Below, in pieces: positions 1 through 64,000 of a stretch of DNA of 64,000 nt; position 1 is the first letter of the stretch; the number at the start of each line of letters is the position of its first letter. The stretch is from Palaeococcus pacificus DY20341 (GTDB lineage Archaea > Methanobacteriota_B > Thermococci > Thermococcales > Thermococcaceae). The position numbers and the translations under genes were made by a program. The notes beneath the pieces were generated by a model, which did not search any database, was not told the DNA's origin, and worked only from the letters and a program-made list of their open reading frames with translations. The stretch spans positions 1,364,001 through 1,428,000 of the forward strand of contig NZ_CP006019.1 of assembly GCF_000725425.1 (NCBI RefSeq). Reading direction: 5' to 3'.

Positions 1-190
1 CACCCAATATTCCGCCAATGGGCTTTAAAACAAGGGCAAATATCGAGGAGACGGAAGCGATAGTTCCAACAACGAGGGGGCTCGCACCATAGAGAATAGC
101 GAGGGGTGATATGAGCGGAGAGACAAGTATGTAGCCGAGGAAGAAGAAAAATGTCGAGAAGTGGAGGAGCCAGATTTCTCTGTTTTCCAT
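1..190 (-). CDS. MFS-type transporter, N-terminal part (cut by window edge)
   Basis: Only the first 63 codons are inside the window; the rest lies to the left of position 1. The fragment begins MENREIWLLHF and is almost wholly hydrophobic, with two predicted membrane segments separated by a short polar turn (SPLVVGTI, then LKPIGG), the usual start of a major facilitator superfamily permease. The ATG at 190 follows GGGGATTTGAG. The asparaginase gene stops one base upstream, so the two are probably co-transcribed and the transporter may move an amino acid or peptide used or released by that enzyme; this link is inference from position only. Substrate cannot be told from this fragment. Confidence 0.75.
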   Translation of the reverse strand, partial: MENREIWLLHFSTFFFFLGYILVSPLISPLAILYGASPLVVGTIASVSSIFALVLKPIGGILG

Positions 191-191
191 C

Positions 192-1112
192 TCAAATCCC
201 CGTGAAAGGTTCTTGCATCCCCTCTTTCATATATGCGACGCTCATGTGCTTTGTGTTCTTCGCAAAGCCGATGTTGCCTCTGGCGTCTATCATTATAACC
301 CCCGCATTGTCAGAGCCGAAGTGTTCCGTTGCAAGGCTTATGGCAGCTTCACTTGCTTTTTGAGCGGTCAGTCCAAAGCGAACGAAGTCCACGGCGCTTT
401 TAGCAAGGACGAGCTTTATCATAACCTCTCCAAGCCCGGTGCATGAGGCCCCAGCAAACTCGTTTGCATAGGTTCCTCCCCCGATTATGGGAGTATCTCC
501 TATGCGCCCAAACATCTTCAAAAATACTCCTCCTGTCGAAGTTCCTGCAACTACTTCCCCGCCGTCAAAGGCAACAGCCCCAACCGTGCTCCTCAAAACT
601 TCGGGGTACTCCTTAATCAGCTCGCTTATCTTCTTCCAGTGAGGGATTTGCCCGTCGTTTAGAAGCTTTTCTCTAAGCTTCTTCCACTGATCTACCCTTT
701 CCTCAGTTGTTGGGTTGTAATCGTCAAAGCCCATTAAACGAGCAAATTTAACAGCACCTTCTCCTCCTAAGAGAACATGGTCGGTCTTTTCCATGACCTT
801 TCTTGCAACGCTTATAGGGTTTTTAACACCCCATATACCCGCGACGGCACCTGCTTCCAAAGTTCTTCCGCGCATCACAGCAGCGTCCATTTCTACCTTC
901 CCATCCAACGTGAGAACGCTCCCAGTTCCTGCATTAAACACTGGATTGTCTTCTAAAGCCTTAATAGCTTCCTCGACTGCATCTAAAGCTGAGCCTCTTT
1001 TTAATTCCTTCCATCCAGCTAAAACAGCTTCCCTAACACCTTCGAGAACTTTTGGAATTCTCTCCTCTTTCTTAATGGTGCCAGCACCGCCATGAACAAT
1101 AATAGCTACCAT
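192..1112 (-). CDS. Plant-type L-asparaginase / isoaspartyl peptidase (Ntn hydrolase)
   Basis: Hydrolyses L-asparagine and/or beta-aspartyl (isoaspartyl) peptides. The 306-residue protein opens with VAIIVHGGAG, typical of the family. The autocleavage site is visible as RSTVGAVAFD: Thr176 is the expected nucleophile released as the new N-terminus of the beta subunit. Substrate-binding signatures GTSTGG (190-195) and RIGDTP follow. Start chosen at ATG 1112 because GGTGGT lies just upstream; the GTG four codons earlier overlaps that ribosome-binding site. It precedes an MFS transporter gene by one base, suggesting a two-gene unit. Family assignment is firm; preference for asparagine versus isoaspartyl dipeptides cannot be read from sequence. 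Confidence 0.93.
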   Translation of the reverse strand: MVAIIVHGGAGTIKKEERIPKVLEGVREAVLAGWKELKRGSALDAVEEAIKALEDNPVFNAGTGSVLTLDGKVEMDAAVMRGRTLEAGAVAGIWGVKNPISVARKVMEKTDHVLLGGEGAVKFARLMGFDDYNPTTEERVDQWKKLREKLLNDGQIPHWKKISELIKEYPEVLRSTVGAVAFDGGEVVAGTSTGGVFLKMFGRIGDTPIIGGGTYANEFAGASCTGLGEVMIKLVLAKSAVDFVRFGLTAQKASEAAISLATEHFGSDNAGVIMIDARGNIGFAKNTKHMSVAYMKEGMQEPFTGI

Positions 1113-1178
1113 GAAAACCACCACCCATTTATTGTGGTCAAAAGGTTAAAAGCATTATGGAAGCGAAGAGAAGTAAAT

Positions 1179-1934
1179 TTAAAACTTCTTGCTATCTTGG
1201 ACTGCACTCAATGCAAACTCTCTAAATTCCAAAAGTTCTTCTTTTTCCAAATCCACGTCTTGATTGTTTTGATACCTCAAAAGAGCTTTTTCTATCGTTC
1301 TTCTAAATCTCATTGGGAGGTTTTTGAGGGCCCAAGTGCCGCCTTCAACTTTCGAAGCTATTTTCTTTTCTCTCAGATAGTAGAGCATTCTGCAGATGTT
1401 TAAAACGAGATATTCTGGAGGGTTTAGAGAGGCTTCATCTTTCACATCATAGAGCAGGGCTTTTATAAAGTGTTCATCTGTAACTTCGCCAAAAACTTCC
1501 TCTATGGGTTTTCCAGAGAGGGCAACTCCTCTTTCTTTGAGCACTTTCAAATGTGCTGACAGATCTGGATCGAGCTCTCCACTTTCAAAGGGAATTTCTC
1601 CCCTTTCATAGGCTTCTCTAAACCATTCGCTGTAATGAAATTCAAAAGGGATTGGATAAGGGGGATTTTTAGCATATTTCTCTAAGATGACGCTCATCTC
1701 GAGACCTTTGCCGCCAATCTCTTTGGAAACTTCCAAGCAAACTCTAGCTAAAGCTTTCTTGTCTTCTAAGCTCATTGGAGTTTTGACCACGATTATTAGG
1801 TCCACATCGCTGTATCCTGGGACGAAGCATCCCATAGCCAAGGAGCCGTGTAGGTATATCCCAACCAGATTTTTACTGAGTATTTCTTTAAATTCCTTGA
1901 GAGCTTTTTCTAGACCGTCTTTGACTTTTTCCAT
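1179..1934 (-). CDS. Aminoglycoside adenylyltransferase-like nucleotidyltransferase (DUF4111 type)
   Basis: A 251-residue protein with the Pol-beta-type nucleotidyltransferase signature: HGSLAMGCF (residues 29-37) followed by SDVDL, giving the G-S...D-x-D metal-binding pattern with Asp43 and Asp45. The remaining ~150 residues are helical and resemble the C-terminal domain of AadA/DUF4111 proteins. In bacteria such proteins adenylylate aminoglycosides; in Thermococcales the natural substrate is unknown and antibiotic resistance should not be assumed. Minus-strand gene, stop 66 bases from the asparaginase start, and only 6 bases downstream of the PhoU-like gene stop, so it may be read through from it. 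Confidence 0.8.
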   Translation of the reverse strand: MEKVKDGLEKALKEFKEILSKNLVGIYLHGSLAMGCFVPGYSDVDLIIVVKTPMSLEDKKALARVCLEVSKEIGGKGLEMSVILEKYAKNPPYPIPFEFHYSEWFREAYERGEIPFESGELDPDLSAHLKVLKERGVALSGKPIEEVFGEVTDEHFIKALLYDVKDEASLNPPEYLVLNICRMLYYLREKKIASKVEGGTWALKNLPMRFRRTIEKALLRYQNNQDVDLEKEELLEFREFALSAVQDSKKF

Positions 1935-1940
1935 TTTTTA

Positions 1941-2852
1941 TCAGCTCAGAGACATATTTATCGTGGTTTCTCCTATGTTCTCCAAGTACTCTAAAATGCG
2001 CCTGTAGCTGTCCATTGCTATTGACTTTTTGTAATCTATAGCATTTATGCGCTGCTTTAGCTCGTACATTAAACTGTCAATCTTCTTGAGGTCTTTCACT
2101 TTGACTTGGAGCATTATATCAGAGAAGGCCTTCTTTAGATAGGCAATTTCTATATCCTCATCAAAATCCTGGGAAATCCTAACTATGTGGTCGCCTACTC
2201 TCTCTATGTTGCGGACTATGAAGAGGATCCCAAGCAAATCGAAGCTCCTCTTTACTATTTGTGTACCTACAATAGAGGGCTGCGATAGAAGTTTGTTCAC
2301 GGCGCGGAGTGCTAAAAAGTAAAACCTATCAAGTTCGTTTTCTAAATCCTGTATATCCCTTCTGATGGCCTTATCTTTTACCTGCTTCATGAGCTCCAAG
2401 TCCTCAAACATTGAGAGTATTATGGAGCTTATCCTCTCCAGTATTTCGTCTATATTAACCTCTTCATCGGCGAGCAGGCTTTTTGCAACTATTCTTCCGG
2501 GTTCATCAGCTATTATCTCCATCCCAGGCAGTATTTGAATTGTTTTTCTGATCTTTATCTTATAATGAGGAAGTTCGTCAAGAATTTCAATCTCTAATAT
2601 GTCATAGCCCTGTATGTAAGCGGAGATAACGAGTCTAACGGCCATGTCTGGAGAATATTCCTTTGATATTTTGAGTTTTTTGCGTTCACTAACCTCTTTT
2701 GGCTTTTTTGGGAGAACAGTTATTGATCCATCCGGGTTTATCAAAAGCGGCACCACATCTCCCTGCTTAAGCTCATTCTCCTTTATCCACTTTTTAGGGA
2801 GTGAAATTATGTATGAGCTTCTGCCAGTAAATTGTATCTTCCTAAACTCCAT
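1941..2852 (-). CDS. PhoU-family phosphate uptake regulator with N-terminal AbrB domain
   Basis: 303 residues. The first ~45 residues (MEFRKIQFTGRSSYIISLP...) form a SpoVT/AbrB-like swapped-hairpin DNA-binding domain; the rest is helical with repeated PhoU-type helical bundles (for example NIERVGDHIVRI around residue 215). Archaeal proteins of this design are annotated as phosphate uptake regulators. Start set at ATG 2852 with GGTGAT five bases upstream; the longer reading upstream of it runs over the promoter. A TATA element lies at about 2899-2906 on the minus strand. A phosphate permease of the PiT family lies 34 kb away and shares a short promoter element (see findings). Confidence 0.85.
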   Translation of the reverse strand: MEFRKIQFTGRSSYIISLPKKWIKENELKQGDVVPLLINPDGSITVLPKKPKEVSERKKLKISKEYSPDMAVRLVISAYIQGYDILEIEILDELPHYKIKIRKTIQILPGMEIIADEPGRIVAKSLLADEEVNIDEILERISSIILSMFEDLELMKQVKDKAIRRDIQDLENELDRFYFLALRAVNKLLSQPSIVGTQIVKRSFDLLGILFIVRNIERVGDHIVRISQDFDEDIEIAYLKKAFSDIMLQVKVKDLKKIDSLMYELKQRINAIDYKKSIAMDSYRRILEYLENIGETTINMSLS

Positions 2853-2865
2853 AGTTATCACCAGG

Positions 2866-2874
2866 TCTATATAG
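2866..2874. promoter_or_regulatory. TCTATATAG element near the phoU-like transcription start
   Basis: Nine bases containing the palindrome CTATATAG, set inside a wider inverted repeat ACCAG-N10-CTGGT (2860-2879). It lies about 25 bases downstream of the minus-strand TATA box at 2899-2906, so close to the expected transcription start of the PhoU-like gene. The same nine bases occur in the promoter of the PiT phosphate transporter at 36347-36355. A regulatory role is inference; AT-rich 9-mers can recur by chance. Confidence 0.3.
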
Positions 2875-2946
2875 CTGGTATGGAGTATAGGTGAGAGTAT
2901 ATAAATATTTTTGCTGAAGAATTTAAGAAGAAGCAAATAGAAGCGT

Positions 2947-3528
2947 TTATTCCTTTGCCAGCTCTATTCCCCTCTCCAGAGCTCTGATGTTTATTTCCCA
3001 CAGTTTGGGCTTGAGCGTTTCTTTTATGCCTTCTTCTATGCTCTCTTTTTTGAGGGGAATTAATCCTTTTCCGCAGGCATAGCCGAGCATTAAAACTCCA
3101 AGGGTGCGCGGATTTATTTTATCGGCTTCGCTTTGGAAGTCCCTGACCTCAGTAGGACATATCTTTGAAAGTGCCTCTTTGATCTCTTCAACATCAGGAT
3201 ACTTCTCCTTTCCAACTAAAGTAGTTGCAGTATGAATTGGATATGCATTTACTATAGCATAGCTCTTCTTGCTTAAGAAGCGCGCGTTTCTTAGGGCTTC
3301 AGCTGGCTCAAGAGCGAGCACCAAATCAGCTTCACCTTCCTCTATTAGGGGAGAGTGCACATCACCAAACCTGAGGTATGAGAGAACACTACCATAGCGC
3401 TGGCTCATTCCAAGGGTTTCACCTATCCTAACATTGTAGCCTTCTTTCATTGCCGCATTCCCGACTATTCTCGAGAGTGTTAAACCGCCTTGACCGCCAA
3501 CACCTGTGATAATTAGGTTGAACTCCAT
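2947..3528 (-). CDS. iorB: Indolepyruvate:ferredoxin oxidoreductase, beta subunit
   Basis: 193 residues of the 2-oxoacid:ferredoxin oxidoreductase gamma/beta domain, with the opening FNLIITGVGGQGGLTL and the family motif GETLGMSQRYGSV. IorAB oxidises aryl pyruvates from aromatic amino acid breakdown to aryl-acetyl-CoA, reducing ferredoxin in the cytoplasm. The ATG at 3528 follows GGTGATTGAA; the GTG at 3537 overlaps that ribosome-binding site and is rejected. The usual partner gene iorA (thiamine-diphosphate and Fe-S subunit) is not adjacent: the neighbour upstream is lysS after a 128-base gap. Either iorA lies elsewhere or this is a paralogous subunit. Confidence 0.85.
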   Translation of the reverse strand: MEFNLIITGVGGQGGLTLSRIVGNAAMKEGYNVRIGETLGMSQRYGSVLSYLRFGDVHSPLIEEGEADLVLALEPAEALRNARFLSKKSYAIVNAYPIHTATTLVGKEKYPDVEEIKEALSKICPTEVRDFQSEADKINPRTLGVLMLGYACGKGLIPLKKESIEEGIKETLKPKLWEINIRALERGIELAKE

Positions 3529-3656
3529 TTCAATCACCGTAGAAAATAGGGCTTTGACATTTTTAAAGGTTAAGCCAGTGCCTAAGGTTCTCTATCCTTA
3601 ACTTATGTGGAAGCATTTTAGCACGCTAATAGTGCCTAAAACAAAGAAAAAAGGAG

Positions 3657-5237
3657 TTAAGCTTCGAGCTTTAACCTCTTAACGACGAACTCCTTATCGA
3701 GCGAAGCTAAGAAGTTCGCCAACCTCGGTCCCCTGTCTTTACCTATGAAGAGGTTGTATAAAGTTTTGAAGTAAGCTTTGCTTGGAATTCCTCTCTTCTT
3801 TGCAGCATCAAATATCACTCCGTTGAGCTCGTCAACGGTAAAGCTTTCCCTGTTCTCGAGCCACTCTGCCACCTCTGTCAAAGCTTCCTTTACCTTTTCC
3901 TCCACCTCAATTTGTGGAAGTTCTTCCAAGAGCGAGAACTTTACCATGTCTGGAGCGTACTTTTCAACCCAGTTCCTCGCCAACCTTATCCTAAGCTTTA
4001 TTCTCTCCAAGTCCTCCCCATTCAGCTCAGTTGGAATGTGCCCTTGCTCTTGGAGCGTCCTTATTATGCCTTCCTCATCCAAGTGAGGCATCTGCACTAA
4101 GACCACCAAGAACCTGAAAGGCGCTTGGGCGATTAATCTCTGGGGAACTTTTGGCATTGCGAGCTCGTAAGTCCTCTTTAGTTCTTCTGCCTCTTCCTCG
4201 CTCTTTGCACTTTCTAGGCCAAAGTAGATCCTCTCCACTTTGTCGAACTCGTCGTAGAGGTTTAGTAAGCCAAGACCGAGATCAATCTTGAGCTCCTTAT
4301 TGGGCCTGTGGCTCGCGTAGAGGAACCTTATTACTCCTGGCTCCAAGACCTCATAGAGGTCGCTCAATAAAATTACGTTACCCTTTGAGCCGCTCATCTT
4401 TCCTTTTTGTCCTTTAATTCCAACGAACTCATACATAAGCCCTAAAGGCCCGGGCTTTTCGAAGATTTTTTTAACTATCTCTTGACCTGTGTCCCAAGAG
4501 CTTCCAGCGGCGAGATGGTCTTTTCCAGCTGGCTCGAAATCAACATCGAAGTGAGCCCAACGCATAGGCCAATCTACACGCCACCTAAGCTTGACGTTGC
4601 CTTCCCTTATGTCCGTCTCGCCCTCGCTCCCGCAATGGGGGCACTTATACTTAACGCTCCACTCACCGTCCCACTCAACAAAATTTGCTTCCTTCCTACA
4701 CTTTGGACAATAAATTTGCACAGGTTGCCAGTCCTCTTCCAAGTGGGGCTGCTTAGCTATGTCGCGGAACTTGTTTAGGACTTCCATTATCTTGCTCCTC
4801 TTCTCAAGGGCGAGCCTAACTTCATTTGCATATTCGCCACTTTTATAGAGCTCGCTTGCTCTAAGGAAGTCCACTTCAATGCCGAGCTTTTCAACTTCGC
4901 GCTCGAAGAGCTCCATAAAATGGGCTGCATAGCTCTCATGGCATCCCCATGGGTCAGGGACTTCACTAACAGGCATTGTCAAATATTGAGCCCACTCCTT
5001 TGGAACGTTCTTTGGTACTTTCCTAAACCTATCATAGTCGTCCCACATGTGGATGTGCCTCACCTTTTTGCCCCTATCCCTAAGGGCGTGACCCACAATG
5101 TAAGCTGTGAAGAGTTCTCTAAAGTTTCCTATGTGAACATATCCGCTTGGAGTAATCCCGCTCTCAACGACGTATTCTTCTTTGTCGCCGTGCTCCTTAA
5201 TGATTTTCTCAACCATATAATCTGCCCAATGCACCAT
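3657..5237 (-). CDS. lysS: Lysyl-tRNA synthetase, class I
   Basis: 526 residues. Charges tRNA-Lys with lysine in the cytoplasm. It is the class I form found in many archaea rather than the class II enzyme: the HIGH-type motif is HIGN at residues 35-38 ([12 protein letters not shown]), the KMSKS-type loop is KMSGSKGN near residue 280, and a zinc-binding insertion carries CPKC and CPHC pairs near residues 175-205. The ATG at 5237 follows GGAGGGG. The symmetric TATA box at 5296-5307 would give a leader of about 38 bases. Full length; assignment secure. Confidence 0.97.
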
Positions 5238-5295
5238 GATATCCCCTCCTTGGGTTTAAATACGTGGGGGCCTTTTTAAGCTTCACCTATACGAA

Positions 5296-5307
5296 AACTT
5301 TATAAAG
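5296..5307. promoter_or_regulatory. Symmetric TATA box between lysS and the divergent unknown gene
   Basis: AACTTTATAAAG is an archaeal TATA element that reads nearly the same on both strands. Placed 25 bases upstream of expected starts it can serve the plus-strand gene at 5368 (start near 5326) and lysS on the minus strand (start near 5275). Another TATA-like TTTAAA lies at 5255-5260 but is too close to the lysS start codon given its clear ribosome-binding site. Confidence 0.55.
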
Positions 5308-5367
5308 TTGGTCTTTGCTAACTAACATTAGTTGTATTACTATCTAGTATGGTTGGAGTGTGATAAT

Positions 5368-6264
5368 ATGGAGTGGGAAGAACTCGGGACGTACCAACTC
5401 GAAAGCGCTCAAATATTTTTCCCAGCATCACTTGAGATACAAGAAGAGCTCCTCAAAGCAGGCTTTAAAGTTCCATATGACAAAGAAAAGAAGATTTCAA
5501 CTCCGCTCCCCGTGATATCGGCATTTTCAAAAGGTACTGTTATCCCCAAAAACAGGCTTTTAAAAGCTCATGAATTCGAAGAAGACGATAAGTTTGTGAA
5601 AATCCCAAATGAAGAGGCACATTTAAAGTTTTTAACCAATGAAAAAGGTTACCTGACGCTTGAAATTGAACTTAAACGCTACCACCTCGAAGATTTGAAC
5701 TTTGTATCAATTCCCCCAAGGATATGGAATGCATGGGTGAGCTTTTCGCTGAGTGCGGCCTTTTTGGACGATATTCTTGAAAGGCTAAGCAAACTTCGTG
5801 GAGAGACACCAAAAGGCATTTACATCGATTCGCGTGGCAGAAGTGGTAGAGAAATCGAAGTCTACGCTTACAAAGGCAGAAAGTATAAAGATTTAGGAAT
5901 TCCTGTATATGCCTACTATTTGGGCCTTAATGGGTTGGAGCTGGCAGGAGAGTATTTTGCTGAGAAGGCCGATGAAAGTAGCATCGATAGAGATGTCTTA
6001 AACTTCCTAAAGCTCGGATTGAAGAAAAGCAAGAGTACAAGAGCGGGCTTAAAAGTAGGGCTCATATGGAAGGAAGGGGAACCCCAAAGGATAGCACTAC
6101 GGCTCGGCACCAACTACCCGAGGGTTAAAATCCGCGGTCTGTACGGAGAACTGGAAGGAAAATCAAGAGGAGAGCTGAGCTACGGGGAGAGGCACTTCAT
6201 GACGGTCCGGGCCAATGACTTCTACTGGGCATTGGAAAAAGTTAAAAGTGTCTTTGGAGGCTAA
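5368..6264 (+). CDS. Unknown protein, 298 residues
   Basis: I do not recognise a named family. Start taken at ATG 5368, twelve codons inside the longest frame, with GGAG nine bases upstream and a TATA box at 5296-5307. The protein is soluble-looking with mixed alpha/beta content, no signal peptide, no membrane segment and no cysteine metal site. The N-terminal third is acidic and includes a proline-rich start of a domain (PLPVISAFSKGTVIPKN); the C-terminal part is basic (KKSKSTRAGLKVG, YPRVKIRG), which could suit nucleic-acid binding, though this is only a guess. It converges with the zinc-ribbon gene, the two stops overlapping by four bases. Confidence 0.7.
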   Translation: MEWEELGTYQLESAQIFFPASLEIQEELLKAGFKVPYDKEKKISTPLPVISAFSKGTVIPKNRLLKAHEFEEDDKFVKIPNEEAHLKFLTNEKGYLTLEIELKRYHLEDLNFVSIPPRIWNAWVSFSLSAAFLDDILERLSKLRGETPKGIYIDSRGRSGREIEVYAYKGRKYKDLGIPVYAYYLGLNGLELAGEYFAEKADESSIDRDVLNFLKLGLKKSKSTRAGLKVGLIWKEGEPQRIALRLGTNYPRVKIRGLYGELEGKSRGELSYGERHFMTVRANDFYWALEKVKSVFGG

Positions 6265-6437
6265 TCAAAGTCCCATATCGTCCTTCCTTTGTAGAACATC
6301 ATCACATAGCCGCAGCTCTTGCATATAACAATCTTGACCTTATGTGCCGTAAAGCCCCATTTGCTGTCAAGCTTACCCTCCTCAACTTGGAAATCCATAC
6401 CTCCACAGAGAGGACACTTTAAGTGCTGCCTTTCCAT
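6261..6437 (-). CDS. Small zinc-ribbon protein, 58 residues
   Basis: Two CxxC knuckles are visible: CPLC at residues 8-11 and CKSC at 39-42, spaced as in a single zinc ribbon, followed by a short hydrophobic and charged tail ending TIWDFD. The ATG at 6437 follows GGTGGTACT, a good archaeal ribosome-binding site; the longer frame upstream has no support. Such small ribbons occur in nucleic-acid-binding and redox partners but no specific role can be given. It lies downstream of the flavoprotein gene on the same strand (the gap is 85 bases) and overlaps the converging unknown gene by four bases. Confidence 0.75.
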   Translation of the reverse strand: MERQHLKCPLCGGMDFQVEEGKLDSKWGFTAHKVKIVICKSCGYVMMFYKGRTIWDFD

Positions 6438-6522
6438 AGTACCACCACTAAAAGTAGGAAAATATTGGATAAAAAGTTTACTCTCCCAAAATCGGCTGAA
6501 GAGTAAGAAAAGGAAAGGCAGA

Positions 6523-7842
6523 TTACTTAAACTTCCTAAGCGCCATCTCTGCAGCAACGGTTATTGGATCAATTGTTGGGCTTATTGGAGGAGCATAGGC
6601 AGTTTCACCGTAGGCTATGTCCTCAACGGTTGCGCCCTTTTGAGCAGCAAAGCTCAATGCCATTATCCTTCCCCAAACTCTTTCTCCACCTACTATTTGT
6701 GCTCCTATCAAGCGCTTGTCCTCTTTTCTAAAGATGGCCTTCACGGTTATTGGCTTTCCTCCGGGGAAGTACTCGGGCTTGGTTGAGCCTTTGAACTTGC
6801 CGACAACTATGTCAATGCCTTCTCTCTTAGCTCTCTCCTGTGTCATGCCAAAAGTCCCTATTTCAAGGTCGAAGAGCTCGGTTATTGCTGTGTTAAATAC
6901 GGGCCTAAACTTCTCCTCTCCTCCCAAAGCGTTTATTGCCGCTACCTTTGCCATCCTAACGGCAGTGGTTCCGAGCTGGCTTAGCATTCTCTCCCCGGTT
7001 ACGGCATCAAAAACCTCAGCACAGTCACCAATGGCATAAATATCAGGGTCACTCGTCCTCAAGTACTCATCCACAATGATGCCCCTATTAACTTCAAGGC
7101 CCGCCCTCTTAGCCAGCTCAACGTTTGCCCTAACGCCGGTTGCCACTAAAACCAAATCTGCTTCAATTTCTTCCTCGCCGATTTTAACGGCCTTTACTGG
7201 ACTTCCAATTATCTCACCAACGCCGACGCCGAACTTGAACTCAATGTCCTTCTCCTCGAGGTGCTTTTGCACTATTGATGCTGTATCCTTGTCGAGCATC
7301 GTCGGGAGCAGGTGTGGAAGCAACTCAACCACGAGAACATCCAAGCCAAGCTCCTTGAATGCAACTGCACCTTCAAGCCCAATCAATCCCGCACCTATTA
7401 CAACGGCTCTCTTTGGTTTTTTCTCCTCTATGTAAGCTTTAATTTTTTTAACGTCATCCATGCTCTTGAGCGTGAAAACTCCATCCGCTTCAACACCTTT
7501 AATCGGTGGGACGAAGGCTTTTGAGCCGACGGCTAAAATGAGCTTATCGTAGTTTACTTCCCCTTTATCGGTTATGACAACCTTCTTCTCCCTGTCGATG
7601 GCCTTAGCCTCCGTATCGAGCATGAGCTGGATTTTTTGCTTCTCATAGAACTCATTTGGAAACACGATTATATTATCAAGTTTGGGTATCTTTCCGCTCA
7701 GGACGAAGGGCAGGGCGCATGGGGAGTACTGCATCGTCTTTTCCTTTCCTATCACAATAATTTCGGCTTTTCTATCGAGCTTTCTTGCGAAGAGTGCAAA
7801 GTTGCTCCCGGCTGTACCAGAACCAATAACAACGAGCCTCAT
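6523..7842 (-). CDS. CoA-dependent NAD(P)H:sulfur oxidoreductase / CoA-disulfide reductase family flavoprotein
   Basis: 439 residues of the pyridine nucleotide-disulfide reductase family. FAD-binding GSGTAG lies at 7-12, the active-site cysteine is Cys42 in YSPCALPF, the NAD(P)H-binding VIGAGLIGLEG is near residue 150, and the second FAD motif IYAIGDCAEVFD near residue 270. A single catalytic cysteine in this context is the hallmark of CoA-disulfide reductase and the Thermococcales sulfur reductases, which use CoA and NAD(P)H to reduce elemental sulfur or CoA disulfide; NADH oxidase activity is an alternative. Start set at ATG 7842 with GGTGGT upstream, rather than the ATG at 7854 which precedes that site. 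Confidence 0.88.
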   Translation of the reverse strand: MRLVVIGSGTAGSNFALFARKLDRKAEIIVIGKEKTMQYSPCALPFVLSGKIPKLDNIIVFPNEFYEKQKIQLMLDTEAKAIDREKKVVITDKGEVNYDKLILAVGSKAFVPPIKGVEADGVFTLKSMDDVKKIKAYIEEKKPKRAVVIGAGLIGLEGAVAFKELGLDVLVVELLPHLLPTMLDKDTASIVQKHLEEKDIEFKFGVGVGEIIGSPVKAVKIGEEEIEADLVLVATGVRANVELAKRAGLEVNRGIIVDEYLRTSDPDIYAIGDCAEVFDAVTGERMLSQLGTTAVRMAKVAAINALGGEEKFRPVFNTAITELFDLEIGTFGMTQERAKREGIDIVVGKFKGSTKPEYFPGGKPITVKAIFRKEDKRLIGAQIVGGERVWGRIMALSFAAQKGATVEDIAYGETAYAPPISPTIDPITVAAEMALRKFK

Positions 7843-7918
7843 TACGACCACCATAGAAAAGATATTTTGTGAGTATAAAAGCTTATCCGCAACAAAATAG
7901 GTTAAAGGAAAAGGTGGC

Positions 7919-8794
7919 TCAGAAGTATGTGCCCATTTCTTGGGCTATCTTCCTAAGCCTCTCAATCCTCTTCTCCGTTGGTGGGTGCGTTGAAAAGAGC
8001 GTTGCTATGCTCATTCCTCTAAATGGATTGACTATGAACATGTGCGCTGTTGCTGGGTTACCATCTCTTAGAGGCCTCCTTGACACGGCGTACTCAATCT
8101 TTTCAAGAGCACTCGCGAGAGCCCATGGCTTTCCGCTTATCTTAGCTCCCGTTTCATCAGCTAAAAACTCCCTCGAGCGGCTTATTGCGGCTTGGATAAG
8201 AGCTGCGGCTATTGGAGCGAGTATAGCAATCAGCAAAGCTCCTATAATGTTTCCACCCTCGTCTCTATCCCTTCCACCATAGCCTCCAAATATGGCAATC
8301 CACCTCGCCCAATAGGCAAGGTACATTATTGCACCCGCCATTGTGGCCGCGATGGTCTGAATTAGTATGTCCCTGTTTTTAATGTGGCTCAGCTCGTGGG
8401 CTATAACCCCTTCAAGCTCGTCTCTATTTAAAATCCTCAAAAGACCTTGAGTAACAGCAACGACAGCATGATTTGGGTTTCTACCGGTTGCGAAAGCGTT
8501 GGGGACTTCCGTTGGAATTATGGCTATTCTCGGCATTGGAAGGCCTGCCTCCTGAGTCAACCCCCTCACAATAGCGTAAAGCTCAGGAGCTTCAAACTCA
8601 TCCACTATTCTGGCCCTATACCACGCTAAGACCATTTTATCGCTGTACCAGTAGCTTAGGAAGTTCATGAAGAGTGCAAAGAGGAACGCCATAAACATAA
8701 CATTTGTTCCGCCGATTAAATAGCCTATCCCCATCAAGAGGCCCGTCATTACGGCCATTAAAAAGCCTGTCCTGAGCCAGAGCCCGAATCCCAT
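7919..8794 (-). CDS. htpX: HtpX-type membrane zinc metalloprotease (M48)
   Basis: 291 residues. HELSH at 133-137 is the zinc-binding HExxH motif, with the third ligand glutamate expected in SREFLADE near residue 210. Two membrane segments precede the protease domain (about 8-30 and 31-50) and two more follow the active site, as in HtpX proteins that degrade misfolded membrane proteins. The ATG at 8794 follows GGAGGTGA and overlaps the stop of the upstream kinase gene by one base (TGATG), so the two are translationally coupled. The family fit is strong. Confidence 0.92.
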
Positions 8795-9339
8795 CACTCC
8801 TCACCTCCTAAATTTAAATATGGAACTACTTCATCATAAACCTCACTCCAGTCAACAATTCCAATTCTCTTCCGAATGCCCTTATTTAAAAGCTCTAAAA
8901 TTTCGTCCACAACTTCCGCTGGAGTTTTGCTTGTGGTGTCTACCTCTATGACGTTTTCGTGTTTTTCAATGGCCTCCACTAGGCACACATCCACAAGCTC
9001 AGCTTCGACGTTCTCACTAAGTTTCTGCTTCGAATAACCACGCTCTGAGAGCCTCTCCCCAACTATCTTTGGATGAGCTCTGAGGATTATAACTTGGTCA
9101 GCTGGAAGCAAATGACTTAAATGGCTGTCCAAAACGACATTTCTATCTTTGAGCTCTTCCTCGACAGCACGTGAGAGCTCGTCGATATCAAGTTCAAGCT
9201 CCTCTCCTACCTTTTCTCCCATGCCTCTGGCTATTGCAAAGTCCTTTATGTTTACATACTCATAGCCAAGCTTTTCAGCTAAAAGTTTACTTACCGTGGT
9301 TTTTCCCACGCCAGGGGTGCCGCTTACAGCTATTATCAT
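8794..9339 (-). CDS. AK6/Fap7-type adenylate kinase family protein
   Basis: 181 residues with a P-loop GTPGVGKT at 7-14 and a short kinase core (DSHLSHLLP as the NMP-binding part, RLSERGYS as the lid). This length and the [12 protein letters not shown] segment are typical of AK6/Fap7 proteins, which have adenylate kinase or ATPase activity and in archaea and eukaryotes assist small-subunit maturation by contacting ribosomal protein uS11. It is first in a two-gene unit with htpX, which starts at its stop codon. The ribosome function is known for the family and inferred here. Confidence 0.85.
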
Positions 9340-9435
9340 TTTTTCACCGATGGTATTTTAGCAGAGCTTCCTTTTAAAGATATGCTTTTTTGCATAGACA
9401 AATGTCGAAAGCAAATTTAGCATTAAGCGAAAATC

Positions 9436-9443
9436 TTATATAC
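9436..9443 (+). promoter_or_regulatory. TATA box for the 42-residue gene
   Basis: TTATATAC lies 40 bases upstream of the ATG at 9476. A start about 25 bases downstream of its centre would be near 9464, leaving a leader of about a dozen bases that holds the GGTGAT ribosome-binding site at 9465-9470. Confidence 0.55.
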
Positions 9444-9475
9444 TCCGAGAGTAATTATATCTCCTGGTGATTTCC

Positions 9476-9604
9476 ATGGAAAACCTGAAGATACTCGAGA
9501 AGAGGTTGGAGATAGTGAGGAGGCAGAAGGAAAAGCTCCTCGCTGAAGAGGCTAGAATCTTGAGGATATTAAAGCAGGAGAAAATGAAAAAAGCTACAAG
9601 CTAA
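9476..9604 (+). CDS. Small coiled-coil protein, 42 residues
   Basis: A short gene with its own signals: TATA box at 9436-9443, GGTGAT five bases before the ATG, and an uninterrupted frame MENLKILEKRLEIVRRQKEK... ending TS-stop. Heptad spacing of leucine and isoleucine (L4, I6, L11, I13, L21, L22, I28, L29, I31, L32) with dense lysine, arginine and glutamate predicts one amphipathic helix or coiled coil. It stands alone between the divergent kinase and the converging SAM synthetase. No function is recognised; DNA-, RNA- or partner-binding are all possible. Confidence 0.65.
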   Translation: MENLKILEKRLEIVRRQKEKLLAEEARILRILKQEKMKKATS

Positions 9605-9645
9605 TTCCTCTTTTATTCCAAATTTTTAAAATAAAAGCAAAGAGC

Positions 9646-10863
9646 TCAGAAGACGTTGAGCTCGTCCTTTAGAATCATTTCTCTGATCCTTATAATGTTG
9701 GCCAACCACTCGTCTGCTATCTCGTATGCTGGCCTCTCGATCTTCTCAATTGTGTAGCCCTTCTTTGGAATTATCTGCAGGCTTGCGACTAATGGCTCGT
9801 CAATTGGCTTTCCTATTTGGCTCAAAATTCTGACATAAACCTCTTCAACGCCTTCTACCTGCTCTGCAACGTCCCTAGCTATGAGATTAGCGAGGAGGTT
9901 GTAAATCTTACCCACGTGTGAAACTGGGTTCTTTCCAGCGGCAGCCTCCATACTCATGTATCTGTTTGGAGTGATCAAACCGTTTACTCTGTTGCCCCTT
10001 CCAACGCTTCCATCATCTCCAGCCTCAGCTGAAGTTCCTGTGACTGTTATGTAGTAAATGTCCTTCTCGGGATCATCAGCGGTGTTTACGTAAATGTTAA
10101 CTTTTCTCTCCGTGTATTTGCCTACAAGCTCTTCCACGGCCTCATAAACTGCCTGCTTAGCTTCTAAATATTCTTGTGGGTTTTGCACTTCACTGTCAAC
10201 CATTGCAGCTGCTATCGTGAGGTCTATCTCATCGCCCTTTCTAAGACCCATAACCTTAATGTCCTCACCTACGGCTGGGAACTTCTTCTTAAACTCATCG
10301 CTGTTGAGCATCTTCTCTGTCTCATAAACTATCTTCTCAACTTCGCTGAATGGAGCAAAGCCTACACCGAATGAGGTGTCGTTTGATAGAGGGATTGGGT
10401 TCTCCTTAGCCTTGTTGAAAACACCAACGAGGTCAACGCTACCTTGGCCTATTCTTGAGTCAATAACGACGTGCTCATCTATGTTGAGGTGTCTAACAGC
10501 CTTCCTTAGGTATTCCTTCGCAGCTTTTATTGCTACCTCATGAACAGGGAAAAGCTCTCTATCGATGAGTTCAACTGCTCTACCTGAGAGAAGTATGTAA
10601 ATGGGCTTTATTACTTCTCCACCACCAAATCTTGGATAGGCCCTTCCTCCAACAACCTCAACTTGATCTGTGTTGTGGTGCAAAATTATGCCGTACCTCT
10701 TGATGTATTCTCTGCTCAATGCCCTGCTGACGGCCTCGGCTATTCCATCCGCAATGCTATCTGGGTGTCCAATTCCCTTCCTTTCGACGAGTTCAACCTT
10801 TTGCATCTCAACCGGAGTCTTATGAATCTCCTCAACAACTATATTCCTTCTCTTCTCCGCCAT
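9646..10863 (-). CDS. mat: S-adenosylmethionine synthetase, archaeal type
   Basis: 405 residues of the archaeal MAT family, which makes S-adenosylmethionine from methionine and ATP in the cytoplasm. Visible family segments include [20 protein letters not shown] near the N-terminus, [29 protein letters not shown] near residue 270 and [12 protein letters not shown]. Start set at ATG 10863 with GGTGATGATC directly upstream; the 34 extra codons of the longest frame run across the TATA box. The gene is divergent from an HTH-CBS regulator. CBS domains often bind adenosyl ligands, so feedback by SAM or ATP is a fair hypothesis. Confidence 0.95.
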
Positions 10864-10906
10864 GATCATCACCTGATGAACTTTTACGTGCATAGCTCTG
10901 TCATGG

Positions 10907-10920
10907 GCTTTATATATTTT
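10907..10920 (-). promoter_or_regulatory. TATA box of mat
   Basis: On the minus strand AAAATATATAAAGC gives a strong archaeal TATA element. A start about 25 bases downstream, near 10887, leaves roughly 24 bases of leader containing GGTGAT. Confidence 0.5.
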
Positions 10921-10944
10921 TCGGCATGATGGCAGGGCCAATAT

Positions 10945-10959
10945 ATAACTAGTGGTTAT
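10945..10959. promoter_or_regulatory. Inverted repeat ATAAC-N5-GTTAT, upstream copy
   Basis: ATAAC TAGTG GTTAT is a perfect 5-5 inverted repeat with a five-base centre. It lies between the mat TATA box and the plus-strand promoter of the HTH-CBS gene, and matches the copy at 11000-11016 in both arms and in spacing. Candidate operator; binding protein inferred. Confidence 0.5.
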
Positions 10960-10999
10960 TAACAATAAAGGAAAAATTTATTATCCCTGAGAAACAATA

Positions 11000-11016
11000 A
11001 ATAACTGGGGGTTATT
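11000..11016. promoter_or_regulatory. Inverted repeat AATAAC-N5-GTTATT abutting the HTH-CBS start codon
   Basis: AATAAC TGGGG GTTATT is a perfect 6-6 inverted repeat whose last base touches the ATG at 11017. Its centre GGGG also serves as the ribosome-binding site. With the similar copy about 56 bases upstream it brackets the TATA-like AAATTTATTA near 10975-10984, the arrangement expected of an autoregulated repressor. Confidence 0.55.
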
Positions 11017-11580
11017 ATGGTAATATTTCCTAGACCGATAGATCCGCGGGAGATAAAGAAAATTAGAAAGGAATTAGGTATAACACAAGAAGAACTTGCC
11101 AAAAAAGCTGGAGTTACTCAGGCGTATATAGCGAAGCTTGAAAACGGAAAAGTTGATCCAAGACTTTCAACGTTTAACAAAATACTCGAAGCTTTATTGG
11201 AGTGCAAAAAAGGCAAAATCCGTGCAAAGAATATAATGTCTTCCCCCATAATTGGAGTTAAGCCCTATGAAAGCGTTGAGAAAGTTATAAAGCTGATGAA
11301 CGAAAACAACATATCTCAAGTGCCTGTGATAGCGGGGAGCAAAATTGTAGGCGGAATAACCGAGAAATTGCTGGTCAGGAAGAGCTTGGAGTTTGAAGAC
11401 ATCTACGACCGGAAGGTTATGGAAGTCATGGACGAGCCTTTTCCAATAGTGAACGAAGAAGACGATATTGAGCTTGTTAAGTACCTCTTAGAGGAGCATC
11501 CCGCAGTTATAGTCCAAAATAAAGAGGGCGTCCCAGTTGGCATCATAACACGCTCGGACTTGTTCACGCTTAAAAGCTGA
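11017..11580 (+). CDS. HTH (XRE-type) plus CBS-pair transcriptional regulator
   Basis: 187 residues. A Cro/CI-type helix-turn-helix occupies about 12-62 (ITQEELAKKAGVTQAYIAKLENG). Two CBS domains follow, about 70-125 (IMSSPIIGV...ISQVPVI) and 130-187 (VMEVMDEPFPIV...GVPVGIITRSDL). CBS pairs bind adenosine nucleotides or S-adenosylmethionine, so the protein probably senses an adenosyl ligand and controls transcription. It is divergent from the SAM synthetase gene and its promoter is bracketed by two copies of an inverted repeat, one touching its start codon, which suggests autoregulation and possibly control of mat. Domain call firm; ligand inferred. Confidence 0.9.
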   Translation: MVIFPRPIDPREIKKIRKELGITQEELAKKAGVTQAYIAKLENGKVDPRLSTFNKILEALLECKKGKIRAKNIMSSPIIGVKPYESVEKVIKLMNENNISQVPVIAGSKIVGGITEKLLVRKSLEFEDIYDRKVMEVMDEPFPIVNEEDDIELVKYLLEEHPAVIVQNKEGVPVGIITRSDLFTLKS

Positions 11581-11634
11581 TTTTCTTTTCAAAACTTTAA
11601 AATAGGGTGAAAAGCAATTCATTTAGGTGGTCTT

Positions 11635-12510
11635 ATGGCATTAAGAGAGCTTGGTGATGGTTTATACCTTTACCCCGGAAGCCCATCAACAATGATTAAA
11701 GTCCACGAAGGAAAAGCTGTTCTCATTGATGTTGGGCACGGGAGTGGGCGGCATAAAGACCTAAAGAGAGAGGTTAAAAAGCTCGGGGTTGAAATTGAGG
11801 CGTTAATGGCAACTCACGGCCACGCTGATCATATAAGCGTCGTGCCGAAGCTTGAAAAGCCCCTGTTTATACACCGCTTTGAGTTCTCCGTTGCGGAAAG
11901 TCCTTTAAACCGGGAACTTTTGACTTTTGGTTCCAAGGCTCCAAAGGGCTTCCTTGTTTACCAGTTCCCTCAGGAGGTTAAGGCCCATGTCATTTTTGAG
12001 TGGGACGATGAGCTCTTTGGTTTGAGAACAATCAAGCTGGACGGCCACTCTCCGGGAATGACAGGGTTTTTAGATAAAGACAATGGGGTTCTATACGCTG
12101 GAGACAGCTTTTTCGGTGAAAAGATTATCCAAGCTGTTGGCGCTCCATACCTAATTGACCCAGAATTATTCAAAGCTTCAATTAAAGAATTACATAATTA
12201 TGCAAATAAAGGCTTCACCATAATACCCTCGCATGGTCGAATGGTGAGAGGGGGAGAGGCCTTAGAGGTGCTCGACTTCAATTTAAAGCGCGTAGAGGAG
12301 ATAGAGGAGAAAATTTTGGAGCTTTTAGAAAAGCCGATGAGCATAAGCGAACTATCTTATAGCCTAGCAAAGGCTTTCGACGCAAAAATAACTCCACAAA
12401 CTCTGGCTTTGAACCAAGTGCCTATTAGGGCATTTATAGCAGAGCTTTACAATAGGGAGTTAATTGAAGCGGTAATAGAGAAGGACTTAAAGTGGAAGGT
12501 TAGAGGATGA
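11635..12510 (+). CDS. Metallo-beta-lactamase fold hydrolase with C-terminal winged-helix region
   Basis: 291 residues. THGHADH at 60-66 is the HxHxDH zinc motif; further ligands are expected in GHSPGMTG, AGDSFF and PSHGRMV. The last ~90 residues (EEIEEKILELLEKPMSISELSYSLAKAF...) look like the winged-helix tail seen in LACTB2-like and glyoxalase II-like members. The ATG follows AGGTGGTCTT. Substrate unknown: thioester, nucleic acid and phosphodiester hydrolysis all occur in this fold. It converges with the Cas4-like nuclease gene, separated by three bases. Confidence 0.85.
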   Translation: MALRELGDGLYLYPGSPSTMIKVHEGKAVLIDVGHGSGRHKDLKREVKKLGVEIEALMATHGHADHISVVPKLEKPLFIHRFEFSVAESPLNRELLTFGSKAPKGFLVYQFPQEVKAHVIFEWDDELFGLRTIKLDGHSPGMTGFLDKDNGVLYAGDSFFGEKIIQAVGAPYLIDPELFKASIKELHNYANKGFTIIPSHGRMVRGGEALEVLDFNLKRVEEIEEKILELLEKPMSISELSYSLAKAFDAKITPQTLALNQVPIRAFIAELYNRELIEAVIEKDLKWKVRG

Positions 12511-12513
12511 GCA

Positions 12514-13143
12514 TCAAAAGAAGCCGTCTGCATAGTCCTCCGGCTGACACAGGTAGCGGTAGGGGCAGTATTTACACATGAAGTTGTCCCACCCCTTAGG
12601 GGGCTTGTCCTTTTCGTAGTGCTTTTTAATTTTGTAGAACTGCCTGAGCGTCTCGTGGAAGAGCTTTTTATCGTAGGGGATTTCAAAAGCCCTGAAGCCT
12701 ACACCTTCAACGAGCGGGAAGCGCGAGAAGTCTATCTTCCTTAAGCGCTCCTTCTCATTGCCCAACCTGACGTAATACAAGTAGCCCCACTCTGCATTTG
12801 CCCAGCGCATGTATATGTTGAGCTGGGCCAAGTGGTAGTCATATGGTTCTCTTGGCACACTCGTCTTTCCTTTGATTTCGATTGGGTGGCCTTTAAATGC
12901 ATCTATCCTCCCGTGGATTTCAAAGCCCAAGCGCGGAGCTTTAAGAACCATGTGCTTCTCAAGCTCGTAATTGAAGCGCTTTTTGAGTATGTTCCCCAAG
13001 AGGTTGTGAATTCTAACCCCCTGCTCAAGCCTAATTTTAACATTTATCGGCCACCTCTGCGGGTAGCCTTTGAGGCGATAGTATATCCTTCGAGGGCACA
13101 TCAAAGCCTCACTCGCGTAAAACTCCAATAGCTCATCGGCCAT
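12514..13143 (-). CDS. Cas4-like / RecB-family PD-(D/E)xK nuclease with Fe-S cysteines
   Basis: 209 residues. One cysteine at 16 (ALMCPRR) and three near the C-terminus (190, 193, 199 in CKYCPYRYLC) form the four-cysteine Fe-S cluster pattern of Cas4 and Dna2-type nucleases. Catalytic residues are in place: His46, Asp81 (GRIDAF), Glu89-x-Lys91 (IEIKGK) and QLNIYM (Gln107). The ATG at 13143 follows GGAGTGAG inside the nurA stop region, so the gene is the last cistron of the herA-mre11-rad50-nurA operon rather than part of a cas locus. Probable single-strand exonuclease acting in DNA-end processing; that role is inferred from context. Confidence 0.85.
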   Translation of the reverse strand: MADELLEFYASEALMCPRRIYYRLKGYPQRWPINVKIRLEQGVRIHNLLGNILKKRFNYELEKHMVLKAPRLGFEIHGRIDAFKGHPIEIKGKTSVPREPYDYHLAQLNIYMRWANAEWGYLYYVRLGNEKERLRKIDFSRFPLVEGVGFRAFEIPYDKKLFHETLRQFYKIKKHYEKDKPPKGWDNFMCKYCPYRYLCQPEDYADGFF

Positions 13144-13148
13144 TTTAC

Positions 13149-14453
13149 TCACTCCAAGGGTTCTCTACCGTATCTGAGGAAGCTGAGGTACTTTTCATCC
13201 TCGCCAACGAGGGCACTTATGAGAGAATCCACATAGGTATCGAACTCCTGCTTTTTAATAACTACGGTATGGTGCGCGTATTCGAGAGGGATTACATATT
13301 CGTCTTCCGCTGCAGACAACAGGTAAGAGAGCATCTCTAACTCCTTATTTTTCCCGAGCTTTGGGATTTCAAGGAGATATATCACGCCCCCATTAACAAA
13401 TCTAACATAGAACGGCTGTATGTTTAAGACCGTCACCTTTTTTATTTTTCCCCTCTCGTAGATTTCCCTCTCTGAAAATAACGACACTATATTTTTTAGA
13501 TGGCCATGTTTTTCTGCAACTTCTTTTATAACCTCCGGAAGAGACCATTTTCGCGATTTAGAGTAGTTAAACCGTATGTATCCTCTTTCTTTTGAAATTG
13601 CGTCGATTATTGGAACATCAAGCATGGGAGCAGGCTTGTTCTTTGTAGTCCTGTTATCCCCCGTGCCGTTTGCTGACTGCTTTTCAATGGCGGATTTCAC
13701 CAAGTCATCTGTGTAGAACGTCTTTGCTATGGATGCCACATTCCCAGCAAAAAGCCTGTCGAGAGAGTGCAAATATTCGAGATATTCAAGAAAGATTATT
13801 ACATCCTCACTGTACGATGGGTTCTCTTTAATTCCATCCACAAATTCAGCATCCAAACTGCGCTCTTTTATTAAATCAAAGATATCATTTTTCCGTGCTA
13901 TTACTGTAGAGTAGTTAATCAGCCCTTCTGCTTCTAAATCCTTTTTCCATTGTGTCCATTCATCATCAAGCATATCTAAAAAAGCCCTGACCAAGTCCAT
14001 CATTTCTATCTTATTTTCTTTGTAGATTTCCTTGATTGTAGTATCCACATAAGCAGGAGGCCTTGCTATTGAGCCACTTAAAGTTCCGTCCATCAAAATG
14101 AGCTCCGCTCCCTTGATCTCCCTCGTCATCGCGCCGATTCTATTTTCAAGGGTCTGCATGTGAAGTCTAATCCTCTCATCCACATGCTTATAAGGAGAGA
14201 CTAACCCTATTTCGTGCCATTGCAGTAAATCCTTACCTATCGCAACCGAAGAGACTGCATAAACTATAGCTCCACTTAAGCGCTTTATCATCCTGCTGCC
14301 ATCAACTGCGTAAACATTGACCTTCTTTGGCTGTGGGAAATCTTGCCAACGGTACTCCTTTGCCACGAGCTCCTTTAGGAGCTTTATCTTATCGAGCTGT
14401 GAGTCGAGGTACTTCCTGACCTCCTTCAAGTGGCTCTCGCTAATACGCGGCAA
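13149..14453 (-). CDS. nurA: NurA 5'-3' nuclease
   Basis: 434 residues. NurA partners with the HerA translocase to resect DNA ends for homologous recombination, giving 3' tails for RadA. Catalytic aspartates are visible in YAVDGSRM (Asp51) and LILMDGTL (Asp122), and the conserved late histidines in YAHHTVVI. The start is a TTG at 14453: it follows GAGGTG with a seven-base spacer and no in-frame ATG occurs before the first catalytic motif, so a TTG start overlapping the end of rad50 by 14 bases is required. Operon position after herA, mre11 and rad50 is the classic archaeal order. Confidence 0.94.
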   Translation of the reverse strand: MPRISESHLKEVRKYLDSQLDKIKLLKELVAKEYRWQDFPQPKKVNVYAVDGSRMIKRLSGAIVYAVSSVAIGKDLLQWHEIGLVSPYKHVDERIRLHMQTLENRIGAMTREIKGAELILMDGTLSGSIARPPAYVDTTIKEIYKENKIEMMDLVRAFLDMLDDEWTQWKKDLEAEGLINYSTVIARKNDIFDLIKERSLDAEFVDGIKENPSYSEDVIIFLEYLEYLHSLDRLFAGNVASIAKTFYTDDLVKSAIEKQSANGTGDNRTTKNKPAPMLDVPIIDAISKERGYIRFNYSKSRKWSLPEVIKEVAEKHGHLKNIVSLFSEREIYERGKIKKVTVLNIQPFYVRFVNGGVIYLLEIPKLGKNKELEMLSYLLSAAEDEYVIPLEYAHHTVVIKKQEFDTYVDSLISALVGEDEKYLSFLRYGREPLE

Positions 14454-17106
14454 GACTCTCCACCTCTACCCTGCTCTTTCCACCAACTAACGAAACCCTA
14501 ATCACGTAATCCGCTGCATCTTTAAGCTCCTCGTCATGAGACACTATTATAACCTGCGGTATTTTCCTCAAGTGCTGCGTTATTATGTCTATGAGCTTCT
14601 TTCTTCTCTCTTCGTCTAAGAAAGGCGTCGGCTCGTCCAAAATGAGGAGCTCGAGGTTTCTGACTTTGTAGAGCGACAGTGCCAACCTAAATGAAAGACC
14701 GAGAGCTATCCTCTCGCCTCCACTTAAAAAATCAATGCCCTGCTCTTCACCTTGGTATAAAACTGCTATCCTAATCCTCTCCTTACCATACCTCTTCTCG
14801 CGGATTATCTTAATGCCCTGGTACTTCCTTTCCGTCATTTCCGAGAACAACTCGCTCGCAACTTTTTCAACTTCCTCAAGTCCCCTGCGTTCCGCTTCAG
14901 CCTTGAATTTGATTAACTTCTCTCTCAGCACTTTCATATCGGCCATGACCTTTTCTACTGCCTTTATCTTTGCTTGAGCGCTCTTAACCTCCTCAAGCTG
15001 CTTCCTTAAACCTTCTAAACGTTTTGTTACTTCTTCTTTAAGTCTTTCCTGGCCCTCAATTTCTGCTTTAATGCTGGCAACTTTGTTTGAGAGATTCAAG
15101 TACTCATTTTCAACTCTCTCAAACTCTTCCTTTGAGAACTCTTTTTTAAGCTTTTGAACTTTTGCTTTAATCTCTTGGAGCTCTTTTTTGAGCTTTTCCA
15201 GTCCCTTAATCTTCAGCCCCATTTTCTCCTCGAGGATTCTCTTTCTCTTTTCCTTTAAGCTCAGTTCAGAAGGAATGCCCTTTAGTTGAAGATACTCTCT
15301 GTAAATGGGGTCAATCCGTTCAAGCTCCTCCTCAACATCTTCAAATGACGAGAAGCCCTCTTTAGAGAGCTCATTCAATATCCGGTTTACTCTCGCATTC
15401 AGAGCCTTCATCTCATTTTCAGCTCTCTCTTTTTCCATCATAAGCTTTTCCAGCTTTTCGAGCTCTCTGTTAATGCTGGTCATCTCCTTCTTGAGTTCAA
15501 TGGCCTTTCTCTTGACCTCTTCGAATTCATCAGCTTTTTTCTTTAGCTTTTCAACGTCGTAGCCTTTCAGCTCTTTTTCAACTTCTTCGAGAAGTTCGAG
15601 TGTTTTTTGGAGCTTTAGAAGCTTTCCTTCAGTTGCCTTGATACTTTCGAGTTGTTTCTTCTCTTCAGTGAGCTCTTTTAGTTTTTCTTTGAGTTCTTTT
15701 CTCCTTTTCTCAATCTGTGCGAACTCCTCTCTATACTCACGCATTATTTCCTCTTCATCGTGCTCTTCCATAGGCCTCTTACACAGTGGACACTCCTTCG
15801 CTCCTTCAAGCTTTGAGAGGTTTTGTCTTAAGCTGTGCTCAAGCTTGTTTAAGCCGCTGATTTCTTCTCTTATCTTAATTATTTCTTCATCAACTTCCTT
15901 TGCCTTTTCTTTAGCTTTGTTGACCCCTTCAATCTCGCTGAGAAGCTTTTCTTTAGTGTATCCCTCTTTTTTAAGTTCCATCTCATGCCTTTCTTTCTGA
16001 GCTAAAAGCTGCATGGCCTTCTCATACTGCTCAACGGAGCGTTTTAACTCGTTGTATGTTTTAATTGCTTTGGTATATTCCTCTCTCTTTATCTGGAGCT
16101 CTTTCTCCTTTTCTTTAAGCTCCTCAATCTGCTCCCCAATATTCTTAAGCTTTTGTTCTAGACGAGACATCTCAATTTTGGCCTTGTGAAGGTCATCTTT
16201 TTTAGATAGAACAGATTTGAGTTTGGGATATCTCTTGTTAACCCACTCAATCTCCTTAAGCCTCTTCTCTTTCCCCTTGAGGTCTTGGATCTCTTGTTGG
16301 AGCTCTTTTATTCTCTCTTCGAGATGGGTTATGGACTCTTTTATCTCGTTGAGCTCTCCTTCTTTCCTGATCTCCTCTCTTTCAAGTTCTTCGAGAAGTT
16401 CTTTAGTGTTTTTAAGCTGGGAGTATCTGGAGGATACTGCTTTGAACTTCTCCTTAAGTTCTCCTTCCAAAAGTCTAAGCTCATTGATAGATTTAAATAC
16501 TTCCTTGAGCTTTCTTTCAGCGTCTTCTATTTGAGATTTTACATCTCCCGCTCCCAGTATGACGCCCTCCAAGTGTTCTTTCTCTCTCCTCAGCTCTCTT
16601 ATAACCTCTTGAGCATTTTTCTCGGCGTTTTCGTAGTCCTCAATTCCAAGGACTTTCCTCAAAACCTTCTCTCTCACATCTTCATCCGTTAAAATGCTCT
16701 CAATCTCTCCCTGTCTGATATAGAGGGCATTTCTATAAACATGGATTGGATACAAATAGCGCTCCACCCATCTCGCTATATCGCTGTCTTTGTCCGCAAT
16801 TATGCTGCCATTTTCTTTAAGATAGCTCTCTCCAAGGGACTTTCTCACAATTTCATACATCTTTCCCCCATGTTCAAATTTTAATGTAAGCTCAAAGCCA
16901 GACTTGGAGTCCACCCTGGTGTTAACTTTCTTATATCCCCTCGGGAAGCTCCCATGGCCGAGGTAGAACGAGGCAAATATGGCCTCAAGAATAGAGCTCT
17001 TTCCAGAACCGTTTTGTCCAATTACTAAGTTTATACCATCGTTAAATTCCACGTAAGACTTTTCATGAGCCCTAAAATCCTTTATGGCGAGTGCTCTAAT
17101 CCTCAT
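14440..17106 (-). CDS. rad50: Rad50 DNA double-strand break repair ATPase
   Basis: 888 residues, full length for archaeal Rad50. The N-terminal ATPase half has the Walker A GQNGSGKSS near residue 35; a long coiled coil follows (about 170-730) interrupted by the zinc hook ECPLCKRP near residue 440; the C-terminal half carries the ABC signature FLSGGERIALG and Walker B LLILDEPTPFLDEE. It works with Mre11 to tether and process broken ends. ATG 17106 follows GGTGGTAATC; the GTG at 17115 overlaps that site. mre11 stops 11 bases upstream and nurA begins inside the end of this gene. Confidence 0.97.
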   Translation of the reverse strand: MRIRALAIKDFRAHEKSYVEFNDGINLVIGQNGSGKSSILEAIFASFYLGHGSFPRGYKKVNTRVDSKSGFELTLKFEHGGKMYEIVRKSLGESYLKENGSIIADKDSDIARWVERYLYPIHVYRNALYIRQGEIESILTDEDVREKVLRKVLGIEDYENAEKNAQEVIRELRREKEHLEGVILGAGDVKSQIEDAERKLKEVFKSINELRLLEGELKEKFKAVSSRYSQLKNTKELLEELEREEIRKEGELNEIKESITHLEERIKELQQEIQDLKGKEKRLKEIEWVNKRYPKLKSVLSKKDDLHKAKIEMSRLEQKLKNIGEQIEELKEKEKELQIKREEYTKAIKTYNELKRSVEQYEKAMQLLAQKERHEMELKKEGYTKEKLLSEIEGVNKAKEKAKEVDEEIIKIREEISGLNKLEHSLRQNLSKLEGAKECPLCKRPMEEHDEEEIMREYREEFAQIEKRRKELKEKLKELTEEKKQLESIKATEGKLLKLQKTLELLEEVEKELKGYDVEKLKKKADEFEEVKRKAIELKKEMTSINRELEKLEKLMMEKERAENEMKALNARVNRILNELSKEGFSSFEDVEEELERIDPIYREYLQLKGIPSELSLKEKRKRILEEKMGLKIKGLEKLKKELQEIKAKVQKLKKEFSKEEFERVENEYLNLSNKVASIKAEIEGQERLKEEVTKRLEGLRKQLEEVKSAQAKIKAVEKVMADMKVLREKLIKFKAEAERRGLEEVEKVASELFSEMTERKYQGIKIIREKRYGKERIRIAVLYQGEEQGIDFLSGGERIALGLSFRLALSLYKVRNLELLILDEPTPFLDEERRKKLIDIITQHLRKIPQVIIVSHDEELKDAADYVIRVSLVGGKSRVEVESLAAY

Positions 17107-17117
17107 GATTACCACCG

Positions 17118-18455
17118 CTATTTGACCTTAATCCAGGCATCAAGCTTCCCAACAGCTTTTTTCTTCACATTTTTCTCAACTTTTTGAGCTTTGGGAGCTT
17201 TTTTGCTCTGCACTTCTATCATTTCCCTCTTTTCTTCTCTCTTAGGTTCGTACCTCTCCAAGAGCCATTCCAAAAAGCTGTCCAATTCCTTTAGAAACTC
17301 CTTTGGTTCCACAGCCAGCTGAGAGAATAGCTCTCTCTCAAAGGCCGTGAAGAATTCCTCTTCTTTAATCTCCCTATCAATTAGCACAGCCTCAGACGTC
17401 ACTCTGTTGTTGAAGCTGTAGTATGCTAAGCCCCAGTCGTCTAAGAGGGGATAAAACTCACTTACATGCACTCCCCCTCTCACAGTTCCTTCGAGAGTTA
17501 CTAAAGCTATGCTGTCTCTCTCAACGTAGTCCCTAATGTCCGCAAGCTTTCTCTTAAGCTCTTCCTTAGAGTTTCCTCTTACGGTGATGTTGTAAAATGG
17601 CCTCGTCTCTATCTCAATAAATTGGGGCTCAAAGTCCTCCACTATGTAAAACCCCTTTGCGTTGGGGCCGAGCTCTTCCTCTCTTCTCGTTAGGTTCTCC
17701 AATTTCAGCCTTTTGTCGTAGATTATCCTATGGCTAGCCTCTCTAATCTCCGTCCTTTCAAGAGAGCCTGGGTAAATTATATCACCGCTGAAACCGCTCT
17801 TTCCGTGCTCGAGCTCCTTCCTCATGTGTATGTGCCCCAAAGCATAGTACTCAAAACCATCCGGGAGTTCACTCAGCTTTAAGTCAAAGGCATTTTGATA
17901 AGGCGTTCCTTCGGCGAGGTAGTCTATAGCTTGATGAAGCATTAAAATAGCGTTTTTCTCGCCTCTGAATATGTGTTTAATCTTACTAAGCCCATCTTTG
18001 CTTATCAGCTGCCATCTGCTGTGGTGCCTTAGTCCATAAATTTTCAAATCTCCAACTGTGCCATGAACTAAGTAAATACTGCCTTTTTTCATGCTCTTTT
18101 GAAACTCGCTTTCACGTGGCGACTTCTTAATGCCAAGCGTATAAATCAACCCTAAGTGCTCTAAAAGGTCGTAAATCGAAGTATCCCTTATCGTTTTGTC
18201 ATGGTTTCCCTCTATGGCAAATACTGGGATATCCTTTTTCTTTGCGAGGCTCAAAATCTCAACAGCGTCTCTTATGGCTTTGGGCGAAGGCTTGCTGACG
18301 TGGAAAAAATCGCCTGAGAGGAGTATAAAGTCAACGCCTTCCCTTATTGAAATCTCCATGGATTTTCTAAATACCTCTACGTAGTCTCTATATCTAAAAG
18401 GCTGCTGAAACTGCTCTCTACCCAAGTGAACGTCAGCTATGTGGGCAAACTTCAT
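17118..18455 (-). CDS. mre11: Mre11 DNA double-strand break repair nuclease
   Basis: 445 residues. The manganese-dependent phosphoesterase motifs are all present: IADVHLG (Asp8, His10), SGDFFH (Asp49), EGNHD (84-86), LHQAID and GHIHMR. The C-terminal ~60 residues are charged and lysine-rich, the region that contacts Rad50 in this family. Start at ATG 18455, preceded by GGTGAG; this lies at the very end of herA, with a two-base overlap region around both genes' ends, so translation is probably coupled. Acts with Rad50 as endo- and exonuclease at DNA ends. Confidence 0.97.
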   Translation of the reverse strand: MKFAHIADVHLGREQFQQPFRYRDYVEVFRKSMEISIREGVDFILLSGDFFHVSKPSPKAIRDAVEILSLAKKKDIPVFAIEGNHDKTIRDTSIYDLLEHLGLIYTLGIKKSPRESEFQKSMKKGSIYLVHGTVGDLKIYGLRHHSRWQLISKDGLSKIKHIFRGEKNAILMLHQAIDYLAEGTPYQNAFDLKLSELPDGFEYYALGHIHMRKELEHGKSGFSGDIIYPGSLERTEIREASHRIIYDKRLKLENLTRREEELGPNAKGFYIVEDFEPQFIEIETRPFYNITVRGNSKEELKRKLADIRDYVERDSIALVTLEGTVRGGVHVSEFYPLLDDWGLAYYSFNNRVTSEAVLIDREIKEEEFFTAFERELFSQLAVEPKEFLKELDSFLEWLLERYEPKREEKREMIEVQSKKAPKAQKVEKNVKKKAVGKLDAWIKVK

Positions 18456-18456
18456 C

Positions 18457-20127
18457 TCACTCACCAGCAAAGTCTGCTAAATCAAAATCCTCTCTTTCTT
18501 CACCTTCGCTCCATTCCTTAACAATATCTATGTCACCGCCGCCGTAGTAGCCCTTGAACTCATCTTTAAAGCTGTATATCTTGACCATAGCGGGAAGAGA
18601 AATGGCGTAGCCGACTATAACTGCTTCACCTATTCCCAAGGAAGCTATGTCCATAAGTAAATCCTCACTTATCTGCTCGCTCGCCTGCTGGACGTATTTT
18701 TGGTCATGGGGCTCAACCAAGCGGAGGATTATCTTTGTGTTCGTCTGGCTTAAAATATCATCGTCGAGCTTTTTGGGCCTTTGTGAAACAATTCCAAGTC
18801 CTATACCGAACTTTCTTCCTTCTCTAGCTATTTTGCCTAACCAGTGGGATGCTTGCGTCTTTTCACCTCTAGGAGCGAATATGTGGGCTTCCTCTATGAC
18901 CAAGAGGAGGGGCTTTGTCAGAGCAGGGAACTTTTCTCTTATCATTTTTAGTGTAGCAGCATCGTTCGTCCTAAGGGCCTTCATATACTGGACGCGGTAT
19001 TTTAGAACTCCCCTAAGGAGATAGGAAGCTAAAGCAATCATTTGATCCTCTTCCATACCGCTCAGGTCTATGATGTTTGCCATTCCTGGGACTATCTCGG
19101 ATAGAACGTTTCCAAGCTTTATGAACTCACCAAAGTTTGCTTTAAGCTCTTGGAGGTAGTCTTTTATCCTAATCAGTGAATCCAAGTCTCTCGCCTGTAT
19201 CTTTCTTTGGAGAACCCTTCCCTGTGAGTCATAATAATCAATAAAAGCTTCTTCTCCTTTTGATTTATTCTCATAAGTCCTTATCCACTCTTCAATTTGG
19301 TCTTCGAGAGCCTCTACAAATGACAGCCCACCCAGCACTTTAGCTTGGTTTTTAGCCTCCCATTTAACTGTGTGGTAAGCTAAGCTCAAAAAGCGCCTCT
19401 GGAGTGAGGCATTCTCCGCTATCCCTAAAAGAGTTGCAAACTCGCTGATAGTGATTTTAGAGGGGTCTATCGTGGCCTTTATGGGGTTTACTCTAGCGTT
19501 TTTCCAAGTTAGGGATGAGTACTCCCCATGAGGGTCTAAAATGACTATAGTCCCCCTCGTCTTGTCAATAATTTCTTTTGTTAGAACTGCTATTGTATTG
19601 GACTTTCCTGCTCCCGTAACAGCTAAGACGGCAAAGTGCCTAGAGACGAGCCTATCCACATCCAGCCCAACTTCAACATCAGCTCTAGCCAAGAGCCTTC
19701 CTATCCTAATGTGCCCATTTGAGAAAATCTTCTTCAAATCATCATTATCTGCAAGTTTAACAACTTCTCCGGGCTTTATTGGGACTCTATTTGGTATCTG
19801 CCTAAATTCAAAATCCCCACTCTCAATGTCCTCTTTGGTTTTTAGAACCCCTAAAACCTTGGCGCTTGCTATTATCGACTCGCTCTTATCCAAAACACCC
19901 TTAGAAAAAATTGTAACTGTCTTTTCTATGTAGTCGTAGCTCCCTCTTCCCGCACTCATAAGCCAGTTGATGTTTTTCACACTCTTAACGACAGCTAATA
20001 CCTCTTCACCGTTCCTATTTTTAACCACAACAAACTCTCCAAAATTGGGCATGTTCTTTGGATCAACTATAAATGTGAAGTAGTCTGTGCTGGATTCTCC
20101 ATAGACTATGCCAACTTTGTCCTCCAT
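18457..20127 (-). CDS. herA: HerA DNA translocase/helicase
   Basis: 556 residues. An N-terminal HAS-barrel (about 1-130) precedes a FtsK-like RecA domain with Walker A TGAGKSNT starting at residue 171, Walker B LLLVIEEAHIF, and downstream QRP and arginine-finger region (GLGIVSQRPKKLDDDILSQ). HerA forms a hexameric ring that drives NurA during end resection. It is the first gene of the repair operon; the ATG at 20127 follows a GGTGGGAAA site, and the 47-base gap to the phosphoesterase gene upstream probably holds the operon promoter (AAATATTTGAAGG on the minus strand). Confidence 0.96.
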   Translation of the reverse strand: MEDKVGIVYGESSTDYFTFIVDPKNMPNFGEFVVVKNRNGEEVLAVVKSVKNINWLMSAGRGSYDYIEKTVTIFSKGVLDKSESIIASAKVLGVLKTKEDIESGDFEFRQIPNRVPIKPGEVVKLADNDDLKKIFSNGHIRIGRLLARADVEVGLDVDRLVSRHFAVLAVTGAGKSNTIAVLTKEIIDKTRGTIVILDPHGEYSSLTWKNARVNPIKATIDPSKITISEFATLLGIAENASLQRRFLSLAYHTVKWEAKNQAKVLGGLSFVEALEDQIEEWIRTYENKSKGEEAFIDYYDSQGRVLQRKIQARDLDSLIRIKDYLQELKANFGEFIKLGNVLSEIVPGMANIIDLSGMEEDQMIALASYLLRGVLKYRVQYMKALRTNDAATLKMIREKFPALTKPLLLVIEEAHIFAPRGEKTQASHWLGKIAREGRKFGIGLGIVSQRPKKLDDDILSQTNTKIILRLVEPHDQKYVQQASEQISEDLLMDIASLGIGEAVIVGYAISLPAMVKIYSFKDEFKGYYGGGDIDIVKEWSEGEEREDFDLADFAGE

Positions 20128-20174
20128 TTTCCCACCTTCAAATATTTACTAACTAAATGAATAAAAAGCTTGCG

Positions 20175-20813
20175 CTATCTCAGCTCTATGCTAATCCTAT
20201 CTCCCACATCGATTATGGCGTAGTGCCCCCTAGAGAGCGGCCCGGGGTTTACAATGAGCGTTTTACCAATTTCATCAACTCCTCTCGCCTCGTGTATGTG
20301 ACCGCAGATAACAAGGGGCGGTTGCTTTTCTTCGATGAAGTGCTTCAAGGCTTTACTTCCTACATGAACCCCTGTATAGGTTTTATCGACTTTCGTGCCG
20401 TATGGAGGGGCGTGGATTAGAAGTATATCGCCCTCACGGTAGTTTCTCTCCACGCTATCCCTTATATGCCCATCATCGAACTCCCATATAGTCGAGAACG
20501 GTGTTATATTTGAGCCGCCGAAGCCCACTATTCCAAGGCCTTTAAACTCAACCCTTTTATCGTGAATGTTAATCCCTTTCTCTTCAAAGAGCTCCAAAAC
20601 GTCCCTCCCGTCACAGTTGCCCATGACAGCGAGAATTGGCTTTCCAAGTTCTTCCAATATGGTTAATAACCGCTCAGCTTGCTCACGTCCACCAAAGTGC
20701 GTTATGTCCCCTCCTATCAGGAGCAAATCGAAGTCAAAGCCTTTAAGCTCTTCAACAAACTCCCTAGCCTTACCCGCTCTTCCGTGGAGATCAGTTACCG
20801 CTACAATCCTCAT
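20175..20813 (-). CDS. Calcineurin-like metallophosphoesterase
   Basis: 212 residues with intact metal-binding motifs: VTDLHGR (Asp8, His10), IGGDIT (Asp36), MGNCDG (GNxD type), IHAPPYG and CGHIHEARG, then VNPGPLSRG. This is a complete class III phosphodiesterase/phosphoesterase of the YfcE/MJ0936-like group; the physiological substrate is unknown. ATG 20813 follows GGAGGTGAGG. The moeA stop lies 24 bases upstream, so the two are likely co-transcribed. The intact motifs contrast with the degenerate relative at 40786. Confidence 0.85.
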   Translation of the reverse strand: MRIVAVTDLHGRAGKAREFVEELKGFDFDLLLIGGDITHFGGREQAERLLTILEELGKPILAVMGNCDGRDVLELFEEKGINIHDKRVEFKGLGIVGFGGSNITPFSTIWEFDDGHIRDSVERNYREGDILLIHAPPYGTKVDKTYTGVHVGSKALKHFIEEKQPPLVICGHIHEARGVDEIGKTLIVNPGPLSRGHYAIIDVGDRISIELR

Positions 20814-20837
20814 ACCCTCACCTCCAAAAAGTTAAAT

Positions 20838-22034
20838 TCAAAAGAGGAAGACCTCAACCTCTTCGCCTTCTTCGAGAATTTCTACTGTTTCGGGAACCTC
20901 TATAAATCCATCGGCATCAACGAAGCTCGTCACTGCGCCGCTGCCTTTTAGTATTGGAACAGCCTCTTCGCCTTCAATCTTAACAGGCAAAAACTGGCGC
21001 CTTCCTTTAACGGAGAACACTTTAAAGGCGAGCTTCTTTTGCACTTTCCTGTGCTCGCCCTTGAGTCCTAAGAGCTTTCTCAAGAGCGGCGCCACCAATA
21101 GCGTGAAGTTTGTGAGGCATGAGGTTGGATAACCAGGGAGGCCAAATACGGGCTTTCCTTGGATTTGGCCGATTATTGTGGGCTTCCCCGGCTGAATCGC
21201 TATGCCGTGGATGAAAACCTCACCATGAGCTTCAATTATAGAGCTCGTCAAGTCCCTAACACCTGCGGAAGCCCCTCCTGAGAGTATGACCATATCGTAC
21301 TTAAGCCCCTCAAAAATCTTCTCCTTTAAGCTCGCCTCATCGTCTTTCGCTATGCCTAAAAAGTACGCTTCCGCGCCGAGCTCCCTTATCGCATCGGTGA
21401 TTGCTCTTCCGTTTATGTCGTAAATCTTTCCTACTCCAAGTTCATCTCCAGGGAGTATTATCTCGTTGCCCGTGCTTATCACCGCCACTTTCGGCTTTTT
21501 GAAAACTTTGACTTTTTCAAATCCAAGGGCTGACAGGAGTGCCGTATCCTTGAAGGTGAGCTTCTTTGAGGCCTTTAAAACCTCTTTACCCTTTACTATG
21601 TCGCTTCCAGCCTTCATAACGCCTGCCTGGGGATAGTAAGGCTTGTAAACTATCAGTTCGTCTCCCTCAACATCAACCTCCTCAAGCATTGCAACGGCAT
21701 CGGCGCCCTTTGGAAGCGGAGCACCTGTTGATATTCCGACGGCTTGGCCTTCTTTGAGCTCGATTGTGGGAACGTCACCCGCATTTATTTGACCTACAAT
21801 CTCCAAGCGCACGGGCTCGCTCTCGCTGGCTTTCCAAGTGTCTTTACTTAAGAGGGCATACCCATCAACTGTCGCCCTATCAAATGGGGGCACGTCTATT
21901 GGTGCCTTTACGTCTTCAGCCAAGACTCGCCCAAGAGCTTCTTCTAAAGGAATTTCCTCTATTTGAGGCTTTAAACCGAAGGAATCGATTACCTTTAGCG
22001 CTTCCTCGAGAGGAACTACTTTCAAGAACCCCAT
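20838..22034 (-). CDS. moeA: Molybdopterin molybdenumtransferase MoeA-type
   Basis: 398 residues of the MoeA/GephE family, which inserts molybdate (or tungstate in these organisms) into adenylylated pterin. Family segments seen are PLEEALGRVLAEDV, PPFDRATVDGYA, GAPLPKGADAV, LSGGASAGVRD and the C-terminal PGYPTSCL. ATG 22034 follows GGGTGGTAGC; the start four codons earlier overlaps it. Thermococcales use tungsten pterin enzymes and often have more than one MoeA; which metal this copy handles cannot be told. Downstream is the phosphoesterase gene. Confidence 0.92.
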   Translation of the reverse strand: MGFLKVVPLEEALKVIDSFGLKPQIEEIPLEEALGRVLAEDVKAPIDVPPFDRATVDGYALLSKDTWKASESEPVRLEIVGQINAGDVPTIELKEGQAVGISTGAPLPKGADAVAMLEEVDVEGDELIVYKPYYPQAGVMKAGSDIVKGKEVLKASKKLTFKDTALLSALGFEKVKVFKKPKVAVISTGNEIILPGDELGVGKIYDINGRAITDAIRELGAEAYFLGIAKDDEASLKEKIFEGLKYDMVILSGGASAGVRDLTSSIIEAHGEVFIHGIAIQPGKPTIIGQIQGKPVFGLPGYPTSCLTNFTLLVAPLLRKLLGLKGEHRKVQKKLAFKVFSVKGRRQFLPVKIEGEEAVPILKGSGAVTSFVDADGFIEVPETVEILEEGEEVEVFLF

Positions 22035-22100
22035 GCTACCACCCAAATAACTTACGAAAAAAGCTAAATAAAGTTATTGGAGTTAAGTAAAGCTGTTTAA

Positions 22101-22271
22101 CAGTATCAAAAAAGTATTGTTTTTTCTCCGTGGACACAAAAAGAGAGGTTATTTCAAAAAGCTGACCTCTTTGAAGCTGTTGAATCCATTTATGAGATCA
22201 AAAGCCTCATTGGAATATTCCACGCTTCCACCGGTTTTAGAATTGGTTTAAAAGCCATAAAAGGATTTGAT
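22101..22271 (+). other. Coding-like stretch without a start codon (possible gene remnant)
   Basis: On the plus strand one frame is open from the stop at 22098 through the end of the next gene (read backwards) to about 22490. Its first ~58 codons translate to a protein-like string including FQKADLFEAVESIYEIK and HASTGFRIGLKAIKGF, but no ATG, GTG or TTG precedes it. It may be a decayed gene, or simply chance in an otherwise featureless 237-base gap. An inverted repeat AGAGGT...ACCTCT lies within it. Confidence 0.2.
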
Positions 22272-22682
22272 TCACCGTTCATTTGTGAGACTCACTTTCA
22301 CATAAACGGATTCATAGCCCGGGTTGAGGATTACGAGGTAGTAGTCCCCCTTAGGGATGGTCGCCTCAAGCACCACGCTTTTTGTGTTCTCCCAAGCCTT
22401 GTAGGGTGTTCCTGTTTCACCCGATTTAAGCTTTTGGAGCTCTTCCCCATTGAAGATGTAGACACTTATTGGGGCCGAGCTTTCTATGGTTCCTGAAAGG
22501 TGAGATTCGCTCAAAAGCTCGTAGTAAACAGCACTCCTTGGATTTAGAACCTGCTCACTGCTGTAAACTCTCTCCTTTGATGACGCAAAGTAAGAAAATC
22601 CAGCGTAGCCTAATGTTGAAGCTATCATGAGGATTATTGCAAAGAGCGAGATGCTCTTTTTGATGTTTCCCAATTTATTCAC
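22272..22682 (-). CDS. Membrane-anchored small protein, unknown function
   Basis: About 136 residues: a basic N-terminus (KLGNIKKS), one hydrophobic segment (about 12-30), then an extracellular domain of beta-type sequence with SSAPISVYIFNGEEL and a final GDYYLVILNPGYESV, resembling small immunoglobulin-like or 'emp24-like' beta domains. Topology suggests a protein tethered to the outer face of the membrane. The start is ambiguous: TTG 22685, GTG 22682, or TTG 22673 which lies five bases after GGTGA. A TATA element at 22704-22711 predicts transcription from about 22682, so a very short leader. No family name recognised. Confidence 0.65.
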   Translation of the reverse strand: MNKLGNIKKSISLFAIILMIASTLGYAGFSYFASSKERVYSSEQVLNPRSAVYYELLSESHLSGTIESSAPISVYIFNGEELQKLKSGETGTPYKAWENTKSVVLEATIPKGDYYLVILNPGYESVYVKVSLTNER

Positions 22683-22762
22683 CAATAGAGATTTGGTGGG
22701 AGAGTATAAAAGGGGTTCGTTGATGACTTCATGATTTACTTTATCATGACATTACTGCAAGC

Positions 22763-24046
22763 TCAGCTCTTTTTGAGGATTTCTAAAATCCTCTCCTCAC
22801 CCAAAGGTAAAACCAAAGGCCTCGATAAGTGCCTTCTCGCATCTGGAGGAACTTCATATATCTTTTGCTTAAGCTCACGGGGCACTTCGATGGGGATTAG
22901 CGTTTTTGGCATCTTATGGCCGCACTTTTTGCACTTCAAGTAATCTCCTTTGCTCTTCATCGTTCCTCCGCACTTGGGGCACTTGGGCTTTTTGTACTCA
23001 ACTTTTTTGGCGAGCTTCGCGGGATAGAACTTCTCAAGGTTGAGCGTCAAAACGCCTTCAAACTCCTTAACCCCTCCAGCAGCGATAATCTCGTCGCCTT
23101 CAATAAGCTCTCTCACATAGCGCCTAAACCCCTTAGTCGGCTCGAAAGCGGCTACCCTAATCTTCCCCGTCTCATCGGCAAGCTCAAAGAAGACGTGCCT
23201 TCCCTTTTCCCACCAATCCTTGACAACTTTCCCCTTAACGACAGCACTTTCGAGAGGTTTAAGCTCACCAATGCGCCTGAACCTTAAGTGGTCGTCTGTG
23301 TTTTGGTTCGTCTTAAAAACTTGGAAAAACTCCACAGGCTCCTCGAAGATTATACGCTCAAACGCTGAGAGCACCTTTTTCTCATCAATTCCTCTAATTC
23401 CAACTAAAACCGGGTCTTTGCCGTGCGGCGTTATCAAAACGCTCCCCTTTTCCCAATCCACGTTGTCGTAGGTGAGGGGGTAAAAGCGTTTATCCATCTC
23501 AAAGACGCTCTCCTTATTTACGCGCCTCTTTGTCCCCCAGAGCTCCCTCCCGCGGTATGCCAATAACTCATAAGTAAATCTATCAAGTGGGTGCCCAATT
23601 GAAGCTAATGCCCCTATTATACCGCGCCCGATCTTGAACTTGTGAACCTCGGCGCCGACTTCCTTAGCTGCTTTCTCAGCCTCCTCTATGCTCACATGCT
23701 CCCAAATTGCTTTATAAGTAAACTCGGTGAGCTCCTTTGGAACTTCGCCCTCTAAGAAGACTACTCCAGGATTTGTGTTTTCATGAGAAAAATCAGATAA
23801 CGACTTAACCATATCCAAAACGAGCTCTTTAATCCTAGAAATATCCTTCTCATCAGCTTCAAAGCTCATTGCAACGGCGCCGTTGCCCCTAGTTTTGTAG
23901 GGTACATTTGGATTAAGCCTAATCAAGCGGGGAAGGTCTATAGGGTGAGCTAAGCGGGAGATTTCTCTATAGAGCAAAGCGCCCACATAAGTTGTGCACA
24001 TGCCATTTGGGGAGTCCGTGTCGTCGATGCCTATGTGAATCATCAT
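22763..24046 (-). CDS. tiaS: tRNA(Ile2) 2-agmatinylcytidine synthetase TiaS
   Basis: 427 residues. TiaS attaches agmatine to C34 of tRNA-Ile2 using ATP so that the codon AUA is read as isoleucine; it is essential in archaea. Seen here are the N-terminal [16 protein letters not shown], the central [13 protein letters not shown] and [12 protein letters not shown]-like catalytic parts, an OB-fold ([16 protein letters not shown]...) and a C-terminal zinc ribbon with CPKC and CKKC pairs. Two consecutive ATGs (24046, 24043) are possible starts; no clear ribosome-binding site is present and a TATA-like CTTTTAACTT lies about 25 bases upstream, so the transcript is probably leaderless. Confidence 0.95.
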
Positions 24047-24078
24047 CAAGCCGTAAAATAGGACATGAAGTTAAAAGG

Positions 24079-24624
24079 TTATCCCTCCCACTCCTCTCTA
24101 AACATCTCATAATACAGGACATCAACGTAGCCAAATTTTGGAATATAAACGTGCTTTTTTAATTTCCCAGCTAAGTTAAAGCCGTTCTTCTCTAAAACTC
24201 TCTGTGAGCCAATGTTAGGTTCAAAAACCCTTGCATAGACTTTTCTCAAGTTCAGATACTCAAAAGCATAGTTGAGCATTAACTTAACGGCCTCGCTCAT
24301 GTAGCCTTTTCTCCAATACTTCTTCCATAAAAAGTAGCCCAGCTCGGCGTGTCCATTCTTGTGGTCTATATTGTGGAGTCCAATGACACCCATCAGTTCT
24401 GCAGTTGTGGCATTGAGTATCGTAAAGACTTTATGTTTCTCTTTATTCTTTCTAACGTTCTCGTACCACTCCATTTCATCTTCAAGATAAAAAATCTCCT
24501 CAGGATTCATCAAGAACTCCCTAAGATCCCTGTCGTTGAACCACTCCCAAATCTTGGGCATGTCCTCTTTCAACAGCAAACCCAGAGATACATTTTCACC
24601 GCTTAATATAATCGGCCGTCTCAT
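24079..24624 (-). CDS. GNAT-family N-acetyltransferase (RimJ/RimL-like)
   Basis: 181 residues matching the RimJ/RimL subgroup: an N-terminal GENVSLGLLLKEDMPKIW, the central strand ELMGVIGLHNIDHKNGHAELGY, the acetyl-CoA pyrophosphate loop WRKGYMSEAVKLML, and the C-terminal IGSQRVLEKNGF. Such enzymes acetylate the alpha-amino group of proteins (often ribosomal) or small molecules with acetyl-CoA. Substrate cannot be specified. ATG 24624 follows GTGATAATT. Stop is 32 bases upstream of tiaS, so they may be co-transcribed despite a TATA-like box between them. Confidence 0.85.
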   Translation of the reverse strand: MRRPIILSGENVSLGLLLKEDMPKIWEWFNDRDLREFLMNPEEIFYLEDEMEWYENVRKNKEKHKVFTILNATTAELMGVIGLHNIDHKNGHAELGYFLWKKYWRKGYMSEAVKLMLNYAFEYLNLRKVYARVFEPNIGSQRVLEKNGFNLAGKLKKHVYIPKFGYVDVLYYEMFREEWEG

Positions 24625-24678
24625 AATTATCACAGCATATAACTAACTTTCCATAGTAATAAACCTAACGGAGAGAAA

Positions 24679-24687
24679 CTTTTAAAC
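24679..24687 (+). promoter_or_regulatory. TATA box giving a leaderless HTH-regulator transcript
   Basis: CTTTTAAAC is centred about 25 bases upstream of ATG 24707, and no ribosome-binding site lies between, so transcription and translation probably begin at nearly the same base. Confidence 0.5.
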
Positions 24688-24706
24688 GTCCAAGTCGTAT
24701 TTACAA

Positions 24707-25684
24707 ATGATGACAATGGAGAAAGCGAGACTGGTCAGAATTGTTGAGAGCATACTCCACGGCACCGGGTTTAAGACCGCCAGAATGGATTTTAAAGGTT
24801 CATGCTTTGACTTAGTGGGCAATAAACTCTTTTTGCTGCTCTTTGTTAAAGTTCTCCAAAACATTGACAGCCTTACTCAAGAGCAGGCTGATGATTTAAA
24901 GCGCTTAGCTAAGTTCTTCCAAGCTACGCCCTTGCTGGTGGGTATTAAGAGCAAGAACGACGAGCTTGAGGAGGGAGTGGTTTACGAGCGTTTTGGCATC
25001 TATGCGCTGAATCCACAAACCCTCTACGATGTGCTCGTCGAAAATGAGCTTCCCGCTATCTTTGCCGAGCGTGGAGGATTCTATGTTAACGTGGATGGGG
25101 AGCTTTTGAGGAAGCTTAGAGAGAGGAGAGGCTACAGCGTTGGCGAACTGGCGAGAATGCTCGGCGTTTCAAGAAAAAGCCTCCAAAACTATGAGAGGGG
25201 CGAACAGGCCGTTAGTTTGGATGTAGCTTTGAGGCTCGAGGAGATATTCGATGAGCCTATAGCTAAGCCCATAGATATCCTAACTGCTAAAGTCGAAGCA
25301 AACCTCAACGTGAAACCCGAAAATCAGCTCGAGAGGGAGATACTTGAGAGACTGAAGGGGCTAGGCATGGGCGTGATAAAAATAAGAAAAGCTCCTTTTA
25401 ATGCGGTTTCAAGAGAGGATGAAGTTAGGATACTAACGGGCATTGACTCTAAAAAGACCTCCACAACTGTAAAGAGGGCGCAGATGGTCAGCGAAGTTAG
25501 CAAGATAATCCACAGCGACGGCTTGTTTATAATTGAGAAGACCAAGACCGAGGTCATTGGAGAAGTGCCTCTAATCCCCAAGGAGACCCTTAGAGAAGTT
25601 AAGGACGCCGATGAGCTTATAGACATCATTGAAAGTCTAAAAAGAGAGATAAGAAAAAAGCTCTTCATCCCTAACCAAAGATAA
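24707..25684 (+). CDS. Archaeal HTH-type transcriptional regulator (XRE helix-turn-helix in the middle)
   Basis: 325 residues. An N-terminal ~125-residue domain (nuclease-like fold in this archaeal family by general knowledge) is followed by a Cro/CI helix-turn-helix at about 132-185 (RRGYSVGELARMLGVSRKSLQNYERG), then a C-terminal domain containing KIRKAPFNAVSR and SEVSKIIHSDGLFIIEKTK. The family is conserved in euryarchaea as a putative regulator; its targets are unknown. ATG at 24707 is leaderless-like (TATA at 24679-24687); a second ATG three codons on is possible. It overlaps the converging HD hydrolase gene by 14 bases. Confidence 0.85.
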   Translation: MMTMEKARLVRIVESILHGTGFKTARMDFKGSCFDLVGNKLFLLLFVKVLQNIDSLTQEQADDLKRLAKFFQATPLLVGIKSKNDELEEGVVYERFGIYALNPQTLYDVLVENELPAIFAERGGFYVNVDGELLRKLRERRGYSVGELARMLGVSRKSLQNYERGEQAVSLDVALRLEEIFDEPIAKPIDILTAKVEANLNVKPENQLEREILERLKGLGMGVIKIRKAPFNAVSREDEVRILTGIDSKKTSTTVKRAQMVSEVSKIIHSDGLFIIEKTKTEVIGEVPLIPKETLREVKDADELIDIIESLKREIRKKLFIPNQR

Positions 25685-26921
25685 CCTTCTTCCAGATTTT
25701 TTTAACGTTTTCGACATATTTCGATGGTGAAGCAACTAAAACCACCCATCTAGGGGTTTGTCTTCTTTTTAAGGCGTTTGCCAGAGGGGTCACTTTCGTG
25801 AGAGGTTGGAACTCACCAGTCGGTAGGTGAACATTTATCTCCGTGGCCTTTAGTCTGGGCTCGCTGAGCATCAAATCAGCTATTGAGAACTCTATTATGA
25901 CCTCCCCCTCCTTAGCACCAACCGCATCGGCTAATCTCCTCTCAAGTTCTTGTCTCTTTTTGACGTTCCTATACGCACTTAAGAACTCTCTCTTTTCCTC
26001 TGCACTGAGCTCGTCGGCGCTTGCCAAAACGGCCGCTTTAAAGAGGTCTCTATACTTAACGCGCTTAACTATTTCGCTTGGGTAGCCTTCTAAGTCCTCA
26101 AGCTCGATTATAACTCTACAGTCGTTCATCTTCCAGAACTCCCAGAGGTGCCCCTCTTCCAAGGCGAATTCCAAAGCCCTTGTAAGCATTCCCTCTGCTA
26201 TCTTTACAGTGTGGTGGAAGTAAACCCTTGAGTACATGAGAGCCCGAGCTACCATCATTCCCTCAATTGCCTCAATGCCCTTCTCGTCCACCACAAGCTC
26301 ATCGTTGTATATCCTAAGGGTCTTTAGAATTCTCTCGAAGTCCACAATTCCGTGAGCTACACCCGTGTAGTGGGCGTCTCTCATCAAATAGTCAAGCTGG
26401 TCGACATCAACGTCACCATGGAGCATCTGACCTAAATAGCGCTTTTCATACTTTCCCAACAAGAGCGCTGCAACTTCTTGGGGCTTTATTCCATACTCTT
26501 CAAGAACTTCAGGTATCAGCTTCCTGCTCTCAACTTCCCCATCTATTATATCTATGTTACCCAAGATAATGCTTTGGCCTAAGCGCATGTGGTCGTATTC
26601 TTTCACATAGTGCTGGTAGATCTGCTCAAACGTGTGTGAAAACGGCCCATGTCCTATGTCGTGGAGGAGAGCACTAGCTTGAAGAAGAAGTTTTTCTTCC
26701 TCATTTAGTCCAATTTCCTCACCCAAACGCTTAGCTACGTAGTAAGTCCCCAAAGAGTGCTCAAAGCGTGAATGGTTTGCTCCGGGGAAAACAAGATAAG
26801 CCATTCCAAGCTGTCTGATCCCTCTAAGCCTCTGGAACTCGGGAGTTTTAATCAAATCCAAGATAAGGCCTTTAACTTTCATGCTTCCATGAAGAGGATC
26901 ATGGATTATCTTTCCGTCCAT
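25671..26921 (-). CDS. HD-superfamily phosphohydrolase (SAMHD1/dGTPase-like)
   Basis: 416 residues. The HD metal site is visible as SRFEHSLGTY (His55), LLHDIGHGPFSHTFE (His87-Asp88) and VDVDQLDYLMRDA for the final aspartate. The N-terminal KIIHDPLHGSM and RQLGMAYLVFPGANHSR are hallmarks of the YdhJ/SAMHD1-like branch, members of which hydrolyse dNTPs or other phosphate esters. ATG 26921 lies five bases after GGTGA; the GTG at 26930 overlaps that site. The C-terminal 100 residues (VIIEFSIADLMLSEP...) are family-typical. Physiological substrate not known. Confidence 0.88.
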   Translation of the reverse strand: MDGKIIHDPLHGSMKVKGLILDLIKTPEFQRLRGIRQLGMAYLVFPGANHSRFEHSLGTYYVAKRLGEEIGLNEEEKLLLQASALLHDIGHGPFSHTFEQIYQHYVKEYDHMRLGQSIILGNIDIIDGEVESRKLIPEVLEEYGIKPQEVAALLLGKYEKRYLGQMLHGDVDVDQLDYLMRDAHYTGVAHGIVDFERILKTLRIYNDELVVDEKGIEAIEGMMVARALMYSRVYFHHTVKIAEGMLTRALEFALEEGHLWEFWKMNDCRVIIELEDLEGYPSEIVKRVKYRDLFKAAVLASADELSAEEKREFLSAYRNVKKRQELERRLADAVGAKEGEVIIEFSIADLMLSEPRLKATEINVHLPTGEFQPLTKVTPLANALKRRQTPRWVVLVASPSKYVENVKKIWKKVIFG

Positions 26922-27044
26922 TACCTTCACCTAAAGAAAAGTTAGAACAGAGCTCTTAAATAGGTTTTGGCATTTTGACAATTTATCCCGAGTTAATATT
27001 GTCGTAATAATCACTGCAATTGAAAGAAAGGAAAAAGTTAACTA

Positions 27045-28334
27045 TCAAATGTCCTTACCTACGATGTAAATTCTCTTAGTCTTGCCCGGCTTTTGTGGAA
27101 GGTCTTTCCTCAATTCACTTGCAGGAACTGCTTCTATTATAAGCTCCGCTTGTTTAGACTCCTCCACTTCATATCTAACGGGATTGTTTGCTTGATATAT
27201 GAGGCTTCTAATCTCATCCTCTATCCCAGAGAACTTTTCGACATAACCAACTCTTATGATCGCCTTTGGTTTTGGATTGTTTGGAGATAGTGGATGATAT
27301 ATTATGACAAAGTCTGTCAAGAAGCTGTATCTGTAAACAATGTTCATAACTTGATCAATGTGCAGCTTTGCACCCGCCAAACTGATAACATCTTTAACCC
27401 TTATTATGCTTGTTATCTCTCCGTTAACGACTCTTGCAAAATCACCAATATCATAATTGAAGATAGGCAATCCAGTGAGTTCACCTTCTCTCATAACCTT
27501 TGTAAGGTAGAGTTTGTAGTACTCCTTGTATTCATCCTCTCCATCTCTTTCTTTCAAGATCAAAACAGACTCGGGGAATTTAAAAGGTTCTATGCGGTTT
27601 TTCGTGATTAATCTGTATCCTGTAACTCCTTCTTCCGATGCGCCGAAGTTGTCCACTATCATTGCATTTTCAAAATATGTGAGCATTGCCTTTGCCATCT
27701 CTTCTGTTAATGTCTCCCCTCCAAGCACTATAACGCTTATATCATTTCTGATTTCCTCGGGAAGCTTTAACCCAAGGAGATAAGCAGTTGTTGTTAAACA
27801 AAACAGTGCGGTAGGTTTTATGCTTTTTAATTCTTTAAGCAGGAGATCAGGTTTCATTAAATATTGAATTGGTATTTGATAGTATCCCACTCTCATGCCA
27901 AGTTCTTCAAATCCACCATATGCAAAAACTCCTGACGATGACGGCAACAATGGAAAGAACGACGCGATTTTATCTCCTTTATCCATATATTTTGTAACCC
28001 AAGGAGCAATTTGTCTTGAAACCCTTCGTTTATCGTCTTTTGTAAAAGGAATTCTTTTGGGTTCCCCTGTTGTTCCACTCGTTCTCATCATTGCATGGAA
28101 CACTTCACGGTTTAGTATATAGCTTGGCCAAATACTTTCCACATTGTACAAATCTTTAGGTGTTATGTACAAACTGTCAGTTTTCGAGAGCAAAGTCTCT
28201 GCTGTCAAATCCTCAAGATCAATCTCAGAAAATTTCTCTTTCCAAAATTTTGTAGTTTCAATTGCCTTCTTGGCAGTGTACCTCAGATCTTCAAAATCAT
28301 TCTGCGAGACTCTTCCAATCACCAAGCCGGACAT
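27045..28334 (-). CDS. Phenylacetate-CoA ligase-like acyl-adenylate-forming enzyme
   Basis: 429 residues of the ANL superfamily, PaaK-like branch. The nucleotide-binding loop RTSGTTGEPKRI lies at 84-95, the A5-type motif is NFGASEEGVTGY, then NYDIGDFARV, the hinge RVKDVISLAGAKLH, and a C-terminal GKTKRI with the expected catalytic lysine. It should activate a carboxylic acid as acyl-AMP and then load CoA or another acceptor; the acid is unknown. ATG 28334 follows GGTGGT. It is divergent from a shorter relative at 28457 and the pair shares a 122-base promoter region, so they probably work together. Confidence 0.82.
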   Translation of the reverse strand: MSGLVIGRVSQNDFEDLRYTAKKAIETTKFWKEKFSEIDLEDLTAETLLSKTDSLYITPKDLYNVESIWPSYILNREVFHAMMRTSGTTGEPKRIPFTKDDKRRVSRQIAPWVTKYMDKGDKIASFFPLLPSSSGVFAYGGFEELGMRVGYYQIPIQYLMKPDLLLKELKSIKPTALFCLTTTAYLLGLKLPEEIRNDISVIVLGGETLTEEMAKAMLTYFENAMIVDNFGASEEGVTGYRLITKNRIEPFKFPESVLILKERDGEDEYKEYYKLYLTKVMREGELTGLPIFNYDIGDFARVVNGEITSIIRVKDVISLAGAKLHIDQVMNIVYRYSFLTDFVIIYHPLSPNNPKPKAIIRVGYVEKFSGIEDEIRSLIYQANNPVRYEVEESKQAELIIEAVPASELRKDLPQKPGKTKRIYIVGKDI

Positions 28335-28424
28335 ATAACCACCACATAGGAATTTTTAAAAAAATATTTAAAGCTTTGGGAATTTATTGAAGCCCTTCCA
28401 AATTTAGCGTTTACTCATACAAAA

Positions 28425-28435
28425 CTTTTAAAAAG
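28425..28435 (+). promoter_or_regulatory. TATA box giving a leaderless transcript at 28457
   Basis: CTTTTAAAAAG is centred about 26 bases before ATG 28457, with no ribosome-binding site between. The divergent gene has its own TATA-like GCTTTAAATATTTT (minus strand) at about 28359-28372. Confidence 0.5.
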
Positions 28436-28456
28436 CTACAAACTATAAGATTATCC

Positions 28457-29512
28457 ATGATATACGAGGAGGCAAGAGATATTTACAAAGACCCATTTGA
28501 TATCGCTGAAAAAACTACAAAAGACTACTTAAGGGAAATTTTTGAGTTTCATTTGAGGAATACCCCTTACTGGCATGCAATGAAAGAGAGTAAAGAAATA
28601 AATTTAGATGAAATCTTTACTGGAAGTTTTGAAAACGTTATTGAGAATATATTTAATTCCCAGCTTTTCATTAACGATAACGACTTACGAACAAACTGGT
28701 TGAGCTTTTTACCCAATAATTATAAGGGAGAGTTAAGGTTCTATCAGTCCTCAGGAACCACTGGACAGAGAAGTTTTGCTCACTGGGATTATAATTATGT
28801 GCACTTTTTAGTGTCCTATCTAAGGAAGGCACTGGACAAGATTTATGCACTTGACAAGGTGTATGATGAGGAGCATAGGATGAGAGCTTTAGCTCATGGT
28901 CCTTACGGTTGGTATCAAGATGAGATGAGTAGGTTAGTTTGGTCATACCAAGGACTTCTTTATTTCATTGGAATGGAAACAGATGGATTAAAGAAAGAAC
29001 TTAAGGAGAAAGGATTAGAAGCAGTTCTACGGAAACTTGATCCCTTGATGAGATATACACAGAGGGTTCTTGAGAAAGATAAAATTAATACCATAAGAAC
29101 AGCCCCTCCGCTGTTAAACCTCTTTGAGTCAGTTAGAGAAGAGGTAGAGACTTTGATGATCAGCGGTGTTGGAATAACTCCGGAATCTTTTGAGATGATA
29201 CAATCAACTTTTGAGAATGCAAAAGTTATACCTTTTTATGGTCATTTCGCCTTCGGGGATGTAGTGGGGATTTATAAAAATAAAGAGCTTCGTTATTATC
29301 CAAATTATCCGTTTACAATAATCTTTCCACTAACAAGTGAAGGAGGAACCTATAGATTGGCAAGACCAGGAGAAAGCGGAAAAACAGGCCTTATTATTGC
29401 CAGACCAGAAATTTTGGTTGTAAAGGTAGAAAATGAGCAGATAAAGAGAGTTTCAGCAACTTATCCTTTTAAATGGGATGGCTTTGCAAATCCCAGCAGA
29501 GCAGAGGGCTAA
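28457..29512 (+). CDS. Divergent, shortened acyl-adenylate-forming protein
   Basis: 351 residues. The ANL nucleotide-binding loop is clear at 97-104 (QSSGTTGQ) but the rest is diverged: a possible A5-like region (FYGHFAFGDVVG) and RPGESGKTGLIIARPE can be found, yet the hinge motif and the C-terminal domain with the catalytic lysine are missing. It may form acyl-AMP or hand it to a partner, or bind acyl chains without full catalysis. Leaderless start at ATG 28457. It pairs with the complete ANL protein on the opposite strand and is followed after 51 bases by a DUF835 membrane protein. Codon use is AT-richer than the surrounding housekeeping genes. Confidence 0.75.
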   Translation: MIYEEARDIYKDPFDIAEKTTKDYLREIFEFHLRNTPYWHAMKESKEINLDEIFTGSFENVIENIFNSQLFINDNDLRTNWLSFLPNNYKGELRFYQSSGTTGQRSFAHWDYNYVHFLVSYLRKALDKIYALDKVYDEEHRMRALAHGPYGWYQDEMSRLVWSYQGLLYFIGMETDGLKKELKEKGLEAVLRKLDPLMRYTQRVLEKDKINTIRTAPPLLNLFESVREEVETLMISGVGITPESFEMIQSTFENAKVIPFYGHFAFGDVVGIYKNKELRYYPNYPFTIIFPLTSEGGTYRLARPGESGKTGLIIARPEILVVKVENEQIKRVSATYPFKWDGFANPSRAEG

Positions 29513-29563
29513 TAGAAAAGTTAAGCATTATAAAAATCTGTAATAAGTTGGAGGGAAAAGAGT

Positions 29564-30649
29564 ATGACGTCTTGGTGGATAATGGCTGAAGCTGGATTAG
29601 TAATGCTCTTAGATTTGACCGCTTTTGCTCTTATTTTGCGCGTCTATTTGAAGAATAAGAGAAAATCAGCTTTAGCGTTTTCACTAGCATGGTTCTTTGA
29701 CTTTCTAACAATATTATTCGGCAGCGATAGTCATTATGAGTTAAGCTCATTGTTTTTAGCTACATTCTCAGCTTTAATTTTCTATGGGTCTTTAACACTC
29801 CTCAAAGAAGAAAGAGAGTCTCTAAGTCAAGATAGGATAAGACGTTATTCATTAGTTCCCCCTATAGCCATTTTCTATTTCTGGATTTTAAAATCAATTA
29901 ATTTAGTCGATGAGTGGATGTTCATGGTAGGAATATCCTCTTTAATCTCTTGTATTTTTTTAGTTATTTCTGGCGTTCTAATAAAGACTTTAGATCATAT
30001 ATACGAAAAGAAGGCAAGATACTTATCATATACCCTAGCACTTTTTGGGATTCATCTGCTCCCGCTTCCAATTCTAGGAAGAGCAGAATGGTATTTTCCC
30101 ATTGGCTTTACAATTTCGACAGTACTAATCCTCATTTTAACCATTCTTATGATACGTTTGACATCTTCAAAACAATTCAATAAGCTAAAAGAAGCTGTTG
30201 TAAAAGAAATAGACATTAAAACAGGAGTTTTGATTGTTGATCAGGAGGAATATAAACGATTAAGAGAAAAATTAAAAGATGCTCCAGTTTTGGCATTTTT
30301 AAGAGAAATAAAAGATGCTCCTGAGAATTGGGAGTGTTTCTTTGTTACCACTGCAGTTAAAGAGGAAACAAAAAATGCAATATATCCTACGGATTTAGCT
30401 AAGATGACTGAATTGTCGTATAGATATTTAAAAACCGCGGCGGATTCTAAAGTCAAAGGAATTGTAGTTATTGACTGTCTCGAATATCTTTTAATCTACA
30501 ACGAAACCTCAGCTATTATGAAATTTTTAACTAAGCTAACAGACTTTGCACTTATTAATAACAGCACGCTAATATTGGTCGCTGATAAATCTGCCCTAGG
30601 CGAAAAGCAATGGGCTCTCTTAAACAAACTATTAGGGGAGATATATTGA
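29564..30649 (+). CDS. Multi-pass membrane protein with C-terminal DUF835 domain
   Basis: 361 residues. About seven hydrophobic segments fill residues 1-205; the C-terminal ~140 residues (TGVLIVDQEEYKRLREKL..., GIVVIDCLEYLLIYN, STLILVADKSALGEKQW) match the DUF835 domain common in Thermococcales, a P-loop-like fold of unknown role without an obvious Walker A. Start ATG follows GGAGGGAAAAGAGT. Located just downstream of the shortened adenylation protein, it may be in the same transcript. Likely cytoplasmic-facing signalling or scaffold domain on a membrane anchor; inference only. Confidence 0.75.
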   Translation: MTSWWIMAEAGLVMLLDLTAFALILRVYLKNKRKSALAFSLAWFFDFLTILFGSDSHYELSSLFLATFSALIFYGSLTLLKEERESLSQDRIRRYSLVPPIAIFYFWILKSINLVDEWMFMVGISSLISCIFLVISGVLIKTLDHIYEKKARYLSYTLALFGIHLLPLPILGRAEWYFPIGFTISTVLILILTILMIRLTSSKQFNKLKEAVVKEIDIKTGVLIVDQEEYKRLREKLKDAPVLAFLREIKDAPENWECFFVTTAVKEETKNAIYPTDLAKMTELSYRYLKTAADSKVKGIVVIDCLEYLLIYNETSAIMKFLTKLTDFALINNSTLILVADKSALGEKQWALLNKLLGEIY

Positions 30650-30666
30650 TCTTCCAATCCAAGAAC

Positions 30667-30672
30667 TTATAA
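30667..30672 (+). promoter_or_regulatory. TATA box of the H/ACA RNA
   Basis: TTATAA within AACTTATAAGG lies about 25 bases upstream of the first stem of the guide RNA (30696), which is the expected archaeal spacing. Confidence 0.5.
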
Positions 30673-30693
30673 GGAGTTCATATAAACATATTA

Positions 30694-30922
30694 ATGCCCC
30701 TGCGCGAGGGCCCACTTGAATAGTGAAAGTGGGAGCGATGCGGGGGCAACAGCTCGGCCATAGCGAGGTCCCCACGGAAGGGCTTTCCGCGTTACGGAGC
30801 AACAATGACCGTGGGAAACCCTGGCCGAGTACAATTCTCTAAGAACTTGCCCGCCTGGGTTACCTCGCTTGAGTTTTGGCGTTAGCCTTCAATGAGAGCG
30901 AGGGTTACGGGCGGGCTACAAA
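30694..30922 (+). ncRNA. Triple-hairpin H/ACA guide RNA
   Basis: Three GC-rich hairpins, each with a lower stem, an internal loop (pocket), an upper stem, and an ACA box on its 3' side. Hairpin 1: lower stem 696-703/740-747, upper stem 711-717/727-733, ACA 749-751 (all +30000). Hairpin 2: 753-760/822-829, 771-777/809-815, ACA 831-833. Hairpin 3: 849-855/910-916, 863-869/897-903, ACA 918-920. The distance from upper stem to ACA is 15, 15 and 14 bases, the archaeal H/ACA rule. UGA/GA elements next to the upper stems fit kink-turn or kink-loop sites for L7Ae. Directs pseudouridylation with Cbf5-Nop10-Gar1. Local GC is far above its surroundings. Confidence 0.88.
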
Positions 30923-30974
30923 TATTCACCAAATAAAATCTCACCCAATAATTGAGGCAAAAAACAGTAAAAAG

Positions 30975-32735
30975 TCAATGGATGATTATGTTTAATGTTT
31001 TAGGCTTTATTGCTACTCCATACTCTCTTCCAATTTCATGCATTAAGTTGGTTATTGCTCTCTGAGCCTCCTGTCTTATTTTTTCATCTGAAATTCCTGA
31101 GAATGAACCAAACAACCCTTCTTGCACTTCCTTAGAAAAGCTAACCTCTAGGTTAACTTCCACTATGGACTCTTTGAAGTCCCAGTTCATCTTTAACCAC
31201 TTGAACTTTGTCCTTGGGATGACGCTTAGCTCTGCTTGTATCCTTTCTCTAAGCGACTTCATAGCAGGCTCCACGCGAGTTCTTAAAACTGTCTCAGTAG
31301 TTTCTTTCTTTTTTTCTTCGGTTAGGTAGGAAAGTTCGTCAACACCTGCTTCTTTTAAGAGCTTTTCAACCTCCGCTTCTATGAGTGCCTTTTTCTTTAA
31401 TATTTCCTCAACTTTTCTGGAGTCAACTTGGGCCTTTGTGGGTGCGGTTTGTGCTGCTTGGCCCTTGATTTGAGGCATTTCTACCCTCTCCACTACAGCA
31501 TCTACAGTGTCAATTGAAATTGATCTTCTAATTTCCCTGGATAGGTTTTTAGCATGGTTTTTGGCTATCTTTTCCACTCGTGTTATAACCCCTATTCTAG
31601 AAAGCGTTGATGAACTTCCTTTAACAAAAACATGTAGCTCTAAACTTTTTCCATCGATCACATCTATCTCACAGTATTTAGGTTTGAAATCCATGCCGTT
31701 AATTCCATTTAGTATATTTTTTGCATAGGCAGTAAAGAAGGGCTTAAGCTGTGGGGGAGCATTTACAACTATTCTAACACCATCATCTTTTAGTTTTTTG
31801 GGCTGTATACGTGTAGAGGTCTCTTTTTTAGTATCTTCTGCACCTGTAGGGATGATTTCAGCTTGCAATCCACTTAAAATCGGCTTTAGCCCTGACAGTC
31901 TTCCTATGAGGGGGATGTGCCTATTTGCGAAGTACAGAACTTTTCTTTTTGCCAAATCAGCCTCAGAACTTGAACCTGCGCTTTCCCCATATATGTGAAT
32001 AGTTGTGTAAACAACCCCTGTCCCAACATCGCCTTTTATCTCAACTTTCTTTAGTTTTGTATTCTTCATACGTTGGATATCTTTGAAAACAGCGCTTAAA
32101 TATTCCTGAAAAGCACTTTCTAGAGCAGCTTTGAATGCTTCTGGACCTGTAAGCTGGATATCAATAATTACTCCCTCTTCCTTTTTTTCCCCTCTTTTTT
32201 CTTCTTTTTCAACCTTTTTTTCTTTTGCTTCTTTCATTTCTGGCTTTGGGGGCGTTATTTCCTCTGCTGCTTTCTGAGGCTCTTCTTTTTTTATGGGCTT
32301 TTCTTCCATTTTCTTTTGGACAACTTGCTCAGAAGGCTTAACCTCAATTTTTTTAGCCTTCAAAAGTTCTTCCAACTCTAATTTTGGAGTAACGGTGTAT
32401 ATATCGATATTATCAGCCAATGATATCTTTAGTGTGATCTCATCAAGCTTATAGATGTCTACAATTAGTGGATTTGAAAGAAGATGCGATAGGACGTTGA
32501 TAGCCTCTTTTCCTACCATTTTCTCTTGAGTATCCACAATCTCCCCTTCTATTCCCATAAGTCTGTTCCTTCCAATTAAAACAGTGAAATAGTACTTGTT
32601 CGATGAATCTTTTATAAACAGCTTTAGAAATATGCCAGAACTGTCTTTTAATGCATCTCTTATTTCATTCATGAACTCTTCTTTTGACAGGAATACTGCA
32701 TTTTCTTTATATGGTTCCACTTCTGGAAGCTGCAT
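30975..32735 (-). CDS. DUF2226-type archaeal protein, 586 residues
   Basis: The N-terminal ~150 residues are a globular domain beginning MQLPEVEPYKEN; a lysine- and glutamate-rich linker with proline follows (about 165-215, encoded at roughly 32170-32345); the remainder is a large alpha/beta region with paired segments (for example VVERVEMPQ, and a coiled stretch AQVDSRKVEEILKKK). This resembles the archaeal DUF2226 family of unknown function. Start chosen at ATG 32735, five bases after GGTGA; three earlier in-frame ATGs are possible. A strong TATA (CTATATATAC, minus strand) lies at 32750-32759. Divergent from the RCK-DHH gene. Confidence 0.7.
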   Translation of the reverse strand: MQLPEVEPYKENAVFLSKEEFMNEIRDALKDSSGIFLKLFIKDSSNKYYFTVLIGRNRLMGIEGEIVDTQEKMVGKEAINVLSHLLSNPLIVDIYKLDEITLKISLADNIDIYTVTPKLELEELLKAKKIEVKPSEQVVQKKMEEKPIKKEEPQKAAEEITPPKPEMKEAKEKKVEKEEKRGEKKEEGVIIDIQLTGPEAFKAALESAFQEYLSAVFKDIQRMKNTKLKKVEIKGDVGTGVVYTTIHIYGESAGSSSEADLAKRKVLYFANRHIPLIGRLSGLKPILSGLQAEIIPTGAEDTKKETSTRIQPKKLKDDGVRIVVNAPPQLKPFFTAYAKNILNGINGMDFKPKYCEIDVIDGKSLELHVFVKGSSSTLSRIGVITRVEKIAKNHAKNLSREIRRSISIDTVDAVVERVEMPQIKGQAAQTAPTKAQVDSRKVEEILKKKALIEAEVEKLLKEAGVDELSYLTEEKKKETTETVLRTRVEPAMKSLRERIQAELSVIPRTKFKWLKMNWDFKESIVEVNLEVSFSKEVQEGLFGSFSGISDEKIRQEAQRAITNLMHEIGREYGVAIKPKTLNIIIH

Positions 32736-32852
32736 GCTCATCACCATTAGGTATATATAGGCCAAACTCAGCAAAAAATAATTGGATAGGATTTCAATAA
32801 CTATACATTCAAGCAAGTATTTAAGCATTATTGTACCTATAAGGTGAGCCCT

Positions 32853-34316
32853 ATGAAAGTGTTAATACTAGGTGGCGGCGTTATTGGAAGGACGTTGGCA
32901 GATGCTTTAAAGGGAGAGGTTGATATTACAATTATAGAAAAAGATGAAGTTAGAGCAAAAGCTTTAATCGAGAGCGGCTTTCGGGTAATAGTAGGTGATT
33001 TTAGTTATACTGCCACACTGTTAAAAGCAGGAATTGATAAAGCTGATTTGATTGTTATAACAACTATGGATGTACATACAATAAAAAGGGCAACCCAAGT
33101 AATTAGAACTAATAATAAAGAAATTCCCATCATCACTGTAATCCCTGACGAAATTTCTCCTGATGAGCTTCAAAAAGAAATTGAGGAAGAACTTGAATTT
33201 GAAGCCAAACTAAACTATACTCTTTCGCCCCGAATAGCACTATCAAAGGCCATAATACACCTAATAGAAAACTTTGCAGAAAAGAAAAATGCAAGCTTGC
33301 TCTACAGAAAATTGCTCGACCTTAAACAAAAGGGCGATTCTTTGCTGATTGTTATGCATGACAACCCAGATCCCGATGCCATGGCAAGCGCGGTGGCATT
33401 AAAAGCTATAGCCCAGCAGGTTGGATTCACGGTTAAGATGGTATACGGTGGGGAAATAACTCACCATGAAAATAGAGCTCTCGTTAATATTCTAGGATTG
33501 GACTTGGTTAAAGTCTCTAGGGGTTCCTACGAGATTAAGAGGCATCCCTTTATAGCAATTATTGACTGCCAGCCCAACGGAAACCTGACAATTTTAGAAG
33601 AGGATGACTTAAAACGTGTTCAAATTTTAATTGACCACCACCAAATACTAGAGAACGCAAAAGAGAGAATACCAAGCGATGCTTTCATAGACATACGACC
33701 TGATGCAAAAGCCTCTTCGTCAATTCTCACTGAATATTTAAGGGCGCTCAATATAGATGTCAACTCCTACTTGGGCACTGCGCTTTTCTATGGAATTTAC
33801 ACTGACACGAAAAAGTTCTCGATGCTGAGCCACATCGACCTTGACGCGATAGAGTTTCTGGCCGAAAAAATAAACTATGCACTTCTGGAGAAAATTGAAA
33901 ATCCAGATATTTCAACTGAAGCAGCAGAAATACTTGCAAAGGCGATATTAAATAGAAGGGTGTATAAGAACACCATAATCTCTAATGTGGGCTTTATAAC
34001 AAATAGAGATGCAATAGCCCAAGCGGCAGACTTCCTATTGAGGCTCGAAGGTACTTCAACAGTGCTTGTCTTTGGAGTAGTTGATGATAGAATTGAAATT
34101 TCTTCAAGGACAAAAGATGTAAGAATAAACATTGGACAGATTCTAAAGAGTGCCTTTGGTGATATAGGCAGTGCCGGCGGTCACTCTCAAATGGGCGGTG
34201 CTAGAATAAATTTGGGAATATTCAAATTAGCACGAGACAAAAACTCCCTCCTAAGATTGGTAGAAGAAGCTATAACTGAAAAATTTTTAGAAGCATTGGG
34301 AATAAAAGAATCCTAA
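32853..34316 (+). CDS. RCK_N (TrkA-N) - DHH/DHHA1 phosphoesterase fusion
   Basis: 487 residues. The N-terminal ~130 residues are a Rossmann NAD-binding TrkA-N domain (VLILGGGVIGRTLA). A DHH phosphoesterase follows: HDNPDPDAMASA, IDCQPNG, the signature LIDHHQ, FYGIYTDTKKF and the DHHA1 motif GSAGGHSQMGGA. DHH proteins of this type cleave short oligoribonucleotides, cyclic dinucleotide products or pAp; the Rossmann domain suggests gating by NAD(H) or another nucleotide. ATG 32853 follows AAGGTGAG. The fusion occurs in archaea; the substrate is not established from sequence. Confidence 0.88.
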   Translation: MKVLILGGGVIGRTLADALKGEVDITIIEKDEVRAKALIESGFRVIVGDFSYTATLLKAGIDKADLIVITTMDVHTIKRATQVIRTNNKEIPIITVIPDEISPDELQKEIEEELEFEAKLNYTLSPRIALSKAIIHLIENFAEKKNASLLYRKLLDLKQKGDSLLIVMHDNPDPDAMASAVALKAIAQQVGFTVKMVYGGEITHHENRALVNILGLDLVKVSRGSYEIKRHPFIAIIDCQPNGNLTILEEDDLKRVQILIDHHQILENAKERIPSDAFIDIRPDAKASSSILTEYLRALNIDVNSYLGTALFYGIYTDTKKFSMLSHIDLDAIEFLAEKINYALLEKIENPDISTEAAEILAKAILNRRVYKNTIISNVGFITNRDAIAQAADFLLRLEGTSTVLVFGVVDDRIEISSRTKDVRINIGQILKSAFGDIGSAGGHSQMGGARINLGIFKLARDKNSLLRLVEEAITEKFLEALGIKES

Positions 34317-34522
34317 TCTTCTTTTGCTTTTACCAATATTATATCTCCTATCGCTGTAACTCTCTCGTAAGGAATACCAACTTTTTCCCCTGGCAAACCT
34401 AAGGCTAAAACTTTAGCCTTTCCCTGGTCTATATCTATTAAAACCTCATCCACGTAACCGACGTAGTTTCCTTTCGTACTGTATATCTGCTTTCCGTAAA
34501 GTTTTGATAAGCGCATCACCAT
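34313..34522 (-). CDS. PRC-barrel domain protein, 69 residues
   Basis: A single PRC-barrel: LYGKQIYSTKGNYVGYVDEVLIDIDQG then KVGIPYERVTAIGDIILVK. These small barrels occur as adaptors in RNA processing (RimM-like), photosynthesis and, in archaea, cell-division proteins of the CdpB type. Which role applies cannot be decided here. ATG 34522 lies five bases after GGTGA; ATG 34516 is an alternative. The gene converges with the RCK-DHH gene, overlapping its stop by four bases. Confidence 0.8.
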   Translation of the reverse strand: MVMRLSKLYGKQIYSTKGNYVGYVDEVLIDIDQGKAKVLALGLPGEKVGIPYERVTAIGDIILVKAKED

Positions 34523-34722
34523 TTTAATCACCTTCCATAAATAGTGCTTTTCGCTTAATATAGTTTACGCACTTTTTGGCCACATAATACCATCTCAATA
34601 CAAAGGTGAAAATTTATAAACCCAAGAGGGCATTATCAGAGAGGGTTCATGTAATCATGGAAACATTTTAATAATAATGTATCCTATAGCTTAATGTTGG
34701 ACTTATATGTGGGGTGATGGAT

Positions 34723-35223
34723 ATGTGGGGAAGACTCGAACATTACTTTGATGAATACCCTGTTAGAAAGCAAATAGCGAAGACATTACTAAAGTACGGG
34801 CTCAAGGTAACAGAGGATATGAAAATAAAGTGCGGCAACATTGATGTGCCGTATACAAAAATAGCAAAGGCTTTGGATGTAGATAGGAGAGTTGTGAAAG
34901 AAACTGTAGCGATGATTCTTAAAATACCTGACCTTAAGGAGATCTACACAGAGTTAGAGCCGACAGTTCACATGAAGTTCGTAGGAAGGCACGTTGGTTA
35001 CGGTGTTATTGAGATTGAGCCCGAGCCAAGGGCAATAGGAATACTCGCAAAGATAGCCAACAAAATCGCTGAAAAGGGCATAAACATTGTGCAAGTCGTT
35101 GCAGAAGACCCAGAGCTATATCCTGAGGCCACATTAACAATAATTACTGAAAAGCCAATTCCAGGTGACTTAATTAACGAGCTATCCAAGCTCGAGGGAG
35201 TTAAGAGAATCTCCATTTACTGA
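34723..35223 (+). CDS. ACT-domain regulator with N-terminal helix-turn-helix
   Basis: 166 residues. The N-terminal half (DEYPVRKQIAKTLLKYGLKV... IDVPYTKIAKALDVDRRVV) resembles a winged helix; the C-terminal half (about 85-166) is an ACT domain, EPEPRAIGILAKIANKIAEKGINI ... ATLTIITEKP, which binds amino acids. Probably a small amino-acid-responsive regulator. ATG 34723 lies five bases after GGTGA. The TATA at about 34611-34621 (TTTATAAACC) implies a leader of around 80 bases containing a possible AACCC...GGGTT hairpin. Confidence 0.82.
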   Translation: MWGRLEHYFDEYPVRKQIAKTLLKYGLKVTEDMKIKCGNIDVPYTKIAKALDVDRRVVKETVAMILKIPDLKEIYTELEPTVHMKFVGRHVGYGVIEIEPEPRAIGILAKIANKIAEKGINIVQVVAEDPELYPEATLTIITEKPIPGDLINELSKLEGVKRISIY

Positions 35224-35226
35224 GCT

Positions 35227-35238
35227 AAACTTTTAAGG
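35227..35238 (+). promoter_or_regulatory. TATA box giving a leaderless GT2 transcript
   Basis: AAACTTTTAAGG is centred about 25 bases before ATG 35259; no ribosome-binding site is visible before that ATG. Confidence 0.5.
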
Positions 35239-35258
35239 TCTCTTTTCTATTTCCTTCC

Positions 35259-36302
35259 ATGTTGCTTAAAATTGCACTCGCCATCATAGTTCTGTGGGAT
35301 GGATACTTTTTCCTGAATTATTTAATTAGCCTTTTAAATAAGTACATAACTAAAGAGTGGAATCCTTTTGTGAGTATCCTAATTCCAGCTTATAATGAAG
35401 AGAGGAATATCGAAAAAGCTGTTAGTTCTGCCCTTGCCCAGAATTATGAGAACTTTGAGGTTTTGGTAATAGATGATGGGAGTGAAGATGAGACCTTTGA
35501 AAAAGCTATCCAAATTAAAGACCCACGGCTAAGGGTCTTCAAAATGCCCCACGGCGGAAAAGCAAAGGCATTAAACTTTGGATTATCGAAAGCTAATGGG
35601 GAAGTAATCGTTACTACGGATGCAGATACTCAATTAAATAATAATGCAACTAAAGAATTAATTAAGCGCTTCCATGATGATGTAGTCTGTGTTGGCGGCC
35701 AAGTCAGGGTTTTAGGGCATTCTTTTTTAGAGAGAGCACAAGATGTCGAGCACTTGAGGATAGCAATGTTTAGGAGAGCGAAGGAGCTCGAAGACTTAAG
35801 CGTCGCTCCTGGCCCGATAAGTGCATTTAGAAGAGATGCATTAGAAAAAATAGGCGGCTTTGTTGAGAGCAAAGTAGAGGATTATGCCACGACCATAGAG
35901 CTCAAAAAAGTCGGCAGAGTTGTGTATGCTCCAAATGCCAAAGCGTTTACGAAAATGCCTTCTTCCATCAAAACGCTGTGGAGACAGAGAAAGAGGTGGT
36001 TTTTGGGAGATTTGGAACACTTTGGAGGTGGCTTTGAAAAGGAGTGGTTCTTTCTATTGTTTGGCGATTTTATAACTCTGCTGGACATTATTTTGCCCAT
36101 AGCTTTAGCCCTAAGCTCTCAGTGGCTTCTTTTAGGATTTTTCTTAGCATTTGAGGTCTTAACCATACTCGTGCCTACTTTAGCCGAGGGAGGGAGTTTA
36201 ATGAATGCCTTCCTCTTCCCCTTTTTCCTCTGGTTTTGGGCCCTTTTTTATCTGACCTTGCATATATACGGTTATTTGCATGTGCTCTTCTCAAGAGTTT
36301 AG
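35259..36302 (+). CDS. Membrane glycosyltransferase, family GT2
   Basis: 347 residues. One N-terminal membrane segment (about 2-25), a GT-A catalytic domain with ILIPAYNEERN, VIDDGSEDET, TTDADTQL (DxD type) and the QRKRW motif (QxxRW) near residue 245, then two or three C-terminal membrane segments. QxxRW is characteristic of processive or dolichol-linked transferases such as cellulose or poly-GlcNAc synthases. It probably builds a cell-surface polysaccharide or glycolipid. Leaderless promoter at 35227-35238. Confidence 0.88.
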   Translation: MLLKIALAIIVLWDGYFFLNYLISLLNKYITKEWNPFVSILIPAYNEERNIEKAVSSALAQNYENFEVLVIDDGSEDETFEKAIQIKDPRLRVFKMPHGGKAKALNFGLSKANGEVIVTTDADTQLNNNATKELIKRFHDDVVCVGGQVRVLGHSFLERAQDVEHLRIAMFRRAKELEDLSVAPGPISAFRRDALEKIGGFVESKVEDYATTIELKKVGRVVYAPNAKAFTKMPSSIKTLWRQRKRWFLGDLEHFGGGFEKEWFFLLFGDFITLLDIILPIALALSSQWLLLGFFLAFEVLTILVPTLAEGGSLMNAFLFPFFLWFWALFYLTLHIYGYLHVLFSRV

Positions 36303-36346
36303 CATCTAAAGTGATTTTAGGGTAAGATTTAAAAGCAAAGCTACTT

Positions 36347-36355
36347 TCTATATAG
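36347..36355. promoter_or_regulatory. TCTATATAG element in the PiT promoter
   Basis: The same nine bases as in the PhoU-like promoter (2866-2874), lying about 25 bases downstream of TATA-like ATTTAAAAG (36327-36335) and so near the expected transcription start. Possible shared phosphate-response site; inference. Confidence 0.3.
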
Positions 36356-36392
36356 TCTATATATATCTAAATAAACTATGGAGAGATGTGGC

Positions 36393-37340
36393 ATGGAGCC
36401 AACGATAGCAATTCTTGTAGCTGGAGCGTTTATGGCATGGAGTGTGGGTGCAAACGACAGTGCAAAGGCTGTTGGAACAGCAGTAGGCTCCAACATATTA
36501 AGCTTCAAACAGGCTGTTCTACTAATCATCCTGTTTTCCATATTAGGTGCTTACTTCGGAGGTTCTGGAGTTGCTCAAACTGTCGGAAAAGGGATAGTGC
36601 CAGCATTGGATACGTCTCTCATCCCATTTGCACTTTTAAGTGCTGGATTCTCTGTAACAGTGGCATCCCTAAGAGGAATCCCCATTTCCACAACTCAAGC
36701 CATCATAGGAGCAATTATAGGAATAGGCGTCTATCAGGATGCTCCCATAAACTGGGGAGTGGTAGGTAGAACTGCACTGGCCTGGATAGTCTCCCCTCTT
36801 GCCGCCGCTTTATTTTCCATATTATTCTTCAAAGCTTATGAGGGGATAATCAACCGCATGCACAGCATAAAGGAGATAGAAATCCTTTACATTTGGATGG
36901 CATTTTTAAGCGCTTCCTACGCTTCTTTTAACCTTGGGGCAAACGAGCTGTCAAATGTAATCGGTCTGGTAGAGTATGGAACCCATTTTGGAGTCTCGCT
37001 GAAGCTCTGGATGGCCGTAAGCTTAGCACTTGGGGCATTAACATTCAGCTATGAAGTTATAATGACTATAGGGAAGAGGTTAACTGTGTTGGGACCAATG
37101 GCAGCTTTCTCATCCCAGTTTGGCTCTTCTCTTGCTGTAACAATTGCAAATGTGTTTGGACTTCCCGTCAGCTCAGGACAGGCAATTATAGGGGGAGTTA
37201 TAGGCGTTGGAATGCTAAAAGGCCAAAAAATAAACCAAAAGCTCATAGCTGACATTGTCAAGGGGTGGGTTTTGGCACCGGTAATATCCTTTTCCATGAC
37301 GTTAGTCCTCATTAAAGCGTTTCACGCTTTTCTCAGTTAG
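36393..37340 (+). CDS. PiT-family inorganic phosphate transporter
   Basis: 315 residues, about ten membrane segments. Both halves carry the family signature: VGANDSAKAVGTAVGS near the N-terminus and NLGANELSNVIG in the second half, showing the inverted duplication of PiT permeases that co-transport phosphate with Na+ or H+. Start placed at ATG 36393 (GGAGAG eight bases upstream); ATG 36378 would add five residues. Its promoter shares TCTATATAG with the PhoU-like gene at 1941-2852. Confidence 0.92.
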   Translation: MEPTIAILVAGAFMAWSVGANDSAKAVGTAVGSNILSFKQAVLLIILFSILGAYFGGSGVAQTVGKGIVPALDTSLIPFALLSAGFSVTVASLRGIPISTTQAIIGAIIGIGVYQDAPINWGVVGRTALAWIVSPLAAALFSILFFKAYEGIINRMHSIKEIEILYIWMAFLSASYASFNLGANELSNVIGLVEYGTHFGVSLKLWMAVSLALGALTFSYEVIMTIGKRLTVLGPMAAFSSQFGSSLAVTIANVFGLPVSSGQAIIGGVIGVGMLKGQKINQKLIADIVKGWVLAPVISFSMTLVLIKAFHAFLS

Positions 37341-37389
37341 AAGGGGATACCTTTTAAACCCTCCTTCCCATGTTTCTCTGGTGGTGAGA

Positions 37390-39126
37390 ATGCTGAAGTT
37401 TGAGGTTAAGGCGAGAGATGCTGCAGGAAGAATTGGAAAGCTTGAAGTAAACGGCAAAAAAATTGAGACTCCGGCGATAATGCCTGTCATAAACCCAAAG
37501 CAGCTTATTGTTTCCCCTAAGGAGCTCAAAGAAATGGGGTTCGGGATGATAATCACAAACTCCTACATCATTTATAAGGACAAAAAGCTCCGTGAGAGGG
37601 CTTTAGAGAAAGGCATTCACGAGCTTTTGGGCTACGATGGGATAATAGAAGTTGACTCCGGAAGCTTTCAGCTCATGCGCTATGGAGGAATTGAAGTTAC
37701 CAACAGGGAAATCATAGAGTTCCAGCATGAAATAGGGGTTGATATTGGTACTTTCCTAGACATCCCAACCATTCCCGACGCCCCAAGGGAGAAAGCGGAG
37801 GAAGACTTAAAGATAACGCTTGAGAGAGCTAAGGAAGCGGAGGAGATTAAAAGCATCGCCATGAACGCAGCGGTCCAGGGCTCTACTTATCCCGACTTAA
37901 GGACTTATGCCGCTAAAAAGCTGAGCGAGATGGACTTTGAGATTCACCCAATTGGAGCTGTCGTGCCCTTAATGGAAAGCTACCGCTACAAGGACTTGGT
38001 AGATGTTGTTATAGCATCCAAGCAAGGCCTTAGGCCAGATAGACCAGTTCATCTCTTTGGGGCAGGCCATCCAATGATTTTCGCGTTGGCGGTGGCTATG
38101 GGTATTGATCTCTTCGATTCGGCATCTTATGCGCTCTACGCTAAGGACGACCGCTATTTAACGCCCGAAGGCACGAAAAGCCTAGACGAGCTTGAATATT
38201 TCCCGTGCTCATGTCCTGTCTGCTCACGCTACACTCCACAAGAGCTTAGGGAGATGCCAAAGGGAGAGAGGACGAGGCTTTTAGCGCTCCACAATCTGTG
38301 GGTCATAAGGGAAGAGCTCAACAGAGTTAAGCAGGCTATAAAGGAGGGGACTCTGTGGGAGCTCGTGGATGAAAGAGCTCGCTCGCATCCAAAAATGTTC
38401 GCCGCTTATAAGAGGCTCCTTGAGTATAAAGACTACTTCGAGGCAAATGAGCCTATAACCAAAAACTCCGCCCTCTTCAAGGTGAGCGAGGAATCTATGA
38501 AATGGCCCATAGTAGAGAGGGCCAAAGCGAGGGCTGAGCGCGTGAGGGCGAAGTTCCCTGAGACCATGAGCCACCCCATATTCGGTGAGATTCCAAAGTA
38601 TTTAGCTTTGACTTTCCCCTTTGCCCAGAGCGAAGGTGAGGAGGACTTCACAATACCTAGGCCAACAAAGAGCGATGCAAAGCTCTACATAAAGGCCATA
38701 GCAGAGTACCAGTTCGGTGAAAACGCTGGTAAAGCTTTTGAAGATGCATTCGTGGAGCTCTCGAGGAAAACCAGCATGCCGAGGCAAATAAAAGCCAAAG
38801 GCAAGCACTTAGCAACATTCAGAGCAGATGACGGACTCCTAACCTTAGGAATCGAAGGGGCAAAGCGATTAAAGGAGCTCCTACCATATCCAAAGATGCG
38901 TGTGGTGGTTAATGCTGATGCTGAACCATTTGCAAGAAAAGGGAAGAGCGTCTTTGCGAAGTTCGTTGTGGATGCAGACGAGAACATAAGGCCTTACGAT
39001 GAGGTCTTAATTGTCAATGAGAACGATGAGCTGTTGGCCACTGGGGTAACGCTCCTCAACGGTAGGGAACTCAAGATATTCAGGCAAGGCATGGCCGTTA
39101 GAGTAAGGAGGGGTGTCGAGAAGTAG
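37390..39126 (+). CDS. tgtA: Archaeosine tRNA-guanine transglycosylase
   Basis: 578 residues. ArcTGT swaps guanine 15 in the tRNA D-loop for preQ0, the first step to archaeosine. Catalytic parts seen: IEVDSGSFQL (active-site aspartate), HPIGAVVPLMESYRY, LFGAGHP and the zinc site CSCPVC with a following histidine (LLALHNLW). The C-terminal domains end in a PUA domain (RVVVNADAEPFARKG ... GRELKIFRQGMAVRV). ATG 37390 is preceded by GGTGGTGAGA. Full length and secure. Confidence 0.96.
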   Translation: MLKFEVKARDAAGRIGKLEVNGKKIETPAIMPVINPKQLIVSPKELKEMGFGMIITNSYIIYKDKKLRERALEKGIHELLGYDGIIEVDSGSFQLMRYGGIEVTNREIIEFQHEIGVDIGTFLDIPTIPDAPREKAEEDLKITLERAKEAEEIKSIAMNAAVQGSTYPDLRTYAAKKLSEMDFEIHPIGAVVPLMESYRYKDLVDVVIASKQGLRPDRPVHLFGAGHPMIFALAVAMGIDLFDSASYALYAKDDRYLTPEGTKSLDELEYFPCSCPVCSRYTPQELREMPKGERTRLLALHNLWVIREELNRVKQAIKEGTLWELVDERARSHPKMFAAYKRLLEYKDYFEANEPITKNSALFKVSEESMKWPIVERAKARAERVRAKFPETMSHPIFGEIPKYLALTFPFAQSEGEEDFTIPRPTKSDAKLYIKAIAEYQFGENAGKAFEDAFVELSRKTSMPRQIKAKGKHLATFRADDGLLTLGIEGAKRLKELLPYPKMRVVVNADAEPFARKGKSVFAKFVVDADENIRPYDEVLIVNENDELLATGVTLLNGRELKIFRQGMAVRVRRGVEK

Positions 39127-39173
39127 CGGTAAATCCTTTAAACCTTTTTTCCAATTAATCTTTGGTGCGAGCC

Positions 39174-40706
39174 ATGGACGTGTTCTCCCTTCTCCAAGCT
39201 CTCAGAGGTCCTCAGCCCCTCACACCGCATCAAAGGGTTAAGGACTTCCAAAGGACTTTGCAGACTCACAAAATAGGAGATGAGATTGAAATAAGCGGAT
39301 TTCTCCTCCTTAGGGAGCCGCCCCATCCTCCAAAAGATGCCCTCTACTACTTTCTATCTCCCTTGAGCCCTTCTGAACTCCAAAGCTTAAAGAGAGATGA
39401 GTTTAGAAGCTTCGCTGTCTTAAAAATCACGGATAAAGCATCTATTCCTCCTTCTTTGGAGTTCAAGAGCGGTGAGTATGTTAAAGTCAAGGGTGTAGTT
39501 GAAGCCTATCCCTACGGCCTTTTGAAGGCCATAAACGTCACATCTATCGAAGGGCGAGATTATTCAGAATATTGGCTTGAGTATAAGGAGTATGCCCTCA
39601 GCAGGAGAGAGCTTGAGAGCCTGTTTTCGCAGACAATATATGCGGACAATAACCAAATTGAAATGGCATTTCTTTACTCCCTCTTCTCATCGCCCAGAGT
39701 GATAGGACTCAGCTTTGGGGAAGGCGCCATCTTTTCAACCCTCAAGGACAACGAAAAGGTTGTCAAGTCTTTTTGGGAAGCGAGCAAGTATTTGGTTAGA
39801 ATTTTTCCAAGAGAGCTTCGCTTACAAAACCCCAAATCCCTGAAGAAACCCTATGTCTATGTAGATGAGAACTTCGACTTGGACTTTGTTTTATTCAACC
39901 CAACTACATCTCTCCGCTACTATTCCCCTGAGACCAAAAGGCTTCTTAAAAAAGAAATTCCCGTTGCTAATTGGGCTGAGCGTTATTTATTAGAACATGA
40001 TGGAGTATTTTTAACACCAAAGCAGTACTCTCAAATCAAAGCCAACGATCCCTTAGCCCATCATTCAGAAACCCCATTCCTTCCAAATAAACCCCTAGGT
40101 TTGGAGCGCAATAGAGAGTTCGAGCAGCTTATCCCGAACATCATAATTACGATAGCACTTGCTCGGGAGAGATTTAAAACATTCTCGCCTAATGATGAAG
40201 TGGTTTCAGAGTTTAGGGGGATGTTCGACGACTGGCTCGTTAAAAACAAGAGAGAGTATGGAGAAAAATTCGACGCACTCCGGCTTAAAGGAATGGTGTT
40301 TGAGACCAACACAAGATTTCACCTAAGTCTCTTCCTCTTAGGGCAGATGGTGCGCTTTGAAGGAGCTTTCAAGAGAAGCATAGCAAGAGAAGTTCTCACT
40401 ATTAATCAAGAGCTTTTGGACACTTGGATGAACGAACTCTCGGAAGAAGAGCTCATAAAAGCCCTCGAAACTTATGAAGGAATAGTAAACGTGGATAATA
40501 GGACACGGAAAGCGCTGAGCATTTTTATGGACTTAGAGGCCACCTCTTTTGATGGCTATGTGAATAAGGGAGAATTCTATGATGCGCTGATTAAATACGG
40601 CTTTAAGCATAGATATGCAGAAGAGCTCATAGACAAGCTCCTTAGAGAGGGCTTCCTCTTTGAGCCATCCATAGGAAAGCTGAAGCTTACTGTAAGGGAC
40701 TTTTAA
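39174..40706 (+). CDS. Unknown protein, 510 residues, OB-like N-terminus and winged-helix-like C-terminus
   Basis: I do not recognise a named family. Residues ~30-130 look like an OB-fold (IGDEIEISGFLLLREPP ... EYVKVKGVVEAYPYG); a long middle region follows without Walker A or B motifs; the last ~65 residues (YVNKGEFYDALIKYGFKH... AEELIDKLLREGFLFEP) look like a winged helix that ends with a strand. This order recalls MCM-type replication proteins, but the ATPase motifs are absent and the likeness is tentative. ATG 39174 follows GGTGCGA. It starts 48 bases after tgtA on the same strand. Confidence 0.75.
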   Translation: MDVFSLLQALRGPQPLTPHQRVKDFQRTLQTHKIGDEIEISGFLLLREPPHPPKDALYYFLSPLSPSELQSLKRDEFRSFAVLKITDKASIPPSLEFKSGEYVKVKGVVEAYPYGLLKAINVTSIEGRDYSEYWLEYKEYALSRRELESLFSQTIYADNNQIEMAFLYSLFSSPRVIGLSFGEGAIFSTLKDNEKVVKSFWEASKYLVRIFPRELRLQNPKSLKKPYVYVDENFDLDFVLFNPTTSLRYYSPETKRLLKKEIPVANWAERYLLEHDGVFLTPKQYSQIKANDPLAHHSETPFLPNKPLGLERNREFEQLIPNIIITIALARERFKTFSPNDEVVSEFRGMFDDWLVKNKREYGEKFDALRLKGMVFETNTRFHLSLFLLGQMVRFEGAFKRSIAREVLTINQELLDTWMNELSEEELIKALETYEGIVNVDNRTRKALSIFMDLEATSFDGYVNKGEFYDALIKYGFKHRYAEELIDKLLREGFLFEPSIGKLKLTVRDF

Positions 40707-40785
40707 TCATCCAAGGGAGTAGAGCGAAATCTTTAAATATCTCTTTTAGTAAATTTTAGTTAGAAAAAGCTGGGAGGGGGTAGCC

Positions 40786-41532
40786 ATGTATGTAGCTGTT
40801 TTGGCAAACATAAATGGCAACTTCCCAGCTTTAATGAAGGCTTTAGGCAAAATTGAGGAGCTTAAAGAAGATGGATACGACATTGAAAAATACTACATCA
40901 TGGGCAACATCATTGGGCTCTTCCCATATCCCAAAGAAATCGTTGATGCTCTTGAAGATCTCATTAAAATGAATGATGTCAAAGTAATTAGAGGTAAATA
41001 TGATCAAATTATAGCCGAAAGCGGCTCCTATGAAGATGTTGAAGTTATTAACGCGCCTGATTATGTCAAGAGGGCCCTAAAATATACTTGGGAGAAGCTC
41101 GGCCACGAGGGGAGAGAGTTCATAAGAGAGCTGCCAATTTACTTGGTGGACAAGATTGGAAAGAATGAAATTTTCGGTGTTTATGGAAGCCCCCTTGACC
41201 CTATAAATGGCGAAGTCCTTCCGGAGCAGCCTTCAACGTATTATGATGCCATTATGAGACCCATGAAGAAGTATGAAATCCTCTTTGTTGCATCACCAAA
41301 GTGGCCCGTAAATGCTCCAACGAGATATGGGCGTGTAATATGTCCCGGAAGCGTTGGCCTGCCCCCCGCTAAAGAGCACAAAGCCACGTTTGCCATCGTT
41401 GATGTTGATACACTCCACACAAAGTTCATTGAAGTTGATTACGAGAGTGAGAAGAGACTCATAGAGGAAAAAATTAGAAAAGAAGGCTTGCCAGAGGAGA
41501 TAATTAAAATATTGTATCACGGAAGGGTTTGA
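40786..41532 (+). CDS. Metallophosphoesterase-fold protein lacking metal ligands
   Basis: 248 residues with the layout of a calcineurin-like phosphoesterase but with every motif altered: LANINGN in place of xxDxHGN, MGNIIG for GDxVG, RGKYDQ for GNHD, YGSPLDP for the histidine motif, ASPKWP for GHTH, while the structural CPGSVGLPP remains. It is probably a non-catalytic descendant used for ligand or protein binding. ATG 40786 follows GGGAGGGGGTAGCC and a TATA (TTTAAATATC) at about 40731-40741. Overlaps the converging PLDc_N-like gene by 16 bases. Compare the intact relative at 20175-20813. Confidence 0.82.
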   Translation: MYVAVLANINGNFPALMKALGKIEELKEDGYDIEKYYIMGNIIGLFPYPKEIVDALEDLIKMNDVKVIRGKYDQIIAESGSYEDVEVINAPDYVKRALKYTWEKLGHEGREFIRELPIYLVDKIGKNEIFGVYGSPLDPINGEVLPEQPSTYYDAIMRPMKKYEILFVASPKWPVNAPTRYGRVICPGSVGLPPAKEHKATFAIVDVDTLHTKFIEVDYESEKRLIEEKIRKEGLPEEIIKILYHGRV

Positions 41533-41750
41533 AGTTCTTCTTTTTCATACTTTCCTTCGCGCTTCACTATGAGGTAGTATATTATTGCGCCAATCCATCC
41601 CAGGAAAAATGCCACGAGAACCCAAATGAGCTTTTCTATGTCGGGCATGGCTTTTTGTTTTGTTAAAACATCGTATATCACCCAAACCACCGCTAGCAGC
41701 CCAACTAACCACAATAACATGAACCATCCGAATATTGCCATATTAAACAT
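41517..41750 (-). CDS. Small membrane protein, PLDc_N-like
   Basis: 77 residues with two membrane segments (about 5-27 and 40-63) separated by a short loop (VLTKQKAMPDIEKL) and a charged tail REGKYEKEELQ. The LVAFFLGWIGAIIYYLIVKRE segment is typical of the phospholipase D-nuclease N-terminal (PLDc_N) family of short membrane proteins. Function unknown. Start at ATG 41750, six bases after GGAGGTG; the ATG at 41768 precedes that site. Overlaps the end of the converging phosphoesterase-fold gene. Confidence 0.75.
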   Translation of the reverse strand: MFNMAIFGWFMLLWLVGLLAVVWVIYDVLTKQKAMPDIEKLIWVLVAFFLGWIGAIIYYLIVKREGKYEKEELQTLP

Positions 41751-41871
41751 TCTCCACACCTCCAACATAATTGTTCACGTAATTGATTTACCATCGAGAT
41801 ATATAAACTTTTAGCTCTATCCGATATGTTTATAAGCACTCAGCATTGACCACTAATCGAGGCGAGCGCCA

Positions 41872-42156
41872 ATGAGGGAAATAAGCGAGGAAAAAATTCA
41901 AAAATACTTTCAAATAACCAAGAAAGCCCTTGAAACGCTTGAAGTTGCTGTACATGAAAAAAGTCTCCTCTATTCTGTTGCGAAAGACTTTTTAACGATG
42001 GCCAAGAGCTACTATAGCGATGCAGAATACTACTACAAAAAAGGCGATTATGTAACGGCTTTCGCAGCCCTAAACTATGCACATGGATTCATAGATGCCG
42101 GAGTTCGCTTGGGAGTGTTTAAAGGCGAAGACAACCGTCTATTTGCCTTTGGATGA
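41872..42156 (+). CDS. DUF357 protein
   Basis: 94 residues, all helical: RKYF-type start (EEKIQKYFQITKKALETLEV), then FLTMAKSYYSDAEYYYKKGDYVTAFAALNYAHGFIDAGVRLG, the characteristic DUF357 segment, which resembles HEPN/TPR-like helical hairpins. The function is unknown; the family is archaeal. ATG 41872 follows GAGGCGAG. The DUF555 gene starts nine bases after its stop, so the two are one transcript. Confidence 0.85.
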   Translation: MREISEEKIQKYFQITKKALETLEVAVHEKSLLYSVAKDFLTMAKSYYSDAEYYYKKGDYVTAFAALNYAHGFIDAGVRLGVFKGEDNRLFAFG

Positions 42157-42165
42157 GGTGAGAAC

Positions 42166-42558
42166 ATGGGAGACTACATAGTGGTGTTGGAAGCGCCCAT
42201 AATAGTGAGAGATGTCGAGACTGCTGACGATGCAATAAACGTTGCCGTCTCTAAGGTGGCAAAGGCTTTGAATAAAGAAAAGCTCGATTTTGTGAGAGTT
42301 GAACTTGGCTATTCACAGTGCCCTCTCTGTGGGAACCACTTTGAGAGTGCTTTTGTTATCGGAAATGTGGGATTGGTAGGGATTTATTTGACGCTAAAAG
42401 TGTTCAACGCTCAAAGTGTAGAGCACGCTGAGAGAATTGCAAAAGCTGTTGTTGGCAAAGCGCTAAAGAAGGTTCCGCTTAAGGTTTTTGAAATAAAGGA
42501 GATACAAAACGGAAGGGAAGGGGAAGGCGTTCACTTCGAGGATGAGAGCAACAACTGA
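42166..42558 (+). CDS. DUF555 (UPF0212) protein
   Basis: 130 residues of an archaea-specific family: MGDYIVVLEAPIIVRDV at the start, a CPLC pair at 52-55 in SQCPLCGNHFESAFV (possible metal site), and KVFNAQSVEHAERIAKAVVGKAL. The acidic tail ends the protein. No biochemical function is established. ATG 42166 lies five bases after GGTGA, directly behind the DUF357 gene; converges with the CcdA-type gene 18 bases away. Confidence 0.88.
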   Translation: MGDYIVVLEAPIIVRDVETADDAINVAVSKVAKALNKEKLDFVRVELGYSQCPLCGNHFESAFVIGNVGLVGIYLTLKVFNAQSVEHAERIAKAVVGKALKKVPLKVFEIKEIQNGREGEGVHFEDESNN

Positions 42559-42576
42559 CCTTCTTACTTTTTATTT

Positions 42577-43851
42577 CTATGCTAAACTCTCAAAGATTGC
42601 ACTCCAGAGTTTAATGGATGTCAGCTCCGTCAGCATTAGCAAGCCTATGAGAATCATTATCGCTCCCAAAGCCAGCTCCCACTTGGCCTTATTTCTTTCG
42701 CCTAGAGAGATTTTATTGGAGAGAAACTTCTTGTTAATCCATTCTGCCAAGTCCTTTGAGCTTAAGAGCAAGTAGAGCGTTAAGCCAAAGCCCAAGGAAT
42801 ATACCAGCATTACCACGAAACCGTTCACAAAGCCCTTGCTCAACGCGGCAGTTAAAAGTGCAAATCCTACGTAAGGAGCTATGCACCCTATCCAAGTTGT
42901 GCCCAGAGCCATGCCGAGGAGAAAGTCACCAAACTTCCCCTGCTTTTTTGCAAAGTTCTCCCCTAAACTCTGGAGAAATGCTAAACGAGCCCTAAGCCTC
43001 TGATTAACTTTTTCATTTATCATTACAACCCCAAGAGAAATGAAGCCGATCCCCCCGATTAAGTAAAATAAAGACCTAATTTGGGCTGTGAAGGCACCTA
43101 AACTTCCCGCCAATGCGCCAAGGAGAGAAAAGCTTAGAACCATGCCCGCTATTAAAACTTCCAGGTTTCTCTTAGCAAATATTAGTGTAAACCCGCTAAC
43201 TATTAAAGGCAAAACACACGGTGAAAAGACGCTCACAATTCCTGCAGAAAATATCGGGAGCAAAACGGCGAGGGAAAGATTGCTCTCCTCTTCTTTTGAT
43301 TGCTCCCTGCTTGCAGATTGATCAGCTTTTTCACTCCCAATGCTTCCCCTCACAAAGAAGTCGAATGATTTGGAGTTTAGTGCTCCAACGGCAAGTCCCT
43401 TAAGCACCATTTTGCCATTTTCCACTTTAAATATCACCATCGTGGGAGTTCCCGGAACAGAGACTGCGACCTCTTCACCTCTGCTCTTGGGAGTATAATA
43501 ACCCACATTATCCGGCTGAATTACTAAAACGTTAGTATTGAGTATGTATCTCAAAGAGGTTATATCCCTACCCCTATTCACATCAATTGCAACTGGTATG
43601 AGATTCTCTTCGATGAGTTTTATGGTTGCGGGGTCTTTGAAGGTAGTCTCCTTCATGTAGTTGCACGCGGGGCATGTGGGTGAGTAGTAGTAAAGGAAAA
43701 TGTACTTCCCCTCATTTGCAGCTATGATTTCACTTAGCTCACTTTGAGTTGATGCGATATTGAAGGTAATACCTCCATACTTCATTTCCTGGAGAGAGAA
43801 TACAAATCCACTGAGCAGTAGAAGAACAATGAAAGGAGCAATCCTCTTCAT
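42577..43851 (-). CDS. Thioredoxin domain - CcdA/DsbD membrane fusion (thiol-disulfide transporter)
   Basis: 424 residues. A signal or anchor segment (5-20) leads into an extracytoplasmic thioredoxin-like domain with active-site CPAC at 60-63. After a linker (about 170-195, rich in Ser/Glu) come six or more membrane segments of a CcdA domain with its two redox cysteines in FSPCVLPL and WIGCIAPY. It should carry reducing equivalents across the membrane to outside disulfides. The order, thioredoxin first and CcdA second, differs from bacterial DsbD, where domains flank the membrane part. ATG 43851; converges with DUF555. Confidence 0.87.
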   Translation of the reverse strand: MKRIAPFIVLLLLSGFVFSLQEMKYGGITFNIASTQSELSEIIAANEGKYIFLYYYSPTCPACNYMKETTFKDPATIKLIEENLIPVAIDVNRGRDITSLRYILNTNVLVIQPDNVGYYTPKSRGEEVAVSVPGTPTMVIFKVENGKMVLKGLAVGALNSKSFDFFVRGSIGSEKADQSASREQSKEEESNLSLAVLLPIFSAGIVSVFSPCVLPLIVSGFTLIFAKRNLEVLIAGMVLSFSLLGALAGSLGAFTAQIRSLFYLIGGIGFISLGVVMINEKVNQRLRARLAFLQSLGENFAKKQGKFGDFLLGMALGTTWIGCIAPYVGFALLTAALSKGFVNGFVVMLVYSLGFGLTLYLLLSSKDLAEWINKKFLSNKISLGERNKAKWELALGAIMILIGLLMLTELTSIKLWSAIFESLA

Positions 43852-43970
43852 TTAAGACACCAAAGCTTTAATTGAGCTTAGAAAATAAAAAGATTTTGTT
43901 TAAATTTTTTTCACCTTTTATGGGGATGTTAATCTATGCCATCTTTGTTTTTAGGCTTTTCTAAACAAAG

Positions 43971-43979
43971 CTTTTAAAC
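43971..43979 (+). promoter_or_regulatory. TATA box of pyrG
   Basis: CTTTTAAAC, with AAAG (BRE-like) directly upstream, predicts transcription from about 44000 and a leader of roughly 23 bases holding GGAGGT. Confidence 0.45.
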
Positions 43980-44004
43980 ACTTAATTTGCAACTTTCAAC
44001 ATAA

Positions 44005-45624
<1,620 letters not shown>

Positions 45625-45625
45625 A

Positions 45626-46468
45626 CTACTCTTCTTTTCTATTCCCTTTAAAGTCCAAATACAGCATTAAGCCGCCTACAGTTCCAATAGCATTGCTAAG
45701 CGCTAAAAAGGGCGCTTGGATCAGTTGGCGTGTTAGATAAGTGCTGAAACCCGCGTTTTGATGAATTGCAAATGCTGTCATAAAATATGGAACCATGAAA
45801 ACAAGCATTATTATTCCTAATAGAACTCCAAAGCCCAGAGTGGATGGCATGTTTCTAAAGGCAACTGCATAAGCTTTGAGGCCTTTTAGTGGCGAGTTTT
45901 CAACGATGTATGCTGGAACCACCATCATCGATGCCGGGAGTATGAACAGCTCAAGGAAGAGCGAGATTATCCATAGGAGGAAAAATAAGTCCATTGCCGA
46001 GCCAGGTATCGTTGGACCCTCAGCAGAGAGGATAAGTTTAATGAGGTATGCATGCGGAATGAGCGCCACTCCTACGATCAATGCTCCCACAAAAACATTG
46101 AGAATTGCTATCGGCACTGCTTTTTTAAGTCCAGCTTTAATTAAATCTGCAGTTAGTGGTTTTTCTCCTTTTAGAATGGTGAGGGCACTTTTGACAAGGT
46201 AGTACTGAGCAACTGCGTTTAGAAGCGCCATAATGGACCCAATTATGAGCATGGTTCGGGCGAAGGTAGCTGCCATATCCCGTAGGATTGCTTTGAGTTC
46301 CTCTTGGGAAACGTTATTGTCTTCAAAAGAATACTCAAAATGGAGCTTTTGAGCCTGATACGCTGTAATAGGAACCATTATAAACGCTATTATGAGAGGC
46401 ACTAGCAAGATTCGGGGGTTTTTGGAGAGCAAATCTATTGTCTGGCTCAACGCATTTATGGCTCCCAT
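45626..46468 (-). CDS. Multi-pass membrane protein, unknown function
   Basis: 280 residues with about six membrane segments (roughly 20-36, 72-90, 118-140, 160-185, 215-240, 255-272). Features such as NPRILLVPLIIAF near the N-terminus and KGLKAYAVAFRNMPSTLGFG resemble the DUF4013/DUF7847-type archaeal membrane families; no catalytic motif. ATG 46468 directly follows GGTGGTGGT. Converges with pyrG, one base between stops. Role unknown. Confidence 0.75.
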   Translation of the reverse strand: MGAINALSQTIDLLSKNPRILLVPLIIAFIMVPITAYQAQKLHFEYSFEDNNVSQEELKAILRDMAATFARTMLIIGSIMALLNAVAQYYLVKSALTILKGEKPLTADLIKAGLKKAVPIAILNVFVGALIVGVALIPHAYLIKLILSAEGPTIPGSAMDLFFLLWIISLFLELFILPASMMVVPAYIVENSPLKGLKAYAVAFRNMPSTLGFGVLLGIIMLVFMVPYFMTAFAIHQNAGFSTYLTRQLIQAPFLALSNAIGTVGGLMLYLDFKGNRKEE

Positions 46469-46578
46469 ACCACCACCGTACAGATTACGAGCTTAAAAGT
46501 TAAATAATTTTCCATAGTGTGGACAAAAGAAGTGCATAACTTTCAAAGATTTAAAACAGGAAAAAGAGAAAGTGTTCC

Positions 46579-47460
46579 CTAAGACATGAGGCTTATTTCT
46601 TTGAGTATATTGGTTTCGATAGTTTCTTCATAGTCCAAGAGCTTTATCCTGATGTCTTTTTTTAGGACGGTCGTCTTTATATACAGCTTAACCCCAATAG
46701 TGCTCCTCTCTCCCTGCTTTATGTGCTGAGCCCATACCTTAGGTAGCAGCTCTGTATTGAGGATAGTTTTTACCTTCACTGTTTCACGCCCTTTAGCGGG
46801 TATCGTAACTCCTTCCAAAAGCTCTCCCTGAGCCACATTGTACTCATCGATATCTATAGAGTATTCTAAGCCTCTTACAGGTAGGGGGAAGCTGTTTGGA
46901 TTGTAGACTAAAATATCGCTGTAAATTGTAATATCTTCATCAACCTCGCCCCATCTAGAGTCAACTCTCTCTACTGCAGGTGTTTGAAGGATTACGGCAT
47001 TTTCGCTTTCGGTTTGGATGTTTAACGCTGAGAGTATGTCAGTTTCAACATTCTGAGTGAGCTCTTTTTTAAGAGAAATGCCAAAAAGAGAAGCTTCAAT
47101 AGTTATTTTAATCTCACTGTTCTCGTTGTTCTTTATATGGGCTTTAAGTGCTTCGACAGCCTTTTTATTATCAATCACTATTGGAATATCAATCGCATCA
47201 CTCATGAAGCCAAACTTCACATTGTCTACTCTCCCAAACTCCACTCCCGCAAGCTCTAATGTCGCTGATTTGATGTTTGCTAATATTGGAAGTTTGCTCC
47301 CTAAGCTCACATGAAGCCAAAGTTCGGTTGTATCTTCATCCACATAACCCCACTCTGCAGTCATTTGGGGATTTAAAATATGCACAGCGTATGCTAAATA
47401 GCTCCCCCACAAAATGAAAGCCAAAAATATGAGTGAAGTTAATTTTAGCACAGCCTTCAT
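46579..47460 (-). CDS. LEA14 / WHy-domain membrane-anchored protein
   Basis: 293 residues. An N-terminal anchor (about 5-27) is followed by two related halves: TAEWGYVDEDTTELWLHV... and DSRWGEVDEDITIYSDILVYNPNSFPLPVRGLEYSI. The second is a clear LEA-2/WHy domain (NPNSFPLPV is its signature); the first looks like a diverged copy. WHy domains bind lipids or hydrophobic ligands in some families and shield proteins under stress in others. It lies 70 bases downstream of the CARDB-repeat gene on the same strand and probably belongs to the RND operon. The stop is followed by A/T-rich sequence. Confidence 0.78.
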   Translation of the reverse strand: MKAVLKLTSLIFLAFILWGSYLAYAVHILNPQMTAEWGYVDEDTTELWLHVSLGSKLPILANIKSATLELAGVEFGRVDNVKFGFMSDAIDIPIVIDNKKAVEALKAHIKNNENSEIKITIEASLFGISLKKELTQNVETDILSALNIQTESENAVILQTPAVERVDSRWGEVDEDITIYSDILVYNPNSFPLPVRGLEYSIDIDEYNVAQGELLEGVTIPAKGRETVKVKTILNTELLPKVWAQHIKQGERSTIGVKLYIKTTVLKKDIRIKLLDYEETIETNILKEISLMS

Positions 47461-47530
47461 AAGCCACCCCTCCGGTGTATATTGGACTTTAAAAGATTTA
47501 AGGTTTTTTAATAAAAAAGAAGAGGAAAAT

Positions 47531-50251
47531 TCAAGCTCTTTTTCTCCTCAAGTACGTCACTATTACTGCCAAAAGAGCCAAAATTCCCACCACAGCACCC
47601 ATGGTTTTTAATTCCGTCTTCTGCTTTATGTTCTCTTCGATAGGCACCTTTATGCTGTCTTCGAATATGTAGACATTGTCATCGCCGCTTTCTTTATCTC
47701 CCACTGCCCTAATCCTAACTTGGATTGTATACTCCTTTGGAATTGCATCTCTATTTATACTGAGCTCCAGCACTCCCTCTCCATCTTTTCCTGGGTCAAG
47801 GGTTCCCACGTAGTCCGTCCTCTTCGTTAGTGTGAAAGGTTGGTTTGCTTTCACTACACCTTCAATTATAACATTCTCTGCTTGTTCTCCTCCAATGTTC
47901 TTGATTTTGATGTAAATCTTCACGTCCTCCCCTTGCAGGGGCTTCTTGTCGAACTTAATGCTCTCTACCTCAACTTTTGGCTTTTCATTGACTATTATGG
48001 GCACTTTCAACGTTATCTCTTGCTTCTCTCCAAGGGCATCTTTATAGCTAATCTTTACTGGGATCTCGTAGGTTCCTCCGCTTATGCTGTCTTTAACGTT
48101 CACTCTAAACACAGCTTTCGCTGAGTCTCCTTGGCTCAAAGTTCCAAGGTTAATCACCTGCTCGCTCGTTTCACTGAGCTCGAATGGGTCGTTTGGCTCA
48201 GGTTTAAGAAGCACATAGCGTGCACTCCCGCTTCCAATATTCTCCACTTCTAAGCTTATCTCAACGTTGTTTGTCCCCGCTAAAACACGGCTTGGTGATG
48301 TGGACACCTTCGAAATAATGAGTTCCTCCTTTCCGATGATCTCAACACCCACTAAACGCTCGTCGCTAACTTTTTCATCGTTTGGGGAGCTCAAATATGA
48401 TATGCCAAGCCTTACAGGGTAAACACCATTCTCAAGTTTCTCGTTTGCCTTAACGTGGAACTCCAAGGTCACCTCTTGGTTAGGTTGTATCTCACTCACA
48501 TACTTTGAGTTGTCTTCTCCTATTGGGAGGAAAGCTTCAACGTTCCTTTTAGCCAGCTCTTGAATTAATTGATTCAGAGCTGTTTGGAGGTTCTCACTTA
48601 TAGCCTGGCTTCCCTGGATTGGCAGGCTTTGTAGTGATGAGAGGTCAACGTTTTTAATCTCGCCTTGGACTTGCGTCTCATAGGGGAGGAGCTTGAGCTC
48701 AAAGCCCCTTGCGGTTTCTTCCCCAACGTTCTTAAGCGTGATCTTCAACGTAAAGTCATCTCCAGGCTCAATCTTCTTTGGTTCGACTTCAATTCTTTCA
48801 ATTTCTATGAAGGCCTTCCTGCTCTCAAGCACTTGGATAGAGAACTCAAAGCTTTGGCTTTTACCTTCCTTAGCATCGCCACTGTAGTATTCGAGCTTAA
48901 GCGTTAGAGGATAGCTGCCTGTCTTTGCATCTTCACTCACATGGAGCTTAAAGGTGTACTCCACTTCCCTGTTTGTACCTACGAGAGATGTATAATACTG
49001 GTCAGTTGCGTTGCCTATAAGTATGGGTGTTTCCAATTTTGGAGCCTTTAGTGTATCGGTAGATTCCAAACTTGGAGATGTCTCCAATTTTATAAGAAGA
49101 TTTTTTGCCTCTTCCATACCCACGTTCTTGAGCCTGACTTTAACTTCAAAGTCCTCGCCGGGATGGACTATCTTGGGCGTTTCAACATTTTCGAGTGCAA
49201 ATGTAGCGTCGCTTTCCCTCGCAACGGTTATTCCCACATAGTTGAAGCTCTGCATTTGCGTTAGGCTCTGTCCCATCCCCACTGAGTAAACAACGTTCAC
49301 ATAAAGAGGATAGGTTCCAGGAACGGCGTTCTCATTCAGCTTAAAGTGGAACTCCAAAACCTTCTCTTCCTTGCCCTCGAGATATTCCACATACTGTGTT
49401 GCGCTGTCAACAGGGAGGAAGACGCTTTGAACCACTCCGCTTTGGGAGAGTGCTTGAGCCAGAGCATTGCTTGAAGTTTCTTGGCTCCCCTCACTCATGG
49501 TTAGAGGCATCGGTGAAACGATAACATTAACATAGCGTGCTTTTAGGGCCCCTTCATTCTTTAGATAGACTTTAACAGTCACTTCCTCGCCAGGATTGAC
49601 GCTCTTAGGTGCTTCGACCCAGGTGGTAAGGTATGCAGGCATTGTAGATGCTTTCCACTCATAGGGGCCGCTTATGCTGAGCTTTGCACCATTGGGATAA
49701 ACCTGGAGGGCTGTTATGCTCACTTTATCCCCATCCACATCAAGCTCAATCGTTTGGTTTTCGCGTATGTAGTTATATTCAATTTGAACGTTCACTAAAT
49801 CCTCCTGTGTTAAGCCGAGTTCGGGATGGGCTTGGATGGTAGCGACTATTGCGTTGAACACTTCCTCCTCACTCGCGGTTTGGAGCCATCCATAAAATTG
49901 CGCTTGATCCAATGGGTCCGTCATATTGTAGCCCAATGTTTCACCCATCAAAGTTAAGAACGTTTGATTTTGCATCAAGCTTTGAATTAAAGCTGTGTTT
50001 GGATTAATTATAGGTGTAGCGACTTCATTTATGGGCTTGCCGTCCTTCAACACGACCACTAAGGCCTCATAAGTCCCGTTCAGGTAGTTCTTGTGAACGT
50101 CGGCAACCGTTATGACTAGTGGCCCCACAAGGAGAGATTCTCCTTTATCCAGGTAGCCCTCAAAGAGCACTGTTTCTTGAGCCAATGCGATGTTAAACAT
50201 ACTCGAAAGGAGAATTACCCCCATCAGCAAACTAAAAACTTTACTCCTCAT
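47531..50251 (-). CDS. Surface protein with CARDB-type repeats (COG1361-like)
   Basis: 906 residues. Signal peptide at the start (FSLLMGVILLSSMFNIALAQ), then an N-terminal domain, then about five immunoglobulin-like CARDB repeats, each opened by a pattern such as PKSVNPGEEVTV, PKIVHPGEDFEV, PKKIEPGDDFTL, PSRVLAGTNNVEI and KKPLQGEDVKI, and a C-terminal membrane anchor (VVGILALLAVIVTYLRRKRA). Such proteins sit outside the membrane, often beside RND exporters. Start at ATG 50251 after GGAGGTGGAGGAG; the gene overlaps the end of the RND gene by 11 bases, showing translational coupling. Ligand unknown. Confidence 0.86.
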   Translation of the reverse strand: MRSKVFSLLMGVILLSSMFNIALAQETVLFEGYLDKGESLLVGPLVITVADVHKNYLNGTYEALVVVLKDGKPINEVATPIINPNTALIQSLMQNQTFLTLMGETLGYNMTDPLDQAQFYGWLQTASEEEVFNAIVATIQAHPELGLTQEDLVNVQIEYNYIRENQTIELDVDGDKVSITALQVYPNGAKLSISGPYEWKASTMPAYLTTWVEAPKSVNPGEEVTVKVYLKNEGALKARYVNVIVSPMPLTMSEGSQETSSNALAQALSQSGVVQSVFLPVDSATQYVEYLEGKEEKVLEFHFKLNENAVPGTYPLYVNVVYSVGMGQSLTQMQSFNYVGITVARESDATFALENVETPKIVHPGEDFEVKVRLKNVGMEEAKNLLIKLETSPSLESTDTLKAPKLETPILIGNATDQYYTSLVGTNREVEYTFKLHVSEDAKTGSYPLTLKLEYYSGDAKEGKSQSFEFSIQVLESRKAFIEIERIEVEPKKIEPGDDFTLKITLKNVGEETARGFELKLLPYETQVQGEIKNVDLSSLQSLPIQGSQAISENLQTALNQLIQELAKRNVEAFLPIGEDNSKYVSEIQPNQEVTLEFHVKANEKLENGVYPVRLGISYLSSPNDEKVSDERLVGVEIIGKEELIISKVSTSPSRVLAGTNNVEISLEVENIGSGSARYVLLKPEPNDPFELSETSEQVINLGTLSQGDSAKAVFRVNVKDSISGGTYEIPVKISYKDALGEKQEITLKVPIIVNEKPKVEVESIKFDKKPLQGEDVKIYIKIKNIGGEQAENVIIEGVVKANQPFTLTKRTDYVGTLDPGKDGEGVLELSINRDAIPKEYTIQVRIRAVGDKESGDDNVYIFEDSIKVPIEENIKQKTELKTMGAVVGILALLAVIVTYLRRKRA

Positions 50252-52499
50252 CTCCTCCACCTCCAATTTGTTTTCCATACTTTAGCTGAAGCAGTGCAGG
50301 TGTGACAATAAAAGCGGCAAGCATTGACGCGAATATCCCTACCGCCAAGGTTTTGCCCAAGTCGTGGATTGGGGTTAACTCGCCAGCCAAGAGTGCTAAA
50401 AATCCACCAGCTGTTGTTAAAGCCCCCACCAATATTCCTGGACCCACACCTTGGACAGCCGTAATTATTGGGTGGGGATTTCCTTCTCCCATCTCCTCGA
50501 GGAAGCGATGAGTTAAGTGCATGCCGTAGTCCACTCCTAAGCCTACTATCATTGAGATAATCCCTGCAAGTGTTTGACTAAATGGAATCCCTGCTAATCC
50601 CATGTATCCAACCGTCCAAAAGGCGCCGAGAAGCATTGGTGTTATCATGGAAAGCGAAAGTGCAGGCTTTCTAAAGAGCAGGAGAACGATAAGGATGACA
50701 AAAAGAGTTCCGTACATAGAAATCCTACCGAGTTCACTGTTTGTCAGGCTATCCAAAACATAGTTTAAGTAAGACTCCCCAGCCACCCTCGCTTCAACAC
50801 CTGCCGGAAGATCAGCGTTTTGAACTTCCTCCTCAAAGTACCTCATTATTTCTCTAAATTGCTCCTGCCTAACTCCCATAAAGTTCCCTTTAAACTGCAC
50901 AATTGTCATTGAGTAGTCGTCATTTACCATTCCTTGGCCTTGATACTCCTCTAAAGCCTCCTTTATCTTTTCCTTGTCATCTGGAATGTACCCATACTTG
51001 TTGATTACAATATCAGCGATACTGTTCGATTCAAAGACGTTATTGTAGTAAGAGTCTGCTATAATTTGTTTTTCAAAGCGGTGGATGGCTCTGACTACGC
51101 TTGGATCCCTCACATCCTCAGCTGTGATGATCACATCAACCTCATCTTGACCACCAAATTCGTATCTAACATCTTTCATCACTTCAATCTCGGGAATTCC
51201 TTCAGGAATCATCTTTTCAAGCCTAACTTCAGTTGTGACCTGAGTTACCCCGTAAGCTGTTATTAAGCTTATGAGGAGTGCGACTCCTAAGAACTGCATT
51301 GGATGGTCCCTTACCGTTTTTCCAAGCTTATAGAACCCTTTCGCTATGAATCCCGAGTATGAACGAATCTCTGGAACCTCATAGTGCCCTTTTATCTTTT
51401 TCATTAAGTCTTCTTCAAGTATGATGACGGCGGGAGTTATCACCACTGCGTTTAGAGCCGCCAAGCCCAAACCCATTATTAGCGTAATACTAAGCCTCTG
51501 GAGTGATGGAAGTATTGAGAGGCTTAGTGCTGCAAACCCCGCTATTGTAGTTAAAGCAGCTCCAAGAAGGGCTTTACCCGTTTCCGCTATTGCCTCTTCT
51601 GCAGCTTCCTCGATGCTTTTCCCTTTCCGCCTCTCTTCGTAGTATCTATTGGTCACGTGAACGCCGTAGTCAATTCCCATTCCTATTAGCATAGCTCCAA
51701 CCGTTGTAGTTGCCATGTCGAGGGGAATGCCTAGAAGCCCCATAAATCCAAGGGTCATCGTAACTCCAAGAATTAATGGGATTAACGGAATCAGGGCTTT
51801 TATAGGAGAGCGGTAGAAGTAGAGCAACAAAATTCCTACTACAAAAAATGCGATTCCCATTGTTATGTTTAAATCGCTCTGGAGAAGCGCTAGAATTTTA
51901 TATGTTATCCCTACAGTGCCTGTTTGGACAGCTTCAACATTTTGGGGAAAATTAACGTTATCTATGTCCTTTTGGATTTCATCGTAAACCCTCATGAGTG
52001 CTTGAGAACTTTTTTCCCTTGTAAGTGAAGCTATTAGTATTGTTGTCCTGTAATCAGAGCTTATTAGGCCCTGTTTAGCTTCTTCTGGAAGCATATTCAA
52101 AACGAACTTTACCTCTCCATCATTTTTTGGCAGCCTTCCAAGGGCTTGAATGTAAATGTCGGCTATACTCATTGTATTCGTCACGTACTCATGTTGCTTT
52201 AACCGCTGCTCAAGTTCGTAGATTGATTGTATTACTGCAGGATCCCTGATATCGTAAACGCCACCTTTTTCTATGCTTTTGACTTTGACAATAATTATCG
52301 CTACGTCACCGCTTTGAAATTCATTTTGGAGTGTCTCGTAATCCTTAACTGCTTGTAAATCCTCAGGAAGCTGCTTTGATAAGTCGCTCTCAAATTTTAG
52401 CTGAGTAATGCCATATCCTGACAGTATAAGTAAGAAAATTGCAATAAGTACAAATGCCGCTCTGTATCTCACGATTATCTTCGAGGTCTTCCTGAGCAT
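50241..52499 (-). CDS. RND/MMPL-type membrane transporter (HAE3 group)
   Basis: 752 residues with the RND design of 12 membrane segments in two halves, each with a large outside loop after the first segment. Hallmarks are GIDYGVHVTNRYYEERRKG in the first half and GVDYGMHLTHRFLEE in the second, both carrying the proton-relay aspartate of the HAE3/MMPL type. HAE3 proteins move lipids, hopanoids or hydrophobic cargo across or out of the membrane. ATG 52499 follows GAGGTGAGAG. Upstream is a 24-bp perfect palindrome over the promoter, and downstream the CARDB protein gene is coupled. Cargo unknown; a lipid is plausible. Confidence 0.9.
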   Translation of the reverse strand: MLRKTSKIIVRYRAAFVLIAIFLLILSGYGITQLKFESDLSKQLPEDLQAVKDYETLQNEFQSGDVAIIIVKVKSIEKGGVYDIRDPAVIQSIYELEQRLKQHEYVTNTMSIADIYIQALGRLPKNDGEVKFVLNMLPEEAKQGLISSDYRTTILIASLTREKSSQALMRVYDEIQKDIDNVNFPQNVEAVQTGTVGITYKILALLQSDLNITMGIAFFVVGILLLYFYRSPIKALIPLIPLILGVTMTLGFMGLLGIPLDMATTTVGAMLIGMGIDYGVHVTNRYYEERRKGKSIEEAAEEAIAETGKALLGAALTTIAGFAALSLSILPSLQRLSITLIMGLGLAALNAVVITPAVIILEEDLMKKIKGHYEVPEIRSYSGFIAKGFYKLGKTVRDHPMQFLGVALLISLITAYGVTQVTTEVRLEKMIPEGIPEIEVMKDVRYEFGGQDEVDVIITAEDVRDPSVVRAIHRFEKQIIADSYYNNVFESNSIADIVINKYGYIPDDKEKIKEALEEYQGQGMVNDDYSMTIVQFKGNFMGVRQEQFREIMRYFEEEVQNADLPAGVEARVAGESYLNYVLDSLTNSELGRISMYGTLFVILIVLLLFRKPALSLSMITPMLLGAFWTVGYMGLAGIPFSQTLAGIISMIVGLGVDYGMHLTHRFLEEMGEGNPHPIITAVQGVGPGILVGALTTAGGFLALLAGELTPIHDLGKTLAVGIFASMLAAFIVTPALLQLKYGKQIGGGGDEE

Positions 52500-52512
52500 A
52501 CTCTCACCTCAT

Positions 52513-52536
52513 AACTTTCGGAAATTTCCGAAAGTT
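52513..52536. promoter_or_regulatory. 24-bp perfect palindrome, putative operator
   Basis: The left arm AACTTTCGGAAA is matched exactly by its reverse complement in the right arm with no spacer. On the minus strand it begins next to the TATA element CATATAAAAC (about 52535-52544) and covers the expected transcription start of the RND operon. On the plus strand it sits directly upstream of TTTTATATG, so it can also act on a rightward promoter. The obvious binder is the GbsR/MarR-type protein at 52717. Confidence 0.75.
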
Positions 52537-52586
52537 TTATATGTTATGAACCTTAAAAATCTTTTGGTCATGAGAGGTGAGATAGA

Positions 52587-52673
52587 ATGACATTCATCTC
52601 AACACCGGCAGACTTTGAGACTGCAGAGGTGTCATGTTTAGGAAGAATCCAAAATTTAGGGGCGAATTTTTAA
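52587..52673 (+). CDS. Possible small peptide, 28 residues
   Basis: ATG 52587 lies six bases after GGTGA, and a TATA element TTTTATATG at 52535-52543 would start transcription near 52566. The frame reads MTFISTPADFETAEVSCLGR... and stops at 52671-52673, 43 bases before the regulator gene. It has no membrane segment and one cysteine. It might be a real small protein, a leader peptide, or the start of a decayed gene. No family recognised. Confidence 0.35.
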   Translation: MTFISTPADFETAEVSCLGRIQNLGANF

Positions 52674-52716
52674 ATAAGAATACTGAAATACTTTATGGCA
52701 CTTTGATTGTGGCGGG

Positions 52717-53250
52717 GTGAATGAGTTGGGTGTTGAAGAAGCAAAGAAAATTATGATGGAGCACTTTGCAAATGCTGCGAGAAGATTTGGCTTAAATGAG
52801 CTTTACGGATACATTTATGGAGTTTTGTTCTTTGAAGACGAACCTCTAAGTTTGGGAGAGATAGCTGAAAGAACCGGTTATTCCCTATCGCACGTGAGCA
52901 CTGCTTTGAAGCTTCTCGAGAGCGTTGGGCTTGTTAAGAGGGTCAAAAAGCCGGGTGACAAGAAAGCCTACTATACAGCAATAAAGAACATTAGAGAGTG
53001 GAGAAGAGAAGCGTACTATAAGAGGCTCGAGGAGGATATAGAGCAGACTAAGATAAACCTAACGAGAGCTCTAAAAGAGATTGAAGGAGATGACAGCGAA
53101 GAGGCCAAGAGGATAAGGGAGAGAATTGAGTTTGCCCTTGAGAGGAATGCCATAGCCGAGAAAATAGTCAACATATTCTTAAAGAACGATGAAGATGAAG
53201 TCCTCAAGAAGATTCTCGAATGCGTTGAGAAGAAGATTAGAGAAGAATAG
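52717..53250 (+). CDS. GbsR/MarR-type winged-helix transcriptional regulator
   Basis: About 177 residues. The N-terminal helix (EHFANAARRFGLNELYGYIYGVLFFEDEPLSLGEIAER) and TGYSLSHVSTALKLLESVGLVKRVKKPGDKKAYYTAI winged helix match the GbsR branch of MarR-like repressors; a long helical tail (about 105-177) would mediate dimerisation. Divergent from the RND operon whose promoter carries a 24-bp palindrome, so it is the natural candidate repressor. Start is uncertain: GTG 52717, or TTG 52726 which lies five bases after GGTGA. Confidence 0.85.
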   Translation: MNELGVEEAKKIMMEHFANAARRFGLNELYGYIYGVLFFEDEPLSLGEIAERTGYSLSHVSTALKLLESVGLVKRVKKPGDKKAYYTAIKNIREWRREAYYKRLEEDIEQTKINLTRALKEIEGDDSEEAKRIRERIEFALERNAIAEKIVNIFLKNDEDEVLKKILECVEKKIREE

Positions 53251-53294
53251 GCAAAGCTTAAAAATAGGCTGGATTAAATTATGGCGGTGATCAA

Positions 53295-53801
53295 ATGAAT
53301 CCCTGGCTTGAAGCACTTTGGTACATACTCCCAGCGTACTTTGCGAATTCTTCGCCAGTTGTTTTTAAAGGGCGGACTCCCATAGATTTTGGAAAGAATT
53401 TTATTGATAATAAAAGAATTTTAGGCGATGGAAAAACATGGCGGGGCTTTTTTGGCGGTTTAACTGTTGGTGTGCTCATATCACTGATTCAATACCACCT
53501 CATTCCCTCTTACTACGGTTCTCCTTATTTTGCTCTCAAGCTGGGATTTGCTCTCTCGTTTGGTGCTCTTCTTGGTGATTTGATAGGAAGCTTCATAAAG
53601 AGGAGAGCAAACTTTCCTCGGGGGTATCCTGCGATAGGATTAGATCAGTGGGGCTTTTTAATAGTCGCTATGATACTAGCGTATCCCATAAAAACGATAG
53701 AGACTAAGCAGGTTCTCTTTTTACTCGTTGTGACGCCTTTTGTCCACTGGTTAGCTAATGTTTTTGCATATAAAGTAGGATGGAAGAGTGTTCCTTGGTA
53801 A
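53295..53801 (+). CDS. carS: CDP-archaeol synthase
   Basis: 168 residues with four or five membrane segments. CarS transfers CMP from CTP to di-geranylgeranylglyceryl phosphate, an essential step in archaeal phospholipid synthesis. Seen are LPAYFANSSPVVFKG, FIDNKRILGDGKTWRG, GALLGDLIGSFIKRR and PAIGLDQWGF, all conserved in the family. ATG 53295 lies six bases after GGTGA. It follows the GbsR-type gene by 44 bases on the same strand, which may be fortuitous or link membrane-lipid status to the regulator. Confidence 0.94.
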   Translation: MNPWLEALWYILPAYFANSSPVVFKGRTPIDFGKNFIDNKRILGDGKTWRGFFGGLTVGVLISLIQYHLIPSYYGSPYFALKLGFALSFGALLGDLIGSFIKRRANFPRGYPAIGLDQWGFLIVAMILAYPIKTIETKQVLFLLVVTPFVHWLANVFAYKVGWKSVPW

Positions 53802-53866
53802 TTTCTGTTTTTTGGCTTAATATACCCAAAGATTTATAAACTGGTGAACATAGTAGAACACGTGCT

Positions 53867-53882
53867 CTTCTGGGAAGAGTGC
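53867..53882 (+). other. Small hairpin in the leader of the TRAM gene
   Basis: CTCTTC-TGG-GAAGAG can form a six-base-pair hairpin about 28 bases before the start codon of the TRAM protein, downstream of the TATA at 53830-53839 (ATTTATAAAC). It could be a translational control element bound by the protein itself; no direct support. Confidence 0.25.
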
Positions 53883-53908
53883 GAAATATTTGAAGGAGTT
53901 TGTTGGAA

Positions 53909-54127
53909 ATGTATGGAGATAGATATGGAGATAAATTTGGAAGTACGGCACCTGTTAAGGTCGGTGAAAGATATACAGTCAAGATTGAGAGCCTTGGAAA
54001 TGGTGGAGATGGTATTGCGAGGGTTAAAGGTTTCGTGATCTTTGTTCCAAATACTAAGGTTGGAGACGAAGTTGAAATCGTTATAAACAGCGTTAAAAGG
54101 AAATTCGCTTTTGGGGAAGTCATTTGA
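53909..54127 (+). CDS. TRAM-domain RNA-binding protein, 72 residues
   Basis: A short basic/glycine N-terminus (YGDRYGDKFGSTAPV) precedes one TRAM domain: GERYTVKIESLGNGGDGIARVKGFVIFVPNTKVGDEVEIVINSVKRKFAFGEV. Single-TRAM proteins are abundant in euryarchaea and act as RNA chaperones, some cold-responsive. ATG 53909 is preceded by GGAGTTTGTTGGA; a TATA element lies at 53830-53839. Stand-alone gene. Confidence 0.9.
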   Translation: MYGDRYGDKFGSTAPVKVGERYTVKIESLGNGGDGIARVKGFVIFVPNTKVGDEVEIVINSVKRKFAFGEVI

Positions 54128-54287
54128 ACCCCTTTTCTTAAATTTCTTTTTCCTAAGTAAATCTAGCATCGCTAATACCAAGCTCATGTTATAACGCCCA
54201 AATGCGAAAACTTTAAATACTATTTGGTGAAAGTGGCATGTGAGAGGCAATTTTATGCTATTCTACGAAAATAAAGGGGTGTTGTAG

Positions 54288-54905
54288 TTGACAGAGCATA
54301 TTAAAGGCACTACAACAGTAGGCATTGTTTGTAAAGATGGCGTAGTGTTAGCAGCAGATAAGAGAGGCTCCTATGGGAACATGATAATGACAAAGAATGC
54401 CACAAAGATATTCCAGATAGACAGGCATTTGGCATTAGCAGGTGCTGGGAGCGTTGGCGACATCTTAAGCCTCGTTAGGCTCTTAAGATCAGAAGCCAGT
54501 TTATATAAAACTAGAGTCTACAAAAATATGAGTGTCAAGGCGTTAGCTACATTAACGGCCAATGTACTCCAAGGAAGCAAGTTCCTACCCTACTTTGCAT
54601 GGTTTCTAATTGCGGGCTATGATGAAAAACCCGGACTTTACTCTATAGACCCCCTAGGCGGCATAACGGAAGACAAATACGTTTCAGCTGGCTCCGGTAT
54701 GGAATTTGCCTATGCAATTTTGGAGGAGAACTATAGAAAGAACATGACCTTAAAAACGGGCGTTAAGTTGGCTGTTAGGGCCATAAACTCAGCTTTAAAG
54801 AGGGATGTATACACTGGAGATGGAATTATGTTGGTTGCTGTTGACAAAAAAGGATATAGGGAATTAAGCAAAGAGGAAATAGACGAGATTCTTAAGAAGC
54901 TATAA
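54288..54905 (+). CDS. psmB: Proteasome subunit beta
   Basis: 205 residues. A six- to seven-residue propeptide (MTEHIKG) is cut before Thr8 in [12 protein letters not shown], which becomes the catalytic N-terminal threonine; Lys40-type KRGSYGN and the SAGSGMEFA motif follow. The beta subunit lines the 20S core and degrades proteins. The start must be TTG 54288: an in-frame TAG lies immediately before it, GGTGT is five bases upstream, and no ATG occurs before the active site. Eleven bases separate it from FttA. Confidence 0.96.
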
Positions 54906-54924
54906 CTCTTCTGAGGTGAGCAGT

Positions 54925-56871
54925 GTGATAAAAAGAGAAACATCTGTCGATGAAATTCTAAAAGAAATGAGGGAGATTATAAATCAGATGGTTCCCAAGG
55001 AAGCGAAGATTACGGAAGTCGAGTTTGAAGGCCCTGAGCTTGTTATATATGTAAAAAACCCTGAAGTTTTGATGAGAGATGGCGAGCTTATTAAAAATCT
55101 CGCCAAGGTTCTTAAAAAGAGGATTAGCGTTAGACCAGACCCGGATGTTCTTCTACCTCCCGAAAAAGCGGAGGAGCTAATTAAAGAGCTCGTTCCTGCT
55201 GAAGCAGAGATAACAAATATTAGCTTTGACCCATCCGTAGGAGAAGTTTTGATAGAAGCCAAAAAGCCCGGATTAGTTATTGGAAAAAATGGTGAAACGC
55301 TGAGGTTAATAACTCAAAAGGTTTATTGGGCACCGAGGGTTATTAGAACCCCTCCATTACAATCCCAAACGATTTATTCTATTAGACAAATTCTACAAAG
55401 CGAGAGCAAGGATAGGAGAAAGTTCTTGAGGCAGGTGGGGAGAAACATCTATAGAAAGCCCGAATTAAAGAGTGATTGGATAAGAATCACCGGTCTAGGA
55501 GGATGGAGGGAAGTAGGGAGGAGCGCTCTTCTGCTCCAAACCAACGAAAGCAACGTATTAGTTGACTTTGGTATAAATGTTGCCGCCCTTCACGACCCGA
55601 AGAAGGCCGTCCCGCACTTCGATGCTCCCGAGTTCCAATACGTCCTTAAAGAGGGACTGTTGGATGCCATAATCATTACCCACGCTCACTTAGACCACAG
55701 CGGATTGCTGCCCTACTTGTTTAGGTTCAACCTCTTCGATGGACCAATTTACACCACTCCCCCTACAAGAGACCTCATGGTGCTCCTCCAAAAGGATTTC
55801 ATTGAGATACAGCAGAGCAATGGTGTACCACCGCTTTACAGGCCAAAGGACATCAAAGAGGTCGTGAAGCATACCATAACGCTCGAATACGGTGAAGTGA
55901 GAGATATCTCACCCGATATACGCCTCACCCTGCACAATGCTGGTCACATCTTAGGTTCATCAATAGCTCACCTCCATGTTGGAAACGGACTCCACAACAT
56001 AGCAGTAACTGGAGACTTTAAGTTCATCCCAACAAGGCTATTTGAGCCTGCCAACTCAAGGTTCCCAAGGTTGGAGACACTCATAATGGAGTCCACCTAT
56101 GGAGCATCCAAGGACTACCAGTTACCCAGAGATGAAGCAGAAAAGAGACTTATGGAGGTTATCTTAAGGACTATCAAACGCGGAGGAAAAGTCCTAATCC
56201 CAGCAATGTCTGTAGGAAGAAGCCAAGAGATAATGATGGTTCTCGAAGAATACGCGAGAATTGGGGGAATGGAGGTTCCCGTTTACTTGGATGGTATGAT
56301 CTGGGAGGCAACAGCTATTCACACAGCTTACCCAGAATACCTCAGCAGACACTTAAGGGAGCAGATATTCCACGAAGGCTACAACCCATTCTTAAGCGAG
56401 ATATTCCACCCAGTTGCAAACTCAAATGAAAGAAAGGATATAATTGAGAGCAGAGAGCCTGCAATAATTATAGCCTCTTCAGGTATGCTTGTGGGCGGAC
56501 CTAGCGTGGAATACTTCAAGAATTTGGCAAGCGATGAGAAAAACAGCGTCATCTTTGTGAGCTACCAAGCGGAGGGAACACTTGGTAGAAGGGTGCAGAG
56601 AGGTCTTAGGGAAATTCCAGTGGCCGGAGAAAGCGGAAAGACGGAAGTAATCAAAGTCAACATGGAAGTCCACACAATAGATGGATTCTCAGGTCACGCC
56701 GATAGGAGAGAGCTCATAAACTACGTCGCAAGAGTCAAGCCAAGGCCTGAGAGGGTAATCACAGTCCACGGAGAAACGCAAAAATGCCTTGATTTAGCCT
56801 CAAGCATTCACAAGAAGTTCAGCATAAGTACGAGAGCTCCAAACAACCTTGATGCAATAAGACTTAAGTGA
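54925..56871 (+). CDS. fttA: FttA / aCPSF1 transcription termination ribonuclease
   Basis: 648 residues. Two N-terminal KH domains (about 1-145, with GLVIGKNGETL) precede a metallo-beta-lactamase fold (IITHAHLDHSGLLP) with a beta-CASP insert and the late histidine motifs SGHADR and TVHGE. This is the archaeal CPSF73-like factor that cleaves nascent RNA and ends transcription with Spt4-Spt5. Start at GTG 54925, five bases after GGTGA; the GTG at 54916 overlaps that site. It follows psmB closely and is probably co-transcribed. Confidence 0.96.
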   Translation: MIKRETSVDEILKEMREIINQMVPKEAKITEVEFEGPELVIYVKNPEVLMRDGELIKNLAKVLKKRISVRPDPDVLLPPEKAEELIKELVPAEAEITNISFDPSVGEVLIEAKKPGLVIGKNGETLRLITQKVYWAPRVIRTPPLQSQTIYSIRQILQSESKDRRKFLRQVGRNIYRKPELKSDWIRITGLGGWREVGRSALLLQTNESNVLVDFGINVAALHDPKKAVPHFDAPEFQYVLKEGLLDAIIITHAHLDHSGLLPYLFRFNLFDGPIYTTPPTRDLMVLLQKDFIEIQQSNGVPPLYRPKDIKEVVKHTITLEYGEVRDISPDIRLTLHNAGHILGSSIAHLHVGNGLHNIAVTGDFKFIPTRLFEPANSRFPRLETLIMESTYGASKDYQLPRDEAEKRLMEVILRTIKRGGKVLIPAMSVGRSQEIMMVLEEYARIGGMEVPVYLDGMIWEATAIHTAYPEYLSRHLREQIFHEGYNPFLSEIFHPVANSNERKDIIESREPAIIIASSGMLVGGPSVEYFKNLASDEKNSVIFVSYQAEGTLGRRVQRGLREIPVAGESGKTEVIKVNMEVHTIDGFSGHADRRELINYVARVKPRPERVITVHGETQKCLDLASSIHKKFSISTRAPNNLDAIRLK

Positions 56872-57204
56872 TTAGAGTACTTTCTCTACCTCTTTTTCAA
56901 AGTTTTCCAAAAGTTCTTCCATCTTTTTTATTAAAGTATTTAAGGCCTCCCTCGATGGTCTGGCCTTGTATAAGTAGCCTATCCACCCTCTATTGATGAG
57001 CTCCCTCTCCACCAAACCGAGCTCTAGAAGGTGACGAAGCTTTTCCCTCACTATCCTTTCAGATAAGCCCAGTTTTTTCGAAATTTGCCTTGGAGTTAAG
57101 CTTTCCTTTAGAAGAAGGGAGTAAATCCTTATCTCTGAGTTGGTAAGCTCAAAGTTCTTTAAAATCTGGTTTAGGGACTTGAAAATGTCCTCCAACGACA
57201 ACAC
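56872..57204 (-). CDS. Winged-helix transcriptional regulator
   Basis: About 110 residues. Core winged helix ELTNSEIRIYSLLLKESLTPRQISKKLGLSERIVREKLRHLLELGLVERE, followed by a C-terminal helix (REALNTLIKKMEELLENFEKEVEKVL) for dimerisation. TrmB/ArsR-like overall. Start uncertain: GTG 57204, TTG 57201 or TTG 57195, the last lying five bases after GGTGT. Its stop abuts that of fttA. It is divergent from the UbiA gene, so the UbiA cluster is a candidate target. Confidence 0.82.
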   Translation of the reverse strand: MLSLEDIFKSLNQILKNFELTNSEIRIYSLLLKESLTPRQISKKLGLSERIVREKLRHLLELGLVERELINRGWIGYLYKARPSREALNTLIKKMEELLENFEKEVEKVL

Positions 57205-57245
57205 CTATGCAACTTTTTCTTCATACTACTTCACTTTTAGGTGGA

Positions 57246-57257
57246 AATATTTATAAA
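57246..57257 (+). promoter_or_regulatory. TATA box of the UbiA cluster
   Basis: AATATTTATAAA lies about 38 bases upstream of ATG 57289; transcription from about 57277 leaves a short leader with GGTGA. Strongly suggests the plus-strand unit begins here. Confidence 0.5.
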
Positions 57258-57288
57258 CCTTCCTCTTAACCTACTTTCGGTGATAGTC

Positions 57289-58074
57289 ATGATAACATCG
57301 ATACTTAAAAATACTCGCATACTTGATGGTAGGGCTTATATCGGTCTGATAGCCTTTGCACTCGCTCTTAACTTGGAAGGGGCGAGTTTGGAAACGATTA
57401 TTTTGGCGATGGTCGCAGGAGTACTCTATGTTGCATACTCTTTTGCAATAAACAACTGCTTTGATGTTGATACCGACTCTCAAAACCCACAAAAACATGA
57501 AAAGAATCCTATAGCAAGTGGAGAGCTGAGCTTTACTGTAGGATTAGCGTCATCCGCCGTAATTGGCCTACTAGGCCTAATATTCGCATACTTTACAAAT
57601 GAAGTCATGTTTGCCATATACTCAATAATGCTGGGCTTATCTACGTTCTACTCAGTTCCGCCTAGGTTGAAGGCCAAGCCATTCTTAGATGTTTTATCCC
57701 ACGGCATCTTTTTCGGCGCTCTGCCTTTCCTCTTCGGTGCCTATGTAGATGGAGTCCTTTCAAGACCGGAACTAATCATAAGTATAGCAATAGCACTGTA
57801 CTCCTTTGCACTGGAGATTAGAAACCATTTAGGGGATTATGAGAGCGATTTAAAGGCAAATTTGAAAACTACGCCCATTGTATTGGGTAGAGAAAAGTCA
57901 CAACAGCTGGTTTTTGCTTTCTCACTCTCTGCAGTACTCCTCCTTTTATATCTCGTTTCCCCTCCCTTTGTCATAGGGGCTTCAATACTGGTGGTTCAAA
58001 GAGAGTACAGAATCTTTGATGCTACAATCACAATGCTGCTGTTGGGTTACTTGTTAAAAGCGGTCGTTGTATAG
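57289..58074 (+). CDS. UbiA-family prenyltransferase
   Basis: 261 residues, about eight membrane segments. First aspartate-rich motif NNCFDVDTD near residue 63 and second region NHLGDYESD near residue 185, as in UbiA enzymes that join prenyl chains to a polar acceptor. It is not the canonical archaeal DGGGP synthase as I know it, so another acceptor or a second lipid pathway is possible. ATG 57289 lies five bases after GGTGA; the longer frame starts before the TATA box. The gene overlaps the start region of the flippase-like gene. Confidence 0.87.
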   Translation: MITSILKNTRILDGRAYIGLIAFALALNLEGASLETIILAMVAGVLYVAYSFAINNCFDVDTDSQNPQKHEKNPIASGELSFTVGLASSAVIGLLGLIFAYFTNEVMFAIYSIMLGLSTFYSVPPRLKAKPFLDVLSHGIFFGALPFLFGAYVDGVLSRPELIISIAIALYSFALEIRNHLGDYESDLKANLKTTPIVLGREKSQQLVFAFSLSAVLLLLYLVSPPFVIGASILVVQREYRIFDATITMLLLGYLLKAVVV

Positions 58075-58084
58075 AGGGACTTTC

Positions 58085-59011
58085 ATGGTCAGTGAAAAGG
58101 TGAAGAGACTCTTTAGCATCTTTGCATTTTTAATTTCAATTACCTATTTATACATCCAGGTGGACTTTGGGGAGCTTAGAGTAGCCCTTCAAACGGCCTC
58201 CCTAGAGTACCTCCTCTTGGCTTTTGTTTTAGCCCTTTTAACAGTCTTTATCTCGAGCCTCAGATGGTACCTGTTTTTAAACCAAGTTCAAGAGGCGAGC
58301 TTCAAAAAAACTCTTAGGGCATATTTAAGCGGCTACTACCTGATTTCGATTCTCCCACCAACGCTCGGCCACATGGCGAAGGTAAAGCTAGTGGGAGGCG
58401 ATTACTTCAGGGCGCTCTCATCTTTAGCGATGAGCTTGGTAGCAGAAATTATAATCGTTCTCAGCTTTGCCCTCATATTCATAGGCTTCACAAAAATCGG
58501 AGTGCTGATACTGCTCTTTCTTCTACTTATTTTAGTATATGAGAAAGGGATTTACAATCTTGCAAACTCATTCTTAAATCTCCTCGAGAAAGGAGGAATA
58601 AGAGAGATAACCTCTACTTTGAGGAGTTATAGCGAAAGACTGTACCACGGATGGACTAAAGCGAAGGAAGACAGAGCTGTCTTTGGGGTATCTTTTCTGC
58701 TCTCGTTTTTCACTTTTCTTCTCCAAATTTTGGGCATTATCATAGTTGGAAAGGCATTTGAGCTTTCCATAAACCTTGGCCAAGCTTTGAAAGGCTTTAT
58801 AATAAGCACAATATTTGCCAGCATTAGCGGAATTCCTGCAGGAGTGGGTGCAAATGAGTTTGGCCTCGTTTTAGGAATCGGCTCCTCAACTAAGTCTGCC
58901 ATAACAGCTTTCACCTACAAGTTCATATTTCAATATGTGTGGGCTATTGTAGGAGCTATGGTGTTTTACAGCATTTTGGGTGGTGGCAATGAAAATAGCG
59001 CTGGTGAGTGA
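58085..59011 (+). CDS. Flippase-like membrane protein (lysylphosphatidylglycerol synthase TM region/UPF0104)
   Basis: 308 residues, about eight membrane segments, with the family features LRWYLFLNQVQ, LSGYYLISILPPTLGHMAK and a late SGIPAGVGANEFGLVLG. Proteins of this family move or bind lipid-linked sugars and lipids across the membrane. ATG 58085 is ten bases after the UbiA stop, preceded by GAGGGAC. The following GT4 gene starts inside its end, so UbiA, flippase-like protein and glycosyltransferase form one operon, pointing to a glycolipid. Confidence 0.87.
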   Translation: MVSEKVKRLFSIFAFLISITYLYIQVDFGELRVALQTASLEYLLLAFVLALLTVFISSLRWYLFLNQVQEASFKKTLRAYLSGYYLISILPPTLGHMAKVKLVGGDYFRALSSLAMSLVAEIIIVLSFALIFIGFTKIGVLILLFLLLILVYEKGIYNLANSFLNLLEKGGIREITSTLRSYSERLYHGWTKAKEDRAVFGVSFLLSFFTFLLQILGIIIVGKAFELSINLGQALKGFIISTIFASISGIPAGVGANEFGLVLGIGSSTKSAITAFTYKFIFQYVWAIVGAMVFYSILGGGNENSAGE

Positions 59012-60131
59012 TTGGTATTATCCTAAAGTAGGCGGTGTTGCATCGCACATGCACAACCTAGCTTTGAAGTTGAGGGAGAGGGGAAATGAAGTTGCGATAG
59101 TGACGAACTACTGGAAAACTGGAAAGGAAGAAGAGCTTGAAAAAAATGGGATTGAGCTGATAAAAGTAGAAGGGGTAATAAGCCCAATATTGAGCATAAA
59201 TCTATCCTTTGGAATCAACTCAAGCGAGGAGCTTTTCGAGTATTTGAACGACTTCGACGTCATTCACTCGCACCATGCATTTACCCCCCTAGCGCTAAAG
59301 GCTGCAAAGGCAGGAAGGAAAATGGGAAAGGCCACCCTTTTAACCACTCACAGCATATCCTTTGCTCATGAGTCAAAGCTTTGGAAAGCCCTTGGCTTAT
59401 CTTTTCCAGTTTTCAGCCACTATCTAAAGTTCCCCCACTGTATAATATCCGTAAGCGAAGCTTCAAAGAGCTTTATAGAGCACTTCACTGACACTGAGAT
59501 TAAGGTTATTCCAAATGGCGTCGATGATAAGCGCTTCCACCCAAACTGGGATAAAGAGGAGTTAAAAGAGGAATACGACATCGAAGGAGATGTTATTCTC
59601 TACGTCAGCAGGATGAGCTATAGGAAAGGGCCGCAGGTTTTACTTAACGCTTTTTCTAGGTTAAAAGAGGGCACTCTAATAATGGTAGGCCCTGGAGAGC
59701 TCCTACCATTCTTAAAGGCTCAAGCAAAATTTTTAGGCATAGACAAGAGGGTCAGGTTTTTGGGATACGTCCCAAGTAATGAGCTACCAAAGCTTTTTGG
59801 AATGGCCGACATATTCGTCCTCCCTTCCGTGACGGCAGAGGCCTTTGGAATAGTGATTTTAGAAGCTATGGCCTCAGGGGTCCCAGTAGTAGCGACTAAC
59901 GTCGGGGGGATACCCGAGATCGTTAGGGAGTCGCAGAGCGGCCTTCTCGTTCCACCTTCAAATGAAACCGCTCTTAAAGATGCCATAGAAGCACTTTTGG
60001 CCGATAAAGAGCTTAGAAATAAGTTAGGAAAGAATGGAAGGAGAGCCGTGGAAAGGAGGTACTCATGGGATGTGGTTTCGAGGGAAGTGGAGGAAACTTA
60101 TGAGTACGTCCTCTCGAAGCTCAAGCACTAA
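58989..60131 (+). CDS. Glycosyltransferase family 4
   Basis: 380 residues. Opening SDWYYPKVGGVASHMHNLALKL and the nucleotide-sugar motif VTAEAFGIVILEAMASGVPVVATNVGGIPE (E-x7-E type) place it in GT4, with a PIG-A-like flavour. Acts on the cytoplasmic face, adding a sugar from an activated donor to a lipid or glycan. ATG 58989 follows GGTGGTGGCA and overlaps the flippase-like gene by 23 bases. Donor and acceptor unknown. Confidence 0.92.
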   Translation: MKIALVSDWYYPKVGGVASHMHNLALKLRERGNEVAIVTNYWKTGKEEELEKNGIELIKVEGVISPILSINLSFGINSSEELFEYLNDFDVIHSHHAFTPLALKAAKAGRKMGKATLLTTHSISFAHESKLWKALGLSFPVFSHYLKFPHCIISVSEASKSFIEHFTDTEIKVIPNGVDDKRFHPNWDKEELKEEYDIEGDVILYVSRMSYRKGPQVLLNAFSRLKEGTLIMVGPGELLPFLKAQAKFLGIDKRVRFLGYVPSNELPKLFGMADIFVLPSVTAEAFGIVILEAMASGVPVVATNVGGIPEIVRESQSGLLVPPSNETALKDAIEALLADKELRNKLGKNGRRAVERRYSWDVVSREVEETYEYVLSKLKH

Positions 60132-60170
60132 CCTTTTTATTTCTCTCAGCGATAATTAATTGGGATAGTC

Positions 60171-60890
60171 ATGATGATGGAAAACTTAACTTGGGATGAA
60201 TTTAAAGAGGTCAAAGAGAGAATAGATACAGTTGTTATCCCCATAGGAAGCATAGAAGCTCATGGAAAGCATTTGCCCTTAAACACCGATGTTTTAGCTC
60301 CAGTTGAAATAGCTAAACGCGTGGAAAAGAAGCTTCAAGAGATAGGAAAAGATGTGTTAATTGCCCCTCCAGTTAACTACGGCCATACATTTGTCCTAAA
60401 CGTCTATCCTGGAACCATTAACGTGAGAGCAGAGACATTGAGGGCCTATGTTAGGGACATTATCGAGGAGTTCGCCACAGAGGGATTTAAGCGCATAATC
60501 CTCTTAAATGGCCATGGTGGAAACGTTTATCCGCTGGTAGAAGCAGCCGAAGACGCTGCAGAGAAGTTTGAGGATATTGAAGTCTGGCTCATAAACTGGT
60601 GGATAGACTTTAGGGAGGACATTTTAAGCATCTGCTCATCTCAAGGACACGCTGGGGAAGATGAAACCTCAGTCATCCTCGCAATTAAGCCAGAGCTCGT
60701 AAAGATGGGGAAGGCAGTTGGAGAGAAAAGGGCCTATGGAGTCAGGAAGATTAAGAAAAATATCGGCTTAGAGCTATTTCCAGAGGGAGTAAACGACAAC
60801 CCCAGAGGAGCTACGAGGGAGAAGGGCGAGGCAATTTTGGAAATTGTGAGTGAGAAAATCATGAGACTGATCTTAGAGGAGTTAAGATGA
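60171..60890 (+). CDS. Creatininase-family metal-dependent hydrolase
   Basis: 239 residues with the family's metal ligands: IEAHGKHLPLNTDV near residue 30, NGHGGN near 110, and HAGEDETS near 162. In archaea the best-known member, ArfB, deformylates a pyrimidine intermediate of riboflavin and F420 synthesis; other members act on creatinine or related amides. Three consecutive start ATGs; the first was kept. Its stop overlaps the next gene's ATG by four bases (ATGA). Confidence 0.85.
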   Translation: MMMENLTWDEFKEVKERIDTVVIPIGSIEAHGKHLPLNTDVLAPVEIAKRVEKKLQEIGKDVLIAPPVNYGHTFVLNVYPGTINVRAETLRAYVRDIIEEFATEGFKRIILLNGHGGNVYPLVEAAEDAAEKFEDIEVWLINWWIDFREDILSICSSQGHAGEDETSVILAIKPELVKMGKAVGEKRAYGVRKIKKNIGLELFPEGVNDNPRGATREKGEAILEIVSEKIMRLILEELR

Positions 60891-61537
60891 AAGAGGTTTT
60901 AGATGAACTTGAGAAGAGGATAAAGAAGCTTGAGGCAGAGATTGAGTTAGCCGAGCAAAGACTGGCTTTAATGGACAAAGTTGGGGCTTTAACAAAGTAC
61001 TCACTCTGGGAAAGCAGGAGTCAGGGATTAGACCTCTATATGTTCTTTTTTCTCATATTCCTTATCTCCAGCCTCTTCGTTTTTGCATGGATAAAAAACC
61101 GCTTTTCATTCGTCCCAATATCCCTAACGCCCTATATACTTATCGCCACCGTTTTGGCCCTCTTTCCAATTTTCTACTTCATCTCAAAGCTTTATAAAAA
61201 ACCCGAGGAAACTCCAGTCCAGTATCTGGAGAAGAGAGAAAATGCCGCGAGAACCGTCTTAAAATCCTTCTACAACCCACTAAAAGAAGCTTTGGAAAAA
61301 GGGAACGAGGAAAAGCTTAAATCACTCGCCGATGAACTTATCCACAGCAGAGCACTCAGCGAGGCCTTAGATATTCTCAACGAGGGGGACGCAAAGCTCA
61401 TGGCATACGCCTTGTACCTCTACGCATACAGAGGGCCTGATGTGGCCGATGAGATTTTAGATACCGCAGAAAAAATGAGGAACAAACCCCTAAAAAAGCT
61501 CCTTCTGCTGTCGCTTGAAGATCTTAAAACTAGTTAA
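60887..61537 (+). CDS. Unknown membrane protein, coiled coil plus two membrane segments
   Basis: 216 residues: a charged coiled-coil start (ELEKRIKKLEAEIELAEQRL), two membrane segments (about 51-70 and 82-104), then a helical cytoplasmic domain (about 120-216) with leucine-rich, TPR-like alternation (LKSLADELIHSRALSEALDIL). No recognised family. Translationally coupled to the creatininase-family gene. Confidence 0.7.
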   Translation: MKEVLDELEKRIKKLEAEIELAEQRLALMDKVGALTKYSLWESRSQGLDLYMFFFLIFLISSLFVFAWIKNRFSFVPISLTPYILIATVLALFPIFYFISKLYKKPEETPVQYLEKRENAARTVLKSFYNPLKEALEKGNEEKLKSLADELIHSRALSEALDILNEGDAKLMAYALYLYAYRGPDVADEILDTAEKMRNKPLKKLLLLSLEDLKTS

Positions 61538-61577
61538 GGTTATAACCCCAAACTCCAACTTTTCTTTGGTGACGATC

Positions 61578-62396
61578 ATGAAGTTTGAGGTTTTGAGTAA
61601 GGAAGAGATGCAAGAGCTTAGCAAAGAGCTCAGCAAGGCAGGAATTATGAACAAGACTAAGGAAGAGCTTGGATATTCATTGGAGCACAGGATTTTGATA
61701 AAAGGAAAATTTGAAGAGCTGAAGAAAAAAATTAAGGATATGGAAGTTGAAGTCCTCCATGAACTTCTGGAGGAAGTTGAGAACGCCTACAATAACGCAG
61801 TGCTGGGATGGGAAGTCGGCGAGAAGAAAAAAGTGGATGAGCTTTTTGATGAGGCAAAGCTTGGGATGCTGATTGTCTTAACGGCTTTGGTTGAAGGTGG
61901 CTATCTCGAAGAAAGTGAGGAAGGACTTGTGCTTAAAGAGAAGCCCGAGCTTAGTGAGCTGGAGTTGGAGCTTAGGATTCCGATTGATGAGGTAGCTGAT
62001 GTTTTGGAGGAGCTTGAGGAGAGATTGAATGCCAAGCTTTTGACGGAGTTTACACTCGAAAGAAAGTACTATGTTGAGGTTCTGGAAGTGGAAAAGGAGC
62101 TCATTCAAGAGGCTTTGGAGATAGCTGAGGAGTATGCGACGGAGGAATCCCTAGCGGATGCTATGTTCGTTGGGATAGCAAAATCCACTCTGGCTGATAT
62201 AATTTTGGAGCTCGTAAAGAAGAACAATAAGAAAAAAGAGCTCATTGAAACTCTCTTAGCGGAAGAGCCGATAACAATTGAGGGGAAGAGAGAGAAGGTG
62301 AATATCTATTTTGAGGAAGACGCGCTCGAGGACTTTTTGAAAGAGCTCCAGACTCTGGGTTACATAAAGGTCAAAGGAAACAAAATTTGGTGGTAG
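61578..62396 (+). CDS. Unknown acidic protein, 272 residues
   Basis: A very acidic, leucine- and glutamate-rich helical protein with repeated blocks such as ELLEEVENAYNNAV, VADVLEELEERLNAK and IIELVKKNNKKKELI. No membrane segment and no catalytic motif. ATG 61578 lies five bases after GGTGA; the longest frame begins within the previous gene and is rejected. It is the last gene before the CRISPR array's trailing end but shows no likeness to a Cas protein. Confidence 0.7.
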   Translation: MKFEVLSKEEMQELSKELSKAGIMNKTKEELGYSLEHRILIKGKFEELKKKIKDMEVEVLHELLEEVENAYNNAVLGWEVGEKKKVDELFDEAKLGMLIVLTALVEGGYLEESEEGLVLKEKPELSELELELRIPIDEVADVLEELEERLNAKLLTEFTLERKYYVEVLEVEKELIQEALEIAEEYATEESLADAMFVGIAKSTLADIILELVKKNNKKKELIETLLAEEPITIEGKREKVNIYFEEDALEDFLKELQTLGYIKVKGNKIWW

Positions 62397-62422
62397 CTGG
62401 AAAAGACTTTTTCTTTTTTAAG

Positions 62423-62452
62423 TTTTTAGTTCTCTTAGAGTCTTATTGGAAC
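62423..62452 (-). repeat. Degenerate terminal CRISPR repeat
   Basis: Thirty bases matching the consensus at 24 positions, with changes at positions 1, 5, 7, 12, 13 and 16 (plus-strand numbering); the last 14 bases are intact. Degenerate repeats mark the leader-distal end. Confidence 0.9.
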
Positions 62453-64000
62453 TGCACCTAAGGTTAAAGAACTTATCGCTCCTATTGCCTTTCAATTCTT
62501 CTAAAGTCTTATTGGAACTCATAGATGGCAGAAAATTCCGCTTTTGGCAAGAAACACTTTCAATACTTCTAAAGTCTTATTGGAACTGGAGGGGTGAGCG
62601 GTGGCAAGTAGGAAGAGAAAACTTCTTTCAATTCTTCTAAAGTCTTATTGGAACTTTCCTCAGAAACCCAAACATCAATAGACCAGACCCCTTTCAATTC
62701 TTCTAAAGTCTTATTGGAACGTTGGTATAGAATTATTTGACAAATTCAGCGATAAGACTTTCAATTCTTCTAAAGTCTTATTGGAACCGGTTATAAAGAG
62801 CTTTACAAATACGAAAACGGCCGACTTTCAATTCTTCTAAAGTCTTATTGGAACCTGTAACAGGATTATAAACCTCCTCAGCCCCTATTGCTTTCAATTC
62901 TTCTAAAGTCTTATTGGAACTTTTGGAACTGCACCGTAGTAACTCCAAAATTTATAACTTTCAATTCTTCTAAAGTCTTATTGGAACGGTGAACAACACT
63001 CCAAAAGCCGGTCTAATCTATGTTCTTTCAATTCTTCTAAAGTCTTATTGGAACCAGGATAATTCAAACGTTTACATTGACAACAACCATCTTTCAATTC
63101 TTCTAAAGTCTTATTGGAACTAACCCTAAGCTTTTCCCACAAGTACTAAAGTTTACACTTTCAATTCTTCTAAAGTCTTATTGGAACCTTTGAGGACAAG
63201 GTAGATAGAACAAATGAGTTCTTCTTTCAATTCTTCTAAAGTCTTATTGGAACTGCAGCAATACACAAGCAAGACAATCACAATAAACGTCTTTCAATTC
63301 TTCTAAAGTCTTATTGGAACGCTTTTACTACTCGTTTCAGGCCTTTTGCAAGTATGACTTTCAATTCTTCTAAAGTCTTATTGGAACCCGCCCACCAAAC
63401 CCCTTTCGATTAAAACCTACTTCTTTCAATTCTTCTAAAGTCTTATTGGAACGAACACTAGGCAAAGGGTAAAAGAGTTATACGAAAGCTTTCAATTCTT
63501 CTAAAGTCTTATTGGAACCATATCTGTTGCATACACTACTGCTTCGCTGAGGATACTTTCAATTCTTCTAAAGTCTTATTGGAACAGAGGGTGAGGATTT
63601 AACGATTATTAGATTTAGCACCTTTCAATTCTTCTAAAGTCTTATTGGAACCCATTTGAACATTTTGAACGCTTAGAGGTTTGTAATTCTTTCAATTCTT
63701 CTAAAGTCTTATTGGAACCTTGCACCCAGCAGTATCCATGTCTGAGATTACAACTTTCAATTCTTCTAAAGTCTTATTGGAACCACCGGATTGGGTTGTT
63801 ACGCTATTAGCCGCTTTATCTTTCAATTCTTCTAAAGTCTTATTGGAACTTAAACAGTCAGAACTAAAACAAATACTGAGCAAGATCTTTCAATTCTTCT
63901 AAAGTCTTATTGGAACCCTCGAAGGGGATAAAATAATAATTGAAAAAGCGAACTTTCAATTCTTCTAAAGTCTTATTGGAACTCATAGCTAGTGCCGTTT
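62423..64000 (-). CRISPR. CRISPR array, 24 repeats in view, running off the right edge
   Basis: A 30-base repeat (plus strand CTTTCAATTC...TTGGAAC; opposite strand begins GTTCCAATAAGAC) recurs from 62489-62518 to 63953-63982. Starts of successive copies after the first intact one: 62489, 62557, 62625, 62691, 62758, 62825, 62891, 62958, 63025, 63091, 63158, 63224, 63291, 63358, 63423, 63489, 63556, 63622, 63689, 63754, 63820, 63887, 63953. Copy 62557 has one change (T to A at base 9). A copy with six changes at 62423-62452 is the decayed terminal repeat. The 23 complete spacers are 35-38 bases. The decayed end on the left puts the leader to the right, so crRNA is expected from the minus strand. 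No cas gene is in the window. Confidence 0.98.

Follow-up and report, generated by a model that had tools for sequence, protein, structure and literature searches.

The perfect 24-bp palindrome AACTTTCGGAAATTTCCGAAAGTT, at positions 52513-52536 of the window (the whole 64-kb stretch of Palaeococcus pacificus DY20341 analyzed here, from a genome of 1,859,370 bases in one contig), very probably serves the adjacent MarR/GbsR-type regulator as its operator, through which this protein would repress both the divergent MMPL exporter operon and its own gene; we infer the binding, its sign and the ligand.

A perfect palindrome that occurs once in the genome

The first-pass annotation had described the element as a 24-bp perfect palindrome unlikely to have arisen by chance, and both statements held. 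It is an exact inverted repeat of 12+12 bases with no spacer and no strand of its own, and perfect gapless palindromes with 12-base arms are expected, at the base composition of the window, 0.005 times per 64 kb and 0.14 times per genome. No other gapless palindrome of the window has arms exceeding 8 bases, the length reached by the next longest. At up to three mismatches the 24-bp element occurs once in the whole 1.86-Mb genome, where the reversed control at the same threshold gave 0 occurrences. A wider regulon was not visible: the 16-base core, at up to three mismatches, was found at 18 genomic places vs. 88 for the reversed control, and likewise none emerged in seven other genomes searched with the 16-base core at up to two mismatches.

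The family consensus of the palindrome is AACTTTCGGAAnnTTCCGAAAGTT, with two variable central positions and an 11-base half-site, AACTTTCGGAA. In the aligned loci, positions of the site carry 1.81 bits of information on average, compared to 0.27 and 0.64 in the flanks. Searching the literature with the core TTTCGGAAATTTCCGAAA returned no papers, and no published description of the palindrome site was found.

The genes flanking the palindrome

The gene to the right encodes a winged-helix regulator (52726-53250, + strand) whose Pfam assignment (MarR_2, 33.3 bits with a cutoff of 27; MarR, 32.7 bits with a cutoff of 24.6) agrees with the MarR/GbsR type first proposed for it. The start proposed at the same time, at the beginning of the listed open reading frame (52717-53250), is probably not the true one: translation is more likely to begin at TTG 52726 than at GTG 52717, as the orthologs begin there and just upstream lies GGTGAA, which fits the ribosome-site consensus GGDGRD (PMC4247193). 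Depending on the start, the protein is 174-177 amino acids long. The nearest solved structure by sequence is Mj223 (1ku9, E 7e-17), which also ranked first in a Foldseek search with the regulator model (E 1.5e-9, TM 0.56-0.63). This model predicts a helix-helix-wing order followed by long C-terminal helices, the putative dimerization part. Tested as a choline-type GbsR/CudC equivalog (NCBIfam NF047500), the protein reached 52.8 bits, below the cutoff of 218. Among orthologs 54-80% identical, the recognition helix YSLSHVSTALK is almost invariant, which fits an operator that does not change. In the window the regulator is followed by a CDP-archaeol synthase gene (53295-53801); this neighbor is found in most genera and not in Pyrococcus-like or pump-less loci, and a link to membrane lipids is possible.

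The leftward operon starts with the gene of an MMPL/RND exporter (50241-52499, - strand) carrying MMPL Pfam domains and belonging to the HAE3 subfamily (TIGR00921, 783 bits with a cutoff of 351.9), which suggests, by analogy, a hydrophobic or amphiphilic signal. The end of this gene is overlapped by the gene of a putative surface protein with CARDB/NEW3 repeats (47531-50278, - strand), likely a member of the same operon, to which the gene of an LEA2-domain protein (46579-47460, - strand) possibly belongs as well; both were assigned from domains and synteny.

Conservation of site and regulator in the Thermococcaceae

In a survey of 94 Thermococcaceae genomes, with the palindrome matched at up to three mismatches, a clear regulator ortholog was found in 60/94 genomes and the palindrome also in 60/94, while the reversed control pattern gave 0 matches. 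The two occur together in 59 genomes and are both missing from 33; the remaining two genomes are discordant and both are drafts, one 78% complete (G002) and the other with the regulator starting at a contig edge (G085). The Fisher p-value for this co-occurrence, 5e-23, ignores shared ancestry and is descriptive only. The first-pass annotation had held that absence of the palindrome beside the orthologs would speak against its proposal; instead, the site is present beside 59 of the 60 regulators and just upstream of the MMPL gene in each of the 54 genomes that have an MMPL ortholog (54/54). A phylum-wide search for the regulator in 115 genomes reproduced the count of 60 orthologs and gave one weak match outside the Thermococcaceae, and the system appears essentially restricted to this family within the genomes sampled.

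Five genomes (G017, G020, G023, G027 and G051; loci L052, L053, L055, L057 and L074) keep the regulator and the site in the absence of an MMPL ortholog, so that the pump accounts for only part of the picture. A contig of G035 also carries palindrome and regulator with no MMPL gene nearby. The operator of L039 (genome G003) is among the most divergent, with three mismatches. One TAA was reported inside the match to the regulator of this locus (5715-6224), whose frame is read without an early stop, and this TAA may be merely the gene end.

Two interlocked promoters

Two core promoters pointing away from each other, with TATA boxes about 16 bp apart, are predicted at the palindrome. For the rightward promoter, the right arm of the palindrome supplies the putative BRE (CGAAA, 52529-52533, + strand), which agrees with VRAAA, the BRE consensus given for Pyrococcus in PMC5937170, and the TATA box TTTATATG (52536-52543, + strand) abuts the palindrome, as already noted in the first-pass annotation; the resulting layout is CGAAA-GT-TTTATATG. 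The leftward promoter, which reads CAAAAGATTTTTAAG on the minus strand (52552-52566), comprises the TATA box TTTTTAAG (52552-52559, - strand) and a BRE predicted from sequence as part of the conserved leftward block (CAAAA, 52562-52566, - strand). The spacing between the leftward TATA box and the palindrome is fixed at 14-15 bp across loci. With about 23 bp between a TATA box and its transcription start (PMC4247193), leftward transcription is predicted to start at about 52529-52533, within the palindrome's right arm, and rightward transcription at about 52563-52567, over the leftward BRE. The earlier claim that the palindrome covers the start of the RND operon thus agrees with the start predicted from the conserved BRE and TATA box. 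Interleaved in this way, the two core promoters probably exclude each other.

Split loci as a natural dissection

In several genomes of the genus g4, the MMPL gene and the regulator are 2.5-4.7 kb apart, and these separated loci carry two palindromes, the first immediately ahead of the MMPL gene and the second ahead of the regulator side (L078, L081, L082 and L083; contig pairs L086/L087 and L088/L089). On the regulator tree they occupy two or more distinct positions interspersed with unsplit relatives, so that the splits are not all one event. Both promoter sets are kept at the divergent loci (46/46). Of the pump-only copies, 6/6 retain the leftward set and 0/6 the rightward one; of the regulator-side copies, 12/12 retain the rightward and 0/12 the leftward one. 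These counts exclude the L082 copy that is one base shorter and, with patterns picked after viewing the alignment and loci related by descent, make for strong rather than independent evidence. Since the promoter elements partition exactly as predicted, they support the reading of the palindrome as an operator shared by two sides; together with the co-occurrence and the duplicated sites, they speak for the original suggestion that one repressor could serve both.

The regulator-side palindrome of L082 (genome G077, 8894-8917) lacks one base at its center, which alters the spacing of the half-sites. Radical-SAM genes lie between pump and regulator in L078 (9020-10630), L082 (7261-8844) and L083 (6590-8173); in pump-less loci, e.g., L055 (3369-4976), they are next to the regulator. 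One radical-SAM type of these loci has a B12-binding domain. Their placement suggests recombination between two kinds of locus.

A stand-alone RAM gene next to the operator

In many relatives, the interval from the palindrome to the regulator holds a gene, oriented like that of the regulator, for a stand-alone Lrp/AsnC ligand-binding (RAM) protein of 74-78 amino acids. The RAM proteins match PF01037 with E-values of 7e-17 to 1e-8; four representatives of 74-77 amino acids scored 35.5-61.6 bits (cutoff 25) with no HTH match, and 2e1a and 2cvi are close solved relatives. All five loci of the MMPL-less genomes have the gene in intact form; in L067, L083, L088 and L090 it has decayed, and other loci lack it. 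In the window, the 180-base gap contains a probable C-terminal remnant of it (52656-52720, + strand), recognized by weak protein similarity: when compared with the RAM gene of L093, 3 of 500 shuffles reached its score, other RAM genes matched more weakly, and BLASTP of the putative remnant gave no match. The stop-to-start junction of the remnant with the regulator is identical to that of the intact relatives, and a decayed RAM gene is the probable reading of this segment. Decay of the RAM gene seems to be repeated, with operator and regulator staying intact.

RAM proteins of this stand-alone type are amino-acid binders whose role in the cell has been described as unclear (PMC2995911). We consider it a speculative and rather doubtful idea that the RAM protein could be the ligand sensor of the MarR/GbsR-type repressor, in a two-protein switch with sensor and DNA reader split between two polypeptides. 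If this were true, the repressor of lineages that lost the RAM gene, such as P. pacificus, would be rewired or constitutive.

Proposed mechanism and alternatives

In the mechanism that we propose, a ligand-free dimer of the regulator would bind the palindrome with one winged helix per 11-base half-site. It would cover the rightward BRE and so keep TFB from the regulator's own promoter; on the other side, it would cover the stretch where leftward transcription of the MMPL gene initiates and keep RNA polymerase out. The exporter operon would be repressed and the regulator autoregulated, until a ligand, probably hydrophobic, released the regulator from the operator.

The regulator might instead bind the site and activate one side, e.g., by recruiting TFB at the rightward promoter; TFB-RF1, another regulator of the Thermococcales, is an activator whose palindrome immediately precedes a weak BRE (PMC5937170). 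We judge this unlikely, since the rightward BRE fits the consensus and is inside the palindrome, and the palindrome is downstream of the leftward TATA box, positions that both fit obstruction. It is more improbable still that another DNA-binding protein uses the site and the neighboring regulator is a bystander: presence and absence of the site track the regulator almost perfectly, pump-less genomes included, and an essentially unique site suits a local regulator.

A function of the palindrome in RNA would draw on the fact that any perfect inverted repeat can fold and that part of this one would sit in the leftward leader. The site is conserved, however, where only the rightward promoter remains, whose transcript starts downstream of it, and for this reason we rejected a leader hairpin or terminator as the main role; in the divergent loci, moreover, no gene runs into the palindrome and there is nothing to terminate. 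The chance that this is what the palindrome does appears negligible. Against the preferred reading, that of a repressor operator shared by two promoters, stands the only report on TK0169, the likely ortholog of the regulator in T. kodakarensis, as one of 14 proteins that shifted a trp-promoter probe without specificity (PMC6737238). In the same locus, the RAM gene likely corresponds to TK0168, annotated as Lrp/AsnC (PMC8155482), and the neighbor TK0170 is endonuclease IV (PMC8061334).

Relation to known systems

In the MarR and MepR systems, the regulator and a divergent efflux pump adjoin and one palindrome is common to both promoters. Here, too, the regulator is beside an exporter with a single palindrome for both promoters, but these are archaeal BRE/TATA promoters, interleaved, and an operator arm doubles as BRE. 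Within the MarR family, the GbsR/Mj223 branch includes GbsR and OpuAR, repressors that respond to ligands and act on transport genes and related ones (PMC6207618); they share the winged-helix head and helical dimerization tail predicted by our regulator model, whereas the partner in the present case is an RND exporter and not osmoprotectant uptake. TFB-RF1 (PF1088) of Pyrococcus furiosus, with the motif TCTGAANTTCAGA (PMC5937170), is likewise a transport-related regulator of the Thermococcales whose palindrome adjoins a BRE; unlike the regulator proposed here, it is an activator and its site is upstream of the BRE, not around it. The TFB-RF1 pattern TCTG-N5-CAGA (PMC5937170) is absent from 52513-52536.

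Taken as a whole, the sequence evidence supports a local MarR-type operator common to divergent genes, which is of a familiar kind, with an unusually clear arrangement of archaeal promoters. A regulator with almost no functional data would thereby be assigned a predicted operator and target, and the family would offer a compact archaeal model in which one site serves two interlocked BRE/TATA promoters, with naturally occurring loci that have lost one or the other of them. T. kodakarensis, in which the counterpart is likely TK0168-TK0169, is amenable to genetics.
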